Origin: Chloroflexota bacterium
GTDB lineage: Bacteria; Chloroflexota; Anaerolineae; Anaerolineales; Villigracilaceae
Direction of reading: 5' to 3'
NCBI GenBank assembly: GCA_019873655.1
Contig: JAIOAU010000002.1
Location: 1-64,000 of the forward strand
DNA length: 64,000 bases
The position numbers were made by a program, and so were the translations under genes. The notes beneath the pieces are model-generated. The model did no database searches. It saw only the letters and a list, made by a program, of their open reading frames with translations, and was not told where the DNA came from. Numbering within the stretch: position 1 is the first letter of the stretch; the number at the start of each line of letters is the position of its first letter. Below are positions 1-64,000 of this stretch, one piece after another.

Positions 1-93
1 CATTTCTTGAGCGGTTATGTGGCTATCCACGAGTTTCGCGTCAACCTGAAGCGCATTTCGCCAGAATTCATTTCTGCTCTCGTCGCTGTTCAC
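1..93 (-). CDS. Possible N-terminal fragment of a gene running off the left edge
   Basis: An open minus-strand frame begins at a GTG at 93 and stays open to the window edge. It reads as a hydrophilic N-terminus starting VNSDESRNEFW. A weak purine stretch precedes the GTG. A plus-strand frame (1-108) is also open here, so this could be chance. The minus strand is preferred because the next three genes lie on that strand. No family is recognisable from about 30 residues. Confidence 0.25.
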   Translation of the reverse strand, partial: MNSDESRNEFWRNALQVDAKLVDSHITAQEM

Positions 94-175
94 TCTTTCT
101 ACAGATGAGCCAAAAGTTTATCTCACACGTGCTTGCCCAGAACCAACAATTCCGTAAAGACGCTTGTCAATTCTG

Positions 176-619
176 TTAGGCGCTGATCGCGCCCGAGGCG
201 CGCAGTTCTCCCAGCCAATCGCGGATTTTTTCGCCAATTTGGTCGCGCACCAGCCGGAAGCGAGCCAGTTTTTCGCTCTCGCTGCCCTCGAAGGCGGCCG
301 GGTCTTCGAAAGACCAATGCAGACGCTGGTGGACGCCCGGCCAGACGCGCGGGCAATTTTCTTCGGCCTGATCACAGACGGTGATCAGGTAATGGAAGTG
401 CTGCTTGCCCAGAAATTCTTGGAAGCCTTTCGAGCGGTGACCCGAGAGGTCGTAGCCAATTTCTTCCATCACTTTGACGGTCAGCGGGTTCAACCCCTTG
501 GGTTCTGTGCCGGCGCTGCAGACCAGGAAATCCTCGCCGCCCATTTCGCGCAGGAAGGCCTCCGCCATCTGGCTGCGGGCCGAGTTTCCGGTGCACAGGA
601 ATAAGACATTAAGGGTCAT
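176..619 (-). CDS. arsC: Arsenate reductase, thioredoxin-coupled LMW-phosphatase type
   Basis: The 147-residue protein has the low-molecular-weight phosphatase fold of Staphylococcus-type ArsC, which reduces arsenate to arsenite in the cytosol. The P-loop CTGNSAR places the nucleophile at Cys9, and the redox pair Cys82 and Cys89 sits in VCDQAEENCP, as in the thioredoxin-coupled family. Cys82/Cys89 separate it from plain tyrosine phosphatases. The ATG is preceded by GGGAGATAATC, a usable ribosome site. No arsR, arsB or acr3 gene is visible nearby. Its neighbours are a PhoR/PhoP-like pair and pst genes, and its promoter carries Pho-box-like half-sites. That fits a role in handling arsenate that enters through a phosphate importer (inference). 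Confidence 0.9.
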   Translation of the reverse strand: MTLNVLFLCTGNSARSQMAEAFLREMGGEDFLVCSAGTEPKGLNPLTVKVMEEIGYDLSGHRSKGFQEFLGKQHFHYLITVCDQAEENCPRVWPGVHQRLHWSFEDPAAFEGSESEKLARFRLVRDQIGEKIRDWLGELRASGAISA

Positions 620-650
620 GATTATCTCCCAAAAGGCTTTGTCTGAGGAG

Positions 651-704
651 ATTGTACTCCGCTGAATTTAACGGGCGGTTAAGGGGAAATGATGGGTTTG
701 TTAA
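651..704 (-). promoter_or_regulatory. arsC promoter with candidate Pho box
   Basis: Read on the minus strand, TTAACA (699-704), TTAACC (677-682) and TTAAAT (666-671) lie 22 and 11 bp apart, so they share one helical face. A -10-like TACAAT follows at 651-656, nine bases after the last half-site, with no good -35. This is the geometry of PhoB/PhoP-activated promoters, where 11-bp repeats replace the -35. The motifs are seen directly; regulation is inferred. Confidence 0.55.
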
Positions 705-746
705 GGGCGGCAGGAGATTGGAGGCGCTGTCGAGGGGAGGCGCGCC

Positions 747-1991
747 TTACGGAAGGCAGGGGATGGTGAAGTAAAAAGTGCTTCCCTGGCCTTCTTTGCT
801 TTCGGCCCAGATGCGTCCCCCGTGGGCCTCGACCAGATGGCGGGAGATGGACAGCCCCAAACCGGTGCCGCCGCCGGTGCGGGCGCGGTCGGCTTTGTAG
901 AAACGCTCGAAGATGCGCGTCAGGTCGTCGGCGGGGATGCCGACCCCCGTATCGCGCACGGCAAAGCGAATCCAATTCCCTTCGGCGGCCGCCGAAAGGG
1001 CGACCTCGCCGCCTGGAGGGGTGAATTTGACGGCGTTGTGAATCAAATTGACCAGGACCTGTTCGAGACGCGTCGCGTCGGCCTGGACGAGCGGCAGGTC
1101 GGCGGCGGCCTGGACGTGCAGGTTCAGGCCGGCGCGTTCGGTCTGGGCGCGCATTCGTTCGGCGGCGGCCTCCAGCAGGGCCGACGGCGAGACGGGGCGG
1201 AGTTCGAGCGGCACCTGTCCCGATTCGATGCGCGTCAGTTCGAGCAGTTCCTGCGCCATCTGGGCCAGGGCGTCCACCTCGGTTTCCATGCGGCCCAGGA
1301 AACGGCGCGCCGCTTCGGGGTCGTCGAGGGCGCCGTCGCGCAGCGTCTCGGTCAGGGCTTTGAGCGAGGCCAGGGGCGTGCGCAGTTCGTGCGAGACGTT
1401 CGAGATGAAGTCGCGCCGCACTGTTTCGAGGCGGCGGACGCGGGTCAGGTCTTGGACCAGGAGAAGACAACTGCCGTTTTGCCGGTCGGGCAGGACGAAG
1501 AGTTGCAAGAATTTCTGACGGGCGGGCAGTTCGACGGCGACGCTCTGCTCCTCGCCGCTCGTCTGGGCGTTTTGCCAGGCCTCGACCAGTTGATGATGGC
1601 GGAGCACTTCGGCGACGGTGCGTCCCAGCGGGGCGGGCGATTCGAAGAGGCGCTCGGCGGCGGCGTTGGCGAGTTGAACCCGCCCGGCCGAATCGGTGAT
1701 CAAGACCCCGTCCGTCATGCGTTCGAGGACGGTGGCCAGTTCGGCGCGGCGGCTCTCGGATTCGAGCAGACGATCCTGCAGCGTCGCCGCCAGCGCCCGG
1801 ACGGCGTTGGAGAGTTCCTCGAGGCCAGATTCATCGGGGGGAAGAAGGTCTGCCGGGGATCGTTCTTCGGCGGCGCGGCGGACGGCCTGGCTGTAGGCCT
1901 CCAGCCGCCGCCGAAGGCGCGCCTGACGCCAGGCCAGCAGGAGGGCAAGGACCAGGAAAAGCAGGGCGAGGCCGCTCAGAAACCAGTTCAC
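747..1991 (-). CDS. PhoR-like sensor histidine kinase
   Basis: A 414-residue membrane kinase. One N-terminal helix (about residues 4-21) is followed by a short coil, a PAS domain (about 85-190), a HisKA dimerisation domain with phospho-acceptor His201 in SNVSHELRTP, and a HATPase_c domain with N-box NLIHNAVKF, G1 DTGVGIP and G2 GGTGLGL. The lack of an extracytoplasmic domain and the PAS-HisKA-HATPase order match PhoR-type kinases that respond to the state of the Pst system. It starts one base after the response-regulator stop, so the two are co-transcribed. pstSCAB lies less than 1 kb beyond the pair. The phosphate role is inferred from architecture and context. Confidence 0.85.
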   Translation of the reverse strand: MNWFLSGLALLFLVLALLLAWRQARLRRRLEAYSQAVRRAAEERSPADLLPPDESGLEELSNAVRALAATLQDRLLESESRRAELATVLERMTDGVLITDSAGRVQLANAAAERLFESPAPLGRTVAEVLRHHQLVEAWQNAQTSGEEQSVAVELPARQKFLQLFVLPDRQNGSCLLLVQDLTRVRRLETVRRDFISNVSHELRTPLASLKALTETLRDGALDDPEAARRFLGRMETEVDALAQMAQELLELTRIESGQVPLELRPVSPSALLEAAAERMRAQTERAGLNLHVQAAADLPLVQADATRLEQVLVNLIHNAVKFTPPGGEVALSAAAEGNWIRFAVRDTGVGIPADDLTRIFERFYKADRARTGGGTGLGLSISRHLVEAHGGRIWAESKEGQGSTFYFTIPCLP

Positions 1992-1992
1992 G

Positions 1993-2703
1993 TCAGCCTT
2001 CGAACCGGTAGCCGCCGCCGCGTACGGTGACGATGCGCTGCGGGTTGGCCGGATCCGCCTCTAATTTTTGGCGCAGCCAGCGCACGTGGACGTCCACCGT
2101 GCGGCTGTCGCCGATGTAGTCCCAGCCCCAGACGCGCTCAAGGATGAATTCGCGGCTGAGCATCTGACCTTTGTGCTCGGCAAAAAAGACCAGCAGTTCG
2201 TATTCTTGCGGCTTGAGGGGGACGATGACGCCGTCCAGGGTGACCTCGCGGCGGGTCAGGTCGATGGCGAGATTGCCGAAGGTGAGCACTTTGTGGGCGG
2301 TTTCGGCCGGCTGGACTTTGCGCAGTTCCTGGCGGACGAGTTCGGTGCGGCGCAACTGGGCCTTGACGCGCGCCAGGAGTTCGCGCATCGAGAAGGGTTT
2401 GGTCAGATAGTCGTCGGCGCCGACCTCCAGCCCGACGACGCGGTCGATTTCGTCGTCGCGGGCGGTCAGCATGATGATGGGGACGGTCATCTCTTTGCGC
2501 AGGATTTTGCAGACCTCGAAGCCGTCCAGGCCGGGGAGCATGATGTCGAGCAGGACCAGGTCGGGGGTGCGGGCGCGGGCGGCCTCGAGGGCGGCGCGTC
2601 CGTCGCCGACGGCCTTCACCTCGTAGCCCTGTTTTTTCAGGTTATAGACCAGCGTTTCCTGCAGGATGGGCTCGTCTTCGACGACCAGAATGAACTCGCT
2701 CAT
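1993..2703 (-). CDS. PhoB/PhoP-family response regulator
   Basis: A 236-residue OmpR-class regulator. The receiver domain (about 1-120) has acidic pocket residues VVEDE, phospho-acceptor Asp53 in LLDIMLPG and the conserved Lys in LTKPF. The C-terminal winged helix (about 135-235) contains [15 protein letters not shown], the recognition-helix region of the family. It is the first gene of the regulator-kinase pair. No Shine-Dalgarno precedes the ATG; instead TATGAT sits six bases upstream, so the message is probably leaderless. Its likely targets are the 11-bp half-site arrays upstream of arsC and of the small gene at 2887 (inference). Confidence 0.88.
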
Positions 2704-2709
2704 ATCTTT

Positions 2710-2715
2710 ATCATA
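2710..2715 (-). promoter_or_regulatory. -10 box placed for leaderless start of the response regulator
   Basis: TATGAT lies six bases before the ATG at 2703 and no Shine-Dalgarno is present. Transcription from this box would start at or next to the A of the start codon. The same layout recurs at six other genes in the window. Confidence 0.5.
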
Positions 2716-2776
2716 TCATAGAGACGGGACGGAGAGAAACCCTTGGGAGGCGGGTTGCGGGGTAAAAGCGCCCAGA

Positions 2777-2804
2777 TTTACAGGATCTTAACCTGTTCTT
2801 AAAC
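2777..2804 (+). promoter_or_regulatory. Candidate Pho box, three 11-bp-phased half-sites
   Basis: TTTACA (2777-2782), TTAACC (2788-2793) and TTAAAC (2799-2804) are exactly 11 bp apart with 5-bp spacers. This matches the TTNACA-type direct repeats bound by PhoP. The orientation points to the small gene at 2887. A matching -10 is not obvious (TAGGTT at 2820 is the best candidate). The box lies in the divergent region shared with the response regulator, so autoregulation is possible. Confidence 0.55.
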
Positions 2805-2886
2805 GGTTGAAAATCATTCTAGGTTATCGTTTAGGTGGATGAGTGTATTTTCCCGAGGAAATGAGTTTCGAAGAAAGGAAGGCGTT

Positions 2887-3174
2887 ATGGTGGCTACTAT
2901 GATTTCCGAACAGCGGTGGAACGTCTTACAGGGGCCGAGCCGGCCCTCTCATTTGCCCGGCAGTTATCTTTTGTTGTTGTCCGCCCTGGATCAGGGCTGG
3001 AAGGTGAGCCGGGTATCATTGCAGCCTTCATGGGACCAGCATGGTTTTGTGTATGTCCTCACCCTCAAGCGTTTTGGCGGCTGCCGGGTGCAGCAACTGG
3101 TTCTGCCGAGGACCAGCCAGGTGGAAGCCCTTTTGTCCGAATACGCGTCGAGAAGTTCATCCGGCCATCGTTGA
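2887..3174 (+). CDS. Small protein of unknown function, possible Pho-regulon member
   Basis: A 95-residue soluble protein that I cannot assign to a family. ATG 2887 is chosen because AAAGGAAGG lies just upstream; an in-frame ATG at 2839 would add 16 residues but has a poorer site. The N-terminal half contains the hydrophobic stretch PGSYLLLLSALDQGW. The middle is beta-like (GFVYVLTLKRFGG), with one Cys, and the tail is Ser-rich. It has no signal peptide and no membrane helix. It stands alone between the two-component genes and pstB, convergent with pstB and followed by a strong hairpin. The three-half-site Pho box upstream suggests phosphate control (inference). Confidence 0.65.
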   Translation: MVATMISEQRWNVLQGPSRPSHLPGSYLLLLSALDQGWKVSRVSLQPSWDQHGFVYVLTLKRFGGCRVQQLVLPRTSQVEALLSEYASRSSSGHR

Positions 3175-3218
3175 GCAACCAGCAGTTTGTTACGTTGAGA
3201 TTTCTCCTCCTAACCCCG

Positions 3219-3248
3219 AAATCCGCCCTCTCACCCCAGGGCGGATTT
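3219..3248. terminator. Bidirectional hairpin between convergent genes
   Basis: An 11-bp perfect stem (AAATCCGCCCT with its complement) encloses an 8-base loop. It lies between the ends of the small plus-strand gene and pstB. Both flanks are only weakly T-rich, so termination is plausible in either direction but not canonical. Confidence 0.6.
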
Positions 3249-3270
3249 CACTTTGGCCGGACGAGGGGGA

Positions 3271-4029
3271 TTACCCGAATCGTCCTTCCACGTAGTCTTC
3301 GGTGCGTTTATCTTTTGGGTTGGTGAACAAGTCTCTTCCCGGACCGAATTCGACCAGTTCGCCTTGCAGGAAGAAGGCGGCGTAGTCGGCGGTGCGGGCG
3401 GCCTGTTGGACGGAGTGGGGAACGAGGACGATGGTGTACTGATGCTTGAGTTCCTGGAGGGCGGCTTCCACCTTGCCGGTCGAGATGGGGTCGAGGCCGG
3501 AGGTGGGTTCGTCGAGCAGGATGATTTCTGGCTGGTTGGCGAGGACGCGCGCCAGGCAGAGACGCTGCTGTTGGCCGCCGGAGAGGGCCACCGCGGGGTC
3601 ATCGAGGCGGTCTTTGACTTCCTCCCACAGGGCGGCCAGTTTCAGGCTGCGCTCGACGGCTTCGTCGAGGCGCGATTTGCGCTTTTCGCCAGCCAGTTCC
3701 AGCCCGTAGGTCAGGTTGCCGCGGATCGAGAAGGGGAGCACCACCGGCCGGGCAAAGACCATGCCGACCTTGCGGCGCAAGGCAATGACGTCGGTCTTGG
3801 GATCGAGGACGTTTTGTCCGTCGATGAGGATTTTCCCTTGCAGCAGGCGGATATCGGTCAGATCGTTCAGGCGGTTGATGCAGCGCAGCAGGCTGGATTT
3901 GCCGCCGCCCGCCGGGCCGAAGAGGACGGTGATGGCGTTGGCGGCGATCTTCAGGTTGATGTGCCGCAGCGACTCGTTCCCTTCGGCGTAGGTCAGGGAA
4001 AGGTTTTCGATGACGATTTTGTCTACCAT
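3271..4029 (-). CDS. pstB: Phosphate ABC transporter ATPase with altered Q-loop
   Basis: A 252-residue ABC ATPase, the usual length for PstB, and last gene of pstSCAB. ATG 4029 overlaps the pstA stop (ATGGTAG). Walker A is GPAGGGKSS (Lys44), the signature is LSGGQQQR, Walker B is IILLDEP, and the H-loop is in LVPHSVQQAA. Family hallmarks such as AARTADYAAFF and NPKDKRTEDYVEG identify PstB. Two features are odd: Walker A reads GPAGGGKSS instead of the usual GPSGCGKST, and the Q-loop reads VFARP, with Ala93 where the family has Gln. No phoU follows. A longer open frame upstream is the pstA region in another frame, not an extension. Confidence 0.88.
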   Translation of the reverse strand: MVDKIVIENLSLTYAEGNESLRHINLKIAANAITVLFGPAGGGKSSLLRCINRLNDLTDIRLLQGKILIDGQNVLDPKTDVIALRRKVGMVFARPVVLPFSIRGNLTYGLELAGEKRKSRLDEAVERSLKLAALWEEVKDRLDDPAVALSGGQQQRLCLARVLANQPEIILLDEPTSGLDPISTGKVEAALQELKHQYTIVLVPHSVQQAARTADYAAFFLQGELVEFGPGRDLFTNPKDKRTEDYVEGRFG

Positions 4030-4883
4030 TGGCGTTTGGCTCTGGCCCGCGAACGGATGACGGTGGCGATGATGTTCATGCTCAAGACGAAGATCAGCAG
4101 CACCAGCGCCGTGCCGTACTGAATCTGGAACGGCATTTCCGGCACCTGGGTGGAGATGACGAAGAGATGGTAGGGCAGGGCCATCGTCGCGTCCATGGGG
4201 GAGTCGGGCAGGCGCGGCAGGAAGAAGGCCGCTCCGGTGAAGAGGATCGGGGCGGTCTCGCCGGCGGCGCGTTCCAGGCCGAGGATGACGCCGGTCAGAA
4301 TGCCGGGCAGCGCCTGCGGCAGGACGATGCGGCGGATGGTTTGCCACTGCGTCCCGCCGAGGGAGATGCTCACCGTGCGAAAGGCCTGGGGGACGGCGCG
4401 CAGCGCCTCCTCCGAGGCGCTGATGATGACCGGCAGGGTCATGATGGAGAGCGTCAACGAGGCGGCCAGGATGCTGGTGCCGAATCGCAGGAAGATGACG
4501 AACAGCCCCAGCCCAAACAGGCCATAGACAACCGAGGGGATGCCTGCCAGGTTGATGATGGCGATGCGAATGAGGCGGGTCAAGAAAGTGTCGCGGGCGT
4601 ATTCGGAAAGGTAGATGGCGGCGGCGATGCCCAGCGGCACCGAGAAGATCGCCGTTCCGATGGTCAGATACAGCGTTCCGACGATGGCCGGCAGGATGCC
4701 GCCGGCACGCATGCCGTCGCGCGGCATGGCGCTCAGAAATTCCCAGGAGATGGCCGGCGCGCCTTCTTTGATGATGTAGCCTACCACCATCAAGATGGGG
4801 AAGACGGTCGTCAGCGCCAGGAGGGTGAGCAGGGAAAAGCCCAGGCGCTGAATGAGGTCGCGGTTGGCGTAGGAGCGTTTCAT
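4023..4883 (-). CDS. pstA: Phosphate ABC transporter permease PstA
   Basis: A 286-residue inner-membrane permease with six predicted helices. It carries the binding-protein-dependent transport signature around EEALRAVPQAFRTVSISLGG, the EAA loop that contacts the ATPase. The N-terminal helix after a short basic leader (RDLIQRLGFSLLTLLALTT) and the segment VVYGLFGLGLFV are typical of PstA. It overlaps pstC by four bases upstream and pstB by seven downstream, so translation is coupled along the operon. It would form the channel for inorganic phosphate with PstC. Confidence 0.93.
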   Translation of the reverse strand: MKRSYANRDLIQRLGFSLLTLLALTTVFPILMVVGYIIKEGAPAISWEFLSAMPRDGMRAGGILPAIVGTLYLTIGTAIFSVPLGIAAAIYLSEYARDTFLTRLIRIAIINLAGIPSVVYGLFGLGLFVIFLRFGTSILAASLTLSIMTLPVIISASEEALRAVPQAFRTVSISLGGTQWQTIRRIVLPQALPGILTGVILGLERAAGETAPILFTGAAFFLPRLPDSPMDATMALPYHLFVISTQVPEMPFQIQYGTALVLLIFVLSMNIIATVIRSRARAKRQW

Positions 4884-5782
4884 GACAGCACCCTCTCAGC
4901 GCGTTTCTTGGCTTTGAACACGATCGAAGAGGCGGCCAGGTTGACTGCAAGGGAGATCAGGAACAAGACCATTCCGATGAAGAAGAGTACATGGTAATGG
5001 GTCGAGGCGTTGGCGACCTCGCCCATTTCGGCGGCGATCGTCGCCGTCATCGTGCGGACGGGGCGGAAGAGCGAGTCGAGGCGGGTGGCCAGAACCGGGG
5101 CGTTGCCGGTGACCATCATGACGGTCATCGTCTCGCCGATGGCGCGCCCGATGCCAAGCATGACCGCCGTCAGGACGCCGGAGCGGGCGGCCGGCAGAGT
5201 CACCCGCCAGATGGTTTGCCAGCGGGTCGCGCCCATCGCCCAGGCCCCCTCGCGATAGGCCAGGGGGACGGCGTCCAGGGCGTCTTCGGCGATCGAGACG
5301 ATGGTCGGGACGGCAATTCCGCCCAGGAGCAGCGATCCGGCCAGGGCGGTCAAGCCGGTCGGGAGGTCCAGCAAGATGCGCAGGCGGGGAGCGAGGACCA
5401 GAATGCCGAGGAAACCCAGCACCACCGAGGGCAGGCCGCCGAGGAGTTCGACCAGCGGTTTGAGAATTTCGCGTAGCCAACGAGGGGCGATCTCCGAGAT
5501 GAAAACCGCCGTCCCGATCCCAAAGGGGACGGCGATCACCATGGCCCCAATCGTCACCAGGAGCGAGCCGGTGATGAGCGGCAGGATGCCATAGCGCGCT
5601 TCGATTGGATACCAGCGTTCGCTGAACAATTGGCGAAGACTGACTTCCCCAAAGGTGGGCAGGCTTTCGCGCAGGAGGAAGAAGAAAATCAGGATGACGA
5701 ACAGGATGGCCGAGTAGCCCGAGGCTTTGATCAGGCGGGGGATGAAGAATTCCTGCCAGTCGAGTTTGCGGATCGAGTTCAT
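4880..5782 (-). CDS. pstC: Phosphate ABC transporter permease PstC
   Basis: A 300-residue permease with six predicted helices. The EAA-type loop reads EDALDAVPLAYREGAWAMGA, and the PstC-typical GGLPSVVLGFLGILVL and GRAIGETMTVMMVTGN are both present. It starts six bases after the pstS stop and overlaps pstA by four bases. Together with PstA it forms the membrane heterodimer of the high-affinity phosphate importer. Confidence 0.93.
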   Translation of the reverse strand: MNSIRKLDWQEFFIPRLIKASGYSAILFVILIFFFLLRESLPTFGEVSLRQLFSERWYPIEARYGILPLITGSLLVTIGAMVIAVPFGIGTAVFISEIAPRWLREILKPLVELLGGLPSVVLGFLGILVLAPRLRILLDLPTGLTALAGSLLLGGIAVPTIVSIAEDALDAVPLAYREGAWAMGATRWQTIWRVTLPAARSGVLTAVMLGIGRAIGETMTVMMVTGNAPVLATRLDSLFRPVRTMTATIAAEMGEVANASTHYHVLFFIGMVLFLISLAVNLAASSIVFKAKKRAERVLS

Positions 5783-5788
5783 GGGCGC

Positions 5789-6682
5789 CTATGGGTTGTA
5801 GTGCAAAATCGGTACGAAGCCCAGTTCGGCAACGATGTCATGGGCTTCGGGAGAATACAAAATCCAGTCCAGGTATTCGCGCACGGCGCCTTGCGGCTCG
5901 CCAGCGGTGTACATGTACAGGTCGCGGGCGATGGGATAGGAGCCGTCGTTGACCGAGGCGATCGAGGGGCGCACGTAGCGTCCGCCCTCCTGGCGGGCCA
6001 CGGCGATGACTTTCAGGTCGCGCGGCACGTACCCCAGGCCGTCGTAGCCGATGGCGTTGGGATTCTGGCGGATTTCGTTGATGATGCCCTCCGATGAGGG
6101 AAGCAAGAGGGTGTCCATCGAGAAGAGCAGGTCGCTCTCTTTGTCTCCCAGGCGGATGACGGTTTCGAGGAAATACACATGCGTGCCCGAATTGGTCTCG
6201 CGCGAGAGACGCACGATGGGGCGGTCTTCTCCGCCGACCTCGGCCCAGTTGTTGATGACTCCCGTGTAAATATCCGAAATCTGTTGCAGGGTCAACTGGC
6301 TGACCGGGTTGTCCGGATGGACGATGATGGCAATGGCATCGCGGGCGACGACGAACTCGACCGGTTCGACGCCGTTGGCCTCGGCGGCTGCCATCTCTTC
6401 GTCCTTGATTTGGCGGGAGGCGTTGGCAATGTCTACTGTACCATTGATGAGAGCGGCAATGCCCGTCCCCGAACCGCCGCCGGTCACCGAAATGCTGACT
6501 TCGGGATGGACAGCCTGATAGGCTTCGGCCCACGCCAGGGCCAGGTTGACCATGGTGTCGGAGCCTTTGTTTTCGATGTAGGCGCTTGCCTGAGAGGGGG
6601 ACTCTTCTTGTTGAGATGGGCCGCTACAGGCCATCAGCAGTAGAAGAACGGACAACCATGCAAACAAACGGGCGAATCGCAT
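5789..6682 (-). CDS. pstS: Phosphate-binding lipoprotein PstS
   Basis: A 297-residue substrate-binding protein. A lipoprotein signal ends at the lipobox LLMAC. The phosphate-binding core includes ENKGSDTMVNLA, TGGGSGTG and the segment SRETNSGTHVYFLE. The C-terminus contains VREYLDWILYSPEAHDIV. ATG 6682 is chosen because it gives a compact signal peptide and has TATAAT seven bases upstream. An in-frame ATG at 6718 adds 12 residues and lies five bases after the rluA stop, which would make pstS a read-through member of the upstream operon. Both starts may be used. The protein captures phosphate on the outer face of the membrane for PstCAB. Confidence 0.92.
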   Translation of the reverse strand: MRFARLFAWLSVLLLLMACSGPSQQEESPSQASAYIENKGSDTMVNLALAWAEAYQAVHPEVSISVTGGGSGTGIAALINGTVDIANASRQIKDEEMAAAEANGVEPVEFVVARDAIAIIVHPDNPVSQLTLQQISDIYTGVINNWAEVGGEDRPIVRLSRETNSGTHVYFLETVIRLGDKESDLLFSMDTLLLPSSEGIINEIRQNPNAIGYDGLGYVPRDLKVIAVARQEGGRYVRPSIASVNDGSYPIARDLYMYTAGEPQGAVREYLDWILYSPEAHDIVAELGFVPILHYNP

Positions 6683-6689
6683 CGTCCGA

Positions 6690-6695
6690 ATTATA
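6690..6695 (-). promoter_or_regulatory. -10 box placed for leaderless start of pstS
   Basis: A perfect TATAAT lies seven bases before ATG 6682. No Shine-Dalgarno and no convincing -35 are visible. I found no Pho half-sites within about 80 bases upstream. Confidence 0.5.
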
Positions 6696-6723
6696 AGCGA
6701 TTCTTCTGGCAACGTCATCGGAT

Positions 6724-7398
6724 TTACTCGGAAGCGAGACTGCCTCTCAATCTGGAGAGGGCTTCTTCGAAATCGGCGGGATAAGGGGCGGTGAAATCGT
6801 AGCGGCGGCCTTCGAATTCGAAGGACAGCGACAGCGCATGGAGGGCCGGGCGGGAGATGAGGTCGGTGGGCGGCGCGCCGTAGAGGGCGTCGCCCAGGAG
6901 AGGAAAGCCGAGGGCGGCGGCGTGGGCGCGAATCTGGTGGGTGCGGCCGGTGGCCGGGGCGGCTTCTGCCAGGGCGTGGGCGGCGAAGCGTTCGAGCAGG
7001 CGAAAGGCCGTCTCGGACGGTTTGCCCCGCCGCGGGTCGACGACGGTGCGGTGACGATGGCCCGAGTCGAGGCGCAGGGGGTGGCGGGCGAGGCGTTCCT
7101 GCCAGGCCGGCAAGCCGCACAGGATGGCGTGATAGGTCTTGTTGACGGCGCGGGTTTCGAAGAGCAGGCTCAAGGTCCGGTGGGCGGCGGCGGCGCGGGC
7201 GAAGAGAATCACGCCGCTGGCGACCTTGTCCAGGCGGTGGACGATCCACAGTTTGCCGTATTCGGCCTGTAGTTGTTCGAAGAGGCTGGGTTCGCCCGTC
7301 TCCCATCCGCCAGGGACGGCCGCCAGGCCGGGAGGTTTGTTGACCACCAGCAGGGAGGCGTCGGCGTGGAGCGTCAAAGGCCGGTTATCCGCGTTCAT
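6724..7398 (-). CDS. RluA-family RNA pseudouridine synthase
   Basis: A 224-residue enzyme that isomerises uridine to pseudouridine in rRNA or tRNA. Motif I HRLDKVASG gives catalytic Asp57; the family usually has HRLDxxTSG, so Thr is replaced by Ala. The N-terminal VVNKPPGLAAVPG and the motif TGRTHQIRAHAAALGFPLLGD are also diagnostic. It is short and lacks the S4 domain of RluC/RluD, which resembles RluA or TruC-like members. It overlaps the end of the GlcD-like gene by 14 bases, so the two are translationally coupled. The target site cannot be predicted. Confidence 0.88.
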   Translation of the reverse strand: MNADNRPLTLHADASLLVVNKPPGLAAVPGGWETGEPSLFEQLQAEYGKLWIVHRLDKVASGVILFARAAAAHRTLSLLFETRAVNKTYHAILCGLPAWQERLARHPLRLDSGHRHRTVVDPRRGKPSETAFRLLERFAAHALAEAAPATGRTHQIRAHAAALGFPLLGDALYGAPPTDLISRPALHALSLSFEFEGRRYDFTAPYPADFEEALSRLRGSLASE

Positions 7399-8773
7399 CG
7401 AAGAACATCTTGCCGGGGTTGAGGATGCCGTTGGGGTCGAGGGCCTGTTTGATGCGTTTCATCACCTCGACGGCCGCGCCGTGTTCTTCGAGCAGAAAGG
7501 CGCGTTTGGCCAGGCCGATGCCGTGCTCGGCGGTCGCTGTGCCGCCGACCGAGAGGGCGTAGCGAATCAGGTCGGCGGCGGCCTGTTCGCCGCGCTCCAG
7601 GGCGGCGGCGTCGCTGGGTGGGACGAGGGTGTGCCAGTGGATGTTGCCGTCGCCGGCGTGACCGAAGATCGAGACGGCCAGGCCGTATTGTTCGCCGAGC
7701 GCCTGGGCTTTCTGGACGGCGGCGGCGTAGTGTGAGAGGGGGACGGCGATGTCGCCTTTGAGCATGATGTGGTCGGGATAGAGCGCCTTCTCGGCGTTGG
7801 TGATTTCCTTGCGCCCGGCCCAGAGTTGTTCGCGGCGGGCGGGCGTCTCGGCGACCTCGAAGTAGGACGCGCCCAGGCCGGCGCAGATCTCGCGGGCCAT
7901 TTCGACCTCCTCGGCGATGCCGGAGGGCGCGCCGTGGAATTCGAAGATGAGGGTCGGCGTTTCGGGCCAGTCCCAGCCTTTGTAGCGGTTGATGTGGGCG
8001 ATGCTGTTTTCGTCGATCAGTTCGAGCGCCCCGGGGACGATGCCGGAGGACATGATTTCGAAGACGGCCTGGGCGGCGGCTTCGAGCGTCTCGAAGCGGG
8101 CCATGGCGGTCTTGCGTTCCGGCAGGCCGTGCAGGCGCAGGACGATTTCGGTGACCACGCCGAGCAGGCCCTCCGAGCCGACCATCAGGCGCACCAGGTC
8201 GAAGCCGGAGGAGGTCTTCATGGCGCGCGTCCCGAACCACAGGAGCGAGCCGTCGGCCAGGGCGACCTGGAGGCGCAGGACGTGGTCGCGGGTGACGCCG
8301 TAGCGCAGGGCGTTCAGGCCGCCGGCGTTGTTGCCGATCATCCCGCCGATGGTGGCCACGTCGCCGGAGGAGGGGCCGGGGGCGAAGAACAGGCCGTCGC
8401 GCGCCAGGCGGCGGTTCAGGTCGTCGTAGATGACACCGGGCTGGAGGCGGCACTGGAAATCCTGCGGCAGGACTTCGAGGATTTTGTTCATCCGCTCGAG
8501 GCTGAGGACGATTCCGTCCGGGGAGGGGACGGCGTTGCCCTCCAGGCTGGAGCCGCCGCCGCGGGCGGTCACCGGGACGCGATGCCGGTTGCACAGGCCG
8601 AGCACGGCGGCCACCTGTTCGGCCGTCTCGGGCCAGACGACGGCCAGCGGCGTTTGCGCCGGCTGGGAGGATTCGTCGCGGGCGTATGATTCCAGGACGG
8701 CCGGTTGCAGGCTGAAGGCCGAGGGAGGCAGAAGGGATTGGAGTTCGGCGAGGAAGGCGGGGGGGATGTTCAT
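7385..8773 (-). CDS. FAD-linked oxidase, GlcD type (glycolate/D-lactate dehydrogenase-like)
   Basis: A 462-residue flavoprotein of the vanillyl-alcohol oxidase superfamily. The FAD-binding PCMH domain (about 40-220) contains VTARGGGSSLEGNAVP, GDVATIGGMIGNNAGG and YGVTRDHVL. The C-terminal cap (about 230-455) contains FGHAGDGNIHWHTLV and AEHGIGLAKRAFL, typical of GlcD and D-lactate dehydrogenases. No glcE or glcF partner is adjacent, so it may work as a stand-alone D-2-hydroxyacid dehydrogenase. TACAAT lies six bases before the ATG and no ribosome site is seen. Confidence 0.88.
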   Translation of the reverse strand: MNIPPAFLAELQSLLPPSAFSLQPAVLESYARDESSQPAQTPLAVVWPETAEQVAAVLGLCNRHRVPVTARGGGSSLEGNAVPSPDGIVLSLERMNKILEVLPQDFQCRLQPGVIYDDLNRRLARDGLFFAPGPSSGDVATIGGMIGNNAGGLNALRYGVTRDHVLRLQVALADGSLLWFGTRAMKTSSGFDLVRLMVGSEGLLGVVTEIVLRLHGLPERKTAMARFETLEAAAQAVFEIMSSGIVPGALELIDENSIAHINRYKGWDWPETPTLIFEFHGAPSGIAEEVEMAREICAGLGASYFEVAETPARREQLWAGRKEITNAEKALYPDHIMLKGDIAVPLSHYAAAVQKAQALGEQYGLAVSIFGHAGDGNIHWHTLVPPSDAAALERGEQAAADLIRYALSVGGTATAEHGIGLAKRAFLLEEHGAAVEVMKRIKQALDPNGILNPGKMFFDERG

Positions 8774-8779
8774 GAGCCT

Positions 8780-8785
8780 ATTGTA
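8780..8785 (-). promoter_or_regulatory. -10 box placed for leaderless start of the GlcD-like gene
   Basis: TACAAT lies six bases upstream of ATG 8773, directly downstream of the kynU terminator. There is no Shine-Dalgarno. Confidence 0.45.
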
Positions 8786-8787
8786 TC

Positions 8788-8827
8788 AAAAAGCAGGGGC
8801 CGTCCGGCAAGACAGCCCCTGCTTTTT
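8788..8827 (-). terminator. Intrinsic terminator after kynU
   Basis: A 13-bp perfect stem, AAAAAGCAGGGGC with its complement, encloses a 14-base loop. On the minus strand it ends in a T6 run. It lies about 140 bases beyond the kynU stop and just before the promoter of the GlcD-like gene. Confidence 0.75.
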
Positions 8828-8947
8828 GGACAGTCCCTTGTTTCTTCGGGGGCTGTTTCTGGGCTGTTTCTTCGGGGGCTTAGCCCCCGAAGAAACAGGC
8901 TGGAGCAGGCTGAAACAGGTTGGAGCAGGTTTTTGGACAGCCCCTTG
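8823..8947. repeat. Palindromic element flanked by 18-bp direct repeats
   Basis: A perfect 17-bp inverted repeat (8864-8880 and 8882-8898) with a single central base has the core CTTCGGGGGCT-N-AGCCCCCGAAG. A truncated direct copy of its left arm is at 8842-8856. The block is bounded by TTTTTGGACAGYCCCTTG at 8823-8840 and 8930-8947, one mismatch apart. The same 23-bp core recurs between metY and metA. It resembles a REP or small non-autonomous mobile palindrome. Confidence 0.7.
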
Positions 8948-8966
8948 CGAAGGCGCAAGCGTGGTT

Positions 8967-10235
8967 TCAGGTGACGGTGAGTTTTTCGTGGGGGTATTTT
9001 TCGTAGCGTTTTTCTTCGACGACGCGGCGGATGCGGTCGATGCCCTGCCAGACGTCCTCGAAGCCGGTGTAGAGCGGGGCCAGGCCGAGGCGCAGATTGT
9101 CGGGTTCGCGGAAGTCGGGGATGACGTTCATCTCCTCGATCAGGGCGCGGTTGATGCGGTAGCCCTCGGCGTGGCGGATGCTGACGTGGGAGCCGCGTCG
9201 CTCTTGCAGGCGCGGCGATCCAAGGCGGAAGCCCAGCGGGGCCAGGAAGAATCCGGTCAGGTAGATGAGGTATTCGCTGAGCAGCAGCGACTTGGCGCGC
9301 AGGGCGTCCATGCCGGCTTCCAGCAGCGGGTCAAGGGCGGCTTCCATGGTCAGCAGGGAGATGGCGGGCTGGGAGCCGGTCAGGAAGCGGGCGATGCCGG
9401 GGGCGGGGACGTAGTCCAGTTCGAAGGCGAAGGGGTTCTTTTGCGCCCACCAGCCCCAGATGGGCGAGACCACTTTTTCTTGCAAGTCTTTGCGGACGTA
9501 GAGGAAGGCGGGCGAACCGGGGCCGCCGTTCAAATATTTGTAGGTGCAGCCGACGGCGAAATCCACGTTGCAGGCGTCGAGGGCGATGGGCACCGCGCCG
9601 ACCGAGTGACTCAGGTCCCAGATGACGAGCGCGCCGCGCTTGTGGGCCAGTTCGGTGACGGCGGCCATGTCGTACAGGTAGCCCGATTTGAAGGTCACGT
9701 GGGAGAGGGTGACGAAGGCGGTCGATTGGTCGATGGCCGTTTCGAGGGCGTCCAGGTCGGGGGTGATGTCGCCGTCTTTGGAGCCGATGCGTACGATGGT
9801 GTGACGGTCGCCGAGCAGGCGCGTCAGGCCTTGCAGGATGTAGAGGTCGGAGGGGAAATTCAGGGCGTCGGTGACGATCTTCGGGCGGCCGGGCCGCAGG
9901 GAGAGGGCCGCCCAGGCAAGTTTGAAGAGGTTGATGGAGACGGTGTCGCAGGCGACGACCTGGCCGGGCGCGGCGCCGATGAGTTGGCCGATCTTGTCGC
10001 CGACGCGGCCGGGGGCGTGCCACCAGTCCTTGTTGTAGCCGCGAATCAGGTCGCGCTCCCATTCGCTCATCAGGCGCTGGAGGCGTTCTGCCGAGGCCAG
10101 CGTCGGGCGGCCGAGGGAGTTGCCGTCGAGATAGATCAGGTCAGGGTCGGGGATGGCGAAGCGCTGGCGGAAGGAGGCCAGCGGGTCGCGTTGATCCAGT
10201 TCTTGGGCAAAGGCGCGGGTGGGTTCGAATTCCAT
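8967..10235 (-). CDS. kynU: Kynureninase
   Basis: A 422-residue PLP enzyme that cleaves L-kynurenine to anthranilate and alanine in tryptophan breakdown. The PLP lysine is Lys233 in TYKYLNGGPG, a kynureninase signature. YLDGNSLGRP near the N-terminus, VIWDLSHSVGAVP and GCTYKYLN are also family-specific. No other kynurenine-pathway gene (tdo, kynB) is in the window, so the substrate may come from distant genes. It has its own terminator and a leaderless-type promoter. Confidence 0.93.
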   Translation of the reverse strand: MEFEPTRAFAQELDQRDPLASFRQRFAIPDPDLIYLDGNSLGRPTLASAERLQRLMSEWERDLIRGYNKDWWHAPGRVGDKIGQLIGAAPGQVVACDTVSINLFKLAWAALSLRPGRPKIVTDALNFPSDLYILQGLTRLLGDRHTIVRIGSKDGDITPDLDALETAIDQSTAFVTLSHVTFKSGYLYDMAAVTELAHKRGALVIWDLSHSVGAVPIALDACNVDFAVGCTYKYLNGGPGSPAFLYVRKDLQEKVVSPIWGWWAQKNPFAFELDYVPAPGIARFLTGSQPAISLLTMEAALDPLLEAGMDALRAKSLLLSEYLIYLTGFFLAPLGFRLGSPRLQERRGSHVSIRHAEGYRINRALIEEMNVIPDFREPDNLRLGLAPLYTGFEDVWQGIDRIRRVVEEKRYEKYPHEKLTVT

Positions 10236-10241
10236 ACTGTA

Positions 10242-10247
10242 ATTATA
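10242..10247 (-). promoter_or_regulatory. -10 box placed for leaderless start of kynU
   Basis: TATAAT lies six bases before ATG 10235, with no ribosome site between. The box directly follows the terminator of the upstream lipoprotein gene. Confidence 0.5.
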
Positions 10248-10252
10248 TACGC

Positions 10253-10290
10253 AAAAGGGTAAGACGGAACGAAGTCCGCCTTACCCTTTT
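10253..10290 (-). terminator. Terminator of the FecR/DUF3048 gene
   Basis: AAAAGGGTAAG-A-CGG pairs with CCG-C-CTTACCCTTTT: 14 pairs with one internal mismatch and an 8-base loop. On the minus strand the stem ends in TTTT. It lies between the lipoprotein stop (10315) and the kynU promoter. Confidence 0.65.
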
Positions 10291-10314
10291 TGGAGGCGAA
10301 GATGTCAGGAGGGA

Positions 10315-12507
10315 TCAGCGCGAGCCGGCCGGGGCGTAGAAGCGGGCCAGCCAGATGCCCGGCGCCTGCTCCTGGAGGTAGGAGGCCGGCGTGAAGACGT
10401 GCACCCAGGTGTGGCCAGGGGCCAGCGGGATGGGATTGCCGTACTCGTCGGTGAACTTCATCGGGCGCGCCCGGCCGGTGGCCTGTTCGTAGTCGCCCGC
10501 CAGGGTGTTCCAGCGGATGCGGTACACCTGGCCGTTGCGGAACAGGTAGGCGTTGCCGCGATTGCCGGGCTGCAGGTTGATGTCGATGATGGTGGGGGTT
10601 TGGACGATGTGCTCGGCGAATACGAAGATCAGGTTTTCGAAGAGCAGCGTCCGGCCGGTCAGGCGGTCGGCGATGGGAGCGAATTCGTCGGGCCGGTCGG
10701 GGTGGTTGACGTAGCGTTCATAAGCGCCGGCCAGAGGGTTGTACACCCAGCGAGTCTGGTTCTGCCAGGACCAGAAGACATCGACTCTCTGGGCGTCTGC
10801 GCCGCCCTCAGGGGGAGTGTCGCTGAAGGCATTGCCCGAGTAGTTGATGGGCACGTCTGGGTCGCGGTTGTTCTCGGCCAGTTGGCGCATGGTGGTGATG
10901 TCGAGCATGGCGCTGTTGATGTCGCTTTCGTCCGAGCCGTATTGCATTCGGCAGCCGGGCAGTTGGGCGAGGACTTCCTCGTAAGCGCCCGCGTAGACCA
11001 GGCAAGAATCGGGGAAGTAGTCGCGGATGTAGCGATAGGGCAGACGGCCGGAGCGGATGGGGCCGACTTCCCCGCCACCCCCACCTCCATCGCCCGGTTG
11101 TGTGGGGGTCTCCTCAGGAGTCCCACCGGTGGGAGTGGGGGTTTCGGTCTCCTCGGAGGGCGGGCGCGGGATGTAGCCGGCGTCCCAGGTCATGTCGACG
11201 CCCGAGGCGGTGATGACCGGCGTGCGTCCGGTGTCGGGGTCAGCGTCGCTGTCGGTGTCATCGTAGCCCACATTCGGCTCGGTGAACACCAGCCCCGGCA
11301 CCGCCTCGAATTCGATGATGTAGCGCTTCCCGGCCTCGACGTTGAAGCCATAGAAGCCGTTGATGTCGGTCGAAGTGGTTAGCAAGTGGTTGTTTTGCTC
11401 GTCGTAGAGATGGACGCAGACGCCCTCGATGCCATATTCCCAGGCGTCTTGCGCGCCATTCTGGTTTTCATCGAACCAGACGTAGTTGGCCAGGACGGTC
11501 TCGCCGGGGACGAAGGGGGTTTGGTTGACCGGGCAATTGCCGCGGCGTTGCGCCTGGCGCTCGGGCTCCTCGCCGTAGAAGACGACCAGGAAGCGGGTGG
11601 TGCCTTCGCTGATGTAGATTTCGTAGACGATCGGCGCGAACCCCGGGCCGGCTTGCGGACGGGCCGAGGGCGGGAAGTGGGTGATCGAGATCAGCACCGC
11701 CGGCAGTTGCAGGAGATAAGGATCCTCGACCGGCAGGCCGGTCAACGGATTGTAGCCGGGCGGGAAGTCGTCCAGGTCGGGGCCGTAGAAGGCGGGCTGC
11801 TGGGTCTCCTGGGGGGTGGGAGAGGGCGTCGGCGAGGGGATGGGGGTCGGCGTCGCCGTTGGCGGTTCAGCGGGAGGCACCTCGCTCGCTTCGGGGACGT
11901 TTTCGTTCCACTCGTTGTATTCTTCGGGGGTCATCGGGCGCTGGTTGACGCTGCCATCGGGCAGGACGTCGCAGGCCTGGCCGCCGGTCATGTCCAAGGA
12001 TTGGCCGTCATAGGTCAGGTTGCAGTGTCCTTCCAGGCAGGTTATGTTCAGGCCGTCCGGGCCGTAGCCGACGCCCATGTAACTGCCGCGCACCGAGGCC
12101 ACGCCGGAGGGCGTCTCGACCTCGAGGCTGCCGCCTTTCAGGACGATCCACACCTGGCCGAGTTCGAGCCAGAGACGGGCAAAGGGGCCGCTCTCGGCTT
12201 GCTCCAGGGCGGCGAGGGTGAAGAGGGTGTTGGGGCCGAGGTAAACCAAGGTGTTCTCCGGCCGCAGTTCCAGGCGGGCGCGGCTGTCCTCGCCGCTTTG
12301 AACCTGCGCGCCGACGGCAATTTGCTGGCCGACCGCGGCCGGTTCGAAACTGGCCTGTTCATTGGGACGCGCTCGGACGTCGTTTTCGACCAGGCTGATC
12401 ACGGCGCTGCGGACGGCCGGGACGACGGTTTCGGTCCCGCCCCTGCAGGCGCTCAGAATGAAAACAAGAATGAGAATGAATGACAGGAAGGAAGTTTTTG
12501 TATTCAT
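10315..12507 (-). CDS. Secreted lipoprotein: FecR domain plus DUF3048 split by an SdrD-type B domain
   Basis: A 730-residue predicted lipoprotein. Signal peptide 1-20 ends at lipid-anchor Cys21 (ILSAC). Residues 30-190 are FecR-like (VQSGEDSRARLELRPENTLV and VETPSGVASVRGSYMGV). A Pro/Thr linker follows. Residues 240-310 match the N-terminal part of DUF3048 (YNPLTGLPVEDPYLLQLPAV and ISEGTTRFLVVFYGE). Residues 325-425 are an SdrD B/Cna-B-like fold (YVWFDENQNGAQDAWEYGIE). A Thr/Pro/Gly linker leads to VGPIRSGRLPYRYIRDYF, where DUF3048 resumes to the end. The B domain is thus inserted inside DUF3048. ATG 12507 has AAAGGAG upstream. Function is unknown; an extracellular envelope role is likely. 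Confidence 0.85.
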   Translation of the reverse strand: MNTKTSFLSFILILVFILSACRGGTETVVPAVRSAVISLVENDVRARPNEQASFEPAAVGQQIAVGAQVQSGEDSRARLELRPENTLVYLGPNTLFTLAALEQAESGPFARLWLELGQVWIVLKGGSLEVETPSGVASVRGSYMGVGYGPDGLNITCLEGHCNLTYDGQSLDMTGGQACDVLPDGSVNQRPMTPEEYNEWNENVPEASEVPPAEPPTATPTPIPSPTPSPTPQETQQPAFYGPDLDDFPPGYNPLTGLPVEDPYLLQLPAVLISITHFPPSARPQAGPGFAPIVYEIYISEGTTRFLVVFYGEEPERQAQRRGNCPVNQTPFVPGETVLANYVWFDENQNGAQDAWEYGIEGVCVHLYDEQNNHLLTTSTDINGFYGFNVEAGKRYIIEFEAVPGLVFTEPNVGYDDTDSDADPDTGRTPVITASGVDMTWDAGYIPRPPSEETETPTPTGGTPEETPTQPGDGGGGGGEVGPIRSGRLPYRYIRDYFPDSCLVYAGAYEEVLAQLPGCRMQYGSDESDINSAMLDITTMRQLAENNRDPDVPINYSGNAFSDTPPEGGADAQRVDVFWSWQNQTRWVYNPLAGAYERYVNHPDRPDEFAPIADRLTGRTLLFENLIFVFAEHIVQTPTIIDINLQPGNRGNAYLFRNGQVYRIRWNTLAGDYEQATGRARPMKFTDEYGNPIPLAPGHTWVHVFTPASYLQEQAPGIWLARFYAPAGSR

Positions 12508-12529
12508 GACCTGCTTCTCCTTTCGGAAC

Positions 12530-13006
12530 TCATTCGCGCCAGGCAAGATGAACGCGCCGGTAGGTATCTTCCAGGGCTTCGGGAATGACTTTGACTTCGG
12601 CGGTGGTCAGCATGAAGTTGGCGTCGCCGGTCCAGCGCGGGACGATGTGAAGGTGGATGTGCCCGGCTACGCCGGCGCCGGCGGCCTCTCCAATGTTCGC
12701 GCCGAGATTGAAGCCGTCTGGTTTGTAGACTCGCCTCAGGACGCGCATGGCCTGGGTCGCCAATTCCATCATCTCCTGGCGCGCCTCGACGCTCAAGTCT
12801 TCCAGGGTGGGCAGGTGCTGGCGGGCGACGACGAGGAGATGTCCCCCGGTATACGGATAACGGTTGAGGACAACGAAGGCGTGCTGGCTGCGAACCACGA
12901 TGAGCGAGTCGGGTCCGTCGGGCTGGGATTGCAATTCGCAGAAGATGCAACCGGTTTGCGGTTTTTGCAGGAAGGTCATGCGCCAGGGAGCAGAAATGCG
13001 TTTCAT
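12530..13006 (-). CDS. HIT-family nucleotide hydrolase or phosphorylase
   Basis: Histidine-triad protein of about 158 residues. The catalytic motif is GHIHLHIVPRW. An N-terminal zinc-type CIFCEL pair and the segment YPYTGGHLLVVARQH are typical of the Ap4A-phosphorylase/GalT-like HIT branch. The start is uncertain: ATG 13006 is preferred, with TACAAT ten bases upstream; 13033 would overlap that box; and ATG 12979 would leave 10 residues before CIFC. It ends 22 bases before the FecR/DUF3048 gene, so the two are probably co-transcribed. Likely substrates are dinucleoside polyphosphates or AMP conjugates. Confidence 0.87.
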   Translation of the reverse strand: MKRISAPWRMTFLQKPQTGCIFCELQSQPDGPDSLIVVRSQHAFVVLNRYPYTGGHLLVVARQHLPTLEDLSVEARQEMMELATQAMRVLRRVYKPDGFNLGANIGEAAGAGVAGHIHLHIVPRWTGDANFMLTTAEVKVIPEALEDTYRRVHLAWRE

Positions 13007-13133
13007 TGTTATCACCATTGTAGCAAAAAACACAAGCGAGCGCGCGATACAATCTGTGATGTGCTATCCCCCTTTTAGGTGATTGGGGGCGAAACGGGCC
13101 TCGGATTCCGGGAGAGAAAGGCCGGCGCTTTGA

Positions 13134-14975
13134 TTATTCGACGGTCACAGACTTGGCCAGGTTGCGCGGCTGATCTACGTCCAGGCCGCGGATGGCGGCG
13201 ATGTGGTAGGCCAGCAGTTGGAGGGGGATGGCGGTCACGACGGGGCTGAGCATCCAGGGCGTCTCGGGCACCCAGAGGACGTGGTCGGCCTGCCCGGCGA
13301 CCAGTTCATCGCCGTCGGTGGCCACGGCGATGACCAGCCCGCCGCGCGCTTTGGCCTGCTGAATCTGGCTGATCATTTTCTCGTGCCAGGGGTCTTTGGG
13401 CGCCAGGCAGACGACCGGCATGTTCTCGTCGATCAAGGCGATGGGGCCGTGCTTCATCTCGCCGGCCGGATAGCCCTCGGCGTGGATGTAGGAGATTTCC
13501 TTGAGTTTGAGCGCGCCCTCGTAGGCGATGGGCATGTTGATGCCGCGCCCCAGGTAGAGGCAGTCGCGGACGTCTTTGAGCGCCCAGGCCACTTTCTCGA
13601 CCTCGGGCTCGCGTCCGAGCGTTCGGCCGGCCAGGTCGGGGACGAGGCGTAGGTCGGCGACCAGGCGGCGACGCTCGGCTTCGGGGAGGCTGCCGCGCAG
13701 GTCGGCCAGCAGGATGGCCAGCATGTACTGGTCCACCAGCGGGGCGGTGAAGGCCTTGGTCGAGGCGACGCCGATCTCGGGTCCGGTTTGCATCGAGATG
13801 TATCCGTCGGCAATGCGCATCGCCTGAGAGCCGATCACATTGACGATGCTCCACAGGATCGCGCCTTTTTTGCGGCCTTCTTCCATGGCGGCCAGGGTGT
13901 CGGCGGTCTCGCCGGATTGCGAGATGGCCAACACCACCGTGTCGGAGTCCACGATGGGGTCGCTGTAGCGGAATTCGGAGCCGATTTGCACCTCGCAGGG
14001 GATGCGGGCCAGGCGTTCGATCAGGATTTTTCCGACCATGCCGGCGTAGGCGGCCGTGCCGCAGCCGGTGATGACGATTTTGCGGATGCGGCGCGCCAGT
14101 TCGGGGGTCAGGTTGAGTTCCGGCAGGCGGATGCGGCCCTCCTGAAAGTCCACCCGCCCGGCCAGGGTGTCGGTCAGCGAGCGGACCTGCTCGTGGATTT
14201 CTTTTTGCATGAAGTGGCGGTATTCGCCCTTTTCGGCCGAGGCGGCGTCCCAGGAGATGGCGTGGACTTTGGGCGTCACCGGCTCGCCCTCCAGCGTCTC
14301 TATCCGGACCCCGTCGCGGGTCACCACGGCCATCTGGCGCGATTCGAGGAAGATGACCCGGCGGGTGTGCTCCAGGATGGCCGGGATGTCGGAGGCGACG
14401 AAGTTCTCGTTTTCGCCCAGGCCGATGACGACCCCTCCGGCGTTGCCGATGCGGGCGCAGATGATTTTGTCCGGCTCATCGGCCGAAAGGAGGACGATGC
14501 CGTGCGCGCCGCGGATTTGCAGGAAGGCGCGGCGGGCGGCTTCGGTCAGGTCGGCGGCGACGGCGAGATGATGTTCGACGAGATGGACGATGGTTTCGGT
14601 GTCGGTGTCCGAGTTGAATCGGACGCCCTCGGCCGCCAATTCCTCGCGTAGTTCGAGGAAGTTTTCGACGATGCCGTTATGGACGACGACCACCCGGCCG
14701 GTCGCGCCCAGATGGGGATGGGCGTTGCGCGCCGAGGGCGCGCCGTGCGTGGCCCAGCGGGTATGTCCGATGCCGGGCGCGCCGCTGACCGGCGAGACGC
14801 GAATCAGTTCTTCCAGTTGGCTCAGCTTCCCAGCGTCGCGCCGGACCTCAATCCGGTTCTCGGTAAAGACGGCCAAACCGGCCGAATCGTAACCGCGATA
14901 CTCCAGCCGCTTGAGGCCGTTCAGGATGATGGGCGTCGCGTCGCGCGGCCCAATGTAACCGACGATGCCGCACAT
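13134..14975 (-). CDS. glmS: Glutamine-fructose-6-phosphate aminotransferase (isomerising)
   Basis: A 613-residue enzyme that makes glucosamine-6-phosphate for peptidoglycan precursors. Class-II glutaminase domain begins MCGIVGYIG, with the nucleophilic Cys at position 2 before processing. Two SIS domains follow (ITGCGTAAYAGMVGKIL; LYLGRGINMPIAYEGALKLK) and the C-terminus ends AKSVTVE, a GlmS hallmark. ATG 14975 is chosen over a longer frame because processing must expose Cys; TGGAGG precedes it. I looked for a glmS ribozyme in the leader and did not find one. Confidence 0.96.
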   Translation of the reverse strand: MCGIVGYIGPRDATPIILNGLKRLEYRGYDSAGLAVFTENRIEVRRDAGKLSQLEELIRVSPVSGAPGIGHTRWATHGAPSARNAHPHLGATGRVVVVHNGIVENFLELREELAAEGVRFNSDTDTETIVHLVEHHLAVAADLTEAARRAFLQIRGAHGIVLLSADEPDKIICARIGNAGGVVIGLGENENFVASDIPAILEHTRRVIFLESRQMAVVTRDGVRIETLEGEPVTPKVHAISWDAASAEKGEYRHFMQKEIHEQVRSLTDTLAGRVDFQEGRIRLPELNLTPELARRIRKIVITGCGTAAYAGMVGKILIERLARIPCEVQIGSEFRYSDPIVDSDTVVLAISQSGETADTLAAMEEGRKKGAILWSIVNVIGSQAMRIADGYISMQTGPEIGVASTKAFTAPLVDQYMLAILLADLRGSLPEAERRRLVADLRLVPDLAGRTLGREPEVEKVAWALKDVRDCLYLGRGINMPIAYEGALKLKEISYIHAEGYPAGEMKHGPIALIDENMPVVCLAPKDPWHEKMISQIQQAKARGGLVIAVATDGDELVAGQADHVLWVPETPWMLSPVVTAIPLQLLAYHIAAIRGLDVDQPRNLAKSVTVE

Positions 14976-15107
14976 GGAGAGACCTCCAGACAGGGGTTTC
15001 GCCTGCTTCGAAAGGCAGATAGCGGGGAGTATACTCCAGGTTTTGCCTCGCATCGGGCGAATTTTGCGAAAAAGTTCGAGACCTTCATGAGATTCGAGGC
15101 TTCAACG

Positions 15108-15131
15108 AAAAAGTCGGCTGGACGCCGACTT
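15108..15131 (-). terminator. Intrinsic terminator after the first DegV gene
   Basis: An 8-bp stem AAGTCGGC/GCCGACTT with a 5-base loop, followed on the minus strand by a T5 run. It lies about 50 bases past the DegV stop at 15179. Confidence 0.7.
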
Positions 15132-15178
15132 CGTCAAGGGTTCGTGCAGGAATTTTCTGTTCTTGGCCGAATCGACTC

Positions 15179-16033
15179 TTACATACCGGCCATGTAGGCC
15201 AGGCCGACCGTGCCGGGGCCGGTGTGCGCGCCGATGACCGGGCTGACGCTCGAAAAGATGGTCTCGATCGGGTTGAGGCGGGCGGAGGCCGTTGCCAGCA
15301 GGGCGCGGGCGTCTGCCTCGGCGTTGGCGTGCAGCGTGGCCAGGCGGACGGGGTGTCGTCCGGCGGTCTTTTCCACCACCAGGTCCACCACGCGGTCGAG
15401 CACCTTGCTGCGCGTCCGCACCTTGTCCACCGAGTCGACCCGGCCGTCCACGAGGGAGAGAATCGGCTTGATGTTCAGCGCCGAGCCCAGGAAGGCCTGA
15501 GCGCCGCCGATGCGGCCGCCGCGGTGCAGGAATTCCAACGTATCCACGGCGAAATAAACGCCAATGTGCTCGCGCGCCTTCTCGGCCAGTTTGACGCACT
15601 CGGCCAGACTTTCGCCGGCCTCGGCGGCCCGCGCCGTCGCCAGCACCTGGAAGCCCATCGCCATTGCCGTCGAGAGCGAATCCACGATGGCGACTTTCTC
15701 GGCCCCTTTGAGCATCATCTCGCGCGCCTGCATGGCCGACTGGATCGTGCCGGAGAGTTTCGACGAGATGAAGATGCCGAGCACATCATAGCCCTGTGCG
15801 ATCAGAGTCTCGAAGGTGGTTTGCATGGTGGGGATGGTGGCCTGCGAAGTGGTCGGCATGACTTTGGCCCCCGACAGGCGCGTGTAGAATTCGGACGGCT
15901 GGATGTCTACGCCGTCTTCGAACGCCTCGTGTCCCCACAGGAGAATGAGAGGCACAACTGTAATATGATGTTTCTCGACCAGTTCTGCGGGAATATAAGC
16001 AGTACTATCGGTCACTACAGCAACTTTGGACAT
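15179..16033 (-). CDS. DegV-family fatty-acid-binding protein
   Basis: A 284-residue DegV/FakB-like protein. These bind a fatty acid and present it to the kinase FakA for incorporation into phospholipid. It has the N-terminal VAVVTDSTAYIPAELVEKH, the segment VMPTTSQATIP, SSKLSGTIQSAMQAREM, and the C-terminal VIGAHTGPGTVGLAYMAGM. AGGAGGAGCC precedes the ATG. It is about half identical by eye to the next DegV gene upstream, a clear tandem duplication. No FakA gene is visible in the window. Confidence 0.9.
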   Translation of the reverse strand: MSKVAVVTDSTAYIPAELVEKHHITVVPLILLWGHEAFEDGVDIQPSEFYTRLSGAKVMPTTSQATIPTMQTTFETLIAQGYDVLGIFISSKLSGTIQSAMQAREMMLKGAEKVAIVDSLSTAMAMGFQVLATARAAEAGESLAECVKLAEKAREHIGVYFAVDTLEFLHRGGRIGGAQAFLGSALNIKPILSLVDGRVDSVDKVRTRSKVLDRVVDLVVEKTAGRHPVRLATLHANAEADARALLATASARLNPIETIFSSVSPVIGAHTGPGTVGLAYMAGM

Positions 16034-16105
16034 GGCTCCTCCTGGCGAATGCAGTTTGAGATATTAACCCTGACGAGGGCGACGCGTTGCGTGGACCAGG
16101 GCCAG

Positions 16106-16160
16106 AAAAAACGAGGCCGCTTTCTCTGAATCGCAGCAGAAAGAAAGCGGCCCTGTTTTT
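16106..16160. terminator. Bidirectional intrinsic terminator between the two DegV genes
   Basis: An 11-bp perfect stem GGCCGCTTTCT/AGAAAGCGGCC (16115-16125, 16142-16152) with a 16-base loop. It is followed by T6 on the minus strand (16106-16111) and T5 on the plus strand. It separates the DegV paralogues into individual transcription units. Confidence 0.82.
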
Positions 16161-16172
16161 CGAGGGCGGCGT

Positions 16173-17030
16173 TCACTCCACGCCAGCCATATAGTTGAGG
16201 GCTACGGTGCCCGGGCCGGCGTGCGTACCGATGACCGGGCTGAGCGGGACGCACAACTGTTCGATGGGTTTCATGCGCTCGCAGGCGGCCGCGAGCATGG
16301 TCTGCGCTTCGGCTTCGGCGCCGGCGTGGGAGGCGGCCAGCCGCAGCGGGGTCCGGCCGCCGACCCGGCTCGCTACCAGGTCGAGCATTCGTTCGATGGC
16401 CTTGGCTTTGGTGCGCACTTTCTCGACCGGTTCGATTTGTCCATCGCGTATTTCGAGAAGGGGCTTGATGTTCAGCATCGTGCCGAGCAGGGCTTGCGCT
16501 CCGCCGATGCGCCCGCCGCGGCGCAGGAATTCGAGCGTCTCGACGACGAAGATGACCCCGCTGTTGTCGCGGGCGTGTTCGGCGATCTTGCGGACGCTGG
16601 CGAGGGATTCGCCGGCCTGGGCGGCGCGCGCCGCCGTCAGCACCGGCCAGCCCATTGCCATGGTGGTGAAGAGCGAATCGACCACGGCGATCTTTTCGGC
16701 CGCGCCCGGAATTTCTTTGCGCGCCTGAAGAGCCGATTGGTAGGAGCCGGAAAATTTCGACGAGATGAACATGGCGAAGATGTCACAACCTTGTTCGAGG
16801 AGCGATTGGAAGGCTCCTTTGACCTGCTCGACCGTCAACTGCGAGGTGGTGGGCATCGTTTTTGCTTTGGGCAGGCGGTCGTAGAATGCTTGCGGGGTGA
16901 TGTCTACGCCATCGCGCAGGACTTCTTCTCCCCATACAACTGCCAAGGGAAGGACGGTGATATGATATTTCTCAATGAGTTCCTGGGGTAAGTAGGCAGT
17001 GCTGTCGGTGACTACGGCGACTTTTGACAT
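16173..17030 (-). CDS. DegV-family fatty-acid-binding protein, second copy
   Basis: A 285-residue paralogue of the neighbouring DegV protein with the same landmarks: VAVVTDSTAYLPQELIEKY, MPTTSQLTVEQ, SSKFSGSYQSALQAR and VIGTHAGPGTVALNYMAGVE. GGGAGGAAATTGCC precedes the ATG. Divergence between copies lies mainly in the region that lines the acyl pocket in known FakB proteins. The pair may therefore bind different fatty acids, as FakB1 and FakB2 do (inference). Each copy has its own terminator. Confidence 0.9.
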   Translation of the reverse strand: MSKVAVVTDSTAYLPQELIEKYHITVLPLAVVWGEEVLRDGVDITPQAFYDRLPKAKTMPTTSQLTVEQVKGAFQSLLEQGCDIFAMFISSKFSGSYQSALQARKEIPGAAEKIAVVDSLFTTMAMGWPVLTAARAAQAGESLASVRKIAEHARDNSGVIFVVETLEFLRRGGRIGGAQALLGTMLNIKPLLEIRDGQIEPVEKVRTKAKAIERMLDLVASRVGGRTPLRLAASHAGAEAEAQTMLAAACERMKPIEQLCVPLSPVIGTHAGPGTVALNYMAGVE

Positions 17031-17234
17031 GGCAATTTCCTCCCGGCGAATGGTGATGAATTAAGGCTGGCAGGATTTTACTTGATAGCCCGTCCGGCGG
17101 CAATCCCGAGGAACTGTTTTGAGGTCTTATCCGAAAGGGAAGGCGCAGCGCGCTGAGCGAAAAGCAAGTTGCCGAGTCGCTCTGACGCTTGTCAAATCGG
17201 GGAGCGGCGGGTATAATCCCGACTTGCTTTGGTT

Positions 17235-17309
17235 CGGGGCGTGGCTCAGCCCGGTTAGAGCGCTGCGTTCGGGACGCAGAGGTCGGCGGTTCAATTCCGC
17301 CCGCCCCGA
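17235..17309 (+). tRNA. tRNA-Pro, anticodon CGG
   Basis: A full 75-nt cloverleaf. Acceptor CGGGGCG pairs with CGCCCCG, the D stem is GCTC/GAGC, the anticodon stem is CTGCG/CGCAG with loop TTCGGGA (anticodon CGG), and the T stem is GGCGG/CCGCC with loop TTCAATT. C1 and discriminator A73 are the Pro identity pattern. The gene encodes A then CA but no full CCA, so the end is completed by CCA-adding enzyme. Confidence 0.96.
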
Positions 17310-17318
17310 CAGGTCGTA

Positions 17319-17351
17319 CCGCTGACCGAGAAGGTCGGCGGTTTCTTTTTT
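17319..17351 (+). terminator. Intrinsic terminator after tRNA-Pro
   Basis: CCGCTGACC pairs with GGTCGGCGG (9 bp, one wobble) around a 5-base loop, followed by TTTCTTTTTT. Confidence 0.82.
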
Positions 17352-17454
17352 GCTCGCAATCCCTCGCCAGTAGGTGGTAATTCTGGCGGGTTTTGGTACA
17401 ATGTGTCGGCGAGGGCGGTCCGAGCAATCCAGTTCATTACAAGGAGAACTGTGC

Positions 17455-18912
17455 ATGATTGAAACCATCAAACAACAGATTGAACGGCTCAAAGCGCAGG
17501 GCGCTACCTATGTGGACGCCCGCTGGTATCCTTTCGAAGAGGCCAATCGGCTGTTCATGCTGAACGGCAATTTGAAGGACGCTTCGTATTCGCGCGAGAG
17601 CGGTGTGGGCGTGCGCGTGCTCTACAAGGGCGCGTGGGGCTTTTCCGCTTCGTCGGACTTGAGCGACCTCCGGGCCCTGTTCGACAAGGCCTTCGACAAC
17701 GCCCGGGTTGCGGCCGAACGGGTGACTTTTCCGGTTCGTCTGGCAGAAAAGGATGCCATCCAGGCCCAGTTTGCCAGTCCGTGTGAGATCAACCCCTTCG
17801 AGGTGCCGCTGGCCGAGAAAGTCGCTTTTCTGAAAGAGATGGATTCCAAACTCGATCAGGAAGGCGTTTTCCTGCGCATGGCGCAACTCCACTTCGTCCG
17901 CAAGCAGATTGTCTTCCTCGATTCGGAGGGCAGTCAAATCGAGAAACAGATCACCGAAGTCTTTGCCAGCATGGAAGTGAATGGACGGGATGCGCAAGGA
18001 GTGACCCACGAGCGCAAGTTCCGGCTGGGCCAGCAGGGTCGCCCCACGCGCGGCTGGGAGTCGATTGACCGCGAACTGTTCAGTCAGCACGCTGAGCGCA
18101 TTGTGCGCGAGTTGCAGGAATTGCTGGTCGCCGAAGATTGTCCCAAGGAAGACCGCTCGGTCATCCTGTTGCCCGGCATTATGTATTTGCAAACTCATGA
18201 GACCATCGGCCACGCCCTCGAACTGGACCGCATCCTGGGCTACGAATTGTCGTTCGCGGGCGGCTCCTTCGTCACCCTGGACGATTTCGGCAAACTGCGC
18301 TACGGCTCTGAAAAATTGACCGTCCGCGCCGACGCGACTGTCCCCAATTCTCCCGGCAGTTTTGGGTACGACGACGACGGCGTCCCGGCGCAGAACAATC
18401 TCCTGATCGATAAGGGCATCCTGGTCGGGGCGATCACCGGCCGCCAGATGGTCGAGGAGGCCAACGCCCGCGCCCGCCGACAGATTTTCGCCGGAAGCAG
18501 CGGCGCCAATCGCGCCACCTCCTTCTACCGCGTGCCCATCGAACGCATGACCAACATCAACATTGACCCCGGGACGGACGGCACGCTGGACGACATCATC
18601 GCCAAGACCGAGCGCGGCATCGTCCTCGACGGCGACCGCTCCTGGTCTATCGGATCGAACCGCGAGCAGTTCCATTTTGCCACTGAGATTGGCTGGCTGG
18701 TCGAAGACGGCCGCAAGACCAGGGTGGTCAAGAACGCCACGTACAAGGGCTTCACTCTGCCGTTCTGGAATTCCCTTTCTGCGGTGGGCGATGCCTCCAC
18801 CTGGGAACTGCGGTACGTGGACAACTGCGGAAAAGGACAGCCCAACCAAATCATGCAACTGGGGCACGGAATCCCGGTCTGCCGCTTCGACAACGTCAGA
18901 ATAGGAGAATAG
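17455..18912 (+). CDS. tldD: TldD-family metalloprotease
   Basis: A 485-residue PmbA/TldD superfamily protease. The zinc motif HETIGH (HExxxH) lies in MYLQTHETIGHALELDRIL, which marks the catalytic TldD subunit. GYDDDGVPAQNNLLIDKGIL and a glycine-rich C-terminal half are family-typical. ATG 17455 has ACAAGGAGAAC upstream; TACAAT about 55 bases upstream is a likely -10. It is followed after two bases by the partner subunit. TldD/TldE complexes digest unfolded peptides and mature some RiPP leaders; no RiPP precursor is evident here. Confidence 0.92.
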   Translation: MIETIKQQIERLKAQGATYVDARWYPFEEANRLFMLNGNLKDASYSRESGVGVRVLYKGAWGFSASSDLSDLRALFDKAFDNARVAAERVTFPVRLAEKDAIQAQFASPCEINPFEVPLAEKVAFLKEMDSKLDQEGVFLRMAQLHFVRKQIVFLDSEGSQIEKQITEVFASMEVNGRDAQGVTHERKFRLGQQGRPTRGWESIDRELFSQHAERIVRELQELLVAEDCPKEDRSVILLPGIMYLQTHETIGHALELDRILGYELSFAGGSFVTLDDFGKLRYGSEKLTVRADATVPNSPGSFGYDDDGVPAQNNLLIDKGILVGAITGRQMVEEANARARRQIFAGSSGANRATSFYRVPIERMTNINIDPGTDGTLDDIIAKTERGIVLDGDRSWSIGSNREQFHFATEIGWLVEDGRKTRVVKNATYKGFTLPFWNSLSAVGDASTWELRYVDNCGKGQPNQIMQLGHGIPVCRFDNVRIGE

Positions 18913-18914
18913 CC

Positions 18915-20303
18915 GTGAAGGACCGAATCTTGCAAACCCTGCGCGACTTGCGCGCCTATGCCCTGGCGAAGGGACGCACCGTCGAAATTGACTACCACGA
19001 AGAGACGAGCAGCCTGATGCGCTTCGCCAATTCGGCCATTTCTCTGAACACCAATGAACACCTGATTCGTCTCAACATTACGGCCTATGATGGTTCTCGC
19101 AAGCGCGCCAGTTACGAGTTAATTACCGACCTGGATAAATTCGACGAGATGAAACAGGCCGTGGACATTGCCGCCGAGATGGCGCAGGTGGCTCAGCCCC
19201 TGGCTTACGAACCGACGCCGACCGTCTTTGCTGAGTCGTTTGTTGATGAGAGCGGCTACGACGCCGCGCTGGCCGAATTGGACAACGCCGAAAAACTGGC
19301 GTATTTCAACCGCGTCGCCGCCGACCTGGAGACGGACGAAATCAGGCTTTCGGGCATCTTCTCGAACGGCGCGACGACGATTGCCCAAATCAACACCCAC
19401 GCCGACCATGCCCAATACTTCAAGTTCTCGGACGCCCAGGTGACGGCCGTCCTGGCCCACGCGCGGCTCAAGTGGGAAGTGTTGACCGGTCAATCGGCCT
19501 GGCGCAAAGCGGACCTCGATCCTGCTCCCCTGCACCGCGATCTGGCCTTCCTGCTCGAGCGTTATCAGCAGGACCCGCCCTTGCAATTGCCGCTTGGCGC
19601 TTACGACATCGTCTTCGGGGCCGAGGCCATTGCCGACTTGCTCAATTTCATGAATTGGATCGGCTTCAACGGCGGTTCGATGAAGCGCGGTTTCTCGATG
19701 CTCGGCGAGGACAAGGTCGGACAGAAAGTCTTGTCCGAGAAGGTGACGCTGGTGGACGACCCGGAGCGGCCCGAGACGTTCCCCTTCAAGCGCGATTTTA
19801 CCGGCATCCCGCGCCGGCCTTTCCCGCTCTTCGAGCGCGGCGTCTTCAAGGGGTTCATCTGGTATCAGGACGACGCCGACGAGTTCGGCGCCCAGCCGAC
19901 CGGTCACACTGTGATGCACACCAGCCTGGTCATGCAGGGCGGCGACCGAGACCTGGCCACTCTAGAAGACCTGGTTCGCATGCCGCGCCAGAAAGACCTG
20001 CTTTACATTCCTTATCTGCATTACATGAACCTGGTCAATCCTTCGCGCGGGGTCGTCACGGGCAGTTCACGCTTCGGGGCGCTGTTCTTGAAGAAAGACG
20101 GTTCGACCGCGGTGCCGTATAACGTCCGCCTGACTCAGAGTTTGCTGGATATTTTCGGCGACAAAGTGGCCTGGCTTTCGAAGCAGACAGAGGTCTGCAA
20201 CACCTCGATGAGTTACGGGCCGCGCAATCCGCGGGCGATCGTCGTGCCGCGCTTTATGTGCGTCGAGGGGCTGGAAATCTCGCATTCCAACACCTCCTAT
20301 TAG
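18915..20303 (+). CDS. TldE/PmbA-like partner of TldD
   Basis: A 462-residue PmbA/TldD-superfamily protein lacking HExxxH, as expected for the non-catalytic TldE subunit. It shares the fold with its neighbour (LLNFMNWIGFNGGSMKRGFS; a C-terminal PRNPRAIVVPRF). It starts with GTG two bases after the tldD stop, so the subunits are translated together. A heterodimeric tunnel protease with tldD is the expected assembly. Confidence 0.88.
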   Translation: MKDRILQTLRDLRAYALAKGRTVEIDYHEETSSLMRFANSAISLNTNEHLIRLNITAYDGSRKRASYELITDLDKFDEMKQAVDIAAEMAQVAQPLAYEPTPTVFAESFVDESGYDAALAELDNAEKLAYFNRVAADLETDEIRLSGIFSNGATTIAQINTHADHAQYFKFSDAQVTAVLAHARLKWEVLTGQSAWRKADLDPAPLHRDLAFLLERYQQDPPLQLPLGAYDIVFGAEAIADLLNFMNWIGFNGGSMKRGFSMLGEDKVGQKVLSEKVTLVDDPERPETFPFKRDFTGIPRRPFPLFERGVFKGFIWYQDDADEFGAQPTGHTVMHTSLVMQGGDRDLATLEDLVRMPRQKDLLYIPYLHYMNLVNPSRGVVTGSSRFGALFLKKDGSTAVPYNVRLTQSLLDIFGDKVAWLSKQTEVCNTSMSYGPRNPRAIVVPRFMCVEGLEISHSNTSY

Positions 20304-20334
20304 GCTCTTGCCCGCTGACAAGTCGGCGAATCGA

Positions 20335-20365
20335 CGGACCCGGTCTCTTCGAGAGGCCGGGTCCG
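20335..20365. terminator. Hairpin between convergent tldE and MFS genes
   Basis: CGGACCCGG pairs with CCGGGTCCG over nine bases, and the interior CTCT/AGAG can extend the stem. No T-run follows on either side, so any termination would be atypical. Confidence 0.5.
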
Positions 20366-20385
20366 TGATAAGTCCGTTGCGTGGA

Positions 20386-21762
20386 TTAATCGGCGGGCGT
20401 CAGGTCTATGCTGCGGCGGGCGCGGATTTGTTCGCGCGTCTCGTGATGCGCTTGCCGGCTGAGGGGGTAGAACAGGGCAAAGGCAATCCCGCCAATCAAA
20501 AAGATCGAAGGCAGCGGCCCCATCAAGAATCGGATGGCGTTGACCGCCGATTCGGGCTGCGACGCGCTGTTGGGGAGGAAGCCGCTGGCGTCTAGCAGCA
20601 ACAAGACCAGCGGCAGGGCGATCGAGACGGCCACCTTGCGGAAGAGCGTCACCAGGGCGTAGAACATGCCCTCGTGCCGCGCCCCCGATTCCAGTTCGTC
20701 CACTTCGACCGCGTCGGGAATCATCGCCCAGGTCAGCACGTGGACGGCCGAGACGCCTATCCCCGCCAGCGCGGCCAAAATCAACACGATGACCAGCCCC
20801 AGCGTCGGCGGGATGAAGATGAGGGTGACCATGACTGCCGAGAGGAAGAGCATTCCAAAGATGTAGGCCTTGCGCTTGTCGGTTTTCTTGGCCGCCCAGA
20901 CCCAAAAGGGCAGGACGAAGATAGCAGTGATGAACACCACCCCGGCCACAATGGGCGCTTCTTGTTCCATGCCCATGCGGTATTCCAGGAAATAGAACAA
21001 CTGATTTTCGATGACCGACATCGCCGTCCAGGTGAAGAGAAAGATGCCCATGGCAAAGATAAAGGGCCGGTTTTTGCGCGCCGCCCGCAGCGATTCCCGC
21101 AGGGTGGGCGGGGTCTGGGCGATGTATTCGGGCTTTTCGCGCGTCCCGAAAAAGGTCAGCAGGAGCGGGAGCGAGGCCGCCGCGGCGAAGATGGCGCCCA
21201 TCATCAGCGTCCGGTCGGCGTTTTCGGGGATGGTCTCGCCGATGATGGCCAGGGGGACGACGAAGGCCACCAGTCCGCCGATCAGCGAGAAGGCCATGCG
21301 GTAACTGGTCAGTGAGGTGCGCTCGTCGTAGTCCTGAGTCAGTTCGGGGGTCAGGGCGAAGTAGGGCATGGTCACCACGGTGACCATCGTGTCGAAAAAG
21401 AAGAAGGCCAGGGCGTAGTAACCGGTCAACAGCCACTGATTCTCGAAGGGCGGGATCCACCACATCATCAGGAAGGACAGGCCAAAGGGGATGAATCCGA
21501 AGAGCAGGTAGGGGCGGCGGCGGCCCCAGCGGGTGCGCGTCCGGTCGCACAGGTAGCCGATGATGGGGTCGTTGATGTAATCCCAGGATTTGCCGACGAA
21601 AATCGCCAGCGCGGCCAGGCGCGCCGGCAGGCCGACGATGTCGGTCATGAAAATGGCAAACAGGACGGCCACGCACGAATCGACGAAAGCGAAGCCGAAA
21701 TCGGCCGAGCCGTAGGCCAGTTTGGTGTACCAGGGCAGACGATCGGAGGAAGATATGTGCAT
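20386..21762 (-). CDS. MFS transporter, GPH (glycoside-pentoside-hexuronide) cation symporter type
   Basis: A 458-residue integral membrane protein with about 12 predicted helices. The family motif is in the first cytoplasmic loop: DPIIGYLCDRTRTRWGRRRP. A second conserved stretch, YDERTSLTSYRM, also matches GPH symporters such as MelB and XynB-type carriers. Substrate is probably a sugar or glycoside taken up with sodium or protons. CAAGGAG lies upstream of the ATG. It stands alone, with no glycosidase beside it. Confidence 0.85.
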   Translation of the reverse strand: MHISSSDRLPWYTKLAYGSADFGFAFVDSCVAVLFAIFMTDIVGLPARLAALAIFVGKSWDYINDPIIGYLCDRTRTRWGRRRPYLLFGFIPFGLSFLMMWWIPPFENQWLLTGYYALAFFFFDTMVTVVTMPYFALTPELTQDYDERTSLTSYRMAFSLIGGLVAFVVPLAIIGETIPENADRTLMMGAIFAAAASLPLLLTFFGTREKPEYIAQTPPTLRESLRAARKNRPFIFAMGIFLFTWTAMSVIENQLFYFLEYRMGMEQEAPIVAGVVFITAIFVLPFWVWAAKKTDKRKAYIFGMLFLSAVMVTLIFIPPTLGLVIVLILAALAGIGVSAVHVLTWAMIPDAVEVDELESGARHEGMFYALVTLFRKVAVSIALPLVLLLLDASGFLPNSASQPESAVNAIRFLMGPLPSIFLIGGIAFALFYPLSRQAHHETREQIRARRSIDLTPAD

Positions 21763-21781
21763 CGAAGGCTCCTTGTCAGGC

Positions 21782-22903
21782 TCAGAGATGTCGTTTGTAC
21801 GAACGGTGCCGTTTTACCCACTTCGCCCCCAGATTTTCCATATCGGAACGGCTCTTGAAGTTGATTTCGTTGACCATGACGATGTCAATGTGTTCGTATT
21901 GAGCGGCTTGCCGGATGGCTTCGTACAGGCCGGCATACAGGACGGCGTTGCCGCCCAGGTTTTGATGGGCAGGCAGCATCCCCACGCCGTTGGCAATCAG
22001 CCACTTCGTGCGCCGGGACTCGCGTTGCAGGTCGAGCAGGGCGAGGGGATGGACGCGGCCGTCATGGCGGCGGAGGGCGTCCGAGAGGTCCGGGTAGAGC
22101 AGGCCGAAACCGACGACCTGTTCTCCTTTTGCCACCAGTTTGACCAGGCGCGGGTCTGCAACGGCGATCAGCGACTCGGCCACCATTTGCATTTCTTCCT
22201 TGCTGACGGGATGCCATTCGTGCGAGCCGGCGAAGGCCTGTTCGTGGACGGCCATCACCGCCGGAGCCCAGCGGCGCATTTCGTCTTTGTTGGAAAAATG
22301 AACCAGGCGATAACCGCGCCGCTGGCTGACTTTTTCTGCTAGGGCGCGCAGACGAGGCGGCAATTCGGCGCTGGCCGGGAGATAGCCGGAGAGGTGGTCG
22401 GTCAATTTTTCGAAGCCCAGGCGGACGAGGAAATCATTGTAATAGGGGAAGTTGTAGGGGACGCCCATCACGGCGCGCTGGTCGAACCCCTCGACCAGAA
22501 CGCCGGCGGCGTCGGACCCGACCAGGCCGCGCGGACCGAGGATCGAGTCTCGCCCTCGCGCCCGCGCCCAGGCAAAGACGGCCTCGAAGAGCGCCTCGGC
22601 GACTTGAAAATCGTCCACCACGTCGAAGGCCCAGAAGAAGGCTGTTTTGACTTGGCGATAGTGATTGTGCTGGGTGTTGTGAACGGCGGCAATGCGCCCC
22701 AGCACGTCGCCGTCTGCTTCGGCCAGGAAGAAGTCGGCCGCCGAATGGCGGTAGAACGGATGCCGGGCGCGGTCCATGGCGGCGCGCATTTCGGTTTCGA
22801 GCGCCGGGCAGAAATGGGGATTTCCTTTGTAGAGTTGCAGGGGAAAACGAAGGAAACGGTCAACCTCGCGCTTGTTAGTCGTATCGATTTGGCGAATGCG
22901 CAT
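21782..22903 (-). CDS. GNAT-like acyltransferase (YghO-type)
   Basis: A 373-residue protein. The N-terminal part (about 1-190) has an acetyltransferase-like layout with FFLAEADGDVLGRIAAVHN, followed by GPRGLVGSDAAGVLVEGF. The C-terminal part contains YAGLYEAIRQAAQYEHIDIV and ends in RHRSYKRHL. This matches a widespread uncharacterised family often annotated as N-acetyltransferase or YghO. ATG 22903 is chosen because TTGGAG precedes it; an upstream TTG would add four residues. It sits beside two PlsC-like acyltransferases, which hints at lipid or envelope acylation (inference). Confidence 0.75.
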   Translation of the reverse strand: MRIRQIDTTNKREVDRFLRFPLQLYKGNPHFCPALETEMRAAMDRARHPFYRHSAADFFLAEADGDVLGRIAAVHNTQHNHYRQVKTAFFWAFDVVDDFQVAEALFEAVFAWARARGRDSILGPRGLVGSDAAGVLVEGFDQRAVMGVPYNFPYYNDFLVRLGFEKLTDHLSGYLPASAELPPRLRALAEKVSQRRGYRLVHFSNKDEMRRWAPAVMAVHEQAFAGSHEWHPVSKEEMQMVAESLIAVADPRLVKLVAKGEQVVGFGLLYPDLSDALRRHDGRVHPLALLDLQRESRRTKWLIANGVGMLPAHQNLGGNAVLYAGLYEAIRQAAQYEHIDIVMVNEINFKSRSDMENLGAKWVKRHRSYKRHL

Positions 22904-22999
22904 GAGAAACTCCAACGGTAAATTGTCGCGGCGAGAGACTCACTGCCCGGGTGCTTTCTGGATGACCGACGGTCTTGCAGGCATTGGCCGAATTATACG

Positions 23000-23911
23000 C
23001 TATTGGGCGGCCGTCGGATGGACGACTTTTGCCCATTCCATGTGTTCGGCCAGCAGGGCTTGTTCGCGCCGGATGACGGCGGGCAGGAGATCGTCGGCCG
23101 AACTCTCGGCCCGGAGCGCCTCGAGGTCGGCGCTGGGGCCGAAACTGAGGCGCGGCGTCAGCATGAGCCTGCCGGGAAACAGCAGTTGACTGATGACCTG
23201 TCCGAATTCGGAGAGGCGTTGTTTGTCGATTTGTTTGCGGCGCAGCCAGGTGAGGGGATGGCGCGCCCATTGGGGCGATACGACGCCGCTGACCACCGTC
23301 GGCAGCAGACGCAGGCCCGGGGCGTGGCGGAAGAAGAAGTCGATGCCGGGCAGCCAGGTCTCCACCGCCTCGGCCGCGCCAGCGTAGACGGCCGGATCCG
23401 GGTCGCGGTGACCGGCGCCGAAATACAGCAGCGCGCCGCCGCCGCGCAGGTGACGAATGGCGGCGCGCATGGCGGTCATGCGCTGCGCGGCGCTGTCCCG
23501 CGAAGCGAAGATGATGTGCCGCCGGGTATGAGGCAGGTTATCGAGGAAAGGGATTTCGCTCGAAATCCAGCGAATATCGGCGCGGCCCAGCCGCGAGAAA
23601 ATGACCAGGGCGTCGTACGCGCCGGGATGGTTGGACGCGATCAGCAGCGGGCCGTCGGGCGGGATGTGTTCCAGGCCGCGCGCCGGGGCCGGGTTGCAAA
23701 AATAAGAGAGCGCCCACTCGCCGGCTTTGGGCAGTCCGTCTTTGGCGACCAGCCGGTCGAAGGTCAGCCCCAGTTCGGCGAAGCGGGTCATCAGGCCGCG
23801 AAAGAGAAACCAGAAGAATTTCTGGAAAGCGGCTGTTTTGGGCAGGCCGACTGCCCCCACCATCTCGTTGATTAACGTGCGCGCCAGGAACAGCGCCTCT
23901 GAATCGGGCAT
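23000..23911 (-). CDS. PlsC-like glycerophospholipid acyltransferase
   Basis: A 303-residue protein with the acyltransferase block I as SNHPGAYD (NHx4D pattern) near residue 105. Block-III-like GGGALLYFGAGHRDPDP and a downstream Pro-containing VVSGVVSPQWARHP follow. It is longer than typical PlsC and carries a helical N-terminus. AAGGAGAAGG precedes the ATG. A paralogue lies 14 bases upstream in the same orientation. Donor and acceptor are unknown. Confidence 0.78.
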   Translation of the reverse strand: MPDSEALFLARTLINEMVGAVGLPKTAAFQKFFWFLFRGLMTRFAELGLTFDRLVAKDGLPKAGEWALSYFCNPAPARGLEHIPPDGPLLIASNHPGAYDALVIFSRLGRADIRWISSEIPFLDNLPHTRRHIIFASRDSAAQRMTAMRAAIRHLRGGGALLYFGAGHRDPDPAVYAGAAEAVETWLPGIDFFFRHAPGLRLLPTVVSGVVSPQWARHPLTWLRRKQIDKQRLSEFGQVISQLLFPGRLMLTPRLSFGPSADLEALRAESSADDLLPAVIRREQALLAEHMEWAKVVHPTAAQ

Positions 23912-23924
23912 TCTACCTTCTCCT

Positions 23925-24827
23925 TCAGGGAGTATAGCCGCCGAAGGTTTTGATGTGTTCGGCCAGCAAAGCCTTGCCGCGTGCGATCACCGCTGGCAGC
24001 AGCCGTTCTCCGGCGCTCTCTTTCCGCAGGGTTTCGACGCTGACGGGCGGGGCAAAACTCAGACGCGGCTGGAGATAGAGTTTACCGGGCTGAAACAGTT
24101 GTTGGAGAATTTGTCCGAATTCGGCCAGCCGCTGGCGGTGCCAGTCGATGCGGCGCAGACAGGTGAGCGGGTGACGCGCCCATTCCGGCGCGATCACCCC
24201 GCTGATGACGGCCAGCAACACTTGCGCTTGCGGGACCTGGCGCAGGAACAGGTCGATCGAGGGCGACCAGGCCTCGATGCGCCGCTCGGCGTGCGGATAA
24301 ACGGCCGGATCGGGGTCGATCAATCCGCTGCCGAAGAGGAGCAGCGCCGCCCCCGATTGCAGCCGCCGGATGGCCTCCCGCGCTGCCGCCATGCGGTCCT
24401 GAAGTCTCTGGCTCAGGAAGATGAGGTGTCGGCTGGCGTTGGGCAGGCTTCTCAAGAAGGGGATGTCGCTGGAGATGATGTGAACGTCGCGGCGGCCCAG
24501 GCGGGAGGGCAGGACGAGGATGTCGTACGCGCCGGGATGATTGGCTACCATCAACAGCGGCCCCTCGGCCGGGATCGTTTCTTCGCCGCGCGTTTCGACC
24601 GCCCGCACCCAGTGGCTGACCGTCCAGGCCGCGGCTGCCGGAAAGCCGTGCGTGGCGATCATGTGGTCGGCGGTCACGCAGATGGCCGAAAGGCGGTCCA
24701 CCGCCCGGGCAAACAGGGGCCGGAAGAGCCGGTGCAATTTTGGGGTTTTTGGCAGGCCGAGGGCGTTGAGAATCTCGTAGATGAGGCTGTCGCTGAGCGA
24801 GCGAATCTCGGACTCGAATTCGTTCAT
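23925..24827 (-). CDS. PlsC-like acyltransferase, second copy
   Basis: A 300-residue paralogue of the following gene: block I is ANHPGAYD, the GGGALLYFG-like block reads SGAALLLFGSGLIDPDP, and VISGVIAPEWARHP matches the same region. ATG 24827 is chosen for its length match to the paralogue and the upstream GGGAG; a longer frame reaching 25061 crosses the divergent promoter region. The gene pair forms a tandem duplication, divergent from the small membrane protein and YeiH gene. Confidence 0.78.
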   Translation of the reverse strand: MNEFESEIRSLSDSLIYEILNALGLPKTPKLHRLFRPLFARAVDRLSAICVTADHMIATHGFPAAAAWTVSHWVRAVETRGEETIPAEGPLLMVANHPGAYDILVLPSRLGRRDVHIISSDIPFLRSLPNASRHLIFLSQRLQDRMAAAREAIRRLQSGAALLLFGSGLIDPDPAVYPHAERRIEAWSPSIDLFLRQVPQAQVLLAVISGVIAPEWARHPLTCLRRIDWHRQRLAEFGQILQQLFQPGKLYLQPRLSFAPPVSVETLRKESAGERLLPAVIARGKALLAEHIKTFGGYTP

Positions 24828-24945
24828 GGCGTCTCCCAATCGACGCTTTGCGCGGCGTTTGTGTAGGGTTTCTGAATAGTTTAACATGATCCGAATATGA
24901 GCGTTGCGCGAAATGTGGAATAGAATCAAAACCGGAGGTGGATAA

Positions 24946-25071
24946 ATGGAGAAGAAACCAATCCGAATCTTGCTCAGCGAAGACGGCTGGGCAGTGATCA
25001 TTGCCTTTGTCCTGATACTTCTGGCGGTGTTGGGGGTGTTGGGCGAAAAGGGCTTGCCCATCTCGTTTTAG
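24946..25071 (+). CDS. 41-residue single-helix membrane protein beside YeiH-type transporter
   Basis: ATG 24946 follows GGAGGTG and the frame closes with TAG at 25071, ten bases before the transporter ATG. The product has a charged N-terminus (MEKKPIRILLSEDGWA), one hydrophobic helix (about residues 15-33, rich in Val, Ile and Leu) and a short tail ending GLPISF. Some longer YeiH-family proteins carry a comparable acidic-Trp helix at their N-terminus (recollection, not checked). This may be that segment encoded separately, or a small regulatory subunit. Confidence 0.7.
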   Translation: MEKKPIRILLSEDGWAVIIAFVLILLAVLGVLGEKGLPISF

Positions 25072-25080
25072 GAGGAAAAT

Positions 25081-26154
25081 ATGACAGAGGAAGCCTCTCG
25101 ATCTTCGAGGAAGTGGCTGCGAATTTCGAGCGCCCTGTTGCTCGTGTTGCTTCTTTCCATTCTGGCCTGGTGGGTGACGAAGCGCATCTATGCATTGACG
25201 CTCCCCGGCGGCATTCCGGGCAAGGTGCTGGAATACCCGATCTGGGCGGTGTTGCTGGGCATCCTGGTCAATCTGTTTCTGCGGCCGTTTGGCGGGCAGG
25301 AATTCATTCGCCCCGGCATCAAGACCGAACTCTTCTTGAAAATCGGCCTGGTCTTGTTGGGGGCGAGCATCAACTTGAAACTGCTGGTCACGGCGGCGGG
25401 CGGCGCTATCGTCCAGGCGTTGATTCTCATCACGTGCGTCTTTCTCTTTACGTACTGGTTGGCCGGACGCTTTGGCCTGGATGACAAACTGCGGGCTGTC
25501 ATGTCCACCGCTTTGGCGGTGTGCGGCGTCTCGGCCGCGATTGCGGCGGCTGGGTCGGTGATGGCCAAAAAGGAGCAGGTCACCTATGTGGTGGCGCTGG
25601 TCATTGTGGTGGCGCTGCCGATGATGGTGCTCATGCCGCTCGCGGCAGGCGCGCTCGGATTGTCGGACGTGATTGCCGGGGCCTGGTTCGGCGGCAACAT
25701 TGACACAACCGCGGCCGTCATCGGCGCCGGGACCATCTATAGCGAGGGCGCTCAGCAAGTCGCCTCGATTGTCAAGAACACCCAGAATGCTCTGATTGGC
25801 GTGGTGGCCTTCCTGCTGGCGGTGTATTACGCCGGCAAGGCGGAGAGCGGCCAGCGTCCCAGCGCCCGGCTGATTTGGGACCGCTTTCCCAAGTTCGTGC
25901 TTGGCTTTGTCGTGGCCTCTATTTTATACACCCTCGGTTGGCTCGACGCCGGAAAGGATGTCATCAACGCCTTGCGGAATTGGGCCTTTACGCTGGCTTT
26001 CGTCTCGATGGGGCTGGAATTTGCTTTCGGCGAGATCAAGCGCATGGGCTGGAAACCGGTGGCGGTTTTCCTGCTGGCGACTCTGTTCAACACCCTCTTG
26101 GCGCTGGCCGCGGCCTGGCTCATCTTCACTTATCTGCTGCCTATCTCCCTGTAG
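25081..26154 (+). CDS. YeiH-family putative sulfate exporter (UPF0324)
   Basis: A 357-residue membrane protein with about 10 predicted helices. Family signatures include LVLLGASINLKLL, TALAVCGVSAAIAAAG, a central WFGGNIDTTAAVIGAG segment and VKNTQNALIGVVAFLLAVY. TAGGAGGAAAAT precedes the ATG. It is co-transcribed with the 41-residue protein upstream. The family is annotated as putative sulfate exporter, but the substrate is poorly established. Its stop codon is followed immediately by a 12-copy repeat array. Confidence 0.87.
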   Translation: MTEEASRSSRKWLRISSALLLVLLLSILAWWVTKRIYALTLPGGIPGKVLEYPIWAVLLGILVNLFLRPFGGQEFIRPGIKTELFLKIGLVLLGASINLKLLVTAAGGAIVQALILITCVFLFTYWLAGRFGLDDKLRAVMSTALAVCGVSAAIAAAGSVMAKKEQVTYVVALVIVVALPMMVLMPLAAGALGLSDVIAGAWFGGNIDTTAAVIGAGTIYSEGAQQVASIVKNTQNALIGVVAFLLAVYYAGKAESGQRPSARLIWDRFPKFVLGFVVASILYTLGWLDAGKDVINALRNWAFTLAFVSMGLEFAFGEIKRMGWKPVAVFLLATLFNTLLALAAAWLIFTYLLPISL

Positions 26155-26155
26155 G

Positions 26156-26679
26156 AAAAAATCCGTTTCCATCCGTGAGTCCGCGACCGAGTCCGTTGCC
26201 CGCAATCCGTTTCCATCCGTGAGTCCGTGACCGAGTCCGTTGACGAAATCCGTTCCCATCTGTGAGTCCGTGACCGAGTCCGTTGACGAAATCCGTTCCC
26301 ATCCGTGAGTCCGTGACCAAGTCCGTTGACGAAATCCGTTTCCATCCATGAGTCCGTGATCAAGTCCGTTGACCGCAATCCGTTTCCATCCGCGAGTCCG
26401 TGACCAAGTCCGTTGCTCGCAATCCGTTCCCATCCGTGAGTCCGTGACCAAGTCCGTTGCCCGCAGTCCGTTTCCATCCGCGAGTCCGTGACCAAGTCCG
26501 TTGCTCGCAATCCGTTCCCATCCGTGAGTCCGTGACCAAGTCCGTTGCCCGCAATCCGTTCCCATCCGTGAGTCCGCGACCAAGTCCGTTGACCGCAATC
26601 CGTTTCTATCCGCGAGTCCGCGACCAAGTCCGTTGACCGCAATCCGTTTCTATCCGCGAGTCCGCGACCAAGTCCGTTG
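26156..26679. repeat. Tandem array, 12 copies of a 43-44-bp unit
   Basis: The unit is roughly AATCCGTTYCCATCCGTGAG followed by TCCGTGACCAAGTCCGTTGN and a 3-4-base junction. It itself contains four TCCGT blocks. Copies differ at a few positions, and three junction types occur (GACGA, GACCG, GCYCG). The array runs from the YeiH stop codon to the ATG of the AlkZ-related gene, leaving no other intergenic DNA. There are no spacers, so it is not CRISPR. Minus-strand open frames in this stretch are repeat-generated. Confidence 0.95.
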
Positions 26680-27534
26680 ATGATCGACCTCGACAAACTC
26701 AAAGTCTACCGCGCCTGGACATACCGTTTGCCGCCTCACCGGCCGATTGCCAACAGCGAGGCGGCGGTGGATTACGTCAACGAACGCGGCTTCGTTTACT
26801 TCTGGCCGGTCAAGGGGATAGAATTGCCCTCCTTGTGGACGGCCGTCGCCGGCGACCGGCCGGTGGCCGACGAACACGATGACCCCGGCCACATCACCTG
26901 GGGCTGGAAGGATGAGTCGCTTGACAAGCGCTGGTGGTATTATGCCAAAATCCTGCGCCGCAAGGCGACCTTCATTTCCCTGGAAATTGCTCCGTACTTC
27001 TATGCCCTTTCGGAGAATTTTGGCTCTCCCGAAGAGGATTACCTCGTCGCCTATGAGGAAGGCCGACTGACCCAGGCGGCGAAGCAGGTCTACGAAGCGT
27101 TGCTCGACAAAGGTCCGCTGGACACGATTTCGCTGCGCAAGGAAGCGCGGTTGCAAAACGCCAAGGAATCCGTCTTCAACCGCGCTCTGGAGGACTTGCA
27201 GGCCGATTTCAAAATTCTGCCGGTCGGCATTGCCGAGGCGGGAGCGTGGCGCTACGCCTATCGTTACGACATCACCGCCCGTCATTTCCCCGACCTGCCC
27301 GAACAGGCGCGGCCGATCGGCGAGGCCGAAGCCCGCGCCAAACTTGTGGAACTCTACTTTCGTTCGGTGGGCGCCGCCCAGAGCCGCGACCTGGTCAGAC
27401 TCTTCGGCTGGACGCCTGAACTCGTCCGGCGGACGACTGCCCGCCTGGTCGCCTCCGGCTTGTTGGTGGACGGTCTTGCCCATCCCCGGCTGCCCGGCGA
27501 ATGGCTGGCGCTGGCAGAGTTGACAACGAACTGA
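26680..27534 (+). CDS. AlkZ-related winged-helix protein (YcaQ/HTH_42-like)
   Basis: A 284-residue protein with similarity to the AlkZ/YcaQ superfamily of winged-helix DNA glycosylases. Landmarks are the N-terminal YRAWTYRLPP, a TWGWKDESL segment, LTQAAKQVYEALLDKGPL and RLFGWTPELVRRTTARLV. Catalytic Gln motifs of true AlkZ are not obvious, so activity is uncertain. ATG 26680 directly abuts the repeat array and lacks any Shine-Dalgarno; a TTG just before it could also serve. It may be a DNA-repair or DNA-binding factor. Confidence 0.7.
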   Translation: MIDLDKLKVYRAWTYRLPPHRPIANSEAAVDYVNERGFVYFWPVKGIELPSLWTAVAGDRPVADEHDDPGHITWGWKDESLDKRWWYYAKILRRKATFISLEIAPYFYALSENFGSPEEDYLVAYEEGRLTQAAKQVYEALLDKGPLDTISLRKEARLQNAKESVFNRALEDLQADFKILPVGIAEAGAWRYAYRYDITARHFPDLPEQARPIGEAEARAKLVELYFRSVGAAQSRDLVRLFGWTPELVRRTTARLVASGLLVDGLAHPRLPGEWLALAELTTN

Positions 27535-27540
27535 TTAGGT

Positions 27541-27607
27541 AAAAGCATCGAATTTCGCGAATTCTCCAAATCTTTTTTTGTAAAATTCGTGTCATTCGAT
27601 GCTGAAA
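27541..27607. repeat. Inverted pair of the GCATCGAAT dispersed repeat
   Basis: GCATCGAAT (27545-27553) faces its complement ATTCGATGC (27594-27602). Each arm continues with divergent CGCGAAT/CACGAAT sequence, and a T7 run lies in the loop. The arms match the 38-bp unit of the array near 60.4 kb. It lies between convergent genes and could also act as a terminator. Confidence 0.7.
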
Positions 27608-27667
27608 AGCCGCAACGCGCCAGCCGCGGCAAAAGGTTGTATCACCTCAACTTGATTCTCTGCTGGT

Positions 27668-28765
27668 TTAGCAGATCCTCGGCAGCAGTTCCCCCGCCGG
27701 GACGTCCACAATTCGCTTTCCGCCGATGGCTGTATGGGCCAGGACGCGGCCTGGGTGCTCGGCGGTGACTCGCCCGATGATGGCGGCGTCCTGACCAAGT
27801 TCATGACTGCGCATAGCCATTAATATCGCTTCGGCGGCCTCTGCGTCTACGATTGCGACCAGTTTGCCCTCGTTGGCGATATGGAGCGGATCGAGGCCGA
27901 ACATTTCACAGGCCGCGTGGACTTGCGGCCTGACCGGCACCGCCCGCTCGTCGAATTCGATTCCCACCTTCGACGCCGCCGCCAGTTCGTTCAGCACGGC
28001 CGCCAGTCCGCCGCGGGTGGCATCGCGCAGGCAGTGGATTGGAGACGCGGCAGAGGCCGCGTGGACGGCCGTCATCGTCTCGACCAGGCTGTAGAGCGGG
28101 GCGGTGTCTGAGCGAATCTCGGTTTCGAACTGCAGCCCCTCGCGCACCGACAGCACCGCGATCCCGTGATCGCCCATTGTGCCGCTGACCAGCACCACAT
28201 CTCCGGGGCGGGCGTTCTGCGGCGCAATGTCCAGGCCCGCCGGGATGAGGCCGAGGCCGCTTGTGTTGATGTAAACGCCATCGCCGTGACCCCGCTGGAC
28301 GACTTTGGTATCGCCGGTCACGATTTTCACATTTGCCTTTTTGCACGCCTCGGCCATGGCAGTGACAATCGCCCCGAGCGTTTCCATCGGCAGACCCTCT
28401 TCGAGGATGAAACCCGCCGAAAGGAAAAGCGGCCTCGCCCCCCGCATGGCGAGGTCGTTGACCGTGCCGTACACAGCCAGTTCGCCAATGTTCCCGCCGG
28501 GGAAGAACAACGGGCTGACGACGAATGAATCGGTGGTAAAGGCCACCCGGGACTTCGGGCCTGCGCCTTGCAGGAAGTCGAAGACGGTGGAATCGCCCAT
28601 CTGTCCGAGCCACTCGTTGTCGAAGGCTGGGGCGAAGAGATGTTCGATCAGGTCGGCCATCATCTTGCCGCCCGCGCCGTGACCCAGGACGATGGTCGGG
28701 TAGTTTTGCAGCGGGCGGGGACAGGTCCAGCCCATCAGATTGGGTTTCTCTTTATCTGCGTTCAT
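27668..28765 (-). CDS. hypE: Hydrogenase maturation factor HypE
   Basis: A 365-residue AIR-synthase-related protein that dehydrates the carbamoylated C-terminal Cys to thiocyanate, the cyanide donor for the NiFe site. [33 protein letters not shown] and [16 protein letters not shown] are diagnostic, and the C-terminus PRIC ends in the substrate Cys. It starts inside the end of hypD (14-base overlap). The first residues (MNADKEK) derive from a short repeat shared with the hypD tail; a start at the ATG of MGWTCP is possible. Confidence 0.95.
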
Positions 28766-29861
28766 CTGCCTTCATCTGTGGACGGTAACGGAAATACGCC
28801 GCGCAAGCGCCCTCCGAGGAGACCATCGTCGCGCCGAGGGGAGTCTGCGGCGTGCACTCTTTTGCGAACGCGGGGCAGTCGGTTGGTTTTTTGATTCCCT
28901 GCAGGACCAGTCCGCTGATGCACAGCGGCGACTCGCGGGTGGCAATCGCCTGCACGTCGGGGAAGCGGCGCTCGGCATCGAAGGCGGCAAACTCGTCGCG
29001 CAGGCGGTAGCCGGACTGGGGGATGACGCCGATGCCGCGCCAGGCGCGGTCGGTCATCTCGAAGACGCGGGCGATGACCGCCTGGGCGGCCCGGTTGCCC
29101 TCCCGCGTGACCGAGCGGGCGTAGGCGTTTCGGACCTCGGGCCGGCCCGCCTCGAGCAGGCGGACGCATTCCAGGATGCCGTGCAGGAGGTCCACCGGCT
29201 CGAAGCCGGTCACCACGATGGGGATTTTGTACTGCTCGGCCAGCGGTTCGTACTCCCAGTACCCCATCACCGTGCAGACGTGGCCGGCGGCCAAAAAGCC
29301 GTCCACCTGGACGTCGGGGGATTCCATCAGGGCGCGGATGGCGGCCGGGACGGTGACATGCGAGACCAGGACGGCGAAATTTTTCAATCCCTGGGCTTGG
29401 GCTTGCAGGACGGCCATGGCGTTGGCCGGGGCGGTGGTCTCGAAGCCGATGGCGAAGAAGATGACGGTCTTGTGGGGGTTGGCGCGGGCGATCTCGAGGG
29501 CGTCGAGGGGCGAATAGACGATGCGCACGTCGCCGCCGGCGGCCTTGACGGCAAAGAGATCGCGCTCCGAGCCGGGGACGCGCAGCATGTCGCCGTAGGA
29601 GGCGAAGATGACCTCGGGACGGGAGGCCAGGGCGATGGCCTTGTCCACCAGTTCGAGGGGGGTGACGCACACCGGGCAGCCGGGGCCGTGAATCAGACGG
29701 ATGCGGGCCGGCAGCATTTCGTCCAGCCCGGATTTCATGATCGAATGCGTCTGCCCGCCGCAGACTTCCATGAGCGTCCACTCACGGGTAATGGCTCGCT
29801 CCAGGTCGGCCAGCAGTTTGCGGGTCAGATCGGCGTCGCGGTACTCGTCGAGGAATTTCAT
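28752..29861 (-). CDS. hypD: Hydrogenase maturation factor HypD
   Basis: A 369-residue scaffold protein that, with HypC, assembles the Fe(CN)2CO group. [20 protein letters not shown] and [11 protein letters not shown] carry the conserved Cys residues. Further Cys near the C-terminus ([20 protein letters not shown]) fit the Fe-S site. It overlaps hypC by four bases. The last nine residues (PQMKADERR) extend beyond the usual end and are encoded by CAGATGAA-type repeats. Confidence 0.95.
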
Positions 29862-30115
29862 TTTTCGTTGCCGGTCGGCAGTTCGTCGCCCAGGGCGTCC
29901 ATCTGCTTGAGCAGGTCCATGGTCTCACGGGCTTCCTGTTCGTCGAGGATGGACAGCCCAAAGCCGACATGGATGATGGTGTAATCGCCCACCTTGACTT
30001 CGGGCAGGTACTCCATGCAGGCCTCTTTGACGACCCCTCCAAAATCGACGCGGGCCATCTTCATGCCGTTTTTTTCGTAGAGTTCGATGACTTTTGCGGG
30101 GATTCCCAGGCACAT
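29858..30115 (-). CDS. hypC: Hydrogenase maturation chaperone HypC
   Basis: An 85-residue protein starting [11 protein letters not shown], where the N-terminal Cys2 binds the iron precursor and the hydrogenase large subunit. [21 protein letters not shown] is the second family motif. AGAGGTAGAT precedes the ATG. It is first in hypC-hypD-hypE, all overlapping. hypA, hypB, hypF and structural hydrogenase genes are absent from the window and must lie elsewhere if the pathway is functional. Confidence 0.95.
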
Positions 30116-30223
30116 ATCTACCTCTAATTTAGGAGATGGGGGTTATGATAGCATGCCTCGAGATTTTGTCAATGGCTGTATAATAGGCCTATTGTAAGAC
30201 ATCTTAACCGTGGAGCGAAAGTC

Positions 30224-31567
30224 ATGGAAGAAAAACAGCACAAACGCGCCATTCGGGCCTGGACGATGTATGACTGGGCCAATTCGGTCTTTGCGACCAG
30301 CATCATGGCGGCCATCCTACCGGTTTATTACGCCAATGTGGCCGTGCAGAGCGAGCAAGCCAACACAGCCACCGTTTATTGGTCTTTCACGACCTCGATT
30401 GCCCTGTTGATTGTGGCTTTGCTGGGGCCTATCCTGGGAGCGATGGCCGACTTCCTCGGCGCCAAGAAGCGCATGATGAGCATCTTCGTCTTCCTGGGCG
30501 TGACGGGGACGGCCCTGCTCTATCTGGTAGGCGAGGGGGATTGGTTCATCGCCTCGGTCTTTTTCATCGTCGGCAGCGTGGGGTTTGCGGGAGCGAATGT
30601 GTTCTACGATTCGCTTCTGCCGCATGTGGCCCGCGAAGACGAGATTGACCAGGTCTCCTCGCGCGGCTATGCGATGGGATATCTGGGCGGCGGTATTTTG
30701 CTGGCCGTCAATCTGGCGATGATCATGTTCCTGCCATCCGTCCTGCCGCGTTTCATCCCGGCGCTGGCTTCGTGGTCGGAGGGCGACTTGACCACGCTGA
30801 TGACGCGCATCTGTTTCCTGACCGTGGCGGTCTGGTGGTTCGTGTTCACCATTCCGCTCTGGCGGCACGTGCCGGAGCCGGTCCGCCGCGTCCAGACCGA
30901 GGAACGCGACTTCAGTCCGCTCCAGGCCAGTTTCGGCCGCCTGGGTCACACCTTCCGCGAAATTCGCAAGTACAAGCAATTGCTGCTCTTCATCATCGCC
31001 TTCTGGCTCTACAATAACGGCATCGGCACCATCATCTTTATGGCAACCATCTACGGCACCGAATTGGGCTTCTCGTCCACGACGACGATCGGGACGCTGC
31101 TGATGGTGCAGTTCGTGGCCATGCCGTTCGCCCTCCTGTTCGGCTGGCTGGCGAAGAAGATGGGCACCAAACCCGCCATCCTGCTCAGCCTGGCCATCTA
31201 CACCCTGATTGCCATCGGCGGCTATTTTCTCTATCAGGAATGGCAATTCTGGGCGCTCGGTTTTGCCGTGGCCACCGTCCAGGGCGGCAGCCAGGCCCTC
31301 AGCCGCTCGCTGATGGGACGCATGATGCCCAAGAGCAAGTCGGCCGAGTTCTACTCGTTCTTCTCGATCTCCGAGAAGATCGCCGGGACGGTCGGCCCGC
31401 TGCTCTTTGGGGCCGTCAGCGCGGCGGTGGGCGGCAGCCGGTTGGCCATCGTCTCGCTGATCGTCTTCTTCGCGGCGGGCGCTTATCTGTTGACGCGCGT
31501 GGACGAAAAGGAGGGCATCCGCGTGGCGGAGGAGGAAGACCGCCAGTTTGTCGAAGCGGCTGTATGA
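30224..31567 (+). CDS. UMF1/Atg22-like MFS transporter
   Basis: A 447-residue membrane protein with about 12 predicted helices. The N-terminal AWTMYDWANSVFATSIM is the UMF1 signature. GAMADFLGAKKRMM is the loop 2-3 MFS motif, and a C-terminal SLMGRMMPKSKSAEFYSFF is also characteristic. Yeast Atg22 exports amino acids from the vacuole; bacterial substrates are not known. GTGGAG precedes the ATG and a TATAAT lies about 40 bases upstream (30179-30184). It is divergent from hypC. Confidence 0.85.
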   Translation: MEEKQHKRAIRAWTMYDWANSVFATSIMAAILPVYYANVAVQSEQANTATVYWSFTTSIALLIVALLGPILGAMADFLGAKKRMMSIFVFLGVTGTALLYLVGEGDWFIASVFFIVGSVGFAGANVFYDSLLPHVAREDEIDQVSSRGYAMGYLGGGILLAVNLAMIMFLPSVLPRFIPALASWSEGDLTTLMTRICFLTVAVWWFVFTIPLWRHVPEPVRRVQTEERDFSPLQASFGRLGHTFREIRKYKQLLLFIIAFWLYNNGIGTIIFMATIYGTELGFSSTTTIGTLLMVQFVAMPFALLFGWLAKKMGTKPAILLSLAIYTLIAIGGYFLYQEWQFWALGFAVATVQGGSQALSRSLMGRMMPKSKSAEFYSFFSISEKIAGTVGPLLFGAVSAAVGGSRLAIVSLIVFFAAGAYLLTRVDEKEGIRVAEEEDRQFVEAAV

Positions 31568-31574
31568 ATGAAAT

Positions 31575-31608
31575 GCGTCGCGCCCCTCGAGGCGCGACGC
31601 TCGTTTTT
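31575..31608 (+). terminator. Intrinsic terminator after the UMF1-type gene
   Basis: A perfect 10-bp stem GCGTCGCGCC/GGCGCGACGC with a 6-base loop, followed by TCGTTTTTA. The T-run overlaps the stop codon of the convergent aminotransferase. Confidence 0.8.
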
Positions 31609-32773
31609 AGAGAGATTCGAACCAGCGCGCCATCTTTTCCGCCCCCTCCTCGATGGCCTCCATCGAGACGGCGTAGACCAGCCGCAAATAGCCCTCGCCG
31701 CCGGGGCCGAAGTCCGTGCCGGCCAGGACGGCGACGCCGGCCTCGTCCAGCAGCCGCTCGGCAATCACTTTGGAGGGCAGGCCGCAGGCTTTGACGTTGG
31801 GGAAGAGGTAGAACGCGCCTTGCGGCGTTTGCGCGTGGACGCCGGGGATGGCGTTGATGAGGGCGACCAGGCGGTCGCGCCGCCGCTGGCACTCGGCGCG
31901 CATCCGTTCGACGAAATCCTGCGGGCCGGTCAGGGCTTCCAGTCCGGCGTATTGGGTGAAGGTGGCGGTGCAGCCGGCGGCGTGGGTGATGAGCAGTTCG
32001 ATGCGCTCGGCCAGGGCGGGCGGGGCGATGGTGTATCCCAGCCGCCAACCGGTCATCGAGTAGGTTTTGGAGAATCCATCCGCGATGATCGTGCGCTCCA
32101 GCATGCCGTCCACCTCGGCGATCGAGTGCGCCCGGACGCCGTCGTAGACCAGGCGGGAGTAGATTTCGTCGGACAGCACCCAGCAGTCGTGCTTGTGCGC
32201 CTGTTCGGCGATGTGGCGCAGGTCATCGAGCGGGATCACGCCGCCAGTGGGGTTGGCGGGCGAATTCAGGATGATGAGGCGGGTCTTGTCCGAGATGCGG
32301 TCGTCGAAGACGTTCAGGTCGAAGGAAAAGTGATTCTCCTCGACGAGCGGGATGGGGACGGGAATCCCGCCGGCGACGCGAATCATCGCCTCGTAGGTGG
32401 GGAAACCGGGGTCGGGGTAGATGACCTCGTCGCCCGGCTCGACCAGCGCCAGGGTGGGGAAGAACAGCCCGGGCTTGGACCCCGGCCCGACGACGACCCA
32501 GGCCGGGTCGAGGGTCAGGCCGCGCTGGCGGCCGGCGTGTTCGGCGATGGCGGCGCGCAGTTCGCGGATGCCGGCCGGGGGGTTGTAGCGCGTCTTGCCC
32601 TCGACGATGGCCTGGATTCCGGCGGCGCTGACGTTCTCGGGGGTGGGGAAATCGGGCTGGCCGATTTCCATGTGGACGATGCGGCGGCCCTGGGCCTCGA
32701 GGGCCTGGGCGCGGGCGAGGGTGGCGTAGGCCCCCTCGACTTCCAGATGGGCGACTCGTTGGGCGTAGGTCAT
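31607..32773 (-). CDS. Class-I aminotransferase in the methionine operon
   Basis: A 388-residue fold-type-I PLP aminotransferase (aspartate aminotransferase Ib/AlaT-like). The PLP lysine lies in [16 protein letters not shown]. The N-terminal [14 protein letters not shown] and [14 protein letters not shown] are conserved. It overlaps metA by four bases (ATGA), so it belongs to the SAM-riboswitch-controlled operon. A role in methionine salvage (transamination of 4-methylthio-2-oxobutanoate) or in supplying aspartate for homoserine is plausible. Sequence alone does not settle the substrate. Confidence 0.87.
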
Positions 32774-33729
32774 GGGGCGGCTCCGTTGGCGAAATTATAG
32801 TACGTTCCCTGGCCGGGGATGGCGTTGATGTCGTAGGGCGTGATCTGATAGACGTAGTAATTCAACCAGTTGGCAAACAGCAGGTTGGCGTGGCCGCGCC
32901 AGCGGACGAGCGGCGGGCGGGAGGGATCGTCATCGGGGTAGTAGTGGCGCGGGACGGCGATGGGCAGGCCCTTGCTGCGGTCGCGCTCGTATTCGGCCTG
33001 CAGGGTGAGCGGGTCGTATTCCGAGTGGCCGGTGACGTAGAAGCGCCGCCGGTCGCGCGAGGCGACGATATAGACGCCAGCCTCGTCGGACTCGGCCAGG
33101 ATGTCCACGTCGGGCACTTTTTCCAGGTCGGCGCGGCGGATTTCGGTGTGGCGCGAGTGTGGGGCGTAGAAGAGGTCGTCGAAGCCGCGCAGCAGTTTCT
33201 CGTTGGGCGAGCAGATGCGGTGCAGGAAGACGCCGAACATCTTTTCGGGCAGGGGATACTTCGGCACGCCGTAGCGGTGATAGAGGCCGGCCTGCGCCGC
33301 CCAGCAGATGTGGAAGGTGGAGAAGACGTGCGTCTCCTGCCAGTCGAGGATCTCGGTCAACTCAGGCCAGTAATCCACTTCCTCGAACGGCAGGGTCTCG
33401 ACCGGCGCGCCGGTGATGACCATGCCGTCGAATTTCTGATGGCGGACCTGGTCGAAGGTGACGTAGTGGGCAATCAGGTGTTCGGCGGGGGTGTTCTTCG
33501 ACTCGTGCGAGGCCATGTGCATCAGGGTGATTTCCACCTGCAGGGGGGTGTTGCCCAGCAGACGCAGGAGTTGGGTTTCGGTGGCGATCTTGGTCGGCAT
33601 CAGGTTGAGAATGAGAATGCGCAGCGGACGGATGTCCTGGTGTTGGGCGCGTTCTTCGCCCATGACGAAGATGTTTTCGGACAGGAGAATCTGACGGGCG
33701 GGGAGGGTTTCGGGGATTTTTACGGGCAT
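32770..33729 (-). CDS. metA: MetA-type homoserine O-acetyltransferase
   Basis: A 319-residue homoserine acyltransferase of the MetA family. Catalytic Cys142 (FHICWAAQ) and His235/Glu237 (TGHSEYD) are present. Residue 111 is Glu ([17 protein letters not shown]); family work shows Glu111 gives acetyl-CoA specificity and Gly111 succinyl-CoA. The product should therefore be O-acetylhomoserine, which suits the adjacent metY. A label of homoserine O-succinyltransferase would be misleading. ATG 33729 follows AAAGGAAACCC. It ends overlapping the aminotransferase and lies 255 bases after metY, with repeats in between. Confidence 0.93.
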
Positions 33730-33745
33730 AGGGTTTCCTTTCTTT

Positions 33746-33780
33746 GCATTGAATGGTGTGAATTGCGCGAAACAATTCGT
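33746..33780. repeat. Divergent solo copy of the GCATCGAAT repeat
   Basis: GCATTGAATGGTGTGAATTG continues with CGCGAAACAATTCGTG, related to the 38-bp unit at 60.4 kb. It lies just upstream of the metA ribosome site inside the metY-metA message. Confidence 0.45.
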
Positions 33781-33823
33781 GTTGTTGTGACCATAGGTGA
33801 TGATGCTCAGAGTCCTGCCGTTC

Positions 33824-33846
33824 CTTCGGGGGCTGAGCCCCCGAAG
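33824..33846. repeat. Second copy of the 23-bp palindrome
   Basis: CTTCGGGGGCT-G-AGCCCCCGAAG, an 11-bp perfect stem around one base. It is the same core as the palindrome at 8864-8898 apart from the central base. It lies between metY and metA. Confidence 0.75.
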
Positions 33847-33861
33847 AAGCAAAATCTGGTG

Positions 33862-33910
33862 GAATCGAATTGCGCGAAATCTTTGCATCGAATTGCACGA
33901 ATTGCGAGAA
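33862..33910. repeat. Two adjacent solo copies of the GCATCGAAT repeat
   Basis: GAATCGAATTGCGCGAAAT (from 33862) and GCATCGAATTGCACGAAT (from 33885), closely matching the 38-bp array unit near 60.4 kb. Confidence 0.65.
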
Positions 33911-33912
33911 AT

Positions 33913-33985
33913 GAACTGCGCAAATCGGAGATTTGTGCCACGGAGTGAAACGAACTGCGCAAGTCGGAGATTTGCGCCACGGCGT
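33913..33985. repeat. Two 39-bp direct repeats, each a small hairpin
   Basis: GAACTGCGCAARTCGGAGAT followed by TTGYGCCACGG occurs at 33913 and 33952. Inside each, CGCAARTC-GGA-GATTTGYG can fold. The second copy runs up to the metY stop codon. Confidence 0.7.
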
Positions 33986-35274
33986 CAGGCGGAGAGACGG
34001 AGGGCCTGGTCGAGGTCCCAGAGGAGGTCGTCTACGTCCTCGATGCCGATGGAGAGGCGGATGAAATCGGGGGTCACGCCGGCGCGGCGCTGTTCCTCCT
34101 CGCTGAGTTGGGAGTGGGTGGTGCTGGCGGGATGGATGGCCAGGGATTTGACGTCGCCCAAATTGGCCAGGTGGGTGAAGAGTTGCAGATGGTTGATGAA
34201 GCGGGCGCCGGCCTCCTTGCCGCCCTTGACGCCGAAGCCGAGCATGGCTCCCGCGCCCCGCGGCAGGTACTTCTTGGCGCGGGCGTGGCTGGGATGGCTG
34301 GGCAGGCCGGGATATTTGACCCAGGCGACGCGCGGGTGGCGCTCCAGAAATTCGGCGACCGTCTGAGCGTTGCGGACGTGGCGGTCCATGCGCAGGCTGA
34401 GGGTTTGCAGTCCCTGCAGGAAGAGCCAGGAGTTGAACGGCGCGGCGCAGCCGCCCAGGTCGCGCAGGATTTGGGCGCGCGCTTTGGTGATGAAGGCCAG
34501 CGGCCCCAGGTCGGCGTAGACGACGCCGTGGTAGGAGGGGTCTGGCGTGGTGAAGTTGGGGAAGCGGCTGCTGGCGGCCCAGTCGAAGTTGCCGCCGTCC
34601 ACGACCGCGCCGCCGATGGATGTGCCGTGTCCGCCGATGTATTTGGTGGTCGAGTGGGTGACGATGTTCGCGCCCCACTCGAACGGGCGGCACAGGTAGG
34701 GCGTGGCAAAGGTGTTGTCGATCACCAGCGGGAGGCGGGCTTCGCGGGCGATGGCGGCCACCTCCTCGAAGGGGAAGACGTCCACGGCCGGGTTGCCGAT
34801 CGTCTCGCCGTAGATCATCTTTGTGTTGGGGCGGATGGCTTTGCGGAAGTTTTCCGGATCGCTGGGGTCTACCATGGTGACCTGAATGCCCAGGCGGGGG
34901 AAGGTGTAGACGAACTGGCTGACCGTCCCGCCGTAGAGGGCGGCGGAGGCGACGATGTGGTCGCCGGCCTGGCAGAGGGTCAGGATGGCAATCGTCTGGG
35001 CGGCGTGACCGGAGGCGGCGGCGATGGCGCCGGAGCCGCCTTCCAGGTCGGCCAGGCGCAGTTCGAGGGCCTCGTTGGTCGGATTGCTGATGCGCGAGTA
35101 GATGTGGCCCTTTTCCTCGAGGTTGAAGAGGCGGGCGGCGTGGTCGGTGTCGCGGAAGCGGTAGGCGGCGGTCTGGTAGAGCGGCGGGGCGGCCGCGCCA
35201 GTGACGGGGTCCGCCTGCAGGCCGGCGTGCACCTGACGGGTGGTGAAACCGAACGAACGATTGGATGGGGGCAT
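33985..35274 (-). CDS. metY: O-acetylhomoserine sulfhydrylase (aminocarboxypropyltransferase)
   Basis: A 429-residue Cys/Met-metabolism PLP enzyme that makes homocysteine from O-acetylhomoserine and sulfide. The PLP lysine is Lys211 in HSTTKYIGGHG. HAGLQADPVTGAAAPPLYQT, YSRISNPT and the C-terminal RLSIGIEDVDDLLWDL are typical, and its length matches MetY rather than the shorter MetB/MetC. ATG 35274 follows AAGGAGACCCC; the longer frame runs through the leader repeats and riboswitch terminator. It is first gene after the SAM-I riboswitch. Confidence 0.94.
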   Translation of the reverse strand: MPPSNRSFGFTTRQVHAGLQADPVTGAAAPPLYQTAAYRFRDTDHAARLFNLEEKGHIYSRISNPTNEALELRLADLEGGSGAIAAASGHAAQTIAILTLCQAGDHIVASAALYGGTVSQFVYTFPRLGIQVTMVDPSDPENFRKAIRPNTKMIYGETIGNPAVDVFPFEEVAAIAREARLPLVIDNTFATPYLCRPFEWGANIVTHSTTKYIGGHGTSIGGAVVDGGNFDWAASSRFPNFTTPDPSYHGVVYADLGPLAFITKARAQILRDLGGCAAPFNSWLFLQGLQTLSLRMDRHVRNAQTVAEFLERHPRVAWVKYPGLPSHPSHARAKKYLPRGAGAMLGFGVKGGKEAGARFINHLQLFTHLANLGDVKSLAIHPASTTHSQLSEEEQRRAGVTPDFIRLSIGIEDVDDLLWDLDQALRLSA

Positions 35275-35286
35275 GGGGTCTCCTTG

Positions 35287-35340
35287 GGTGATTTGGTGAT
35301 TGGGTGATTTGGTGATTGGGTGATTTGGTGATTGGGTGAT
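35287..35340. repeat. 16-bp tandem repeat in the metY leader
   Basis: About 3.4 copies of TGGGTGATTTGGTGAT (sub-period 8) lie between the riboswitch terminator and the metY ribosome site. This could change leader length or folding without altering the coding region. Confidence 0.85.
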
Positions 35341-35360
35341 GGTGTTGACAGGAAGAAACG

Positions 35361-35389
35361 AAAAACCTCTTCTGGAACATGAAGAGGTT
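35361..35389 (-). terminator. Riboswitch-controlled terminator ahead of metY
   Basis: On the minus strand AACCTCTTC pairs with GAAGAGGTT across an 8-base loop, followed by TTTCGTTT. The 5' arm (CCTCTTCAT) can instead pair with the 3' strand of riboswitch helix P1 (ATGAGAGG) with one bulge, giving the expected antiterminator. High SAM should favour termination. Confidence 0.88.
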
Positions 35390-35407
35390 ATCGAGTCGAT
35401 CGGTCGC

Positions 35408-35532
35408 CTCTCATCTTCCAGAATTCGGACGACCACCAGGGTCATCCCTTACTGCCGGAATTGGCACCGTTCCTTTGCAGGATGGTTGCCGAGGCTTCAC
35501 AGGGCCGGTCCCTCCGCCTCTCTGGATAAGAG
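35408..35532 (-). ncRNA. SAM-I (S-box) riboswitch
   Basis: On the minus strand the 125-nt aptamer starts CTCTTATCCAGAGAGGCGGA and ends GAAGATGAGAG, which close helix P1. Conserved internal stretches are GGGACCGGCCC, TGAAGCC, GGCAACC and GGTGCCAATTCC with GCAG. The order and content match the S-box consensus. It controls metY-metA-aminotransferase. Confidence 0.96.
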
Positions 35533-35588
35533 TACCTGGGTATTCGGTTGTTAATTAGGCCGGTTTATATCATGCCTGTCTAGAACTG

Positions 35589-36563
35589 TCAAGGAACTTC
35601 GAACACCGCCACCGTCAACTTTCCCGGCTGGACCTCGATCCAGCGTTCGTACAGGCCGCCCATTTGGACGAAGGCGATGCGATACCAACCCGGCGTCAGA
35701 CTGCCGAGGGCGAAGTTTTCGCCCCATAGGTCGTCGGCGTTGAGCGTTTCGCGCGGGTAGGGTTCCAGTTGCAGTTCCCAGGTGGGCGGCCCGTCGCGTT
35801 CGGGAAAGTATTGGAGGACGGGGAAGACGGGCAGGGGCTGGCCGTATCCGTCTGCGACCCGCAGGGCGAGCGCGCCGTAGGGCTGCCCGGTCTCGTCCAG
35901 ACGGGGGGCCAGCCACAGTTCGGGGTTGCGCGTGCTGCGGTAGTCGTTCGCGCCGAGGCGGACCTCGAAGTGGAGGTGGCTGCCGATGGCGATGCCGGTC
36001 ATGCCGACCGCGCCGATCGTCTCGCCGGCGGCGACGGTCTGGCCGGGGGAGACGTCGAGGCGGGAGAGGTGGGCGTAGAGGGTGAAGATGGTTTCCTCGA
36101 CCTGCGGCAGGTGGTGTTCGATGACGATGACGTTGCCGTAGTAGCCGGTCAGGGGGCCGAGGAGGACGGCCGAGTCGTCTCCGGCGAAGATCACCGTCCC
36201 GTCGGCGGCGGCCAGGACGGGGGTGCCCTGCGGGTTGACGAATTCGACGCCGTGATGGGGTTCGCGCGTTTCGTTTTGCGTGTAGCCATATCTGTAAGAG
36301 GCGTCCACCCAATCGTTGGCGCCGGCGGGGATGGGCCGTTGCAGGACGAAATGGCCGTCCACGATGCAGAAGTCGGCCGCGCGGGGATCGCAGGGCAGGG
36401 GGGTGGGGGTTGCCGTCGGCGTCGCGGTCGGGGCAGGCGGCGTGGGGGAAGGAGACGGACGGGAAACGGCGGACGGTTGGCCGTCCGGAGGGAGCGGGGT
36501 GACCCGGCCGCAGGCTGTCAGAGTGACCGCCAAACAGGCGAGCGCCAGAAGTGCGCGTTTCAC
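35589..36563 (-). CDS. M23-family peptidase lipoprotein
   Basis: A 324-residue lipoprotein. The lipobox VTLTAC anchors the protein; a Pro/Thr linker of TPTATPTP type follows. The LytM/M23 domain (about 90-215) has the first metal motif as HHGVEF (Glu where Asp is usual) and the second as SHLHFEVR. The C-terminal 100 residues form a separate beta-rich domain. The GTG start at 36563 overlaps the ftcD stop (GTGA), so translation is probably coupled. Expected role is cleavage of peptidoglycan cross-links; the Asp-to-Glu change makes activity less certain. Confidence 0.85.
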   Translation of the reverse strand: MKRALLALACLAVTLTACGRVTPLPPDGQPSAVSRPSPSPTPPAPTATPTATPTPLPCDPRAADFCIVDGHFVLQRPIPAGANDWVDASYRYGYTQNETREPHHGVEFVNPQGTPVLAAADGTVIFAGDDSAVLLGPLTGYYGNVIVIEHHLPQVEETIFTLYAHLSRLDVSPGQTVAAGETIGAVGMTGIAIGSHLHFEVRLGANDYRSTRNPELWLAPRLDETGQPYGALALRVADGYGQPLPVFPVLQYFPERDGPPTWELQLEPYPRETLNADDLWGENFALGSLTPGWYRIAFVQMGGLYERWIEVQPGKLTVAVFEVP

Positions 36564-38092
36564 GCCGCGGCGATGCCTCCGCGCTCTTGCAGCGATTGGC
36601 GGGCGGCGGCCTCCAGGCGGGCGGCGCGCTCCTCCAGGGCGGTCAGTTGGGCCAGGATTTCGTCGCCGGCGGCGCGGTCTTGCAGGTTGTTGAGGTTGAT
36701 GCGCACGTTGTAACCGGCGGCGGTCAGGGCGGCGCGGCCGAGGGCGACGGCCGAGGCGGCGTCGGTGACGGCGTTGAGGTTGCCCAAAGCGACGGCGCGC
36801 TCGGCCAGGGCCATCACGCTGACGGCCTTCTGGGCGGTGGCCAAGGGGACGCGGGCGGCCTCCAGCGTGGCGGCCTCGATGGCTTGCAGGCGGGCGGCCT
36901 CCTGGGCGGGCGAATCCTTGGGCAGTTTGAAGGCGGCCATGACCTTCTCGAAGGCGGCGGCGTCCTCCTCGACTGCTTTGGTCAATTCGGCGCGCAGACG
37001 CTCGGCCTGGAGCAGGATTTCGTTCATCTGGGCCTCGACCTCGGCGTATTTCTTCTTGCCGACCGTCAGGCGGGCGACCATGGCGACCAGGGCGGCGGCC
37101 ATCGCCCCGCTGTACGCGGCCGCCGAGCCGCCTCCGGGGGCGGGGGTTCCGGCGGCGAGGTCGTCCAGGAAGGAGGTCTGGGCCGAGGCGGCGGCCTGAG
37201 CGGCCTGCAGGCGGGTTTCGAGAATCTGGTCGGGCGTGAAGCCGTCCAGTTGCAGATACCAGACGGCCGAGTCGATCAGCGCCTCCTGAGGGATGAGGCC
37301 GACCAGTTCGCTGTGATGGATGGCGACGCCGTAGCGGGCGGCCTCGCGGCGGATGGCCTCGACGACGCGGAAGACGGGCGTCTGGCGGTAGTTGGTCAGG
37401 TTCATCGAGACCTGGGCTTTGCCTTCCACGAGCATTCCCAGCCCCTTGACGAAGCGGAATCCGCCCGAGGAGTGGCGCATGGCCTTGGCAATGGCTTTGG
37501 CGACGGCGACGTCGTCGGTGTTCAGATAGACGTTGTAGGCGATGAGGGGATGACGCGCCCCGATGACGGTCGCGCCGGCCGGGCCGACGCGCTCCGGACC
37601 GTAGTCCGGTTTGCGCTCCGGTTTGACGCCGATTTCTTCCTTGAGGGCTTCGTACTGGCCGCGGCGGATGTTCTCCAGGTTGACGCGCTCGGGGCTGGTC
37701 GCGGCCTCTTCGTATAAATAAACGGGGATCTCCAGTTCGCGGCCGACGCGCTCGCCAAGGCGGCGGGCCATGGCGACGCACTCGTCCATGCTGACGGCCT
37801 GGATGGGGACGAAGGGCACGACGTCGGTGGCGCCGATGCGCGGGTGCGAGCCGGTGTGCTGATTCAGGTCGATCAGTTCGGCGGCTTTCTGGATGCCGCG
37901 GAAGGCGGCTTCCTCGACGGCGGCTGGCGCGCCGGCAAAGGTGACGACGGTGCGGTTGTGGTCATTATCCGAACTCTGATTGAGCAGGGTCACGCCTGGC
38001 ACGCTGGTGATGGCCGCGACGATGGCCTCGATCACCTCGGGGCGGCGGGCTTCCGAAAAATTGGGGATGCATTCGACAATCGGTGTGGACAT
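36560..38092 (-). CDS. ftcD: Bifunctional glutamate formimidoyltransferase / formimidoyl-THF cyclodeaminase
   Basis: A 510-residue fusion. The N-terminal formiminotransferase (about 1-295) starts IVECIPNFSEARRPEVIEAI and carries the substrate-binding NQHTGSHPRIGATDVVPFVP. The C-terminal cyclodeaminase (about 305-500) is an all-helical domain with TPAPGGGSAAAYSGAMAAAL. It transfers formimino from formiminoglutamate to tetrahydrofolate in histidine breakdown. No hut genes are adjacent. TTGGGAGCC precedes ATG 38092 and TATAAT lies about 40 bases upstream. Confidence 0.93.
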   Translation of the reverse strand: MSTPIVECIPNFSEARRPEVIEAIVAAITSVPGVTLLNQSSDNDHNRTVVTFAGAPAAVEEAAFRGIQKAAELIDLNQHTGSHPRIGATDVVPFVPIQAVSMDECVAMARRLGERVGRELEIPVYLYEEAATSPERVNLENIRRGQYEALKEEIGVKPERKPDYGPERVGPAGATVIGARHPLIAYNVYLNTDDVAVAKAIAKAMRHSSGGFRFVKGLGMLVEGKAQVSMNLTNYRQTPVFRVVEAIRREAARYGVAIHHSELVGLIPQEALIDSAVWYLQLDGFTPDQILETRLQAAQAAASAQTSFLDDLAAGTPAPGGGSAAAYSGAMAAALVAMVARLTVGKKKYAEVEAQMNEILLQAERLRAELTKAVEEDAAAFEKVMAAFKLPKDSPAQEAARLQAIEAATLEAARVPLATAQKAVSVMALAERAVALGNLNAVTDAASAVALGRAALTAAGYNVRINLNNLQDRAAGDEILAQLTALEERAARLEAAARQSLQERGGIAAA

Positions 38093-38155
38093 AGGCTCCC
38101 AACGGGGTGGAATAGGCAACGGGCCTTATTATACCGTAGAGGCGGGCGAGGCCGG

Positions 38156-41100
38156 TCAGAGCGTCAGGGTGATGTTGAGGAAGGCTTCGACCACGGCCGG
38201 GTCGAATTGCTTGCCGCTTTCTTTGCGGATGTAGGCGACCGCCCGCTGGGGCGTCCAGGCCGGACGATAGGGGCGGGCGCTGGTCAGGGCGTCGTAGACA
38301 TCGGCGACGGCAAAGATGCGGGCCGCCAGCGGAATCTGGTCGCCGGCCAGGCCGCGCGGGTAGCCTTTGCCGTCCCAGCGTTCGTGATGGCAGTAGGGGA
38401 TGTCCAGGGCAGGGCGCAGGTAGGCGATGGAGGAGAGCAGTTCGTAGGCAAAGACGGGATGCTGACGCATGATCTGCCATTCTTCGGCGGTCAGGCGGCC
38501 GCGCTTGAGCAGGATCGAGTCGGGGATGCCCATCTTGCCGATGTCGTGCAGGAGCGCGCCGCGGCGGATGTGAATCAGGTCTTCGTCGGGGACGCGCATG
38601 GCGCGCGCCAGGCGCAGGGTCAGGGCGGTGACGCGTTCGGAGTGGCGTTCGGTCTCGTGCTCGCGCAGGTCGAGGGCGCGCGACCAGCCGCTGATGGTGG
38701 CGTCGTAGGCCAGGGACAGGTCCAGGTTGACGCGCTGCAGGTTTTCGAACAGGTTGGCGTTGTCGATGGCGATGGCGGCCTGGGTGGCGACGGCGTTCAG
38801 GAAATCCAGCCATTCGGGTTTGACGGCGGCCGGTTGACGATGGAAGGTTTCCAGGACACCGATGATCTGGCCTTTGGCGATCATGGGAGCGCCGTGGTAG
38901 GCGGCGAAATCGCGGAGAATGGCGGCCTCGTCGGGCGTGAACGGATCGCCGGCGCGGCTGAGATCGGGCAGGCTGCGCGTGCGGCGTTCGGCGGCAATGC
39001 GCCCGGCCAGGCCGTCTCCCAAGCGGACTTGTTTGTAGGCGTCCATTTTGAAGCCGCGGCCGGCGGTGAATTCGAGGATGAGGGTGCGCGGGTTGAAGAG
39101 CAGGACGTCGGCGGCGTCGACCCGCAGTTGGGTGATGACTTCGCCCAGCAGGATGTCGAGGGTGACGCGCGGGTCAACGCTGGCGGTGATGGCCAGGTCA
39201 ATGTTTCGCAAAGCCTGGACGTAGGCCAGGCGTTCGAGGGCCTGTTCGTAGAGCCGCGCCCGGCGCAAGGCGTTGCCGGCGATCTCGCCCATGGCGGAGA
39301 GCAGGCGCACTTCCTCGGTCGAGAAGGGCGGCTCTCCGCGCCGGCGTTCGGCAGCCAGTACGCCGAGGAATTCGTTTTCGGAAAGGAGGGGGACGAGCGC
39401 TTCGGGGCCGATTTGGTCTTCGGGACGACTCAGCAGGCGCGCCAGGCATCCCGGCCTGTTGGGCAGACCGCTGGTGACGATGGGCTGACGCCGCCGCAGG
39501 ATTTCGCCGCAGAGGTTGTCCTCCGGCGGGAAGCGGCGGCCCGTGTAGGCTGCCAGCAGACCGCTGGCAAGGGCGATCGAAAACTCGTTCTGCAGGGGAT
39601 CGAACAGAATGACCGCGCCGGTTTCGGTCCTCAGGGCGCGTTTCATCTCGTTGAGGGTGATGGGCAGCATCTCGGCGGCGTTCTGGGCGGCGCGCAAGGC
39701 GGTGGAAACGTTGAAGAGGGCTTCCAGTTCGGCGCTGCGCGCCCGCAGGGCGGCTTCGGCTTGTTTGCGCTCGGTGATGTCGCGGGCGATGACCAGCACC
39801 GCGGGGGTGTCGTCGAAGGTGATGGGCAGGGCGACGACTTCGACATCTAGGGGAGCGCCGTCCAGGCGCAAGAATTTTTCTTCGAGGATGGGCAGAGGCT
39901 TGTTGCTGGCGACGACTTCGGCGACGCGTTGTTTGACTATCTCGACATAGTCGGGATGGACGAATTTCAGCAGCGGCTGGCCGACGACTTGTTCGGGACG
40001 CTCGGCGCCGAGGAGTTTCAGGGTGGCCTGATTGGCGAAGATGACGCGTCCGTGCCGGTGGACGGCGATTCCGTCCGGAGAGTGTTCGACCAGCAGGCGG
40101 TAACGCTCCTCGCTGTCGCGCAGGGCCTGTTCGGCGCGCTTGCGTTCGGTGATGTCTTGGGCGACGGCGATGACGACGCGCTGGCCGAAGTAGGTGCCGG
40201 GGAAGAGGCGCACGTCCTTGGGGAACTCCTCGCCGTTTTTGCGCCGCCCCCAGAATTCGAACTGCTGAGGCTCGCCGGCGAAGGCGCGGGCGACGGCTTT
40301 TTCGACGGCTTTCAGGTCGTTTCGCCCCGGCGCGCTGACGTCGAGCGGGGTTTTGCCGATCAGTTCCTCGCGCCGGTAGCCGTACATGGCGCACGCGCCG
40401 GCGTTGACGTCCAGGAAATGACCGTCCTTGGCCTGGATGTAGATGCCCAGGGTGATGCTGTTGAACAGCCCGCGATAGGCGGCTTCGCTGGCGCGCAGGG
40501 CTTCCTCGAACTGGACGCGCTCGGTCACATCCTGACAAAATCCCTCGTAGTAGAGGACTTGTCCTTTGGCGTCTCGCACGGCGCGCCCGTTGCTGGAAAT
40601 CCAGATGATCGAACCGTCCTTGCGGCGCTCCTGGCTGAGGAAGTTTTCCACCCTTTCTTCTCGATTCAGCCGTTCGATGAATTCCTGCCGCTGGCGCGGG
40701 TCGAGGTAGAGTTGATGGGCGATGTCGGTAACCGTCTCGACCATTTCCTGGGGCGAGGCGTAACCGTAGATGCGCGCCATCGCCGGGTTGACGCGCAGGA
40801 ATCGGCCCTCCGGCGTGGATTGAAAGATGCCTTCGGCGGCGTTTTCGAAGATTTCGAGGTATTTTTGCTCGGCGGCTTTGCGAATCGAAATATCTTGCAT
40901 GGTGCCGAGCATGCGATAGGCCCGGCCAGATTCGTCGGCCAGGAAACCGCCATGATCTTCGACAAAGATGTAATTACCGTCTTTACGCAGGAAACGGTAT
41001 TCGGTGTCGTAGGTTCGCAGAGATTTTTGGGCGGCTTCCAGTTCTGCCAGGGCGCGGGCGCGATCGTCGGGGTGAATCATTTCCCCCCAGCGCTCGATGT

Positions 41101-41311
41101 CCACGGCGTTGAATTCGTCTTCGCTGAAACCGGTCACTTTCTGGATCGCCCCCGCCCAGGAGATTCTCCCGCTGGTGAGGTCGTAGTCGTAGATGAGCAG
41201 GTCGGTCTTTTCGGCGATAATGCGAAAGCGCTCTTCGTTCGCCCACCAGGTGAAGAGCGGAGAAGGCGACCTTCTGTATTTTTTTCGTCTGAAACGAGGC
41301 GGCTGGGCCAT
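38156..41311 (-). CDS. Cytosolic PAS/GAF/HD-GYP signalling protein
   Basis: A 1051-residue protein with no membrane helix. Four PAS domains (about 25-135, 145-265, 270-390, 395-515) end in PAC-type tails such as QDITERKRAEQ and ARDITERKQAE. Two GAF domains (about 530-685 and 700-850) follow. The C-terminal HD-GYP domain has LLHDIGKMGIPDSIL and HHERWDGKGYPRGL, the metal and GYP motifs of cyclic-di-GMP phosphodiesterases. It should link several small-molecule or redox cues to c-di-GMP breakdown. It is monocistronic; GAGAGG precedes the ATG. Confidence 0.93.
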   Translation of the reverse strand: MAQPPRFRRKKYRRSPSPLFTWWANEERFRIIAEKTDLLIYDYDLTSGRISWAGAIQKVTGFSEDEFNAVDIERWGEMIHPDDRARALAELEAAQKSLRTYDTEYRFLRKDGNYIFVEDHGGFLADESGRAYRMLGTMQDISIRKAAEQKYLEIFENAAEGIFQSTPEGRFLRVNPAMARIYGYASPQEMVETVTDIAHQLYLDPRQRQEFIERLNREERVENFLSQERRKDGSIIWISSNGRAVRDAKGQVLYYEGFCQDVTERVQFEEALRASEAAYRGLFNSITLGIYIQAKDGHFLDVNAGACAMYGYRREELIGKTPLDVSAPGRNDLKAVEKAVARAFAGEPQQFEFWGRRKNGEEFPKDVRLFPGTYFGQRVVIAVAQDITERKRAEQALRDSEERYRLLVEHSPDGIAVHRHGRVIFANQATLKLLGAERPEQVVGQPLLKFVHPDYVEIVKQRVAEVVASNKPLPILEEKFLRLDGAPLDVEVVALPITFDDTPAVLVIARDITERKQAEAALRARSAELEALFNVSTALRAAQNAAEMLPITLNEMKRALRTETGAVILFDPLQNEFSIALASGLLAAYTGRRFPPEDNLCGEILRRRQPIVTSGLPNRPGCLARLLSRPEDQIGPEALVPLLSENEFLGVLAAERRRGEPPFSTEEVRLLSAMGEIAGNALRRARLYEQALERLAYVQALRNIDLAITASVDPRVTLDILLGEVITQLRVDAADVLLFNPRTLILEFTAGRGFKMDAYKQVRLGDGLAGRIAAERRTRSLPDLSRAGDPFTPDEAAILRDFAAYHGAPMIAKGQIIGVLETFHRQPAAVKPEWLDFLNAVATQAAIAIDNANLFENLQRVNLDLSLAYDATISGWSRALDLREHETERHSERVTALTLRLARAMRVPDEDLIHIRRGALLHDIGKMGIPDSILLKRGRLTAEEWQIMRQHPVFAYELLSSIAYLRPALDIPYCHHERWDGKGYPRGLAGDQIPLAARIFAVADVYDALTSARPYRPAWTPQRAVAYIRKESGKQFDPAVVEAFLNITLTL

Positions 41312-41461
41312 GACAGCCTCTCAATCTGAATGCGAATCCTCGACACCGATAAATCGTGAACGTCCCTGTGCGTCTTGAAGAGGGCGAGATCCCTCCCTCA
41401 AGGTTTTCCAATAGTAGTATACAGCCTTTTCTCATACATACAAGTGATTTTCCTGCTCGAT

Positions 41462-42088
41462 TCAGCCTTTTCGGCTGCACTCTCGGACCATCGTCTCCAA
41501 AGCGATGCGGACGGCCCTCTCCATCGTTTCCAGACTCATGGAAGCGATCGGCGGGGAGCGGCGGGCGGCCTGTTCGGGCAGGGCGGGGAGGTGGATGAAT
41601 CCGGCCGGAAGGGCGCGCCCGCTCTCGTGCAGGCGGTGCAGCAAGACATAGGTGACCTGGTTGCACAGGAAAGTCCCGGCGCTCAGGGAAAGTTCGGCCG
41701 GGATGCCCGCCTCCTGGAGAGCCGTCAGGAGGGCGCGCACCGGCAGGGTGACGAAGTAGGCCGCCGGCCCCTCCGCGACGATGGGCTGGTCGCTGACCTG
41801 GTTGCCGGCGTTGTCGGCGATGCGGTAGTCGAGCAGGTTGACGGCCACCCGTTCGATGGAAATCGCCGTCCGGCCGGCGGCTTCACCCAGACACAGGACG
41901 GCCTCCGGCCAATGTTGCTCGACGGCGGACCACAACGCGGCCGGACCTTTTTGCTGGTCAACGGGCAGGATGGCGGTCGCCAGCCGGACGCGGCGCGGCG
42001 GACGGCGGGCAATGGCCCGCACGACCTGCTCGGAAGGGTTGACCTCGCTGCCGCCAAACGGTTCGAAACCGGTCAAGAGGATCTTCAT
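41462..42088 (-). CDS. pcp: Pyroglutamyl-peptidase I
   Basis: A 208-residue cysteine peptidase (C15) that removes N-terminal pyroglutamate. The triad is Glu79 (SIERVAVN), Cys142 (SAGTFLCNQVTY) and His166 (GFIHLP), each within one position of the canonical numbering. MKILLTGFEPFGG is the conserved N-terminus. It overlaps the ROK kinase stop by four bases, so the pair form an operon. Confidence 0.95.
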   Translation of the reverse strand: MKILLTGFEPFGGSEVNPSEQVVRAIARRPPRRVRLATAILPVDQQKGPAALWSAVEQHWPEAVLCLGEAAGRTAISIERVAVNLLDYRIADNAGNQVSDQPIVAEGPAAYFVTLPVRALLTALQEAGIPAELSLSAGTFLCNQVTYVLLHRLHESGRALPAGFIHLPALPEQAARRSPPIASMSLETMERAVRIALETMVRECSRKG

Positions 42089-42990
42089 CTTGCCTCCTCC
42101 AGGGCGCGGCGTCCCAGCGCCAGAGCGCCCAACACGCCGGCGCGCCCGCCGAGCGCCGGCGGGACGATGTATTCCTCCATGTCGCCGGCAATCACCGGCG
42201 AGGCGACATAACCGTTCAGGATTTCCCGCACCCGCCGGCGGATGAGCGGGAACAGGTGCAGGCGTTTCATCACCCCGCCGCCCAGGACGATGCGCTGCGG
42301 CGAGAGCATCAGGATGGTGTTGGCGACGGCGTGGGCGATGTATTCCGCCTCCAGTTCCCAGGCCGGATGCTCGTCGGGGAGGCGGTCAGCGGGTTGACCC
42401 CAGCGGGCGCCGATCGCCGGGCCGTTGGCCAGGCCCTCGAAGCAGTCGCCGTGGAACGGACAGGAGCCGGGGAAGGGGTCGCGGGCGCGGTCATGGGGCA
42501 GGGAGATGTGACCGGCCTCCGGGTGAGTCAGCCCGTGGACGATTTGCCCGCCGAGGATGATTCCCGCCCCGATGCCGGTGCCGATGGTGTAATAGACCAG
42601 CGAATCCAGGCCGCGGTTTTCGGGGACCCAGGTGTATTCGCCGAACGCGGCGGCGTTGACGTCCAGGTCGAAGGCCAGCGGCAGGTCGAAGCGGGCGCGG
42701 AAGGCGGCCAGGACGTTCGTCCCGGCCCAGCCGGGCTTGGGGGTGGCGGTGATCGCGCCGAAGGAGGGGGAGGCCGGGTTCAGGTCGAGCGGGCCGAAGG
42801 GGGCCAGGCCGATGGCCGCCAGGCGGGGGCGGTGCTTCTCGAAGAAGTCCAGCGCCCGGCCGAGGGTCTCATCTGGGGAGGTGGTGGGGAAGCGGATTTC
42901 GTCGAGGAGGTCTTCGGGTCCATGGCCGACGGCGCAGACGAATTTGGTGCCGCCGCCTTCCATGCCGCCGAGCAGATTGCGTGTAGCCAT
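42085..42990 (-). CDS. ROK-family sugar kinase (fructokinase-like)
   Basis: A 301-residue ROK protein. The ATP motif is GGMEGGGTKFVCAVG, the catalytic Asp lies in LAFDLDVNAAA, and the zinc site is formed by GHISLPHDRARDPFPG plus CPFHGDCFEGLANGPA. The short zinc loop and EGGGTKF motif match GmuE/YdhR fructokinases. CAGGAGTTCC precedes the ATG. The gene lies close to the GH13 glucosidase, which could supply hexose substrate. Confidence 0.88.
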   Translation of the reverse strand: MATRNLLGGMEGGGTKFVCAVGHGPEDLLDEIRFPTTSPDETLGRALDFFEKHRPRLAAIGLAPFGPLDLNPASPSFGAITATPKPGWAGTNVLAAFRARFDLPLAFDLDVNAAAFGEYTWVPENRGLDSLVYYTIGTGIGAGIILGGQIVHGLTHPEAGHISLPHDRARDPFPGSCPFHGDCFEGLANGPAIGARWGQPADRLPDEHPAWELEAEYIAHAVANTILMLSPQRIVLGGGVMKRLHLFPLIRRRVREILNGYVASPVIAGDMEEYIVPPALGGRAGVLGALALGRRALEEAR

Positions 42991-43036
42991 ATACGGAACT
43001 CCTGAAGTCGTCTGAAGTAATGTTCGATGAAAAAGG

Positions 43037-44761
43037 TCAGAAGAGTTCGATCAGGCAGGCTTCGAAATCGGCGACCTCCAGGCGGCTCAGGTCGCAGGTC
43101 GCCGGCGCGCCCTGCTGGCTAGAGAAAATCACCCGCCCGGGCCGCTTGCTGAGCGAGGAAAAGTCCAGCCGCCGCGCCTTGTCGGAATAATTCAGGACGA
43201 CCAGCACGGTCTGCGAGGCGGTCTGGCGCAGGAAGGCCAGGTAGGCGCGGGCGCGCTCGTGGACGGGGCGATATTCGCCCTCGATCAGCGCCGGCGTCGC
43301 TTTGCGGACGGCCAGCAGGCGGCGGTAGAAGTTCAGCAGCGAGGCCGGGTCGGCCTCCTGGTCGGCGACGTTGACGCCCTGGGCGTAGTTGGGGTTGACC
43401 GGCAGCCAGGGGGTCGCGTGGGGCGGGCAGAAGCCGCCGTTGGGGGCGTTGCTCCATTGCATGGGGGTGCGGTTCTTGTCGCGGCTCATCCGCCCGGCGC
43501 GCAGGGCCGCCTCGGCAGGCGGGACGCCCAGTTCTTCGATCAGGGCGCGGTAGTACCAGGTGGCCATCGTGTCGCGCAGGCGGGAGGGATCGGTGATGAT
43601 CAGGTCGGTCATGCCGATTTCCTCGCCGTTGTAGAGGAAGGGCGTGCCGCGCAGGGCCAGGACGAGGGTCAGGTTGAGGCGCGCCAGGGCGGCGTCGTGG
43701 ATTCCGTCCCCGTAGCGGGTGAAGAGGCGCGATGAGTCGTGGTTGCCGAGGGTGTTGCAGCCCCAGCCGCGGGTTGGGAGGGCGTCCAGGCGGGCCAGGC
43801 GCTGGCGCTGGTTGCGGCGGACGTGGGCGGGCGTGATCCGCTCGACGCGCATGAGCGGGAAGTTGAAGACCAGGTGCAGTTCGTCGTCGCCGTCCCCGAG
43901 GTAGGCGATGTCGTCGTCCTCGCCGACGAGGAGGCGGTCGCCGGGATATTCGTCCACCAGGGCGCGCAGTTCTTTCATCAGGTCATGCAGGCCGGGGCCG
44001 CCCCACTGATATTGGAACATCTCGCGCCAGTAGCGCGCCAGGCGCTTCTTCTCGGCGGGCGTTTGGGCGGTGTCGGCCAGATGGCGCAGGCCGGCCAGGT
44101 CGAGCGGGACGCGGTGCGGCGTCATGGCCGGGTCCTCGTAGATGGTGCCGATGGCGTCCAGGCGGAAACCGTCCACGCCGCGTTCCAGCCAGAAGCGGAC
44201 CGCCTTCCACATGGCGGCCTTGACCTGCGGGTTGCGCCAGTTCAGGTCGGGCTGCTGCTTCATGAAGTAGTGGTAGTAGTACTGGCCGCGTTCGGGGACG
44301 TAGGTCCAGGCCGGGCCGTCGAAGCAGGACTGCCAGTTGTTGGGCGGCCCGCCGCTGACGGGGTCGGGGTCGCGCCAGATGTACCAGTCGGCCTTGGGGT
44401 TGTCGCGGCTGGATTTCGACTCCAGAAACCAGGGGTGCTCGTCTGAGGTGTGGTTGAGCACCAGGTCGAGGATGACGCGCATCCCGCGGGCGTGGGCGGC
44501 TTCGAGGAAACGGTCGAAGTCTTCGAGCGTTCCGTATTCGGGGGCGACGGCCTCGTAGTCGGAGATGTCGTAGCCGCAGTCCCAGAGGGGGGAGGGATAG
44601 TGCGGCGAGAGCCACAGGGCGTCCACGCCGAGGGAGCGCAGGTAGTCCAGGCGGGCGGTCATACCGGCAAAGTCGCCGATGCCGTCGCCGTTGCCATCGG
44701 CGAAGGAGCGCGGATAAATCTGGTAGAAGACGGCGGTTTGCCACCATTTGAGTTTGTTCAT
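43037..44761 (-). CDS. GH13 alpha-glucosidase (oligo-1,6-glucosidase type)
   Basis: A 574-residue enzyme with no signal peptide, so intracellular. Nucleophile Asp202 (FRLDAIG), acid/base Glu281 (LLVGEDDD) and GNHDSSRL (His341, Asp342) complete the GH13 active site. The N-terminal WWQTAVFYQIYPRSFADGNG and QPDLNWRNPQV are typical of oligo-1,6-glucosidase/maltase subfamilies. It hydrolyses short alpha-glucosides. TATAAT lies seven bases before the ATG with no ribosome site, suggesting a leaderless message. Confidence 0.92.
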   Translation of the reverse strand: MNKLKWWQTAVFYQIYPRSFADGNGDGIGDFAGMTARLDYLRSLGVDALWLSPHYPSPLWDCGYDISDYEAVAPEYGTLEDFDRFLEAAHARGMRVILDLVLNHTSDEHPWFLESKSSRDNPKADWYIWRDPDPVSGGPPNNWQSCFDGPAWTYVPERGQYYYHYFMKQQPDLNWRNPQVKAAMWKAVRFWLERGVDGFRLDAIGTIYEDPAMTPHRVPLDLAGLRHLADTAQTPAEKKRLARYWREMFQYQWGGPGLHDLMKELRALVDEYPGDRLLVGEDDDIAYLGDGDDELHLVFNFPLMRVERITPAHVRRNQRQRLARLDALPTRGWGCNTLGNHDSSRLFTRYGDGIHDAALARLNLTLVLALRGTPFLYNGEEIGMTDLIITDPSRLRDTMATWYYRALIEELGVPPAEAALRAGRMSRDKNRTPMQWSNAPNGGFCPPHATPWLPVNPNYAQGVNVADQEADPASLLNFYRRLLAVRKATPALIEGEYRPVHERARAYLAFLRQTASQTVLVVLNYSDKARRLDFSSLSKRPGRVIFSSQQGAPATCDLSRLEVADFEACLIELF

Positions 44762-44768
44762 GGCGGCG

Positions 44769-44801
44769 ATTATACCTTTGGCGGGCGGATTATGCTAAAA
44801 T
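44769..44801. promoter_or_regulatory. Overlapping divergent promoters of the GH13 and first LysM genes
   Basis: TATAAT at 44769-44774 (minus) lies seven bases from ATG 44761. An extended TGCTAAAAT at 44793-44801 (plus) lies six bases from ATG 44808. The start codons are only 46 bases apart, so each promoter's -35 region falls on the other's -10. Simultaneous use by two polymerases is unlikely. Confidence 0.55.
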
Positions 44802-44807
44802 CACCCC

Positions 44808-46337
44808 ATGTTTTTACGAGTATTCCGGTTGTTCTTGCTTTCGATTCTGGTCGTGATTCTGGCGGCTGGCTGCGTGCGCCCGGCGCCCGAGTCGCCCGTC
44901 TATGCGCCAGCGGGAGGAAGCGCCGCATCGTCCGAGTATGGGGCCGGGACGCCGACGGCCTCGTTCCGTTTCCCGCCGACCCGCATCCCCGGCTCGACCA
45001 TTCTGACGCCCACGCCGGATTTTGCCCATTATGCCGTCGCCACCCGCAGCGGCCCGCTGACCTACACCGTCCGCGCCGGCGACACGCTGGGGGCGATCGC
45101 CCAGCGTTACCGCGTCAGCGTGGAGGCGATTTTGCAGGCCAACGGGATGAGCGACCCGAACCGGCTGGAGGTCGGCCAGACGCTGACCATCCCGCTTCCC
45201 GACCCGCGGCCGGTGGGGCCCAGTTTCAAGATCATCCCCGATTCGGAACTGGTGTACGGGCCGATGAGCATCACGCTCGATCTGGAGGATTTCATCGCCG
45301 ACCGGGGAGGCTATCTCGCCGCCTATACGCAAGACATCTATGGCGAGACCCTGACCGGCGCGCAGATCATCCGCCGCGTGGCCGAGAATTACTCCGTCAA
45401 CCCGCGCCTGCTGCTGGCGATCCTCGAACACCGCTCCGGCTGGGTGACCAAGCCCAACCCCGACCCGGCCACCTGGGCCGATCCGCTTGGCATCGGCGCG
45501 AGCAGCCCGGGCCTGTACCTGCAGTTGACCTGGGCGGCCAATGAACTCAACCGCGGCTATTACTCCTGGCGGGCGGGCAGCATCGACGCCTGGGTGCTGG
45601 CCGACGGCAGCGTGGTGCCGATTGCCCCGACCATCAACGCCGGCACGGCGGCTGTCCAGGGCCTGTTTGCCCGCCTGGATTATTACTCCGCCTGGGTCGG
45701 CGATGTTTCGCCCGACGGCTTCTTCTACACTTACAACCGCCTGTTCGGGTATCCGTTCGATCTGGCCATCGAGCCGCTGGTGCCGTCGAACCTGGTCCAG
45801 CCGCCGCTGCGCCTGCCCTTCTCGGCCGGCGAGACCTGGTTCTTCACCAGCGGGCCGCATCCGGGCTGGGATGTCGGCTCGGCCTGGGCAGCCCTCGACT
45901 TTGCCCCGCCCGGCGAGGAGGCCGGCTGCGTCCAGAGCGATTTCTGGGTGACCGCCATGGCCGATGGCCTCATCACGCGCGCCTTCGACGGCGCGGTCAT
46001 CCAGGACCTCGACGGCGACGGCTTCGAACAGACCGGCTGGGTGATTCTGTACATGCACATCGAGAGCCGCGACCGCGTTCAGCCGGGGACGTTTCTGCGG
46101 GCCGGCGAGCGAATCGGCCATCCGTCCTGCGAGGGCGGATTGTCCAACGGCACGCATGTTCACGTTGCCCGGCGCTTCAACGGCGAGTGGATTGCCGCCG
46201 ATGGGAATGTGCCGTTCAACATGGATGGCTGGATTTCCTCCGGGACGGGCGTGGCTTACGATGGCTACTTGCGGCGCGGCGATCAGGTCGTCGAAGCCTA
46301 TGACGGCGCGGCGCCCTTCAATCAAATTTCTCCCTGA
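44808..46337 (+). CDS. LysM lipoprotein with M23-like peptidase domain, copy 1
   Basis: A 509-residue lipoprotein. Signal peptide ends at lipobox ILAAGC (Cys22). A LysM domain spans about 85-131 (YTVRAGDTLGAIAQRY). A middle domain (about 150-330) contains NPRLLLAILEHRSGW, reminiscent of the lytic-transglycosylase core. The C-terminal LytM-like domain has SGPHPGWDVGSAWAALDFAP for the first metal motif and SNGTHVHVARRF for the second, followed by DGDGFEQTGWVILYMHIE. It probably remodels peptidoglycan at the outer face. Two homologues follow in tandem. Confidence 0.85.
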   Translation: MFLRVFRLFLLSILVVILAAGCVRPAPESPVYAPAGGSAASSEYGAGTPTASFRFPPTRIPGSTILTPTPDFAHYAVATRSGPLTYTVRAGDTLGAIAQRYRVSVEAILQANGMSDPNRLEVGQTLTIPLPDPRPVGPSFKIIPDSELVYGPMSITLDLEDFIADRGGYLAAYTQDIYGETLTGAQIIRRVAENYSVNPRLLLAILEHRSGWVTKPNPDPATWADPLGIGASSPGLYLQLTWAANELNRGYYSWRAGSIDAWVLADGSVVPIAPTINAGTAAVQGLFARLDYYSAWVGDVSPDGFFYTYNRLFGYPFDLAIEPLVPSNLVQPPLRLPFSAGETWFFTSGPHPGWDVGSAWAALDFAPPGEEAGCVQSDFWVTAMADGLITRAFDGAVIQDLDGDGFEQTGWVILYMHIESRDRVQPGTFLRAGERIGHPSCEGGLSNGTHVHVARRFNGEWIAADGNVPFNMDGWISSGTGVAYDGYLRRGDQVVEAYDGAAPFNQISP

Positions 46338-46355
46338 ATTCTCATTCAAGTAGCG

Positions 46356-46361
46356 TATAAT
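46356..46361 (+). promoter_or_regulatory. -10 box placed for leaderless start of LysM copy 2
   Basis: TATAAT lies seven bases before ATG 46369 in a 31-base gap after copy 1. No ribosome site is present. Copy 2 can thus be transcribed on its own. Confidence 0.5.
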
Positions 46362-46368
46362 CCAGCGC

Positions 46369-47922
46369 ATGAATCGCCTCTTGTCTCGTGTCGGGCGCGC
46401 CCTGGTCGCGCTGGCGGTCTTTTTATCGTTGAGCGGCTGCAATGAATCCTTGTGGGGCGAGGACGATCCCTGGCTGATTGCTACCCCCGAAGCGTTCTGG
46501 ACGGTGGCCCCTACGCTGTCCGCGACGACTCCCGAGGGGACTTCTACGCCGACCCCCTTTCTGGCCGACACCGCCACTCCCTCCGGGCCGACGTCCACGC
46601 CTGCGCCGCCCCTGCTATACTATACGCAATCGGGCGACAGCCTGCCCGTCGTCGCGGCGCGCTTCGGCGTGACCCCGGCCGAGATCTCCTCGTCTATGCC
46701 GCTCTCCGCGACCGGTCTGCTCGACCCCTCGACACCCCTGGTCATTCCCAACCGGCTGGCCGGCGTCGCTCTGACCCCTGCCGCGCACATCTTGCCCGAC
46801 AGCGAGGTGGTGTATTCGCCCACCGCTATCGGCTTCGATTCCCGGGCGTATGTGGCTGCCCAGGGCGGTTATCTGAGCGCTTATCGAGAGTATTTGGCCA
46901 GTGTGGGCTGGGTGGATGGGGCGCAGGCCGTGGAGAAGGCGGCGATCGAAAACTCGATCAACCCGCGCTTGCTGCTGGCGCTCCTCGAATACCAGGCGGG
47001 CTGGGTGCGCGGCCAGCCGGCCAATCTTTTGCAGACGGATTATCCCCTCGGCTATTCCAGTCTCATAGACCGCGGCCTGTTTCAGCAATTGAGATGGGCC
47101 TCGGAGCAGTTGATGGTCGGCTATTACGGCTGGCGCGGAGGGACGTTGACCGAATTGCGCTTCCCGGATGGCTCGACCTTGCGGCTGGCGCCCGACCTCA
47201 ACGCCGGGACGGTAGCCTTGATGTATTATTTCAGTCAGAACTACAACTACGAACAATGGCTGTTGATTATGGATCCGCGGGTCGGTTTTGCGGCGCTGTA
47301 CACCGAGATGTTCGGCGATCCCTGGCTGCGTGCTGCGGCGATCGAACCGCTCTTCCCGCCCGGCTTGACCCAACCGGCCCTTTCTCTGCCGTTTGAGCCG
47401 GGGCAGGCCTGGAGTTTCAGCGGCGGGCCGCACCCGGCCTGGAACCGGCAGGGCGCGCTGGCCGCTCTCGACTTCGCGCCGCCCTCGACCGAACCCGGCT
47501 GTCAGCCCTCGGACGCCTGGATTGTGGCTTCTGCGCCCGGGCGGGTGGTGCGGGCCGGCAACGGGGTGGTCGTCCTTGACCTGGACGGTGACGGCTACGA
47601 GCAGACGGGCTGGAATCTGCTCTATATGCATGTGGCCACCCTCGACCGCGTCCAGGTAGGGGCCTGGGTGGAGGCCGACGGCCGCATCGGCCATCCGTCC
47701 TGCGAGGGCGGCATGGCGACCGGGACGCATGTCCATTTTGCCCGCAAGTACAACGGCGAGTGGGTGCTGGCCGATGGCCCGTTGCCGTTTACCTTGAGCG
47801 GCTGGGTGGCGCACAACGGCGAGGCCCCCTATCAAGGCACGCTGACGCGCGGCGATGAAGTCGTGATCGCTCGAACGAATGGGATGTATGATACACGCAT
47901 TGTCCGCCAGCCGGGTGAGTAG
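46369..47922 (+). CDS. LysM lipoprotein with M23-like peptidase domain, copy 2
   Basis: A 517-residue paralogue. Signal peptide ends at lipobox LSLSGC. A Thr/Pro linker, a diverged LysM (YTQSGDSLPVVAARF), the middle-domain motif NPRLLLALLEYQAGW, and the metallopeptidase motifs SGGPHPAWNRQGALAALDFA and ATGTHVHFARKYNGEW follow. Asp of copy 1 (PGWD) is Asn here (PAWN), but ALDFAP is kept; which Asp binds metal is unclear. It ends overlapping the start of copy 3. Confidence 0.85.
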   Translation: MNRLLSRVGRALVALAVFLSLSGCNESLWGEDDPWLIATPEAFWTVAPTLSATTPEGTSTPTPFLADTATPSGPTSTPAPPLLYYTQSGDSLPVVAARFGVTPAEISSSMPLSATGLLDPSTPLVIPNRLAGVALTPAAHILPDSEVVYSPTAIGFDSRAYVAAQGGYLSAYREYLASVGWVDGAQAVEKAAIENSINPRLLLALLEYQAGWVRGQPANLLQTDYPLGYSSLIDRGLFQQLRWASEQLMVGYYGWRGGTLTELRFPDGSTLRLAPDLNAGTVALMYYFSQNYNYEQWLLIMDPRVGFAALYTEMFGDPWLRAAAIEPLFPPGLTQPALSLPFEPGQAWSFSGGPHPAWNRQGALAALDFAPPSTEPGCQPSDAWIVASAPGRVVRAGNGVVVLDLDGDGYEQTGWNLLYMHVATLDRVQVGAWVEADGRIGHPSCEGGMATGTHVHFARKYNGEWVLADGPLPFTLSGWVAHNGEAPYQGTLTRGDEVVIARTNGMYDTRIVRQPGE

Positions 47923-49393
47923 ATTGTCTCTTGCGCTTCGCTGGACCTTCCTGATGGCGGCGTTGCTGGCGCTGTCGTCCTGTCTCCCGCCTGCCGATGT
48001 GGAGAGTCTGTCCCTCGAAGCGACCGCCGCGGCCCAGGACGGAGGGCCGACGGCGACGCCGCTGCCGACGCGGCCGCAGTACAACCCGGGCGAGTTGGTC
48101 GAGTATATCGCCCAGACGGGAGACACCCTGCCGGCGCTGGCGCGCCGTTTCAACACCACCGAGGCCGAAATCCGCGCCGCCAACCCCCAGATTCCGCTGG
48201 ACGCCACCACCATGCCGCCCGGCATGCCGATGCAAATCCCCATCTATTACCTGCCTTTCTGGGGCACGCCGTTCAAGATTTTGCCGGATAATTTGTTCGT
48301 CAACGGGCCGTCAGCGGTCTCGTTCGACACAGAGGCCTTCGTAGCCTCTCAGCCCGGCTGGCTCAAGGATTTCAGCGCTTACGCCGCTGGCGCGGTGCGT
48401 TCCGGCGGCGGGTTGGTGGAATACGTGGCGCTCAACTACAGCATCGATCCGCGCCTGCTGCTTGCCATTCTGGAATATCAAACCGGCGCGCTCTCGCGCC
48501 CCGAGCGGCCCGATTCGCCCTACATGCTTGGCTATCGCGATTACAACCGCAGCGGCCTGTATCTTCAATTGATTTGGGCGGCCAACACCTTGAACAACGG
48601 TTACTACGGCTGGCGGACCGGCCTGCAAACCTCCTTCGAACTGCCCGACGGGCGGCTCGAACGTCCCGATCCCTGGCAGAACGCCGGTACGGTGGGCATT
48701 CAATATTATTATTCGCGCTTGTATTCAGGCGTGGAATATCAGACCGCGATCGGCCCGGATGGTCTGGCGCGCGTATATCGTTCGCTGTTCGGCGATCCGT
48801 GGGCAATGGAAGACCCTCACATTCCCGTCAGTTTGCAGCAACCGCCGCTGCTCCTGCCTTTCGCCCCGGGCGAGGTCTGGGCTTATACCGGCGGCCCGCA
48901 TACCGGCTGGGGCAGCGGGGAGCCGTATGCGGCCATCGACTTCGCGCCTCCCGCCGTGATCGGCGGCTGTTCGGCCAGCGAACGTCCGGCGCTGGCTGTC
49001 GCCGACGGGGTGGTGGCCCGCTCGGAGTCCGGCATCGTCGTCCTCGACCTGGACGGCGACGGCGACGAGCGCACCGGCTGGGTGATTTTCTATTTGCATG
49101 TGGCCACCGGGGGACGCGCCCCGGAGGGCGTTTTCCTGCGGGCCGGCGACCCGGTCGGTTATCCCTCCTGCGAGCGCGGCTCGGCGACCGGAACGCACAT
49201 TCACATTGCCCGCAAGTACAACGGCGAATGGATTCCAGCCGATGGGCCGCTGGCCTTCAACCTCGAGGGCTGGGTGGCGCACAACGGCAACGCTCCCTAC
49301 CAGGGGACGTTGACGCGCGGCAACCGGGTCGTGATAGCCTGCGATTGTTCGGACGCGGCCAGCCAGGTGCGGGCGGGCGAGCCCTGGCCGTAA
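47915..49393 (+). CDS. LysM lipoprotein with M23-like peptidase domain, copy 3
   Basis: About 492 residues. GTG 47915 is chosen because it overlaps the copy-2 stop and gives a compact lipoprotein signal (ALLALSSC); ATG at 47879 or 47888 would lengthen the n-region. The LysM reads IAQTGDTLPALARRF, the middle motif DPRLLLAILEYQTGA, and the peptidase motifs TGGPHTGWGSGEPYAAIDFA and ATGTHIHIARKYNGEW. All three copies end in a conserved GWVAHNG- or GWISSGT-like segment. Overlap with copy 2 implies coupled translation. Confidence 0.82.
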   Translation: MSRLSLALRWTFLMAALLALSSCLPPADVESLSLEATAAAQDGGPTATPLPTRPQYNPGELVEYIAQTGDTLPALARRFNTTEAEIRAANPQIPLDATTMPPGMPMQIPIYYLPFWGTPFKILPDNLFVNGPSAVSFDTEAFVASQPGWLKDFSAYAAGAVRSGGGLVEYVALNYSIDPRLLLAILEYQTGALSRPERPDSPYMLGYRDYNRSGLYLQLIWAANTLNNGYYGWRTGLQTSFELPDGRLERPDPWQNAGTVGIQYYYSRLYSGVEYQTAIGPDGLARVYRSLFGDPWAMEDPHIPVSLQQPPLLLPFAPGEVWAYTGGPHTGWGSGEPYAAIDFAPPAVIGGCSASERPALAVADGVVARSESGIVVLDLDGDGDERTGWVIFYLHVATGGRAPEGVFLRAGDPVGYPSCERGSATGTHIHIARKYNGEWIPADGPLAFNLEGWVAHNGNAPYQGTLTRGNRVVIACDCSDAASQVRAGEPWP

Positions 49394-49407
49394 ATCTTCT
49401 CCTGTTA

Positions 49408-49440
49408 GTAAAAGCATCGAATTACACGAACAGCACGAAT
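49408..49440. repeat. Solo copy of the GCATCGAAT repeat
   Basis: TAAAAGCATCGAATTACACG continues with AACAGCACGAAT. TAAAAGCATCGAATT is also found at 27540. It lies between the convergent LysM copy 3 and OsmC genes. Confidence 0.65.
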
Positions 49441-49450
49441 CTCTTCGGAA

Positions 49451-49924
49451 TCAAGGCGTGGGGGGCGGGGAATAGGCGGCTTCTTTGACCAGCCGCTTTT
49501 GCCCGTTTTCTTCTTCGTATATGACGTAACGCAGTTCGATGGGGAAAATTTTGCCGAGCATCGCCTGGGCCGGGCAGTAACGGGTGGCCGAAAGTTCGAT
49601 GGCGCGCAGCAGGGCGGCCTCGTCGAGGCCGCGGCCGGTCACCTCGTATGTGATGACCGCCTGGGTGAAGACGCGCGGATGTTCCTCGGCCCGGAGGGCG
49701 TCCACCCGGACCTCGAAACCGGTCACCGGCTGGCGTTTCTTTTGCAGAATCGAAATCACATCCATGGCGGTGCAGCCGGCCAGGCTGACGGCCATCAACT
49801 CCATCGGTCGGAAGCCGTCGTTTGCGCCGCCTACGGCGGGGTCCGCGCCGAGGGGGACGACGAAGCCGCTTTCGGCGCGTCCATCGAAGGACAAACCTTG
49901 TTTCCAGGTCACGGTTGCGTGCAT
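49451..49924 (-). CDS. OsmC-family peroxidase-like protein
   Basis: A 157-residue OsmC/Ohr-superfamily protein. The two redox Cys are in SLAGCTAMDVISILQKK and SATRYCPAQAMLG, the usual spacing for thiol-dependent peroxidases of organic hydroperoxides. The N-terminal LSFDGRAESGFVVPLGADP is the OsmC, not Ohr, pattern. It starts two bases after the TlpA gene and ends the presumed ECF-sigma operon. Confidence 0.9.
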   Translation of the reverse strand: MHATVTWKQGLSFDGRAESGFVVPLGADPAVGGANDGFRPMELMAVSLAGCTAMDVISILQKKRQPVTGFEVRVDALRAEEHPRVFTQAVITYEVTGRGLDEAALLRAIELSATRYCPAQAMLGKIFPIELRYVIYEEENGQKRLVKEAAYSPPPTP

Positions 49925-49926
49925 TT

Positions 49927-50496
49927 TTATCGCTCCAGAAGAGGGGTCACGTATTGCTCGAGCGTGGCGCGGGTAACGGGTCCTGTCCAGGCCAGCCGCA
50001 CGATTCCGTCACGGTCGATGACGTAAGAATTGGGCAGGTTGGGGTTCTGGAAGGCGGTCAGGGCGCGCATCTCCGGGTCGAGCCAGACGGGGAAGGTCAG
50101 GCCGAAGGCGTCGGCGAAGGCCCGGACTTCGGCCTCCGATTCGCCGGCGTTGATGGCGATGAGCACGAATCCCTGCTCGGCATGGGCCTGGTAATAGGCC
50201 AGCAGTTCGGGCATTTCGGCGCGGCAGGGCGGGCACCACGTCGCCCAGTTGTTGACCAGGACGACGCGCCCGAGATAGTCGGTCAGCGCGGCCGGTTCGC
50301 CGGTCAGACTGGTCAGACGCAGGTCCGGGGCGGGGACGCGGGCCGCGCCGGGCAAGACGTCAGCCGGCGGGGAGGACGAGGCGCGGCCGGTTCCGGCAGC
50401 GAGAGGAATGAGGATTGCCGCCCCAATTAGAAAGACGCCCAGGGTGATCATCACCGCAAAGCGTCTGTCATCCCAGGGGGAGGAGCGCTTTGCCAT
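49927..50496 (-). CDS. TlpA-like membrane-anchored thioredoxin
   Basis: A 189-residue protein with one N-terminal helix (about 15-36) and an extracytoplasmic thioredoxin fold. The redox motif is WATWCPPCRAEMPELL, and the cis-Pro region reads NSYVIDRDG. CPPC is typical of TlpA/ResA reductases. It starts three bases after the preceding oxidoreductase gene and probably passes electrons to exported thiols. Confidence 0.9.
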   Translation of the reverse strand: MAKRSSPWDDRRFAVMITLGVFLIGAAILIPLAAGTGRASSSPPADVLPGAARVPAPDLRLTSLTGEPAALTDYLGRVVLVNNWATWCPPCRAEMPELLAYYQAHAEQGFVLIAINAGESEAEVRAFADAFGLTFPVWLDPEMRALTAFQNPNLPNSYVIDRDGIVRLAWTGPVTRATLEQYVTPLLER

Positions 50497-50499
50497 CTT

Positions 50500-51162
50500 T
50501 CAAGCCAGGGCTTTTTGGATTTCGGCCAGCAGGTTCGCCTCTGGCACAGCGCCGATGATATGCGCCCGCCCGTCGTTGATGGTGGTGTGCGGCACGCCGT
50601 GGACGCCGTAGCGATCGGCCAGTTCGGGGAATTCGGTCGCCTCGATCATCTCGGCCCGCACGAGGGGATTTTCCAGCGCCATGCTGTGGGCCAGGACGAC
50701 GGCGCGCGGGCAGTACGGGCAGGTAGGGGTGACGAAGACTTGCAGGCGCAGCGGCTTGTCCAGCGTTTTCAGGAAGGCGCGGCTGGCCTCGCTCAGGCCG
50801 GAATCGCGCTGCGAGACCATGATCAGGCTCTGGATGAGGGAGGTGAATTCGTGTCCGGCGGGGATGCCACTGAAGGAAATGCCCGTGTCGGTCAGGGTCT
50901 CGCCGTCGCGGGCGGCGATGACGAGCGCCGGGGCTTTGTCCACGCCGTACTGGCGGGCGATGTCCGCATGTTCTTGCAGATCGTACACGTCCAGGCCGAT
51001 TTTGTCGGAGAGGGCGGCCACTTCTTCGGCCAATTGACGGGTTTCGGCGCAGTATTCGCAGGGGAGGCGCGAGCCGAAGAAAAGAATCTGGACGGGTTCT
51101 TGTAGTTGCGCGAAGACCTCGCGGACTTGCTGTTTGATGTTTTCGTTGAGCAGTTCTGGCAT
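50500..51162 (-). CDS. PDO-like double-thioredoxin oxidoreductase
   Basis: A 220-residue cytosolic protein made of two thioredoxin-like units. Unit 1 has LPCEYCAET (CxxC) and unit 2 has TPTCPYCPRAVVL with cis-Pro in GVHGVPHTTIN. This matches protein disulfide oxidoreductases of thermophiles and the AhpF N-terminal domain, which shuttle dithiols between thioredoxin reductase and targets. TTGGAGAAAGC precedes the ATG. It lies 54 bases downstream of the zinc-ribbon gene in the same orientation. Confidence 0.9.
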   Translation of the reverse strand: MPELLNENIKQQVREVFAQLQEPVQILFFGSRLPCEYCAETRQLAEEVAALSDKIGLDVYDLQEHADIARQYGVDKAPALVIAARDGETLTDTGISFSGIPAGHEFTSLIQSLIMVSQRDSGLSEASRAFLKTLDKPLRLQVFVTPTCPYCPRAVVLAHSMALENPLVRAEMIEATEFPELADRYGVHGVPHTTINDGRAHIIGAVPEANLLAEIQKALA

Positions 51163-51216
51163 GTGCTTTCTCCAATCTTTTTCGAGAGCGCCCGCACGGG
51201 GCGCAAGGATAAATTA

Positions 51217-51405
51217 TCAGGTGCAGGCTCCGTTGTTGTAGCGATAGCCGCAGACAGTGCATTCCAGTTCGAGCAGACCGTTGTAGTCCAGTTTTCCCTG
51301 CCCGCAGCGCGGACAGGGGTCTCCGGAGCGGGGCGGCCGAATCGGGCAGATTTCGTCCGGGGCCGGCAGTCCGCTCGACAGGTCAGAGAGGGAAGGCTGT
51401 TCCAT
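51217..51405 (-). CDS. 62-residue zinc-ribbon protein
   Basis: A small protein with the ribbon GDPCPRCGQGKLDYNG then ECTVCGYRYNNGAC. CxxC pairs 16 residues apart form a likely zinc site, with one extra Cys near each end. The N-terminal 25 residues are Ser/Pro-rich and unstructured. ATG 51405 is preceded by purine-rich sequence. It lies between the anti-sigma gene and the dithiol oxidoreductase. Function is unknown; it may be a redox-sensitive zinc protein or a specific client of the thiol system. Confidence 0.72.
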   Translation of the reverse strand: MEQPSLSDLSSGLPAPDEICPIRPPRSGDPCPRCGQGKLDYNGLLELECTVCGYRYNNGACT

Positions 51406-51452
51406 CGGTACTGATGATTGGATGCAAGCACCGCCAAAAAGTGGCAGGCAAA

Positions 51453-51707
51453 TCAGCGGCTGAATTCGTCCAGGTTCAGGGTGCGGTAGAGGCGCTGGCG
51501 GACGCTGTTGGGCAGGTCGGCCGGTTCGGCGGTCTGGTGGTAGAGGTGAATGGTCTTGCGCAGCGTGTCTACGACAACGCGGCAGTTTTGACACTCGCGC
51601 ATGTGGCGCTCGATTTCCTGGCAAAGCTGCTCGCCGAGCGTGCCATCCACGTAGTCGGAGAGCGAGCCGAGCAATTCCCGGCATTTGGCATGTTCATGGT
51701 CAGTCAT
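51453..51707 (-). CDS. Zinc-binding anti-sigma factor (ZAS/zf-HC2)
   Basis: An 84-residue protein with the ZAS motif HMRECQNC (HxxxCxxC) and an upstream His/Cys cluster (DHEHAKCRELL). Members such as RsrA bind their cognate ECF sigma factor and release it when the thiols are oxidised. ATG 51707 overlaps the sigma stop by eight bases, which ties the two together stoichiometrically. The protein lacks a membrane helix, so it senses a cytosolic signal. Confidence 0.88.
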   Translation of the reverse strand: MTDHEHAKCRELLGSLSDYVDGTLGEQLCQEIERHMRECQNCRVVVDTLRKTIHLYHQTAEPADLPNSVRQRLYRTLNLDEFSR

Positions 51708-52308
51708 AGGCTTTCCTTCCGGCATTCAAACGTTCGGCATAATAGGCGCTCAACATTTCCCGCAGCCGGAGGCGGGCGCGCAGGAGGCGGGTTTTGACGG
51801 CAGTTTCGCTCAGGCCGAGCGCCTGGCTGGTTTCCTGGATGGATAGGCCTTCGATATCCCGCAGTAGAAAGACCACTCGCAGCGTTTCGGGGAGCAGGCG
51901 GATGGCCGCTTCCAGGCGGGCGCGTCCTTCGGCGGATAACAACTCCTCCTCGGGCAAACAACACCAGTCGATGAACTGGGTCGGTTCTTCGAGCGGCTCT
52001 TCCTCGGGCAGGCTGTCGGTCAGGGCGGTTTCGGGGCGGCGCTTGCGCAGCAGCATGAGGGCTTCGTTGGCGGCGATGCGGTAGAGCCAGGTCGAGAGGG
52101 TCGAGCGGCCTTCGAATTCGTTCAGATGCCGGAATGCCTGCAGGAAGGTGTTCTGCAGGACGTCTTCGGCGTCCTGTTCGTCGCCCAGCATTTTGAGCGC
52201 CAGGCGGTAGATGAGCGGCGAGTAGTGATCTACCAGGCGGGCGAATTCCTGGCGATCGCCTCGGCGCAGGGCTTCGATGGAGATGGAAGGATCGTTTGCT
52301 TCACTCAT
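51700..52308 (-). CDS. ECF-family RNA polymerase sigma factor
   Basis: A 202-residue sigma factor. Region 2 (about 20-90) has YSPLIYRLALKMLGDEQDAE, DVLQNTFLQAFRHL and STWLYRIAANEALMLLRKRR. Region 4 (about 135-190) has LPETLRVVFLLRDIEGLSIQ and ALGLSETAVKTRLLRARLRL. The linker is longer than usual and acidic, with a Cys-Cys pair (DWCCLPEEELLS). ATG 52308 is chosen because region 2 starts 20 residues in. It heads a six-gene minus-strand run with thiol-redox functions. Confidence 0.93.
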   Translation of the reverse strand: MSEANDPSISIEALRRGDRQEFARLVDHYSPLIYRLALKMLGDEQDAEDVLQNTFLQAFRHLNEFEGRSTLSTWLYRIAANEALMLLRKRRPETALTDSLPEEEPLEEPTQFIDWCCLPEEELLSAEGRARLEAAIRLLPETLRVVFLLRDIEGLSIQETSQALGLSETAVKTRLLRARLRLREMLSAYYAERLNAGRKAYD

Positions 52309-52343
52309 TTGGATGCCAGCCTTGCTCAAAAGTGACACTGACA

Positions 52344-52374
52344 AGTATACCCGATGGACGGCCGAATATGACAA
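52344..52374 (-). promoter_or_regulatory. Candidate promoter of the ECF-sigma operon
   Basis: TTGTCA (52369-52374) and TATACT (52344-52349) are separated by 19 bases and lie 36 bases before the ATG. This resembles a housekeeping promoter with a long spacer; no clear ECF-type -35 (GGAAC-like) was seen. Confidence 0.4.
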
Positions 52375-52433
52375 ATGGAATGGACGAATGTCAGGCCCTT
52401 TATGATATTTGCCACTAGAAATCTGACGCGCCT

Positions 52434-52447
52434 TTGACTAATATCAG
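52434..52447 (+). promoter_or_regulatory. FNR-like inverted repeat upstream of the cNMP-domain gene
   Basis: TTGACTAATATCAG differs from the FNR consensus TTGATNNNNATCAA at two positions. It lies ten bases before ATG 52458 in the region shared with the ECF-sigma operon. A chance match cannot be excluded. Confidence 0.3.
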
Positions 52448-52457
52448 AACTAATATT

Positions 52458-52970
52458 ATGAGCGTGAAGTTGCAGACCCTTCGCCATTTGGCCTTCTTCG
52501 ACGGCCTCGATGCAGCCGACCTCAAGATGCTGGAGAAGTATTTTGAATCCCGGCGGTACGCGGCCGGGACGGTCGTTTTCGAGCAGGGCGAACAGGCGGA
52601 CTACCTTTATCTGGTTGTGCATGGCGAGGTCATCATCCGGTACAAACCGGAGGATGGCGACCCGATGATTGTTTCACACATTCGGCCGGGCGGCATCTTT
52701 GGCTGGTCGGCGGCGGTCGGCAACGGCACGTATACGTCGGGCGCGATTTGCACCGCCCGGAGCGCCGTTCTGCGAATCCGGGGCAGCGATCTGCGTTTGA
52801 TTTGCGAACAGCACCCACATGCTGGTAAAATTATCCTCAACCGGCTGGCCGATGTCGTCGCCGAACGAAAGCAGAGCCATCAGAAATTGACTTCTTTTCT
52901 GGCCGATGGCATCCGCCAGCAGTCTGCGCCGAATGGTTCTCAAGAGAAAGCGTCCTGGAGGTCGAGATGA
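52458..52970 (+). CDS. Stand-alone cyclic-nucleotide-binding-domain protein without HTH
   Basis: A 170-residue protein with a Crp/Fnr-type effector domain (about 8-130): FDGLDAADLKMLEKYFESRR, VVFEQGEQADYLYLVVHGEV and PGGIFGWSAAVG. A dimer-helix-like tail (LNRLADVVAERKQSHQ) follows, then the protein ends with no DNA-binding domain. Residues for cAMP binding (RSxTV-type) are not conserved. It overlaps the NifU-like gene by four bases. It may sense a ligand or redox state and act through protein contacts. Confidence 0.82.
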   Translation: MSVKLQTLRHLAFFDGLDAADLKMLEKYFESRRYAAGTVVFEQGEQADYLYLVVHGEVIIRYKPEDGDPMIVSHIRPGGIFGWSAAVGNGTYTSGAICTARSAVLRIRGSDLRLICEQHPHAGKIILNRLADVVAERKQSHQKLTSFLADGIRQQSAPNGSQEKASWRSR

Positions 52971-53209
52971 CCATCGATCCGCAAACCGAACTGCAAATGA
53001 AAGCCCTGGTCGAGCAATTGAACGCTTATATCGAGACTTTCCACGGCGGCTCGGTCGAGTACGTGGATTTCGACGGCAAGGTGCTCAAAGTGCGTCTGGG
53101 AGGCGCCTGTCTGGGTTGCCCGCTTTCCCCCAGCACCCTGCATGGCTGGGTCGCGGGGACGGTGCGCCAGTTCTTCCCGGACGTCGCCGACGTGGTGGCG
53201 GTCGAGTAA
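52967..53209 (+). CDS. NifU C-terminal-domain (Nfu) protein
   Basis: An 80-residue Nfu domain. The cluster-binding motif is GGACLGCPLSPSTL (CxxC) and the fold starts LVEQLNAYIETFHGGSVEYV. Nfu proteins carry Fe-S clusters to client proteins. Overlap with the cNMP-domain gene suggests a functional pair, perhaps an Fe-S-linked sensor. The divergent operon encodes thiol-redox proteins. Confidence 0.9.
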   Translation: MTIDPQTELQMKALVEQLNAYIETFHGGSVEYVDFDGKVLKVRLGGACLGCPLSPSTLHGWVAGTVRQFFPDVADVVAVE

Positions 53210-53346
53210 GGTCAAAGACATTCTGAGTTCTAGAGGGCAGGCCAAGGGATTATCTTGACCTGCCCCTGCTGTTTAAATTTCATGACCGCCAGATTCGGCG
53301 GCCATGAGATTCTTGAAAACTTTGGGAACGCCCCTCGGGCGTTGGT

Positions 53347-53961
53347 TTACGATTTTTGCACCACCGCGCTGATGACCAGGGCCAGGCCGCCCAACAGCAG
53401 AAGGCCGATCCAGACGTATTCGAGAATGCCGACAAAGGGGGTGCCTAAGAGAATCCCTATGATCAGCAAGACGCCGGCCGGGATGTAAGCCCAGCGCATA
53501 TTGGCCAGCACGGCGACCAGCACGAAGGTCAATCCCAGGCCGACGAAGAAAACGCCGCCAGTTTCCTGCACTTCGTAGTGCTCGGTCATGGCCGAGACGG
53601 CTGCCAGCGTCAGCAGGACGCCGCCCGGGATGAGCGCCCACCACTGATGGCGGCCGGAAGCATAGACTGCCAGGAAGCCCAGGCCGATGCCGCCCAGGAA
53701 AGCCAAGCCGTCCAGTCCCAGCCGATCTGGCAGCACGGCCGAGGCGGCCAGACCGGCCAGGGTAAAACCGGGAATCGCCGCCCACCACTTCGAGCGGTCG
53801 GCAAAGTAGTAATACAGGAAGACGCCTGCTGCAAGGGCGACCAGGCCGGCCCAAAAGTATCCCCCGGCGCCGCGCAGGATTCCGGTGGTGTCGAGCAGCA
53901 TCAGAACGCCGCCGATGAGCAGCAAGACGCCTAGCAGAAGTCGCAAATCAATTCGTTTCAT
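53347..53961 (-). CDS. LiaF/LiaI-like membrane protein A
   Basis: A 204-residue protein with an unusually dense set of short hydrophobic segments (about eight), such as LLLGVLLLIGGVLMLLDTTG and YFWAGLVALAAGVFLYYYFA. This is the LiaI/LiaF_TM-type repeat pattern seen in envelope-stress proteins. ATG 53961 follows AGGAGACACC. It is last of three similar genes. A role in membrane-damage response is inferred from family resemblance only. Confidence 0.7.
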   Translation of the reverse strand: MKRIDLRLLLGVLLLIGGVLMLLDTTGILRGAGGYFWAGLVALAAGVFLYYYFADRSKWWAAIPGFTLAGLAASAVLPDRLGLDGLAFLGGIGLGFLAVYASGRHQWWALIPGGVLLTLAAVSAMTEHYEVQETGGVFFVGLGLTFVLVAVLANMRWAYIPAGVLLIIGILLGTPFVGILEYVWIGLLLLGGLALVISAVVQKS

Positions 53962-53977
53962 GGTGTCTCCTGATTGA

Positions 53978-54769
53978 TTAGAGAATATCCACCGCGCCGA
54001 CGCCTGCCTCGATGTCCAGGTCAATGCGGTTGGCGGCAGTGGCGTAATCGGGGGATTGGTAGATGTTACCGCCCTGGGACGGGAAACGGCTCTCGTCAAC
54101 GTGGATGGCCGAGAGTCCCGCCTGGGCGTGGATACGGGCGGCCGCTCCCTGCGGAACGTAAATCTTGACCGCCGAGACGCCCGACTCGATCTTGACCCTG
54201 GTCTGGCCGGCATGGGCGGGCAGAGTCACCTCCGTGCTGCTGGCCCCGGTTTCCAGTTCCAGGTCGGTCACCTGGAGGTCGGTCAGGTCCAGGGTCGAGG
54301 CGCTGGCGCCGCTGTTGATTTCCAGTTGCAGGGGGATGTTCGGGTTGAGTTGAATGTCCCAATCGAGAGAAGAACCCGGATTCCATGTCCAAAAGCCGGG
54401 CGGATTGCGCAGTTTGACCGAGAGCCGGTCGCCTTCGCGGCGAGAACGGACATCCAGGCCGTTGGAAAACGTCCCGCTCAACAGGAGATCGGCCGGCGCG
54501 CCGGAGCGGAGGACGAGTTTCCCCGCGCCGTGATCAATGGCAATCCGGCCCTGAGCAGCCCCTTCGAGAGGGATGGAGACCGATTCGCCCTCGATGGGGC
54601 GGTTGCGGTTGAAATAGGCGCTGATCAGCCAGACGCCGAGCGCCATCAGCGCCAGCGCCCAGAAATAGCCCCAGACATTGCCCTCGATCCAGCCCAGTTT
54701 CTGGAAGAGGAGCAGGCAGGCCAGGGCCAGCAGAAGGCTGCCCCAAAAGAGACCACCGCGTCGATACAT
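53978..54769 (-). CDS. LiaF-like protein with toast-rack adhesin-type domain
   Basis: A 263-residue protein. Two N-terminal helices (about 8-52; SLLLALACLLLFQKLGWIEG) of LiaF_TM type are followed by a beta-helical repeat domain (about 65-260) with recurring LELEINSGAS- and VKIESGVSAV-like strands, as in LiaF/toast-rack proteins. AAGGAGG precedes the ATG. It lies between two related membrane-protein genes and is probably co-transcribed with them. No LiaRS two-component pair is nearby. Confidence 0.75.
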   Translation of the reverse strand: MYRRGGLFWGSLLLALACLLLFQKLGWIEGNVWGYFWALALMALGVWLISAYFNRNRPIEGESVSIPLEGAAQGRIAIDHGAGKLVLRSGAPADLLLSGTFSNGLDVRSRREGDRLSVKLRNPPGFWTWNPGSSLDWDIQLNPNIPLQLEINSGASASTLDLTDLQVTDLELETGASSTEVTLPAHAGQTRVKIESGVSAVKIYVPQGAAARIHAQAGLSAIHVDESRFPSQGGNIYQSPDYATAANRIDLDIEAGVGAVDIL

Positions 54770-54784
54770 GAGAACCTCCTTCGT

Positions 54785-55318
54785 TTAGGATTCGGACCGC
54801 GGACGGCGGAACAGGCTGCTGAGGATGAGCCACAGGCCAAGGATGAAGAGCAGGCCAATCGGCAGGTAGTCGGCATAGGGGCCAAGCCATTCGGCCTTTC
54901 CAACCAGGGCGGCGAAAATGGCGAACAGCACCAGGCTGACGAAGATCGTATTCAAACTGCCGCGCGCTTCCTGGCGGAGAGTGCCGCCCAACAGACCGGA
55001 AAGCAGCGAGCCGACGCCGACGAAGCCGGGGATGAGCAGCCAGAAGTACCACTCTTCCCAGTTGCCGGTTAGGTCGTAGTAGTACAGAATACCGCCGACT
55101 CCTGCCACGATGCAGGCCGGGACGGCCATGCCCGGCGAGCCGACCAGCAGGCCGATGAGCAGAATCAGCGCCCCGGCCAGGATGATCCACATCGGCCAGG
55201 TGAAGGTTTGGGCGAACATGTTGTTCAGGTCGGGGACGAGGCGGGAGGCGATCATCCAGGCGGCGGCGAGAATCAGGACGATGCCCAGCCCCAATTGTGT
55301 TCGGTTGCGACGGTTCAT
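54785..55318 (-). CDS. LiaF/LiaI-like membrane protein B
   Basis: A 177-residue protein with about five or six short helices (GLGIVLILAAAWMIASRLVP, IILAGALILLIGLLVGSPG). It is related to protein A by composition and layout. GCAAGGAGAG precedes the ATG. It is first of the three-gene cluster. The C-terminus is short and basic (RRPRSES). Confidence 0.7.
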   Translation of the reverse strand: MNRRNRTQLGLGIVLILAAAWMIASRLVPDLNNMFAQTFTWPMWIILAGALILLIGLLVGSPGMAVPACIVAGVGGILYYYDLTGNWEEWYFWLLIPGFVGVGSLLSGLLGGTLRQEARGSLNTIFVSLVLFAIFAALVGKAEWLGPYADYLPIGLLFILGLWLILSSLFRRPRSES

Positions 55319-55401
55319 ATTTTTCTCTCCTTGCGCGATGATATTTTACAGTACATACTACGTTTTCGGGGACGAAAAGTTACGCTGACGGGGGCAATTT
55401 C

Positions 55402-56850
55402 TCAGCGAACGCGCCAGACGTGGACGACCGGGGCAGCGCCGTCGGCGTACAATTCCAGAACGTACAACAGGCCGCTCTGGCGGTCGTAGGCCACGTCGCC
55501 GAGGCGGTAGCGGCGCTGGGGACCGGCGCCAATCAAGTCGGTCTCGACGCCGGCGGGGTTGAAGTACAGGTGTTCGTCAATATCCAGGACGGCGTAGGGC
55601 TGCGGCTCCCAGGACTCGATCTCGCCGAGGGCTACGCGCGCCAGGTCGGCGGGGTCGTAGAACAGGAACTGGGCATCCCAGCGCGTCGACCACCAGCCGC
55701 GATAGTCGTTGTGGCCGGCGCATTCGCGGAAGTCTTCCGGCGGGCAGGAATTGCCGTCGGCCAGGCGGCAGGTGACGAAATCGGTCACCGCTTCGTCCAC
55801 GCAGGGGAGGTCGGGGCCGGCGGGGTTGAGGTAGCCGTACCAGTAGCGTTCGCCGTTGGATTTGGCGCCGGCAAACAGAAGCGCCGCCTGGCCGCCCGCG
55901 GTCGTCAGCCAGGCGCCGCCGGACCATTCGTCGGGGTGCTGGTAGCCGTTCAGGGCGCGTTCGATGGCGTCCGTTTCGGTCGAGGCGGCGTAGCGCAGCA
56001 GGGTCACGGAGGACAGGCGCGAGTTGGGAGGGAAGGGATTGCCGTTCTCGTCCCATGGTCGGTAGGCGATCAGGACCGGCCCCATGCCCGACCAGCCGCC
56101 GTCCTTGAAACGGCCCGTGCCGACGTACGCGCCGCTGAGGTAGGCGTCAGCCCAATCGGCGGGGATTTCGAGCATATAGTCGTTGACGCTGTACCAGGAC
56201 GGGCCTTCGAGGTACCAGGGGCCTTGGAAGTCCGGGCGCGCCAGGTCGGCGGAGAACCAGCCCTGGGTGGGGACGGTCGGATCGGGTTCGATGTGCTGTC
56301 CCCAGGTGATGTGGATGACGGGGCCGGTTTCGGGTCGATTCAGGTAGAGCATGCCGATGCGGACGATTTCTTCCATCTCGGTGAAGCGGCTGGCGGCCAC
56401 GTCGTGAAACTCTTGCAGGAACTCGGCGCGGGGGAGGGATTCGATCTCGCGAGCGTTGAGCGGGGAGGGGATGTTTACTTCGGCCACCTGGCTGCCGTTG
56501 GGGAGTTCGCCGTAGGGCAGGCGGTCGTGGCCAGTGATGAAGAGCGAGCCGGGGAAGCCATCGGCTGCGCCGTCCGGGTCGCCGTCGGGGTTGAAGGTCA
56601 TGGCGTTGCCGCCGTATTCGAAGGTGTAGGGACGCTCGCGGCCTTCAGGCAGGCGGAAAGCGCCCAGATATTCGAGGCTTTGAGGATCGATGACATTGCC
56701 GGGCAGGGGCGCGGGCGGGGAAGAGGTATCACGGCTTTCGGCTGTTCCCGCGGCGGGCAAGGAGGGCAAGGCGGGCGTTTGGGCGGGCAGGTTGCAGGCG
56801 GTCAGGAGGACAAGCAGCAGGCAAACGGTCAGGAGAATGGGCTGTTTCAT
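55402..56850 (-). CDS. Secreted lipoprotein of unknown function
   Basis: A 482-residue protein that I do not recognise. The lipobox LLTAC gives a lipid-anchored Cys19, then a Pro/Ser linker. The body is rich in aromatic residues, with motifs such as DPQSLEYLGAFRLPEGRERP, SLFITGHDRLPYGELPNGSQ and RRYRLGDVAYDRQSGLLYVL. This suggests a beta-propeller-like or carbohydrate-contacting surface protein. It ends six bases before the SGNH-CBM stop is reached from the other side and lies in the same orientation, so it is probably the last gene of that operon. Confidence 0.75.
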   Translation of the reverse strand: MKQPILLTVCLLLVLLTACNLPAQTPALPSLPAAGTAESRDTSSPPAPLPGNVIDPQSLEYLGAFRLPEGRERPYTFEYGGNAMTFNPDGDPDGAADGFPGSLFITGHDRLPYGELPNGSQVAEVNIPSPLNAREIESLPRAEFLQEFHDVAASRFTEMEEIVRIGMLYLNRPETGPVIHITWGQHIEPDPTVPTQGWFSADLARPDFQGPWYLEGPSWYSVNDYMLEIPADWADAYLSGAYVGTGRFKDGGWSGMGPVLIAYRPWDENGNPFPPNSRLSSVTLLRYAASTETDAIERALNGYQHPDEWSGGAWLTTAGGQAALLFAGAKSNGERYWYGYLNPAGPDLPCVDEAVTDFVTCRLADGNSCPPEDFRECAGHNDYRGWWSTRWDAQFLFYDPADLARVALGEIESWEPQPYAVLDIDEHLYFNPAGVETDLIGAGPQRRYRLGDVAYDRQSGLLYVLELYADGAAPVVHVWRVR

Positions 56851-56856
56851 GCTGGT

Positions 56857-58449
56857 TCACTTTCTGCGTCCGGCCCACAGGAGGGCGGCCAGGCACAGCG
56901 GCAGGAACAGGCTGCCCAGGCAGGGCAGGCCGCGTCCCGAGTCTTCGCCGTCTTGGGGCTCGTTTTCCTCGGCGGGTTGCTGGTCCGCGCCGACCAGGCG
57001 GATGTCATCTACCCAGAGGACGCCGGCGTTGCTGCCGTCTTCCAGTCCGTCGAAGCCGAAGGCGAGGGCGTAGATCCGCTCCGGCGTGGTGAAGGGCGCG
57101 CCGCCGTTGGCTTCCCAGTCGGCGCGGGCGAAGTCGCTCCAGGCGAACTCGACGTAGGTCCAGTCGTCCTGGCTGCCGGCGGGCGTCTCGGTGTAGAGGA
57201 GGTAGGTGGCCCATTCCTCGTCCGCGCCGGAGAAGAGCAGGAGGTTGTAGGGCAGGCCCTGGCGGCTGCTCCTCAGATAGAAGCCAATGCCCTGGCCGGC
57301 GCGCCAGTCCTGCGGCGAGTCGAAGGGCAGTTCGCAGGTTCCCCAGGTTTGGGCGGGGATGTCGAATTCGATTTGCAGGGCGCTGTTTCCGGCGTGGGCG
57401 GCCTCCGACTGCGGGCCGCAGACGATGCGGCTGGCGGTCGTCTCGTCGCGGTAGGCGACCCAGCCCGAGGTCCCGCTTGTTTCGAAATCGGCAATCAGGC
57501 TGGGAGAAGCGGAGGGCGCGTTCTCTTCCGTCTCCTCTCCGGCCGGGGCGGGCGGTTGGGCGGGCGGCAATTGGGCGCTGCCCGCCTGCCAGCGGTGATA
57601 GAAGATGTTCAGGAGCGGGACGAATTCCTCGGTCGCCTTGCGGCTGCCCTCTGGCGAGGGGTGGTCGTCGTCGGAGGGGTAGTAGAGGGTATCTTGGCCG
57701 GGGGTGAAGGTGTGCTGGATGTCGCCGTTCCAGTAGCGGTGATGGTGGTCGGGGCCGGTCAGGACGTTGTAGAAATCGAAGACGACCACGTTGTTGTAGG
57801 GGTAGTCGTTCTCGGCCAGCCAGTCGTACATCAGCCAGAGATTGAAGGCGCGGGCGTTGGCGGCGAAGGTCGGGTCCGAGACGGGCGGGGCGGTGATGAC
57901 GACGAAGAGGATGTCGGGGCGGGTGGCGAAGAAGCGCAGGAGTTCGTTGTAGACGTATTTCGCGCCGCTGACGGTGTAGTCGGCGTAGTCGCCGGGCGGG
58001 TCGTTGGGGCGGCCGTCCAGGTTCGAGTTGGGGAAGCAGGACTTGAACATGACGATGGTGTTCTGGCCGCCGGGGTCGCGCAGGGTGCGGGTGTAGTTCG
58101 AATGCTGGCCGCTTTCGTTGAGCAGGGCGTTCAGGTAGCGGGGGGTGTCGGGGCTGCGAAACCACTCCAGCCAGTCGGGAATGTCGGTGCGGTCACCGAT
58201 GTTATTCGGCCCCCAGCCGTAGTTGGTGTCGCTGACGAAGTAGTTGTTGGCGTCGAGGGCGCGTCCGAGGTTCCCGTAGCCGTCGGTCAGCCAGTTTTCG
58301 CCGGTGGAGTGGTGGATGAAGATGAGTTTGACCGGCTGTTCGGGCGGGTTGGGGTTCAGTTCCTGCAAGGCGGGCGCAGCCGAGCCCTGGCCGGCCGGCA
58401 GGCCCAGCAGGATCGTCAGAATGACGAGGATGACGAAGGATTGTTTCAT
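56857..58449 (-). CDS. Secreted SGNH-like hydrolase with carbohydrate-binding domain
   Basis: A 530-residue protein. Signal peptide 1-24 (cleavage near GSAAPA). The N-terminal domain (about 35-290) has IFIHHSTGENWL at the position of a GDSL/SGNH nucleophile block and a late DDDHPSPEGSRK as the Asp-His block. A Pro/Ala linker leads to a jelly-roll domain (about 320-485) with ADFETSGTSGWVAY and WVDDIRLVG, as in CBM11/CIA30-like modules. The C-terminus (LFLPLCLAALLWAGRRK) is a membrane anchor. Likely an esterase on polysaccharides (inference). Confidence 0.78.
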   Translation of the reverse strand: MKQSFVILVILTILLGLPAGQGSAAPALQELNPNPPEQPVKLIFIHHSTGENWLTDGYGNLGRALDANNYFVSDTNYGWGPNNIGDRTDIPDWLEWFRSPDTPRYLNALLNESGQHSNYTRTLRDPGGQNTIVMFKSCFPNSNLDGRPNDPPGDYADYTVSGAKYVYNELLRFFATRPDILFVVITAPPVSDPTFAANARAFNLWLMYDWLAENDYPYNNVVVFDFYNVLTGPDHHHRYWNGDIQHTFTPGQDTLYYPSDDDHPSPEGSRKATEEFVPLLNIFYHRWQAGSAQLPPAQPPAPAGEETEENAPSASPSLIADFETSGTSGWVAYRDETTASRIVCGPQSEAAHAGNSALQIEFDIPAQTWGTCELPFDSPQDWRAGQGIGFYLRSSRQGLPYNLLLFSGADEEWATYLLYTETPAGSQDDWTYVEFAWSDFARADWEANGGAPFTTPERIYALAFGFDGLEDGSNAGVLWVDDIRLVGADQQPAEENEPQDGEDSGRGLPCLGSLFLPLCLAALLWAGRRK

Positions 58450-58490
58450 GGTTCCTCTCCCTTCTCGATCGTTCTGGATGAGCGCGCCGG

Positions 58491-58943
58491 TCAGCGGGGT
58501 AGTTTTCCGAGCAGACCCCAGACCCAGCGGTGGATGCGGTGGAAGAAAGCGGTGTCGCGGGCGAACATGTTGATGCACTCGCCGTGGACTTCCTGGATGC
58601 CGTTCTCCTGGCAGAAGCGGATGGCCGCCTCGGACTCGGATCCCTGTTGCATCCAGACCCGGCGGATGCCGGCCGCGGCGGCGGCCCGCACCACCCCCTC
58701 GGTCTGCTCCGGCGGGACGATGATAAGGACGCCGCCGACCGGTTCGGGCAGGGAGGCAAAGTCCTTGTAGGCGCGCTCGCCTTCCAGAGTCTCGGCCTCG
58801 GGGTGGATGGGGTAGAGTTTGTAACCGTGCTGGCGCAGTTCGCGGTAGGCCAGGTTGCCGAATTTCCTGCCGGAGCGCGAGACGCCGACCACGGCCAGGA
58901 CGTTCTGAGAGACGAAATCTTCGACGGCGCTTTTGGATGACAT
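58491..58943 (-). CDS. CoA-binding (YccU-type) protein
   Basis: A 150-residue Rossmann-fold protein. VLAVVGVSRSGRKFGNLAYR is the nucleotide-binding N-terminus, and VHGECINMFA is the conserved C-terminal motif of the CoA_binding_2 family. AAAAGGAGAAATC precedes the ATG. Members bind CoA in crystal structures; no enzymatic role is established. It sits between two secreted-protein genes, although it is cytosolic itself. Confidence 0.88.
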   Translation of the reverse strand: MSSKSAVEDFVSQNVLAVVGVSRSGRKFGNLAYRELRQHGYKLYPIHPEAETLEGERAYKDFASLPEPVGGVLIIVPPEQTEGVVRAAAAAGIRRVWMQQGSESEAAIRFCQENGIQEVHGECINMFARDTAFFHRIHRWVWGLLGKLPR

Positions 58944-58973
58944 GATTTCTCCTTTTGGGGGGAACGGGAAGAC

Positions 58974-60293
58974 TCAAGGGCTTCCGAAGTTGGAGGGCCG
59001 CAGGCGGTTTTGGGACCAGAATGCGGTCAGCGTTTGGAGCAGGTCGTTGTCTTCGAGGGCGACCTCGTAGAGGCGCTGGGGATCGGGGCCGAAGCGCAGG
59101 TTGAAGGCGTTGTCGCCCTCGGCGAGCGGCTCCCAGGCCGGATACCACTGCCAGACGGCGTAGTTCCAGCCGTGTTGTTCGAAGAGTTGCATCTCGTCGC
59201 GCAGGAAATCGGCGGCGAAGGGGGCGTAGCGCACCAGGCCGTATTCGTTGACGGCCAGCGTTGCCCCGGGGCGTCCGCTTGGAGTCAGGCGGGCGGGATC
59301 GAGCAGGTCGGCCAGCCAGGCGCGGTCGACGCGCTCGAGTTCGCCGTCGTAGTCGGCGTCGAATTCGCCGGGGTAGGGGTAGTAGTACGTGAAGGAGGCT
59401 TGCTGATGCGTGTAGCGATGGGGTTCGTACTGGTGAAAGGTGTAAACGATCCGGTCTTCGTCGAGCGGGTCCATCGCCGCCAGCCAGGCGGGGGCGCTGT
59501 AGCCGTTGCCGCCGATCAGGATGGGGGTGAGGGGGTCCACGGCGCGGATGGCGGCGACGAGGCGCGGGTAGAGTTGATTCCAGTCGTAGGTCGTCCCGCC
59601 GTAGCGGGCGGCGAACTCGCCCGGATCCCAGACGTCGAAGAGGGCGTTCGAGTTGGGTTCACACATCAGATCGTAGCCGACGACGATGGGGTTGTCGGCG
59701 TATCGCGCCGCCGTGTAGCGCCACATCTCGACCCAGGCGTCTTGGGCCTCCGGCTCTTGCCAGACGGCGTGGACGATGTATTCGTCGGGCAGCCAGTCGT
59801 CTTTGTCGTCGAGGTCGCCGATGATGGCGAATTCGCTGCGTCCCGGCCCGGTGCGGAAGGTGATGACGGCGAACAGGTCGGCGTTGGCGGCCAGGGCGAG
59901 CAGACGGTCGAGGTTGGCCTGGGCTTCCTGGTCGAGCGCATAGGGCGGTTCGACGGTGAACAGGCCGGGGACGGAGAGATTGACGTAATTGGCGCCCAGG
60001 GCGGCGAGGCGGTCGAAGTCTTCCTGGCTGTAGGGCGGCCCAAACGGCCCCGGACCGAGGAACTCGCGGCCGTCCAGTTCGGGGAAGACGCGCCGCTGGT
60101 AGATGTTGGCGCCGCGCAGTTGAGTTCCGCCGGTCCAGAGAGACCATTTGTCGCCGGCGGTCAGGGCCGGGGTGGGGGCGGCGGTAGCGGTCGCGTCGAA
60201 AGTCTCCCCGCCATTTGTCGGCGCGCCGGAGCAGGCGCTGGCTAGCGCGAACAGAAAAAACGCCGCCAGGAGCAGGCGGCTGTGGATCGGCAT
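58974..60293 (-). CDS. GH5-like secreted glycoside hydrolase lipoprotein
   Basis: A 439-residue lipoprotein. Lipobox LASAC gives Cys21, then a Thr/Ala/Pro linker. The catalytic (beta/alpha)8 domain (about 55-430) carries acid/base Glu212 in DLMCEPNSN and nucleophile Glu350 in LAVNEYGLV, the GH5/clan-A arrangement. RGANIYQRRVFPEL marks the first strand. AGAGGACAC precedes ATG 60293 and TTATAATG about 20 bases upstream is a probable -10. Predicted substrate is a beta-linked plant polysaccharide, such as a mannan or glucan. Confidence 0.85.
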   Translation of the reverse strand: MPIHSRLLLAAFFLFALASACSGAPTNGGETFDATATAAPTPALTAGDKWSLWTGGTQLRGANIYQRRVFPELDGREFLGPGPFGPPYSQEDFDRLAALGANYVNLSVPGLFTVEPPYALDQEAQANLDRLLALAANADLFAVITFRTGPGRSEFAIIGDLDDKDDWLPDEYIVHAVWQEPEAQDAWVEMWRYTAARYADNPIVVGYDLMCEPNSNALFDVWDPGEFAARYGGTTYDWNQLYPRLVAAIRAVDPLTPILIGGNGYSAPAWLAAMDPLDEDRIVYTFHQYEPHRYTHQQASFTYYYPYPGEFDADYDGELERVDRAWLADLLDPARLTPSGRPGATLAVNEYGLVRYAPFAADFLRDEMQLFEQHGWNYAVWQWYPAWEPLAEGDNAFNLRFGPDPQRLYEVALEDNDLLQTLTAFWSQNRLRPSNFGSP

Positions 60294-60355
60294 GTGTCCT
60301 CTCTGAGGGTCATTATAACGGATTTTCATATGCAGTAGGCTATCCGAGGATGGCG

Positions 60356-60642
60356 GCATCGGATTTCACGAATGATGAATGGTTGCATCGAATTGCGCGA
60401 ATGTCACGAACGATGAATGGTTGCATCGAATTGCGCGAATGTCACGAACGATGAATGGTTGCATCGAATTGCGCGAATGTCACGAACGATGAATGGCGGC
60501 ATCGAATTGCGCGAATGTCACGAACGATGAATGGCGGCATCGAATTACGCGAATGTCACGAACGATGAATGGTTGCATCGAATTGCACGAATTTCGCGAA
60601 CGATGAATAGCAGCATCGAATTGCGCGAATGTCACAAACGAT
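60356..60642. repeat. Tandem array of the 38-bp GCATCGAAT unit
   Basis: Six full 38-bp units start at 60385, 60423, 60461, 60499, 60537 and 60575, flanked by a 29-bp deleted unit (60356) and a 30-bp partial unit (60613). The unit reads GCATCGAATTGCGCGAATGT then CACGAACGATGAATGGTT. Only about ten positions vary. There are no spacers. Solo relatives lie at 27.5, 33.7-33.9 and 49.4 kb. The array fills the gap between GH5 and the YwaF-like gene. Confidence 0.95.
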
Positions 60643-60652
60643 TTTGCCAGAT

Positions 60653-61417
60653 TCAAGCGGGCTGTTGGGGCAAGGCTCTTTCCGATGTCGGGTAGGCTTT
60701 TCGCTTGGCGCGGGCGTCTTTTATGATGAAGGGCAGATAAAGGAGCAGGCACATCGTCAGGCCGATGAGTTCGAGGAAGGGGATGTGCCAGGGCGGGGCG
60801 GGCAGCAGGTCGAGCAGGCTGGGGGTGTCCAGGCGGTGGTTCAGCATCATGTAGTTGCTGCCCAGCAGAACGTTGACGCCGTAGATGAGCGCCATGGCAA
60901 TATTCGCGCCGATGGCCACCCGCAGGAGCGACTTCCAGGTAGGCCGAAAGCCCTCGACGGTGGTCATGTAAATCGAGGCGGTGATGAGCAGGCCGTGGGC
61001 GAGTTGGGTCTGGATGATGCGGAAGTGCGGGAAGCCGTAAATGGTCACGTCGGGGGTCAGCAGGGCCTGCAGGGCGCCGGCAATGCCCAGGAAGTAGGCG
61101 AATTCATAGATGCGGTAGTTCTTGAAGATGAGCATGAAACCGGCCAGCCAGATCATGATGCTGCACACATGCAGCGGCAGCATTTTCTGGACCGTCCATT
61201 GACCCCAGTACAGATTCCAGAGATGCCAGGCCGATTCGTTGACCCACAGGATGATCGCCATCGTCCAGCGCACCTTGCGGCGGGTCTGCTCGGAGGCTTT
61301 GCGAAAGCCGAGCATGGCGAAGTTGAGCAGGACGAAGAAACTGAGCGAGACCAGGTGCCAGGTCCCGAACAGCACGAACGGCGCGCCGTGGTAATCGTAG
61401 GCGAAATATTGAGCCAT
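60653..61417 (-). CDS. YwaF-like integral membrane protein (TIGR02206)
   Basis: A 254-residue protein with about seven predicted helices. Conserved landmarks are FGTWHLVSLSFFVLLNF, LPLHVCSIMIWLAG, a FPHFRIIQTQLAHGLLI segment and YGVNVLLGSNYMML. This matches the uncharacterised YwaF/TIGR02206 family. No convincing ribosome site precedes the ATG. It follows the YfcC-type carrier by 25 bases in the same orientation and is probably co-transcribed. Function is not known. Confidence 0.85.
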   Translation of the reverse strand: MAQYFAYDYHGAPFVLFGTWHLVSLSFFVLLNFAMLGFRKASEQTRRKVRWTMAIILWVNESAWHLWNLYWGQWTVQKMLPLHVCSIMIWLAGFMLIFKNYRIYEFAYFLGIAGALQALLTPDVTIYGFPHFRIIQTQLAHGLLITASIYMTTVEGFRPTWKSLLRVAIGANIAMALIYGVNVLLGSNYMMLNHRLDTPSLLDLLPAPPWHIPFLELIGLTMCLLLYLPFIIKDARAKRKAYPTSERALPQQPA

Positions 61418-61442
61418 AAGGAGGGCGTCTCGGAGGCGGGGA

Positions 61443-62888
61443 TCAGAACGGGCCGTAATTGATGGCGACTGCCACCGCCAGGAAGGCCAGCGTGGCCAGG
61501 AAAATCCAGAACCACAGTTTGAGCAGCCACTTGACCCATTTGTGATAGGGGACGACGGTCAGGCTGAGGGTGATGAGCAGGGCGGCGTTGGTCGGATAGA
61601 CCAGGTTGGAGAAGCCGTCGCCGAAGCAGTAGGCCGAGACGGCAATCTGGCGGTTGACGCCCACTAGGTCGGCCAGCGGCATCAGGATGGGGATGAGCAG
61701 CAGGGCTTTGGCCGAGCCGGAGGTGATGAAGAGTTCCATCACCAGGGTCAGGCCGTAGATGGCCAGGGCGGCCCCCAGCGGGCTGAGACCGGCGGCCAGG
61801 GCGGAGGCGGAGTGCAGGATCGTGTCGAGGATGCCGCCCATCTGGACGATGTAGCGCACGCTGGCGGCCATCATCAGCAGCGGCACGGCGGGCGCGATGC
61901 CCAGGAAACCGTCCCAGGCGGCTTTCCAGACGGCGCGGCCGACGCCGGCAATCAGTCCGGCCCCGATTCCGCCGACGACGAACAAGAGGCCGGTGATCGG
62001 CAGGGCGTATTCGGAGAGGAATTCGATGAAGGGCGAGGCGACCAGCACGGCCAGAATCAGGGCAAAGAAGACGGCCAGGAAGACGATGGCGGCCCGCATG
62101 CGCGGATCGTCATTCTGTTCGACCTCGAAAGCGCCGAGGCGCTGGCGCTCTTTCTGATCTTCCTGGAAGACGGGCGAGGCTTCGGGGTGTTTGTCGATTT
62201 TGCGGGCGTAGGCGCGCAGGAAGACGGCCAGGATGACGTAGCCCACGACGAAGAGGACGACGCGCGGCAGCGCCCCGGAGAACATCGGCAGGCCGGCCAG
62301 TTTCTGCGAGACGCCGATGGTGAAGGGGTTGAAGACCGCCAGCGAAAAGCCGACGTTCGTCGCCAGGATGGACATGCCCAGCCCGGTCAGCGAGTCCCAG
62401 CCGAGCGAGAAGGCCAGGGCGATGATGATCGGCACGAGGGGAATGACCTCCTCGAAGATGCCGAAGAAAGCGCCCAGCGCCATGAAGAAGAAGGTGATGA
62501 CCAGCAGCAAGGTGTACTTGCGCTGACCGAAGGCGCGGATGATGCGCGAGATGACCGATTTCAGAATGCCGCTCTTGTCCATCACGGCGAAGGCCACGCC
62601 GACCAGCAGGATGAACAGGATGATGGCGATGACGGTCAGGTTGCCCGGCGCGGCCAGGACCTCGAAGGGGGCCGTGAACCAGCGCCAGACGGGATAATCC
62701 GGCCGCTCGGTGAGGACAAACGAGTCGGGATCGATGACCTCGCGCCCGTCCATCTCGACGCGGGCGTACTGCCCGGCCGGGACGATGCGCGTGAGAATGC
62801 CTGCAATGATCATCAAGGCAAAGAGAATAAGAACGGCTTGCAGGAAGGCTTTGGCGCTGATCTGAGCGCCCGCTTTTTTGTCGCTCAT
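61443..62888 (-). CDS. YfcC-family anaerobic carrier (DcuC-like)
   Basis: A 481-residue transporter with 11-12 predicted helices. Family markers are AGQYARVEMDGREVIDPDSF in the first loop, the paired GMSILATNVGFSLAVFNPFT segment and the C-terminal LVYPTNAALLITLSLT. Members are annotated as C4-dicarboxylate or basic-amino-acid antiporters; the substrate is not predictable here. CAAGGAGAC precedes the ATG. Confidence 0.88.
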   Translation of the reverse strand: MSDKKAGAQISAKAFLQAVLILFALMIIAGILTRIVPAGQYARVEMDGREVIDPDSFVLTERPDYPVWRWFTAPFEVLAAPGNLTVIAIILFILLVGVAFAVMDKSGILKSVISRIIRAFGQRKYTLLLVITFFFMALGAFFGIFEEVIPLVPIIIALAFSLGWDSLTGLGMSILATNVGFSLAVFNPFTIGVSQKLAGLPMFSGALPRVVLFVVGYVILAVFLRAYARKIDKHPEASPVFQEDQKERQRLGAFEVEQNDDPRMRAAIVFLAVFFALILAVLVASPFIEFLSEYALPITGLLFVVGGIGAGLIAGVGRAVWKAAWDGFLGIAPAVPLLMMAASVRYIVQMGGILDTILHSASALAAGLSPLGAALAIYGLTLVMELFITSGSAKALLLIPILMPLADLVGVNRQIAVSAYCFGDGFSNLVYPTNAALLITLSLTVVPYHKWVKWLLKLWFWIFLATLAFLAVAVAINYGPF

Positions 62889-63002
62889 GGGAAGTCTCCT
62901 TGCAGGGGTGAGATAGTCAAAGTTTATGCGAGAAACGATTTTCCGTCAACAAACGGCGCCAGTTGCTTCCTGCAGAGAGGGAGAGGCGTCTTTGCCCGCC
63001 CG

Positions 63003-64000
63003 TCATCTCTCCTTGACCGCCGCGGCGAGGATGCCCAGCGCGGCTATTCCGACGGCAGCCAGGAATCCGCTGCGCACGCCGGCGAGGAGTCCGCCGGATG
63101 GATCGGCGGCCAGATGCGAGAGCAGGATGGCCCCCGCCAGGCCGACTCCCAGCACCATGCCGATGTTGCGGGCCGAGGCCAGGATTCCGGCCGCGATGCC
63201 TTGGCGGTGGCGGGGCGCGGACCCCATCAGGGCGCTGTTGTTGGGCGCGATGAAGATGCCCGTCCCCAGTCCGCAGACGGCCATGGCGGCGGCGACCAGG
63301 CCGAAGGGCGTCTCGTCGGTCAGGCGGGAGAGGCCGAAGAGGCCGGCCGCCAGCAGAGTCATGCCGACGATGCCGGGCGTCCGCGAGCCGATGCGGTCGG
63401 AGAGGGCGCCGCTGATGGGAGCGGCAATCGCCATGAGAATCGGCTGGGCGGTCAGCAGGAGGCCGGTCTGGGCCGGGCCGAGGCCGCGTTGTTGAATCAA
63501 GTAGAAGGGCAGCAGGAAAGTGAGGGTGTAGACGCAGATGTAATTCAGGATGGCGTTGACGGTCGAGGCGGTGAAGAGACGGCTGCGGAAGAGACTCAGG
63601 TCCAGCATGGGGGCGGGAGAGCGGGCCTCCAGCCAGACGAACACGGTCAGCAAGAGCGCCGCGCCGGCCAGCAGGAGGAGAATGGGGGCGGAGGTCCAGC
63701 CCCACTCAGCGCCTTTGTTCAGGCCCAGCAGGAGCGCCGTCAGACCGGTCAGGAAGGCGGCCGCGCCGGGCAGGTCGAAGCGGCGTTCGGCCTCGGCGGG
63801 CGGGTCGTCGGGGATGAAGAGCAGGCTGAGGGTCAGGGCGAGGACGCCGATGGGGACGTTGATGTAGAACACGCTGCGCCAGCCGAGGGCGGCGGTCAGC
63901 CAGCCGCCCAGGGAGGGGCCGACCGTCAGGCCGAGATAGGTCATGGTGGCGGCCGTCCCCAGCGCCCGGCCGCGCTCGCTGGCCGGAAAGTTGCCGGTCA
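63003..64000 (-). CDS. MFS drug-efflux transporter (DHA2/EmrB-like), 5' end outside window
   Basis: A partial gene: the frame is open through 64000, where it reads FPASERGRALGTAATMTYLG, the motif in the helix 4-5 region of DHA2 transporters. About nine helices are present, including AALGWRSVFYINVPIGVLAL, the conserved WRxxFxINVPxG loop, and LGTGIFIAPNNSALM. It is probably a proton-driven multidrug exporter. The in-frame ATG at 63944 lies within this conserved region and is not the real start. Confidence 0.9.
   Translation of the reverse strand, partial: TGNFPASERGRALGTAATMTYLGLTVGPSLGGWLTAALGWRSVFYINVPIGVLALTLSLLFIPDDPPAEAERRFDLPGAAAFLTGLTALLLGLNKGAEWGWTSAPILLLLAGAALLLTVFVWLEARSPAPMLDLSLFRSRLFTASTVNAILNYICVYTLTFLLPFYLIQQRGLGPAQTGLLLTAQPILMAIAAPISGALSDRIGSRTPGIVGMTLLAAGLFGLSRLTDETPFGLVAAAMAVCGLGTGIFIAPNNSALMGSAPRHRQGIAAGILASARNIGMVLGVGLAGAILLSHLAADPSGGLLAGVRSGFLAAVGIAALGILAAAVKER

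Follow-up and report, generated by a model that had tools for sequence, protein, structure and literature searches.

A short intergenic repeat family and the GxxExxY genes that it brackets in a Chloroflexota genome: a possible REPIN-RAYT-like system with a predicted Cas4-like nuclease

We have found that a short intergenic repeat of this Chloroflexota genome, dispersed as solo units, direct arrays and inverted pairs, also stands in inverted orientation on both sides of genes coding for GxxExxY proteins. The bracketing, its polarity, its specificity when compared with control genes and the co-inheritance of unit and protein are described below, together with inverted pairs that share this polarity, hold no gene and are dispersed over the genome, and with arrays that grew locally. 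The interpretation that we prefer, with a probability of roughly 0.6, is that the unit family represents the inverted arms of a GxxExxY element, in a system resembling REPIN-RAYT that would be built on a Cas4-like nuclease.

The repeat unit in the window and in the genome

The window, by which we mean the whole 64-kb stretch of DNA analyzed, had been described from its sequence as containing a tandem array, an inverted pair and dispersed solo copies of one unit, and these are real. Searching for GCATCGAATTGCGCGAAT with up to 3 mismatches we found 13 places, against 0.14 expected and a highest value of 2 in 100 shuffles. They are located at 27545 (+), 27585 (-), 33862, 33885 and 49414, the other eight being in the array (Table 1), for which TRF gave 60366-60642 with a period of 38, 7.3 copies and 92% matches, the degenerate first copy starting at 60356. 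The copy at 33746, GCATTGAATGGTGTGAAT, has 4 mismatches to the unit and is still recognisable. The copies had been considered intergenic, and at the sites checked the flanking genes are indeed supported by Pfam: GH5 cellulase and TMEM164 at the array of 60356-60642, a homoserine O-succinyltransferase (start around 33729, minus strand) and a Cys/Met PLP enzyme at the 33.7-33.9 kb copies, a LysM-domain gene and OsmC at the 49.4 kb copy and, at 27.5 kb, one neighbour only, with an AIRS match, the other having no Pfam match. Some of the window copies are overlapped by mechanical ORFs. Beside the two direct units following the 33746 copy there are two near-identical 39-bp direct copies (33908-33982) whose kinship with the unit is not obvious. 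Rfam at gathering threshold detected over the whole window a SAM riboswitch (35408-35532, upstream of the Cys/Met PLP enzyme gene), one tRNA and nothing else.

Table 1. Repeat features of the window and GxxExxY genes of the same genome with their arms
Feature	Position	Strand	Remarks
Direct array, 38-bp unit, eight cores (first degenerate)	60356..60642	+	TRF and mismatch search; unit GCATCGAAT-TGCGCGAAT-GTCACGAAC plus site-specific spacer GATGAATGGTT
MITE-like copy, one outer end lost	27540..27651	-	Among the 18 aligned pair copies
Inner inverted pair of the former	27545-27562, 27585-27602	+, -	
Degenerate solo unit	33746..33763	+	Adjoins homoserine O-succinyltransferase gene, upstream side
Two direct units	33862..33902	+	33862-33879 and 33885-33902
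Solo unit	49414..49431	+	Between convergent LysM-domain (+) and OsmC (-) genes
Degenerate inverted pair	15045..15100	.	GCCTCGCAT... / ...ATTCGAGGC; absent from the sequence-only reading
Second array, 44-bp unit, 11.9 copies	26160..26680	-	TRF; ATCCGTG/CACGGAT variant
GxxExxY gene	C14:65007		Arms GCATCGAAT...ATTCGATGC, variant of window array 60356-60642
GxxExxY gene	C14:62657		Arms GCCACGAAT...ATTCGTGGC
GxxExxY gene	C14:59628		Arms GCCACAGATT...AATCTGTGGC
GxxExxY gene	C17:36964		Arms of CACGAAG/CTTTGTG type; extra inward copy on left
GxxExxY gene (L196)	C12:1634		Arms of CACGGAT/ATCCGTG type; missed by strict motif

Nor are the copies confined to the window, which would have told against the sequence-only reading. 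The genome-wide search that it had proposed gave 104 matches (62+42) with up to 2 mismatches in the 3.04-Mb genome and 0 in the reversed-letter control. A broader form, TTCGYGNNATTCGNKGC, appeared at 149 places (control 0), a number at the copy level of REP-RAYT repeats (about 100 or more). In one reading direction the unit consists of successive 8-10-bp words, GCATCGAAT - TGCGCGAAT - GTCACGAAC, and its core, examined by eye in the copies listed, repeats 9-bp words directly, with neither palindrome nor GTAG-type tag. In the sequence flanking 109 GxxExxY loci, the word CRCRRAK recurred at spacings of 8, 9 and 10 bp in 85, 147 and 60 cases, with 11 in total at 11-15 bp; the reversed-letter control had 28 pairs in all, counting every spacing up to 30. 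The 59 clusters of the fetched genome stretches included solos, direct arrays and inverted pairs, and both orientations were found in 20 of them by the strict pattern and in 36 when up to 6 mismatches were accepted in the second arm.

The inverted pair had been likened to a miniature element, and the comparison holds for the genome: 18 pair copies can be aligned along some 145 bp, with both outer ends kept in seven or eight (by eye). In this MITE-like form, each side of the units has about 45 bp of common DNA, with an outer inverted repeat of its own, GATTCAACCTTTTTGCTGC, of 19 bp, so that the units are not the extreme ends of the piece. No gene with the outer repeat was identified among those of the 16 repeat matches examined, and inspection of the aligned copies by eye gave no consistent target-site duplication.

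In eight arrays, two of them being both flanks of the C14:65007 gene, the core is common and the spacer is not. Spacer identity was 0.75 within arrays, 0.40 between arrays and 0.37 after shuffling, and this site specificity indicates that the arrays grew where they stand; inside the array of 60356-60642 the spacers are near-identical. The possibility of a CRISPR array was rejected since unique spacers are expected there and these are alike within arrays. The window array of 26160-26680 is homologous to those flanking the GxxExxY gene of C12 (alignment score 114, shuffle maximum 24), and that of 60356-60642 is of the C14:65007 variant, hence the two large arrays of the window correspond to two different paralogs.

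The relative G038 belongs to the same genus, with 90-94% identity in the aligned parts. At the orthologous site of the 60356-60642 array about 147 bp replace 1122 bp; both the array and the TMEM164 gene are missing, and a single GCCACGAAT-type unit is found with CTTTGTG/CTTCGTG words. Therefore the array is not conserved even inside the genus. Orthologous sites in Flavobacterium also showed quick local turnover, and no clean empty site was found among them. One orthologous intergenic site can carry different unit families, both in the Flavobacterium pairs and in G038.

The GxxExxY genes and their predicted nuclease

There are six GxxExxY matches (TIGR04256/PF13366) in the genome, all above the family cut-off, from 148 to 68 bits. 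Five of the six genes stand between inverted copies of a unit variant that is particular to each, and are located on contigs other than that of the window (Table 1); the sixth and weakest match (68 bits, on C8) has no arms. The sequence-only reading had proposed a short dispersed element with no protein of its own. The first part stands, and for the second the GxxExxY gene bracketed by the unit now provides a candidate. At C12:1634 the two flanks align to each other with a score of 52, the next best value among 34 other loci being 23; the frame of this gene is open for 564 codons, through the right repeat arm. The stretch C14:58128-66851 holds three GxxExxY paralogs (L192, L193 and L194) with three unit variants in about 6 kb, and pairs of GxxExxY genes separated by 2-3 kb are also found in G006:C9, G038:C80 and G055:C197.

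The protein of C14:65007 matches TIGR04256 with 148 bits and PF13366 with 143 bits, above the curated cut-off. In all 13 aligned proteins E23, Y26, D62, E72, K74, Q86 and Y90 are invariant, in the order E..D..ExK..QxxxY, which resembles the motifs of RecB-type nucleases. A sequence search for a solved structural relative gave none. We have used an AlphaFold model of the Flavobacterium panici protein, made with a five-sequence alignment (pLDDT 90.8, pTM 0.84). The nearest fold to the model was SSO0001 (4ic1), a Cas4, with an E value of 3e-4 and a TM of 0.56 by query, followed by LHK-Exo and lambda exonuclease with E values of 0.003-0.009. From the conserved residues and the predicted fold, GxxExxY is a predicted nuclease of the PD-(D/E)XK family. 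It appears similar to Cas4 and lambda exonuclease (RecB-type) in modeled fold and motif order, but differs from them in standing alone, with a length of about 125 residues, and in having repeats on both sides of its gene.

Bracketing and co-inheritance in other genomes

Since N runs and coding repeats disturbed a flank-to-flank alignment of the loci, a motif-polarity count was used instead, the bracket being defined as CRCRRAK-N1-4-CRCRRAK with the right polarity within 400 bp of the gene. The form of this motif was picked after viewing 35 loci, which therefore constitute the discovery set; here a right-polarity pair was found on at least one side in 30/35 and on both sides in 20/35. A fresh set of 80 Chloroflexota loci, from the same phylum search and in part sharing genomes with the discovery set, gave 58/80 and 37/80 respectively, with wrong polarity on both sides in 2/80; at 22 of these 80 loci the motif as written was not found. 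In a third set of 27 loci, from eight family genomes chosen for holding the CGATGC form, and omitting two of 29 new loci (L376 and L386, duplicates of L307 and L353), the values were 20/27 and 11/27. Wrong-polarity copies on at least one side were seen at 11/35, 13/80 and 2/27 loci, and the C17 paralog, on its left, was one of the cases. As for the control genes, the bracket was found in 0/30 for TIGR02436 and 1/30 for ribosomal L12.

The TIGR02436 four-helix protein, a candidate for sharing such repeat contexts, was rejected as a partner on these 0/30 loci. There are nine TIGR02436 (23S IVP-type) genes in this genome, and for one of them (L241) the 3.3 kb examined were free of the motif.

On named contigs, all five GxxExxY genes (three of Flavobacterium, one of Herpetosiphon and one of Chloracidobacterium), taken from 119 stretches selected for holding one unit form, are armed on both sides. 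In Flavobacterium sp. MFBS3-15 the arms are at most about 15 bp from both gene ends, which makes a whole element of about 465 bp. An IMG/VR contig (L396) carries a GxxExxY gene with CCACGAAA-type arms on both sides, and a left array copy also repeats the apparent gene start (both by eye).

We have examined co-inheritance over a tree of 105 GxxExxY proteins (10 of 115 were dropped for stops, short length or wrong frame), with class counts for the 79 of 105 loci kept after leaving out those without motif or with a tie. The class of the last letters of the unit, -AT or -AG, changed 2 times over the 79 loci, against a mean of 23.4 and a minimum of 18 in shuffles. The fifth, fourth and second letters changed 8, 10 and 15 times, with shuffle means of 27.0, 26.9 and 25.2. 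On a tree thinned to less than 60% identity (n=20) the result was weaker, with 2 changes of the -AT/-AG class against a mean of 6.5 and a minimum of 2, and the full 7-letter unit gave no signal there (14 changes against 15.7). A rule that NFG proteins go with -AT units proved only partly valid, as 12 of the 32 fresh NFG loci for which a class was available went against it. The co-inheritance could reflect linkage instead of recognition.

Among 400 genomes of the phylum, GxxExxY was found in 16 of the 20 with TTCGTGNNATTCGTGGC and in 59 of the 380 others (Fisher 1.5e-9), the two tallies coming from two draws of 400 genomes that match among those listed. The remaining 4 of the 20 had no GxxExxY match, one (G226) with 5 copies and three with 1. 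Specifically for the CGATGC form, the copy numbers in 61 family genomes were 124 in this genome (G000), 25 in G015, 16 in G006 and at most 3 in the others. GxxExxY was found in all eight of G006, G015, G029, G035, G036, G038, G046 and G055, with a CGATGC unit beside the gene in G006 (where the pattern was seen on one side of the gene only), G015 and G055. The G055 gene has a stop codon inside, in a genome that is 66% complete and has 1 unit. An intact CGATGC-flanked gene was thus present in 3 of 9 checked genomes, precisely the three rich in CGATGC, and their proteins (L192, L225 and L375) form one clade (99*); this relation between copy number and intact gene comes from a small sample of three related genomes.

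Origin and meaning of the repeat family

The element that we propose would have the layout of two or three 8-10-bp words, the GxxExxY gene and the same words inverted. The nuclease would recognise its own words and cut there, and the cut would lead, through host repair, to copying or excision of the pair. Gene-less pairs could thereby be mobilised in trans by GxxExxY and spread in a REPIN-like way, the solo units would be remnants, and the arrays would enlarge at a resident unit by break repair or unequal exchange. The weak step is the insertion of DNA by a lone PD-(D/E)XK nuclease, for which a homing-like route via break repair is a possibility.

The main rival of mobilisation in trans puts the repeats first, GxxExxY being a homing-type nuclease gene that enters pre-existing inverted pairs and does not spread them, with the gene-less pairs as empty targets. 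PD-(D/E)XK homing nucleases exist, the gene fits between the arms with little spare DNA, and the different unit families at one orthologous site go in the same direction; however, this explanation alone does not account for the 124, 25 and 16 copies in the genomes with an intact gene, nor for the MITE-like subfamily of 18 aligned rows, and we consider it unlikely. It seems less probable still that the units serve in regulation, as operators or 5'-leader elements recognised by GxxExxY or by some other factor, and that they multiplied because of what they do to expression. Between genes that run the same way, unpaired clusters do follow the downstream gene in orientation in 11 of 13 cases (p=0.02, once a miscalled site and the pairs whose second arm is degenerate had been removed; the uncleaned count was 20 of 23), and several units are directly before a Shine-Dalgarno and ATG. 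But the gene calls behind this count were home-made, with at least one error (49.4 kb), both orientations coexist in those 36 of 59 clusters with the relaxed second arm, and GxxExxY genes are armed downstream too, not just upstream.

Close to the sequence-only reading, of past mobility or gene conversion of an element with no protein of its own, is an explanation by passive repeats, generated by recombination, gene conversion or slippage with no dedicated protein, and tandem arrays with site-specific spacers do resemble local duplication. The bracketing of specifically one protein family (0/30 and 1/30 in controls) and the co-inheritance of unit and protein on the tree make this very doubtful as an explanation of the family. 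The same reading had pointed to a REP-type tyrosine transposase as the possible partner, that is, to a REP/BIME family moved by a RAYT-type Y1 enzyme. The genome does contain five Y1_Tnp genes, and pairs and solos look like REPINs and REPs, but none of the five (0/5) has a unit in the 3.0-5.0 kb stretches around it (one of which ends 0.5 kb past the gene, at the contig end), so the flanking repeats predicted for a RAYT failed to appear, and the core of the unit is a direct word repeat and no tagged palindrome. We give this partner hardly any credit.

Nunvar 2010 (PMC2817692) and Bertels and Rainey 2011 (PMC3116915) describe REPIN-RAYT systems as high-copy extragenic repeats found as solos, inverted doublets and clusters, with the nuclease gene located between two inverted repeat copies and several gene-repeat pairs per genome. 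The likeness to our GxxExxY elements lies in the copy forms, the inverted bracketing of a nuclease gene and the several gene-repeat pairs per genome. The differences are the enzyme, Y1/HUH there and a predicted PD-(D/E)XK here, the repeat, a tagged palindrome there and a run of 8-10-bp direct words here, and the letters of the unit, which here differ per paralog. By analogy, then, the system would be REPIN-RAYT-like in its working and outside that class by its enzyme and its lack of a tagged palindrome. IS-derived MITEs are similar in being short, non-coding, dispersed at unrelated sites and provided with terminal inverted repeats; in contrast with them, no consistent target-site duplication was seen here by eye and no parent with the outer repeat appeared among the matches read. 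The GxxExxY elements share the inner unit of the MITE-like form. GxxExxY is named in PMC8934634, in a passing mention. A description of the association between GxxExxY and repeats was not found among the papers listed in the literature searched, with preprints and most subscription journals outside it, and searches with the repeat strings gave nothing related to the unit.

The same pairing of unit and GxxExxY in other bacterial groups suggests a mobile element of a kind not described so far. We would put at even odds the broader proposal of a widespread undescribed class, driven by a small PD-(D/E)XK nuclease similar to Cas4 and lambda exonuclease, whose cognate 8-10-bp words, spread in trans in the form of hairpin pairs, solos and arrays, would account for much of the anonymous intergenic repeat content in Chloroflexota, Bacteroidota, Acidobacteriota and others. 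The orphan nuclease family TIGR04256 gains in this way a context and a testable role, and short intergenic repeat families with no known mover gain a possible source. If true, this would be a second, independent arrangement of the REPIN-RAYT type, using a class of enzyme from which DNA movement would not be expected without help, and the many unit-protein pairs, several per genome, would be natural material for a DNA-recognition code.
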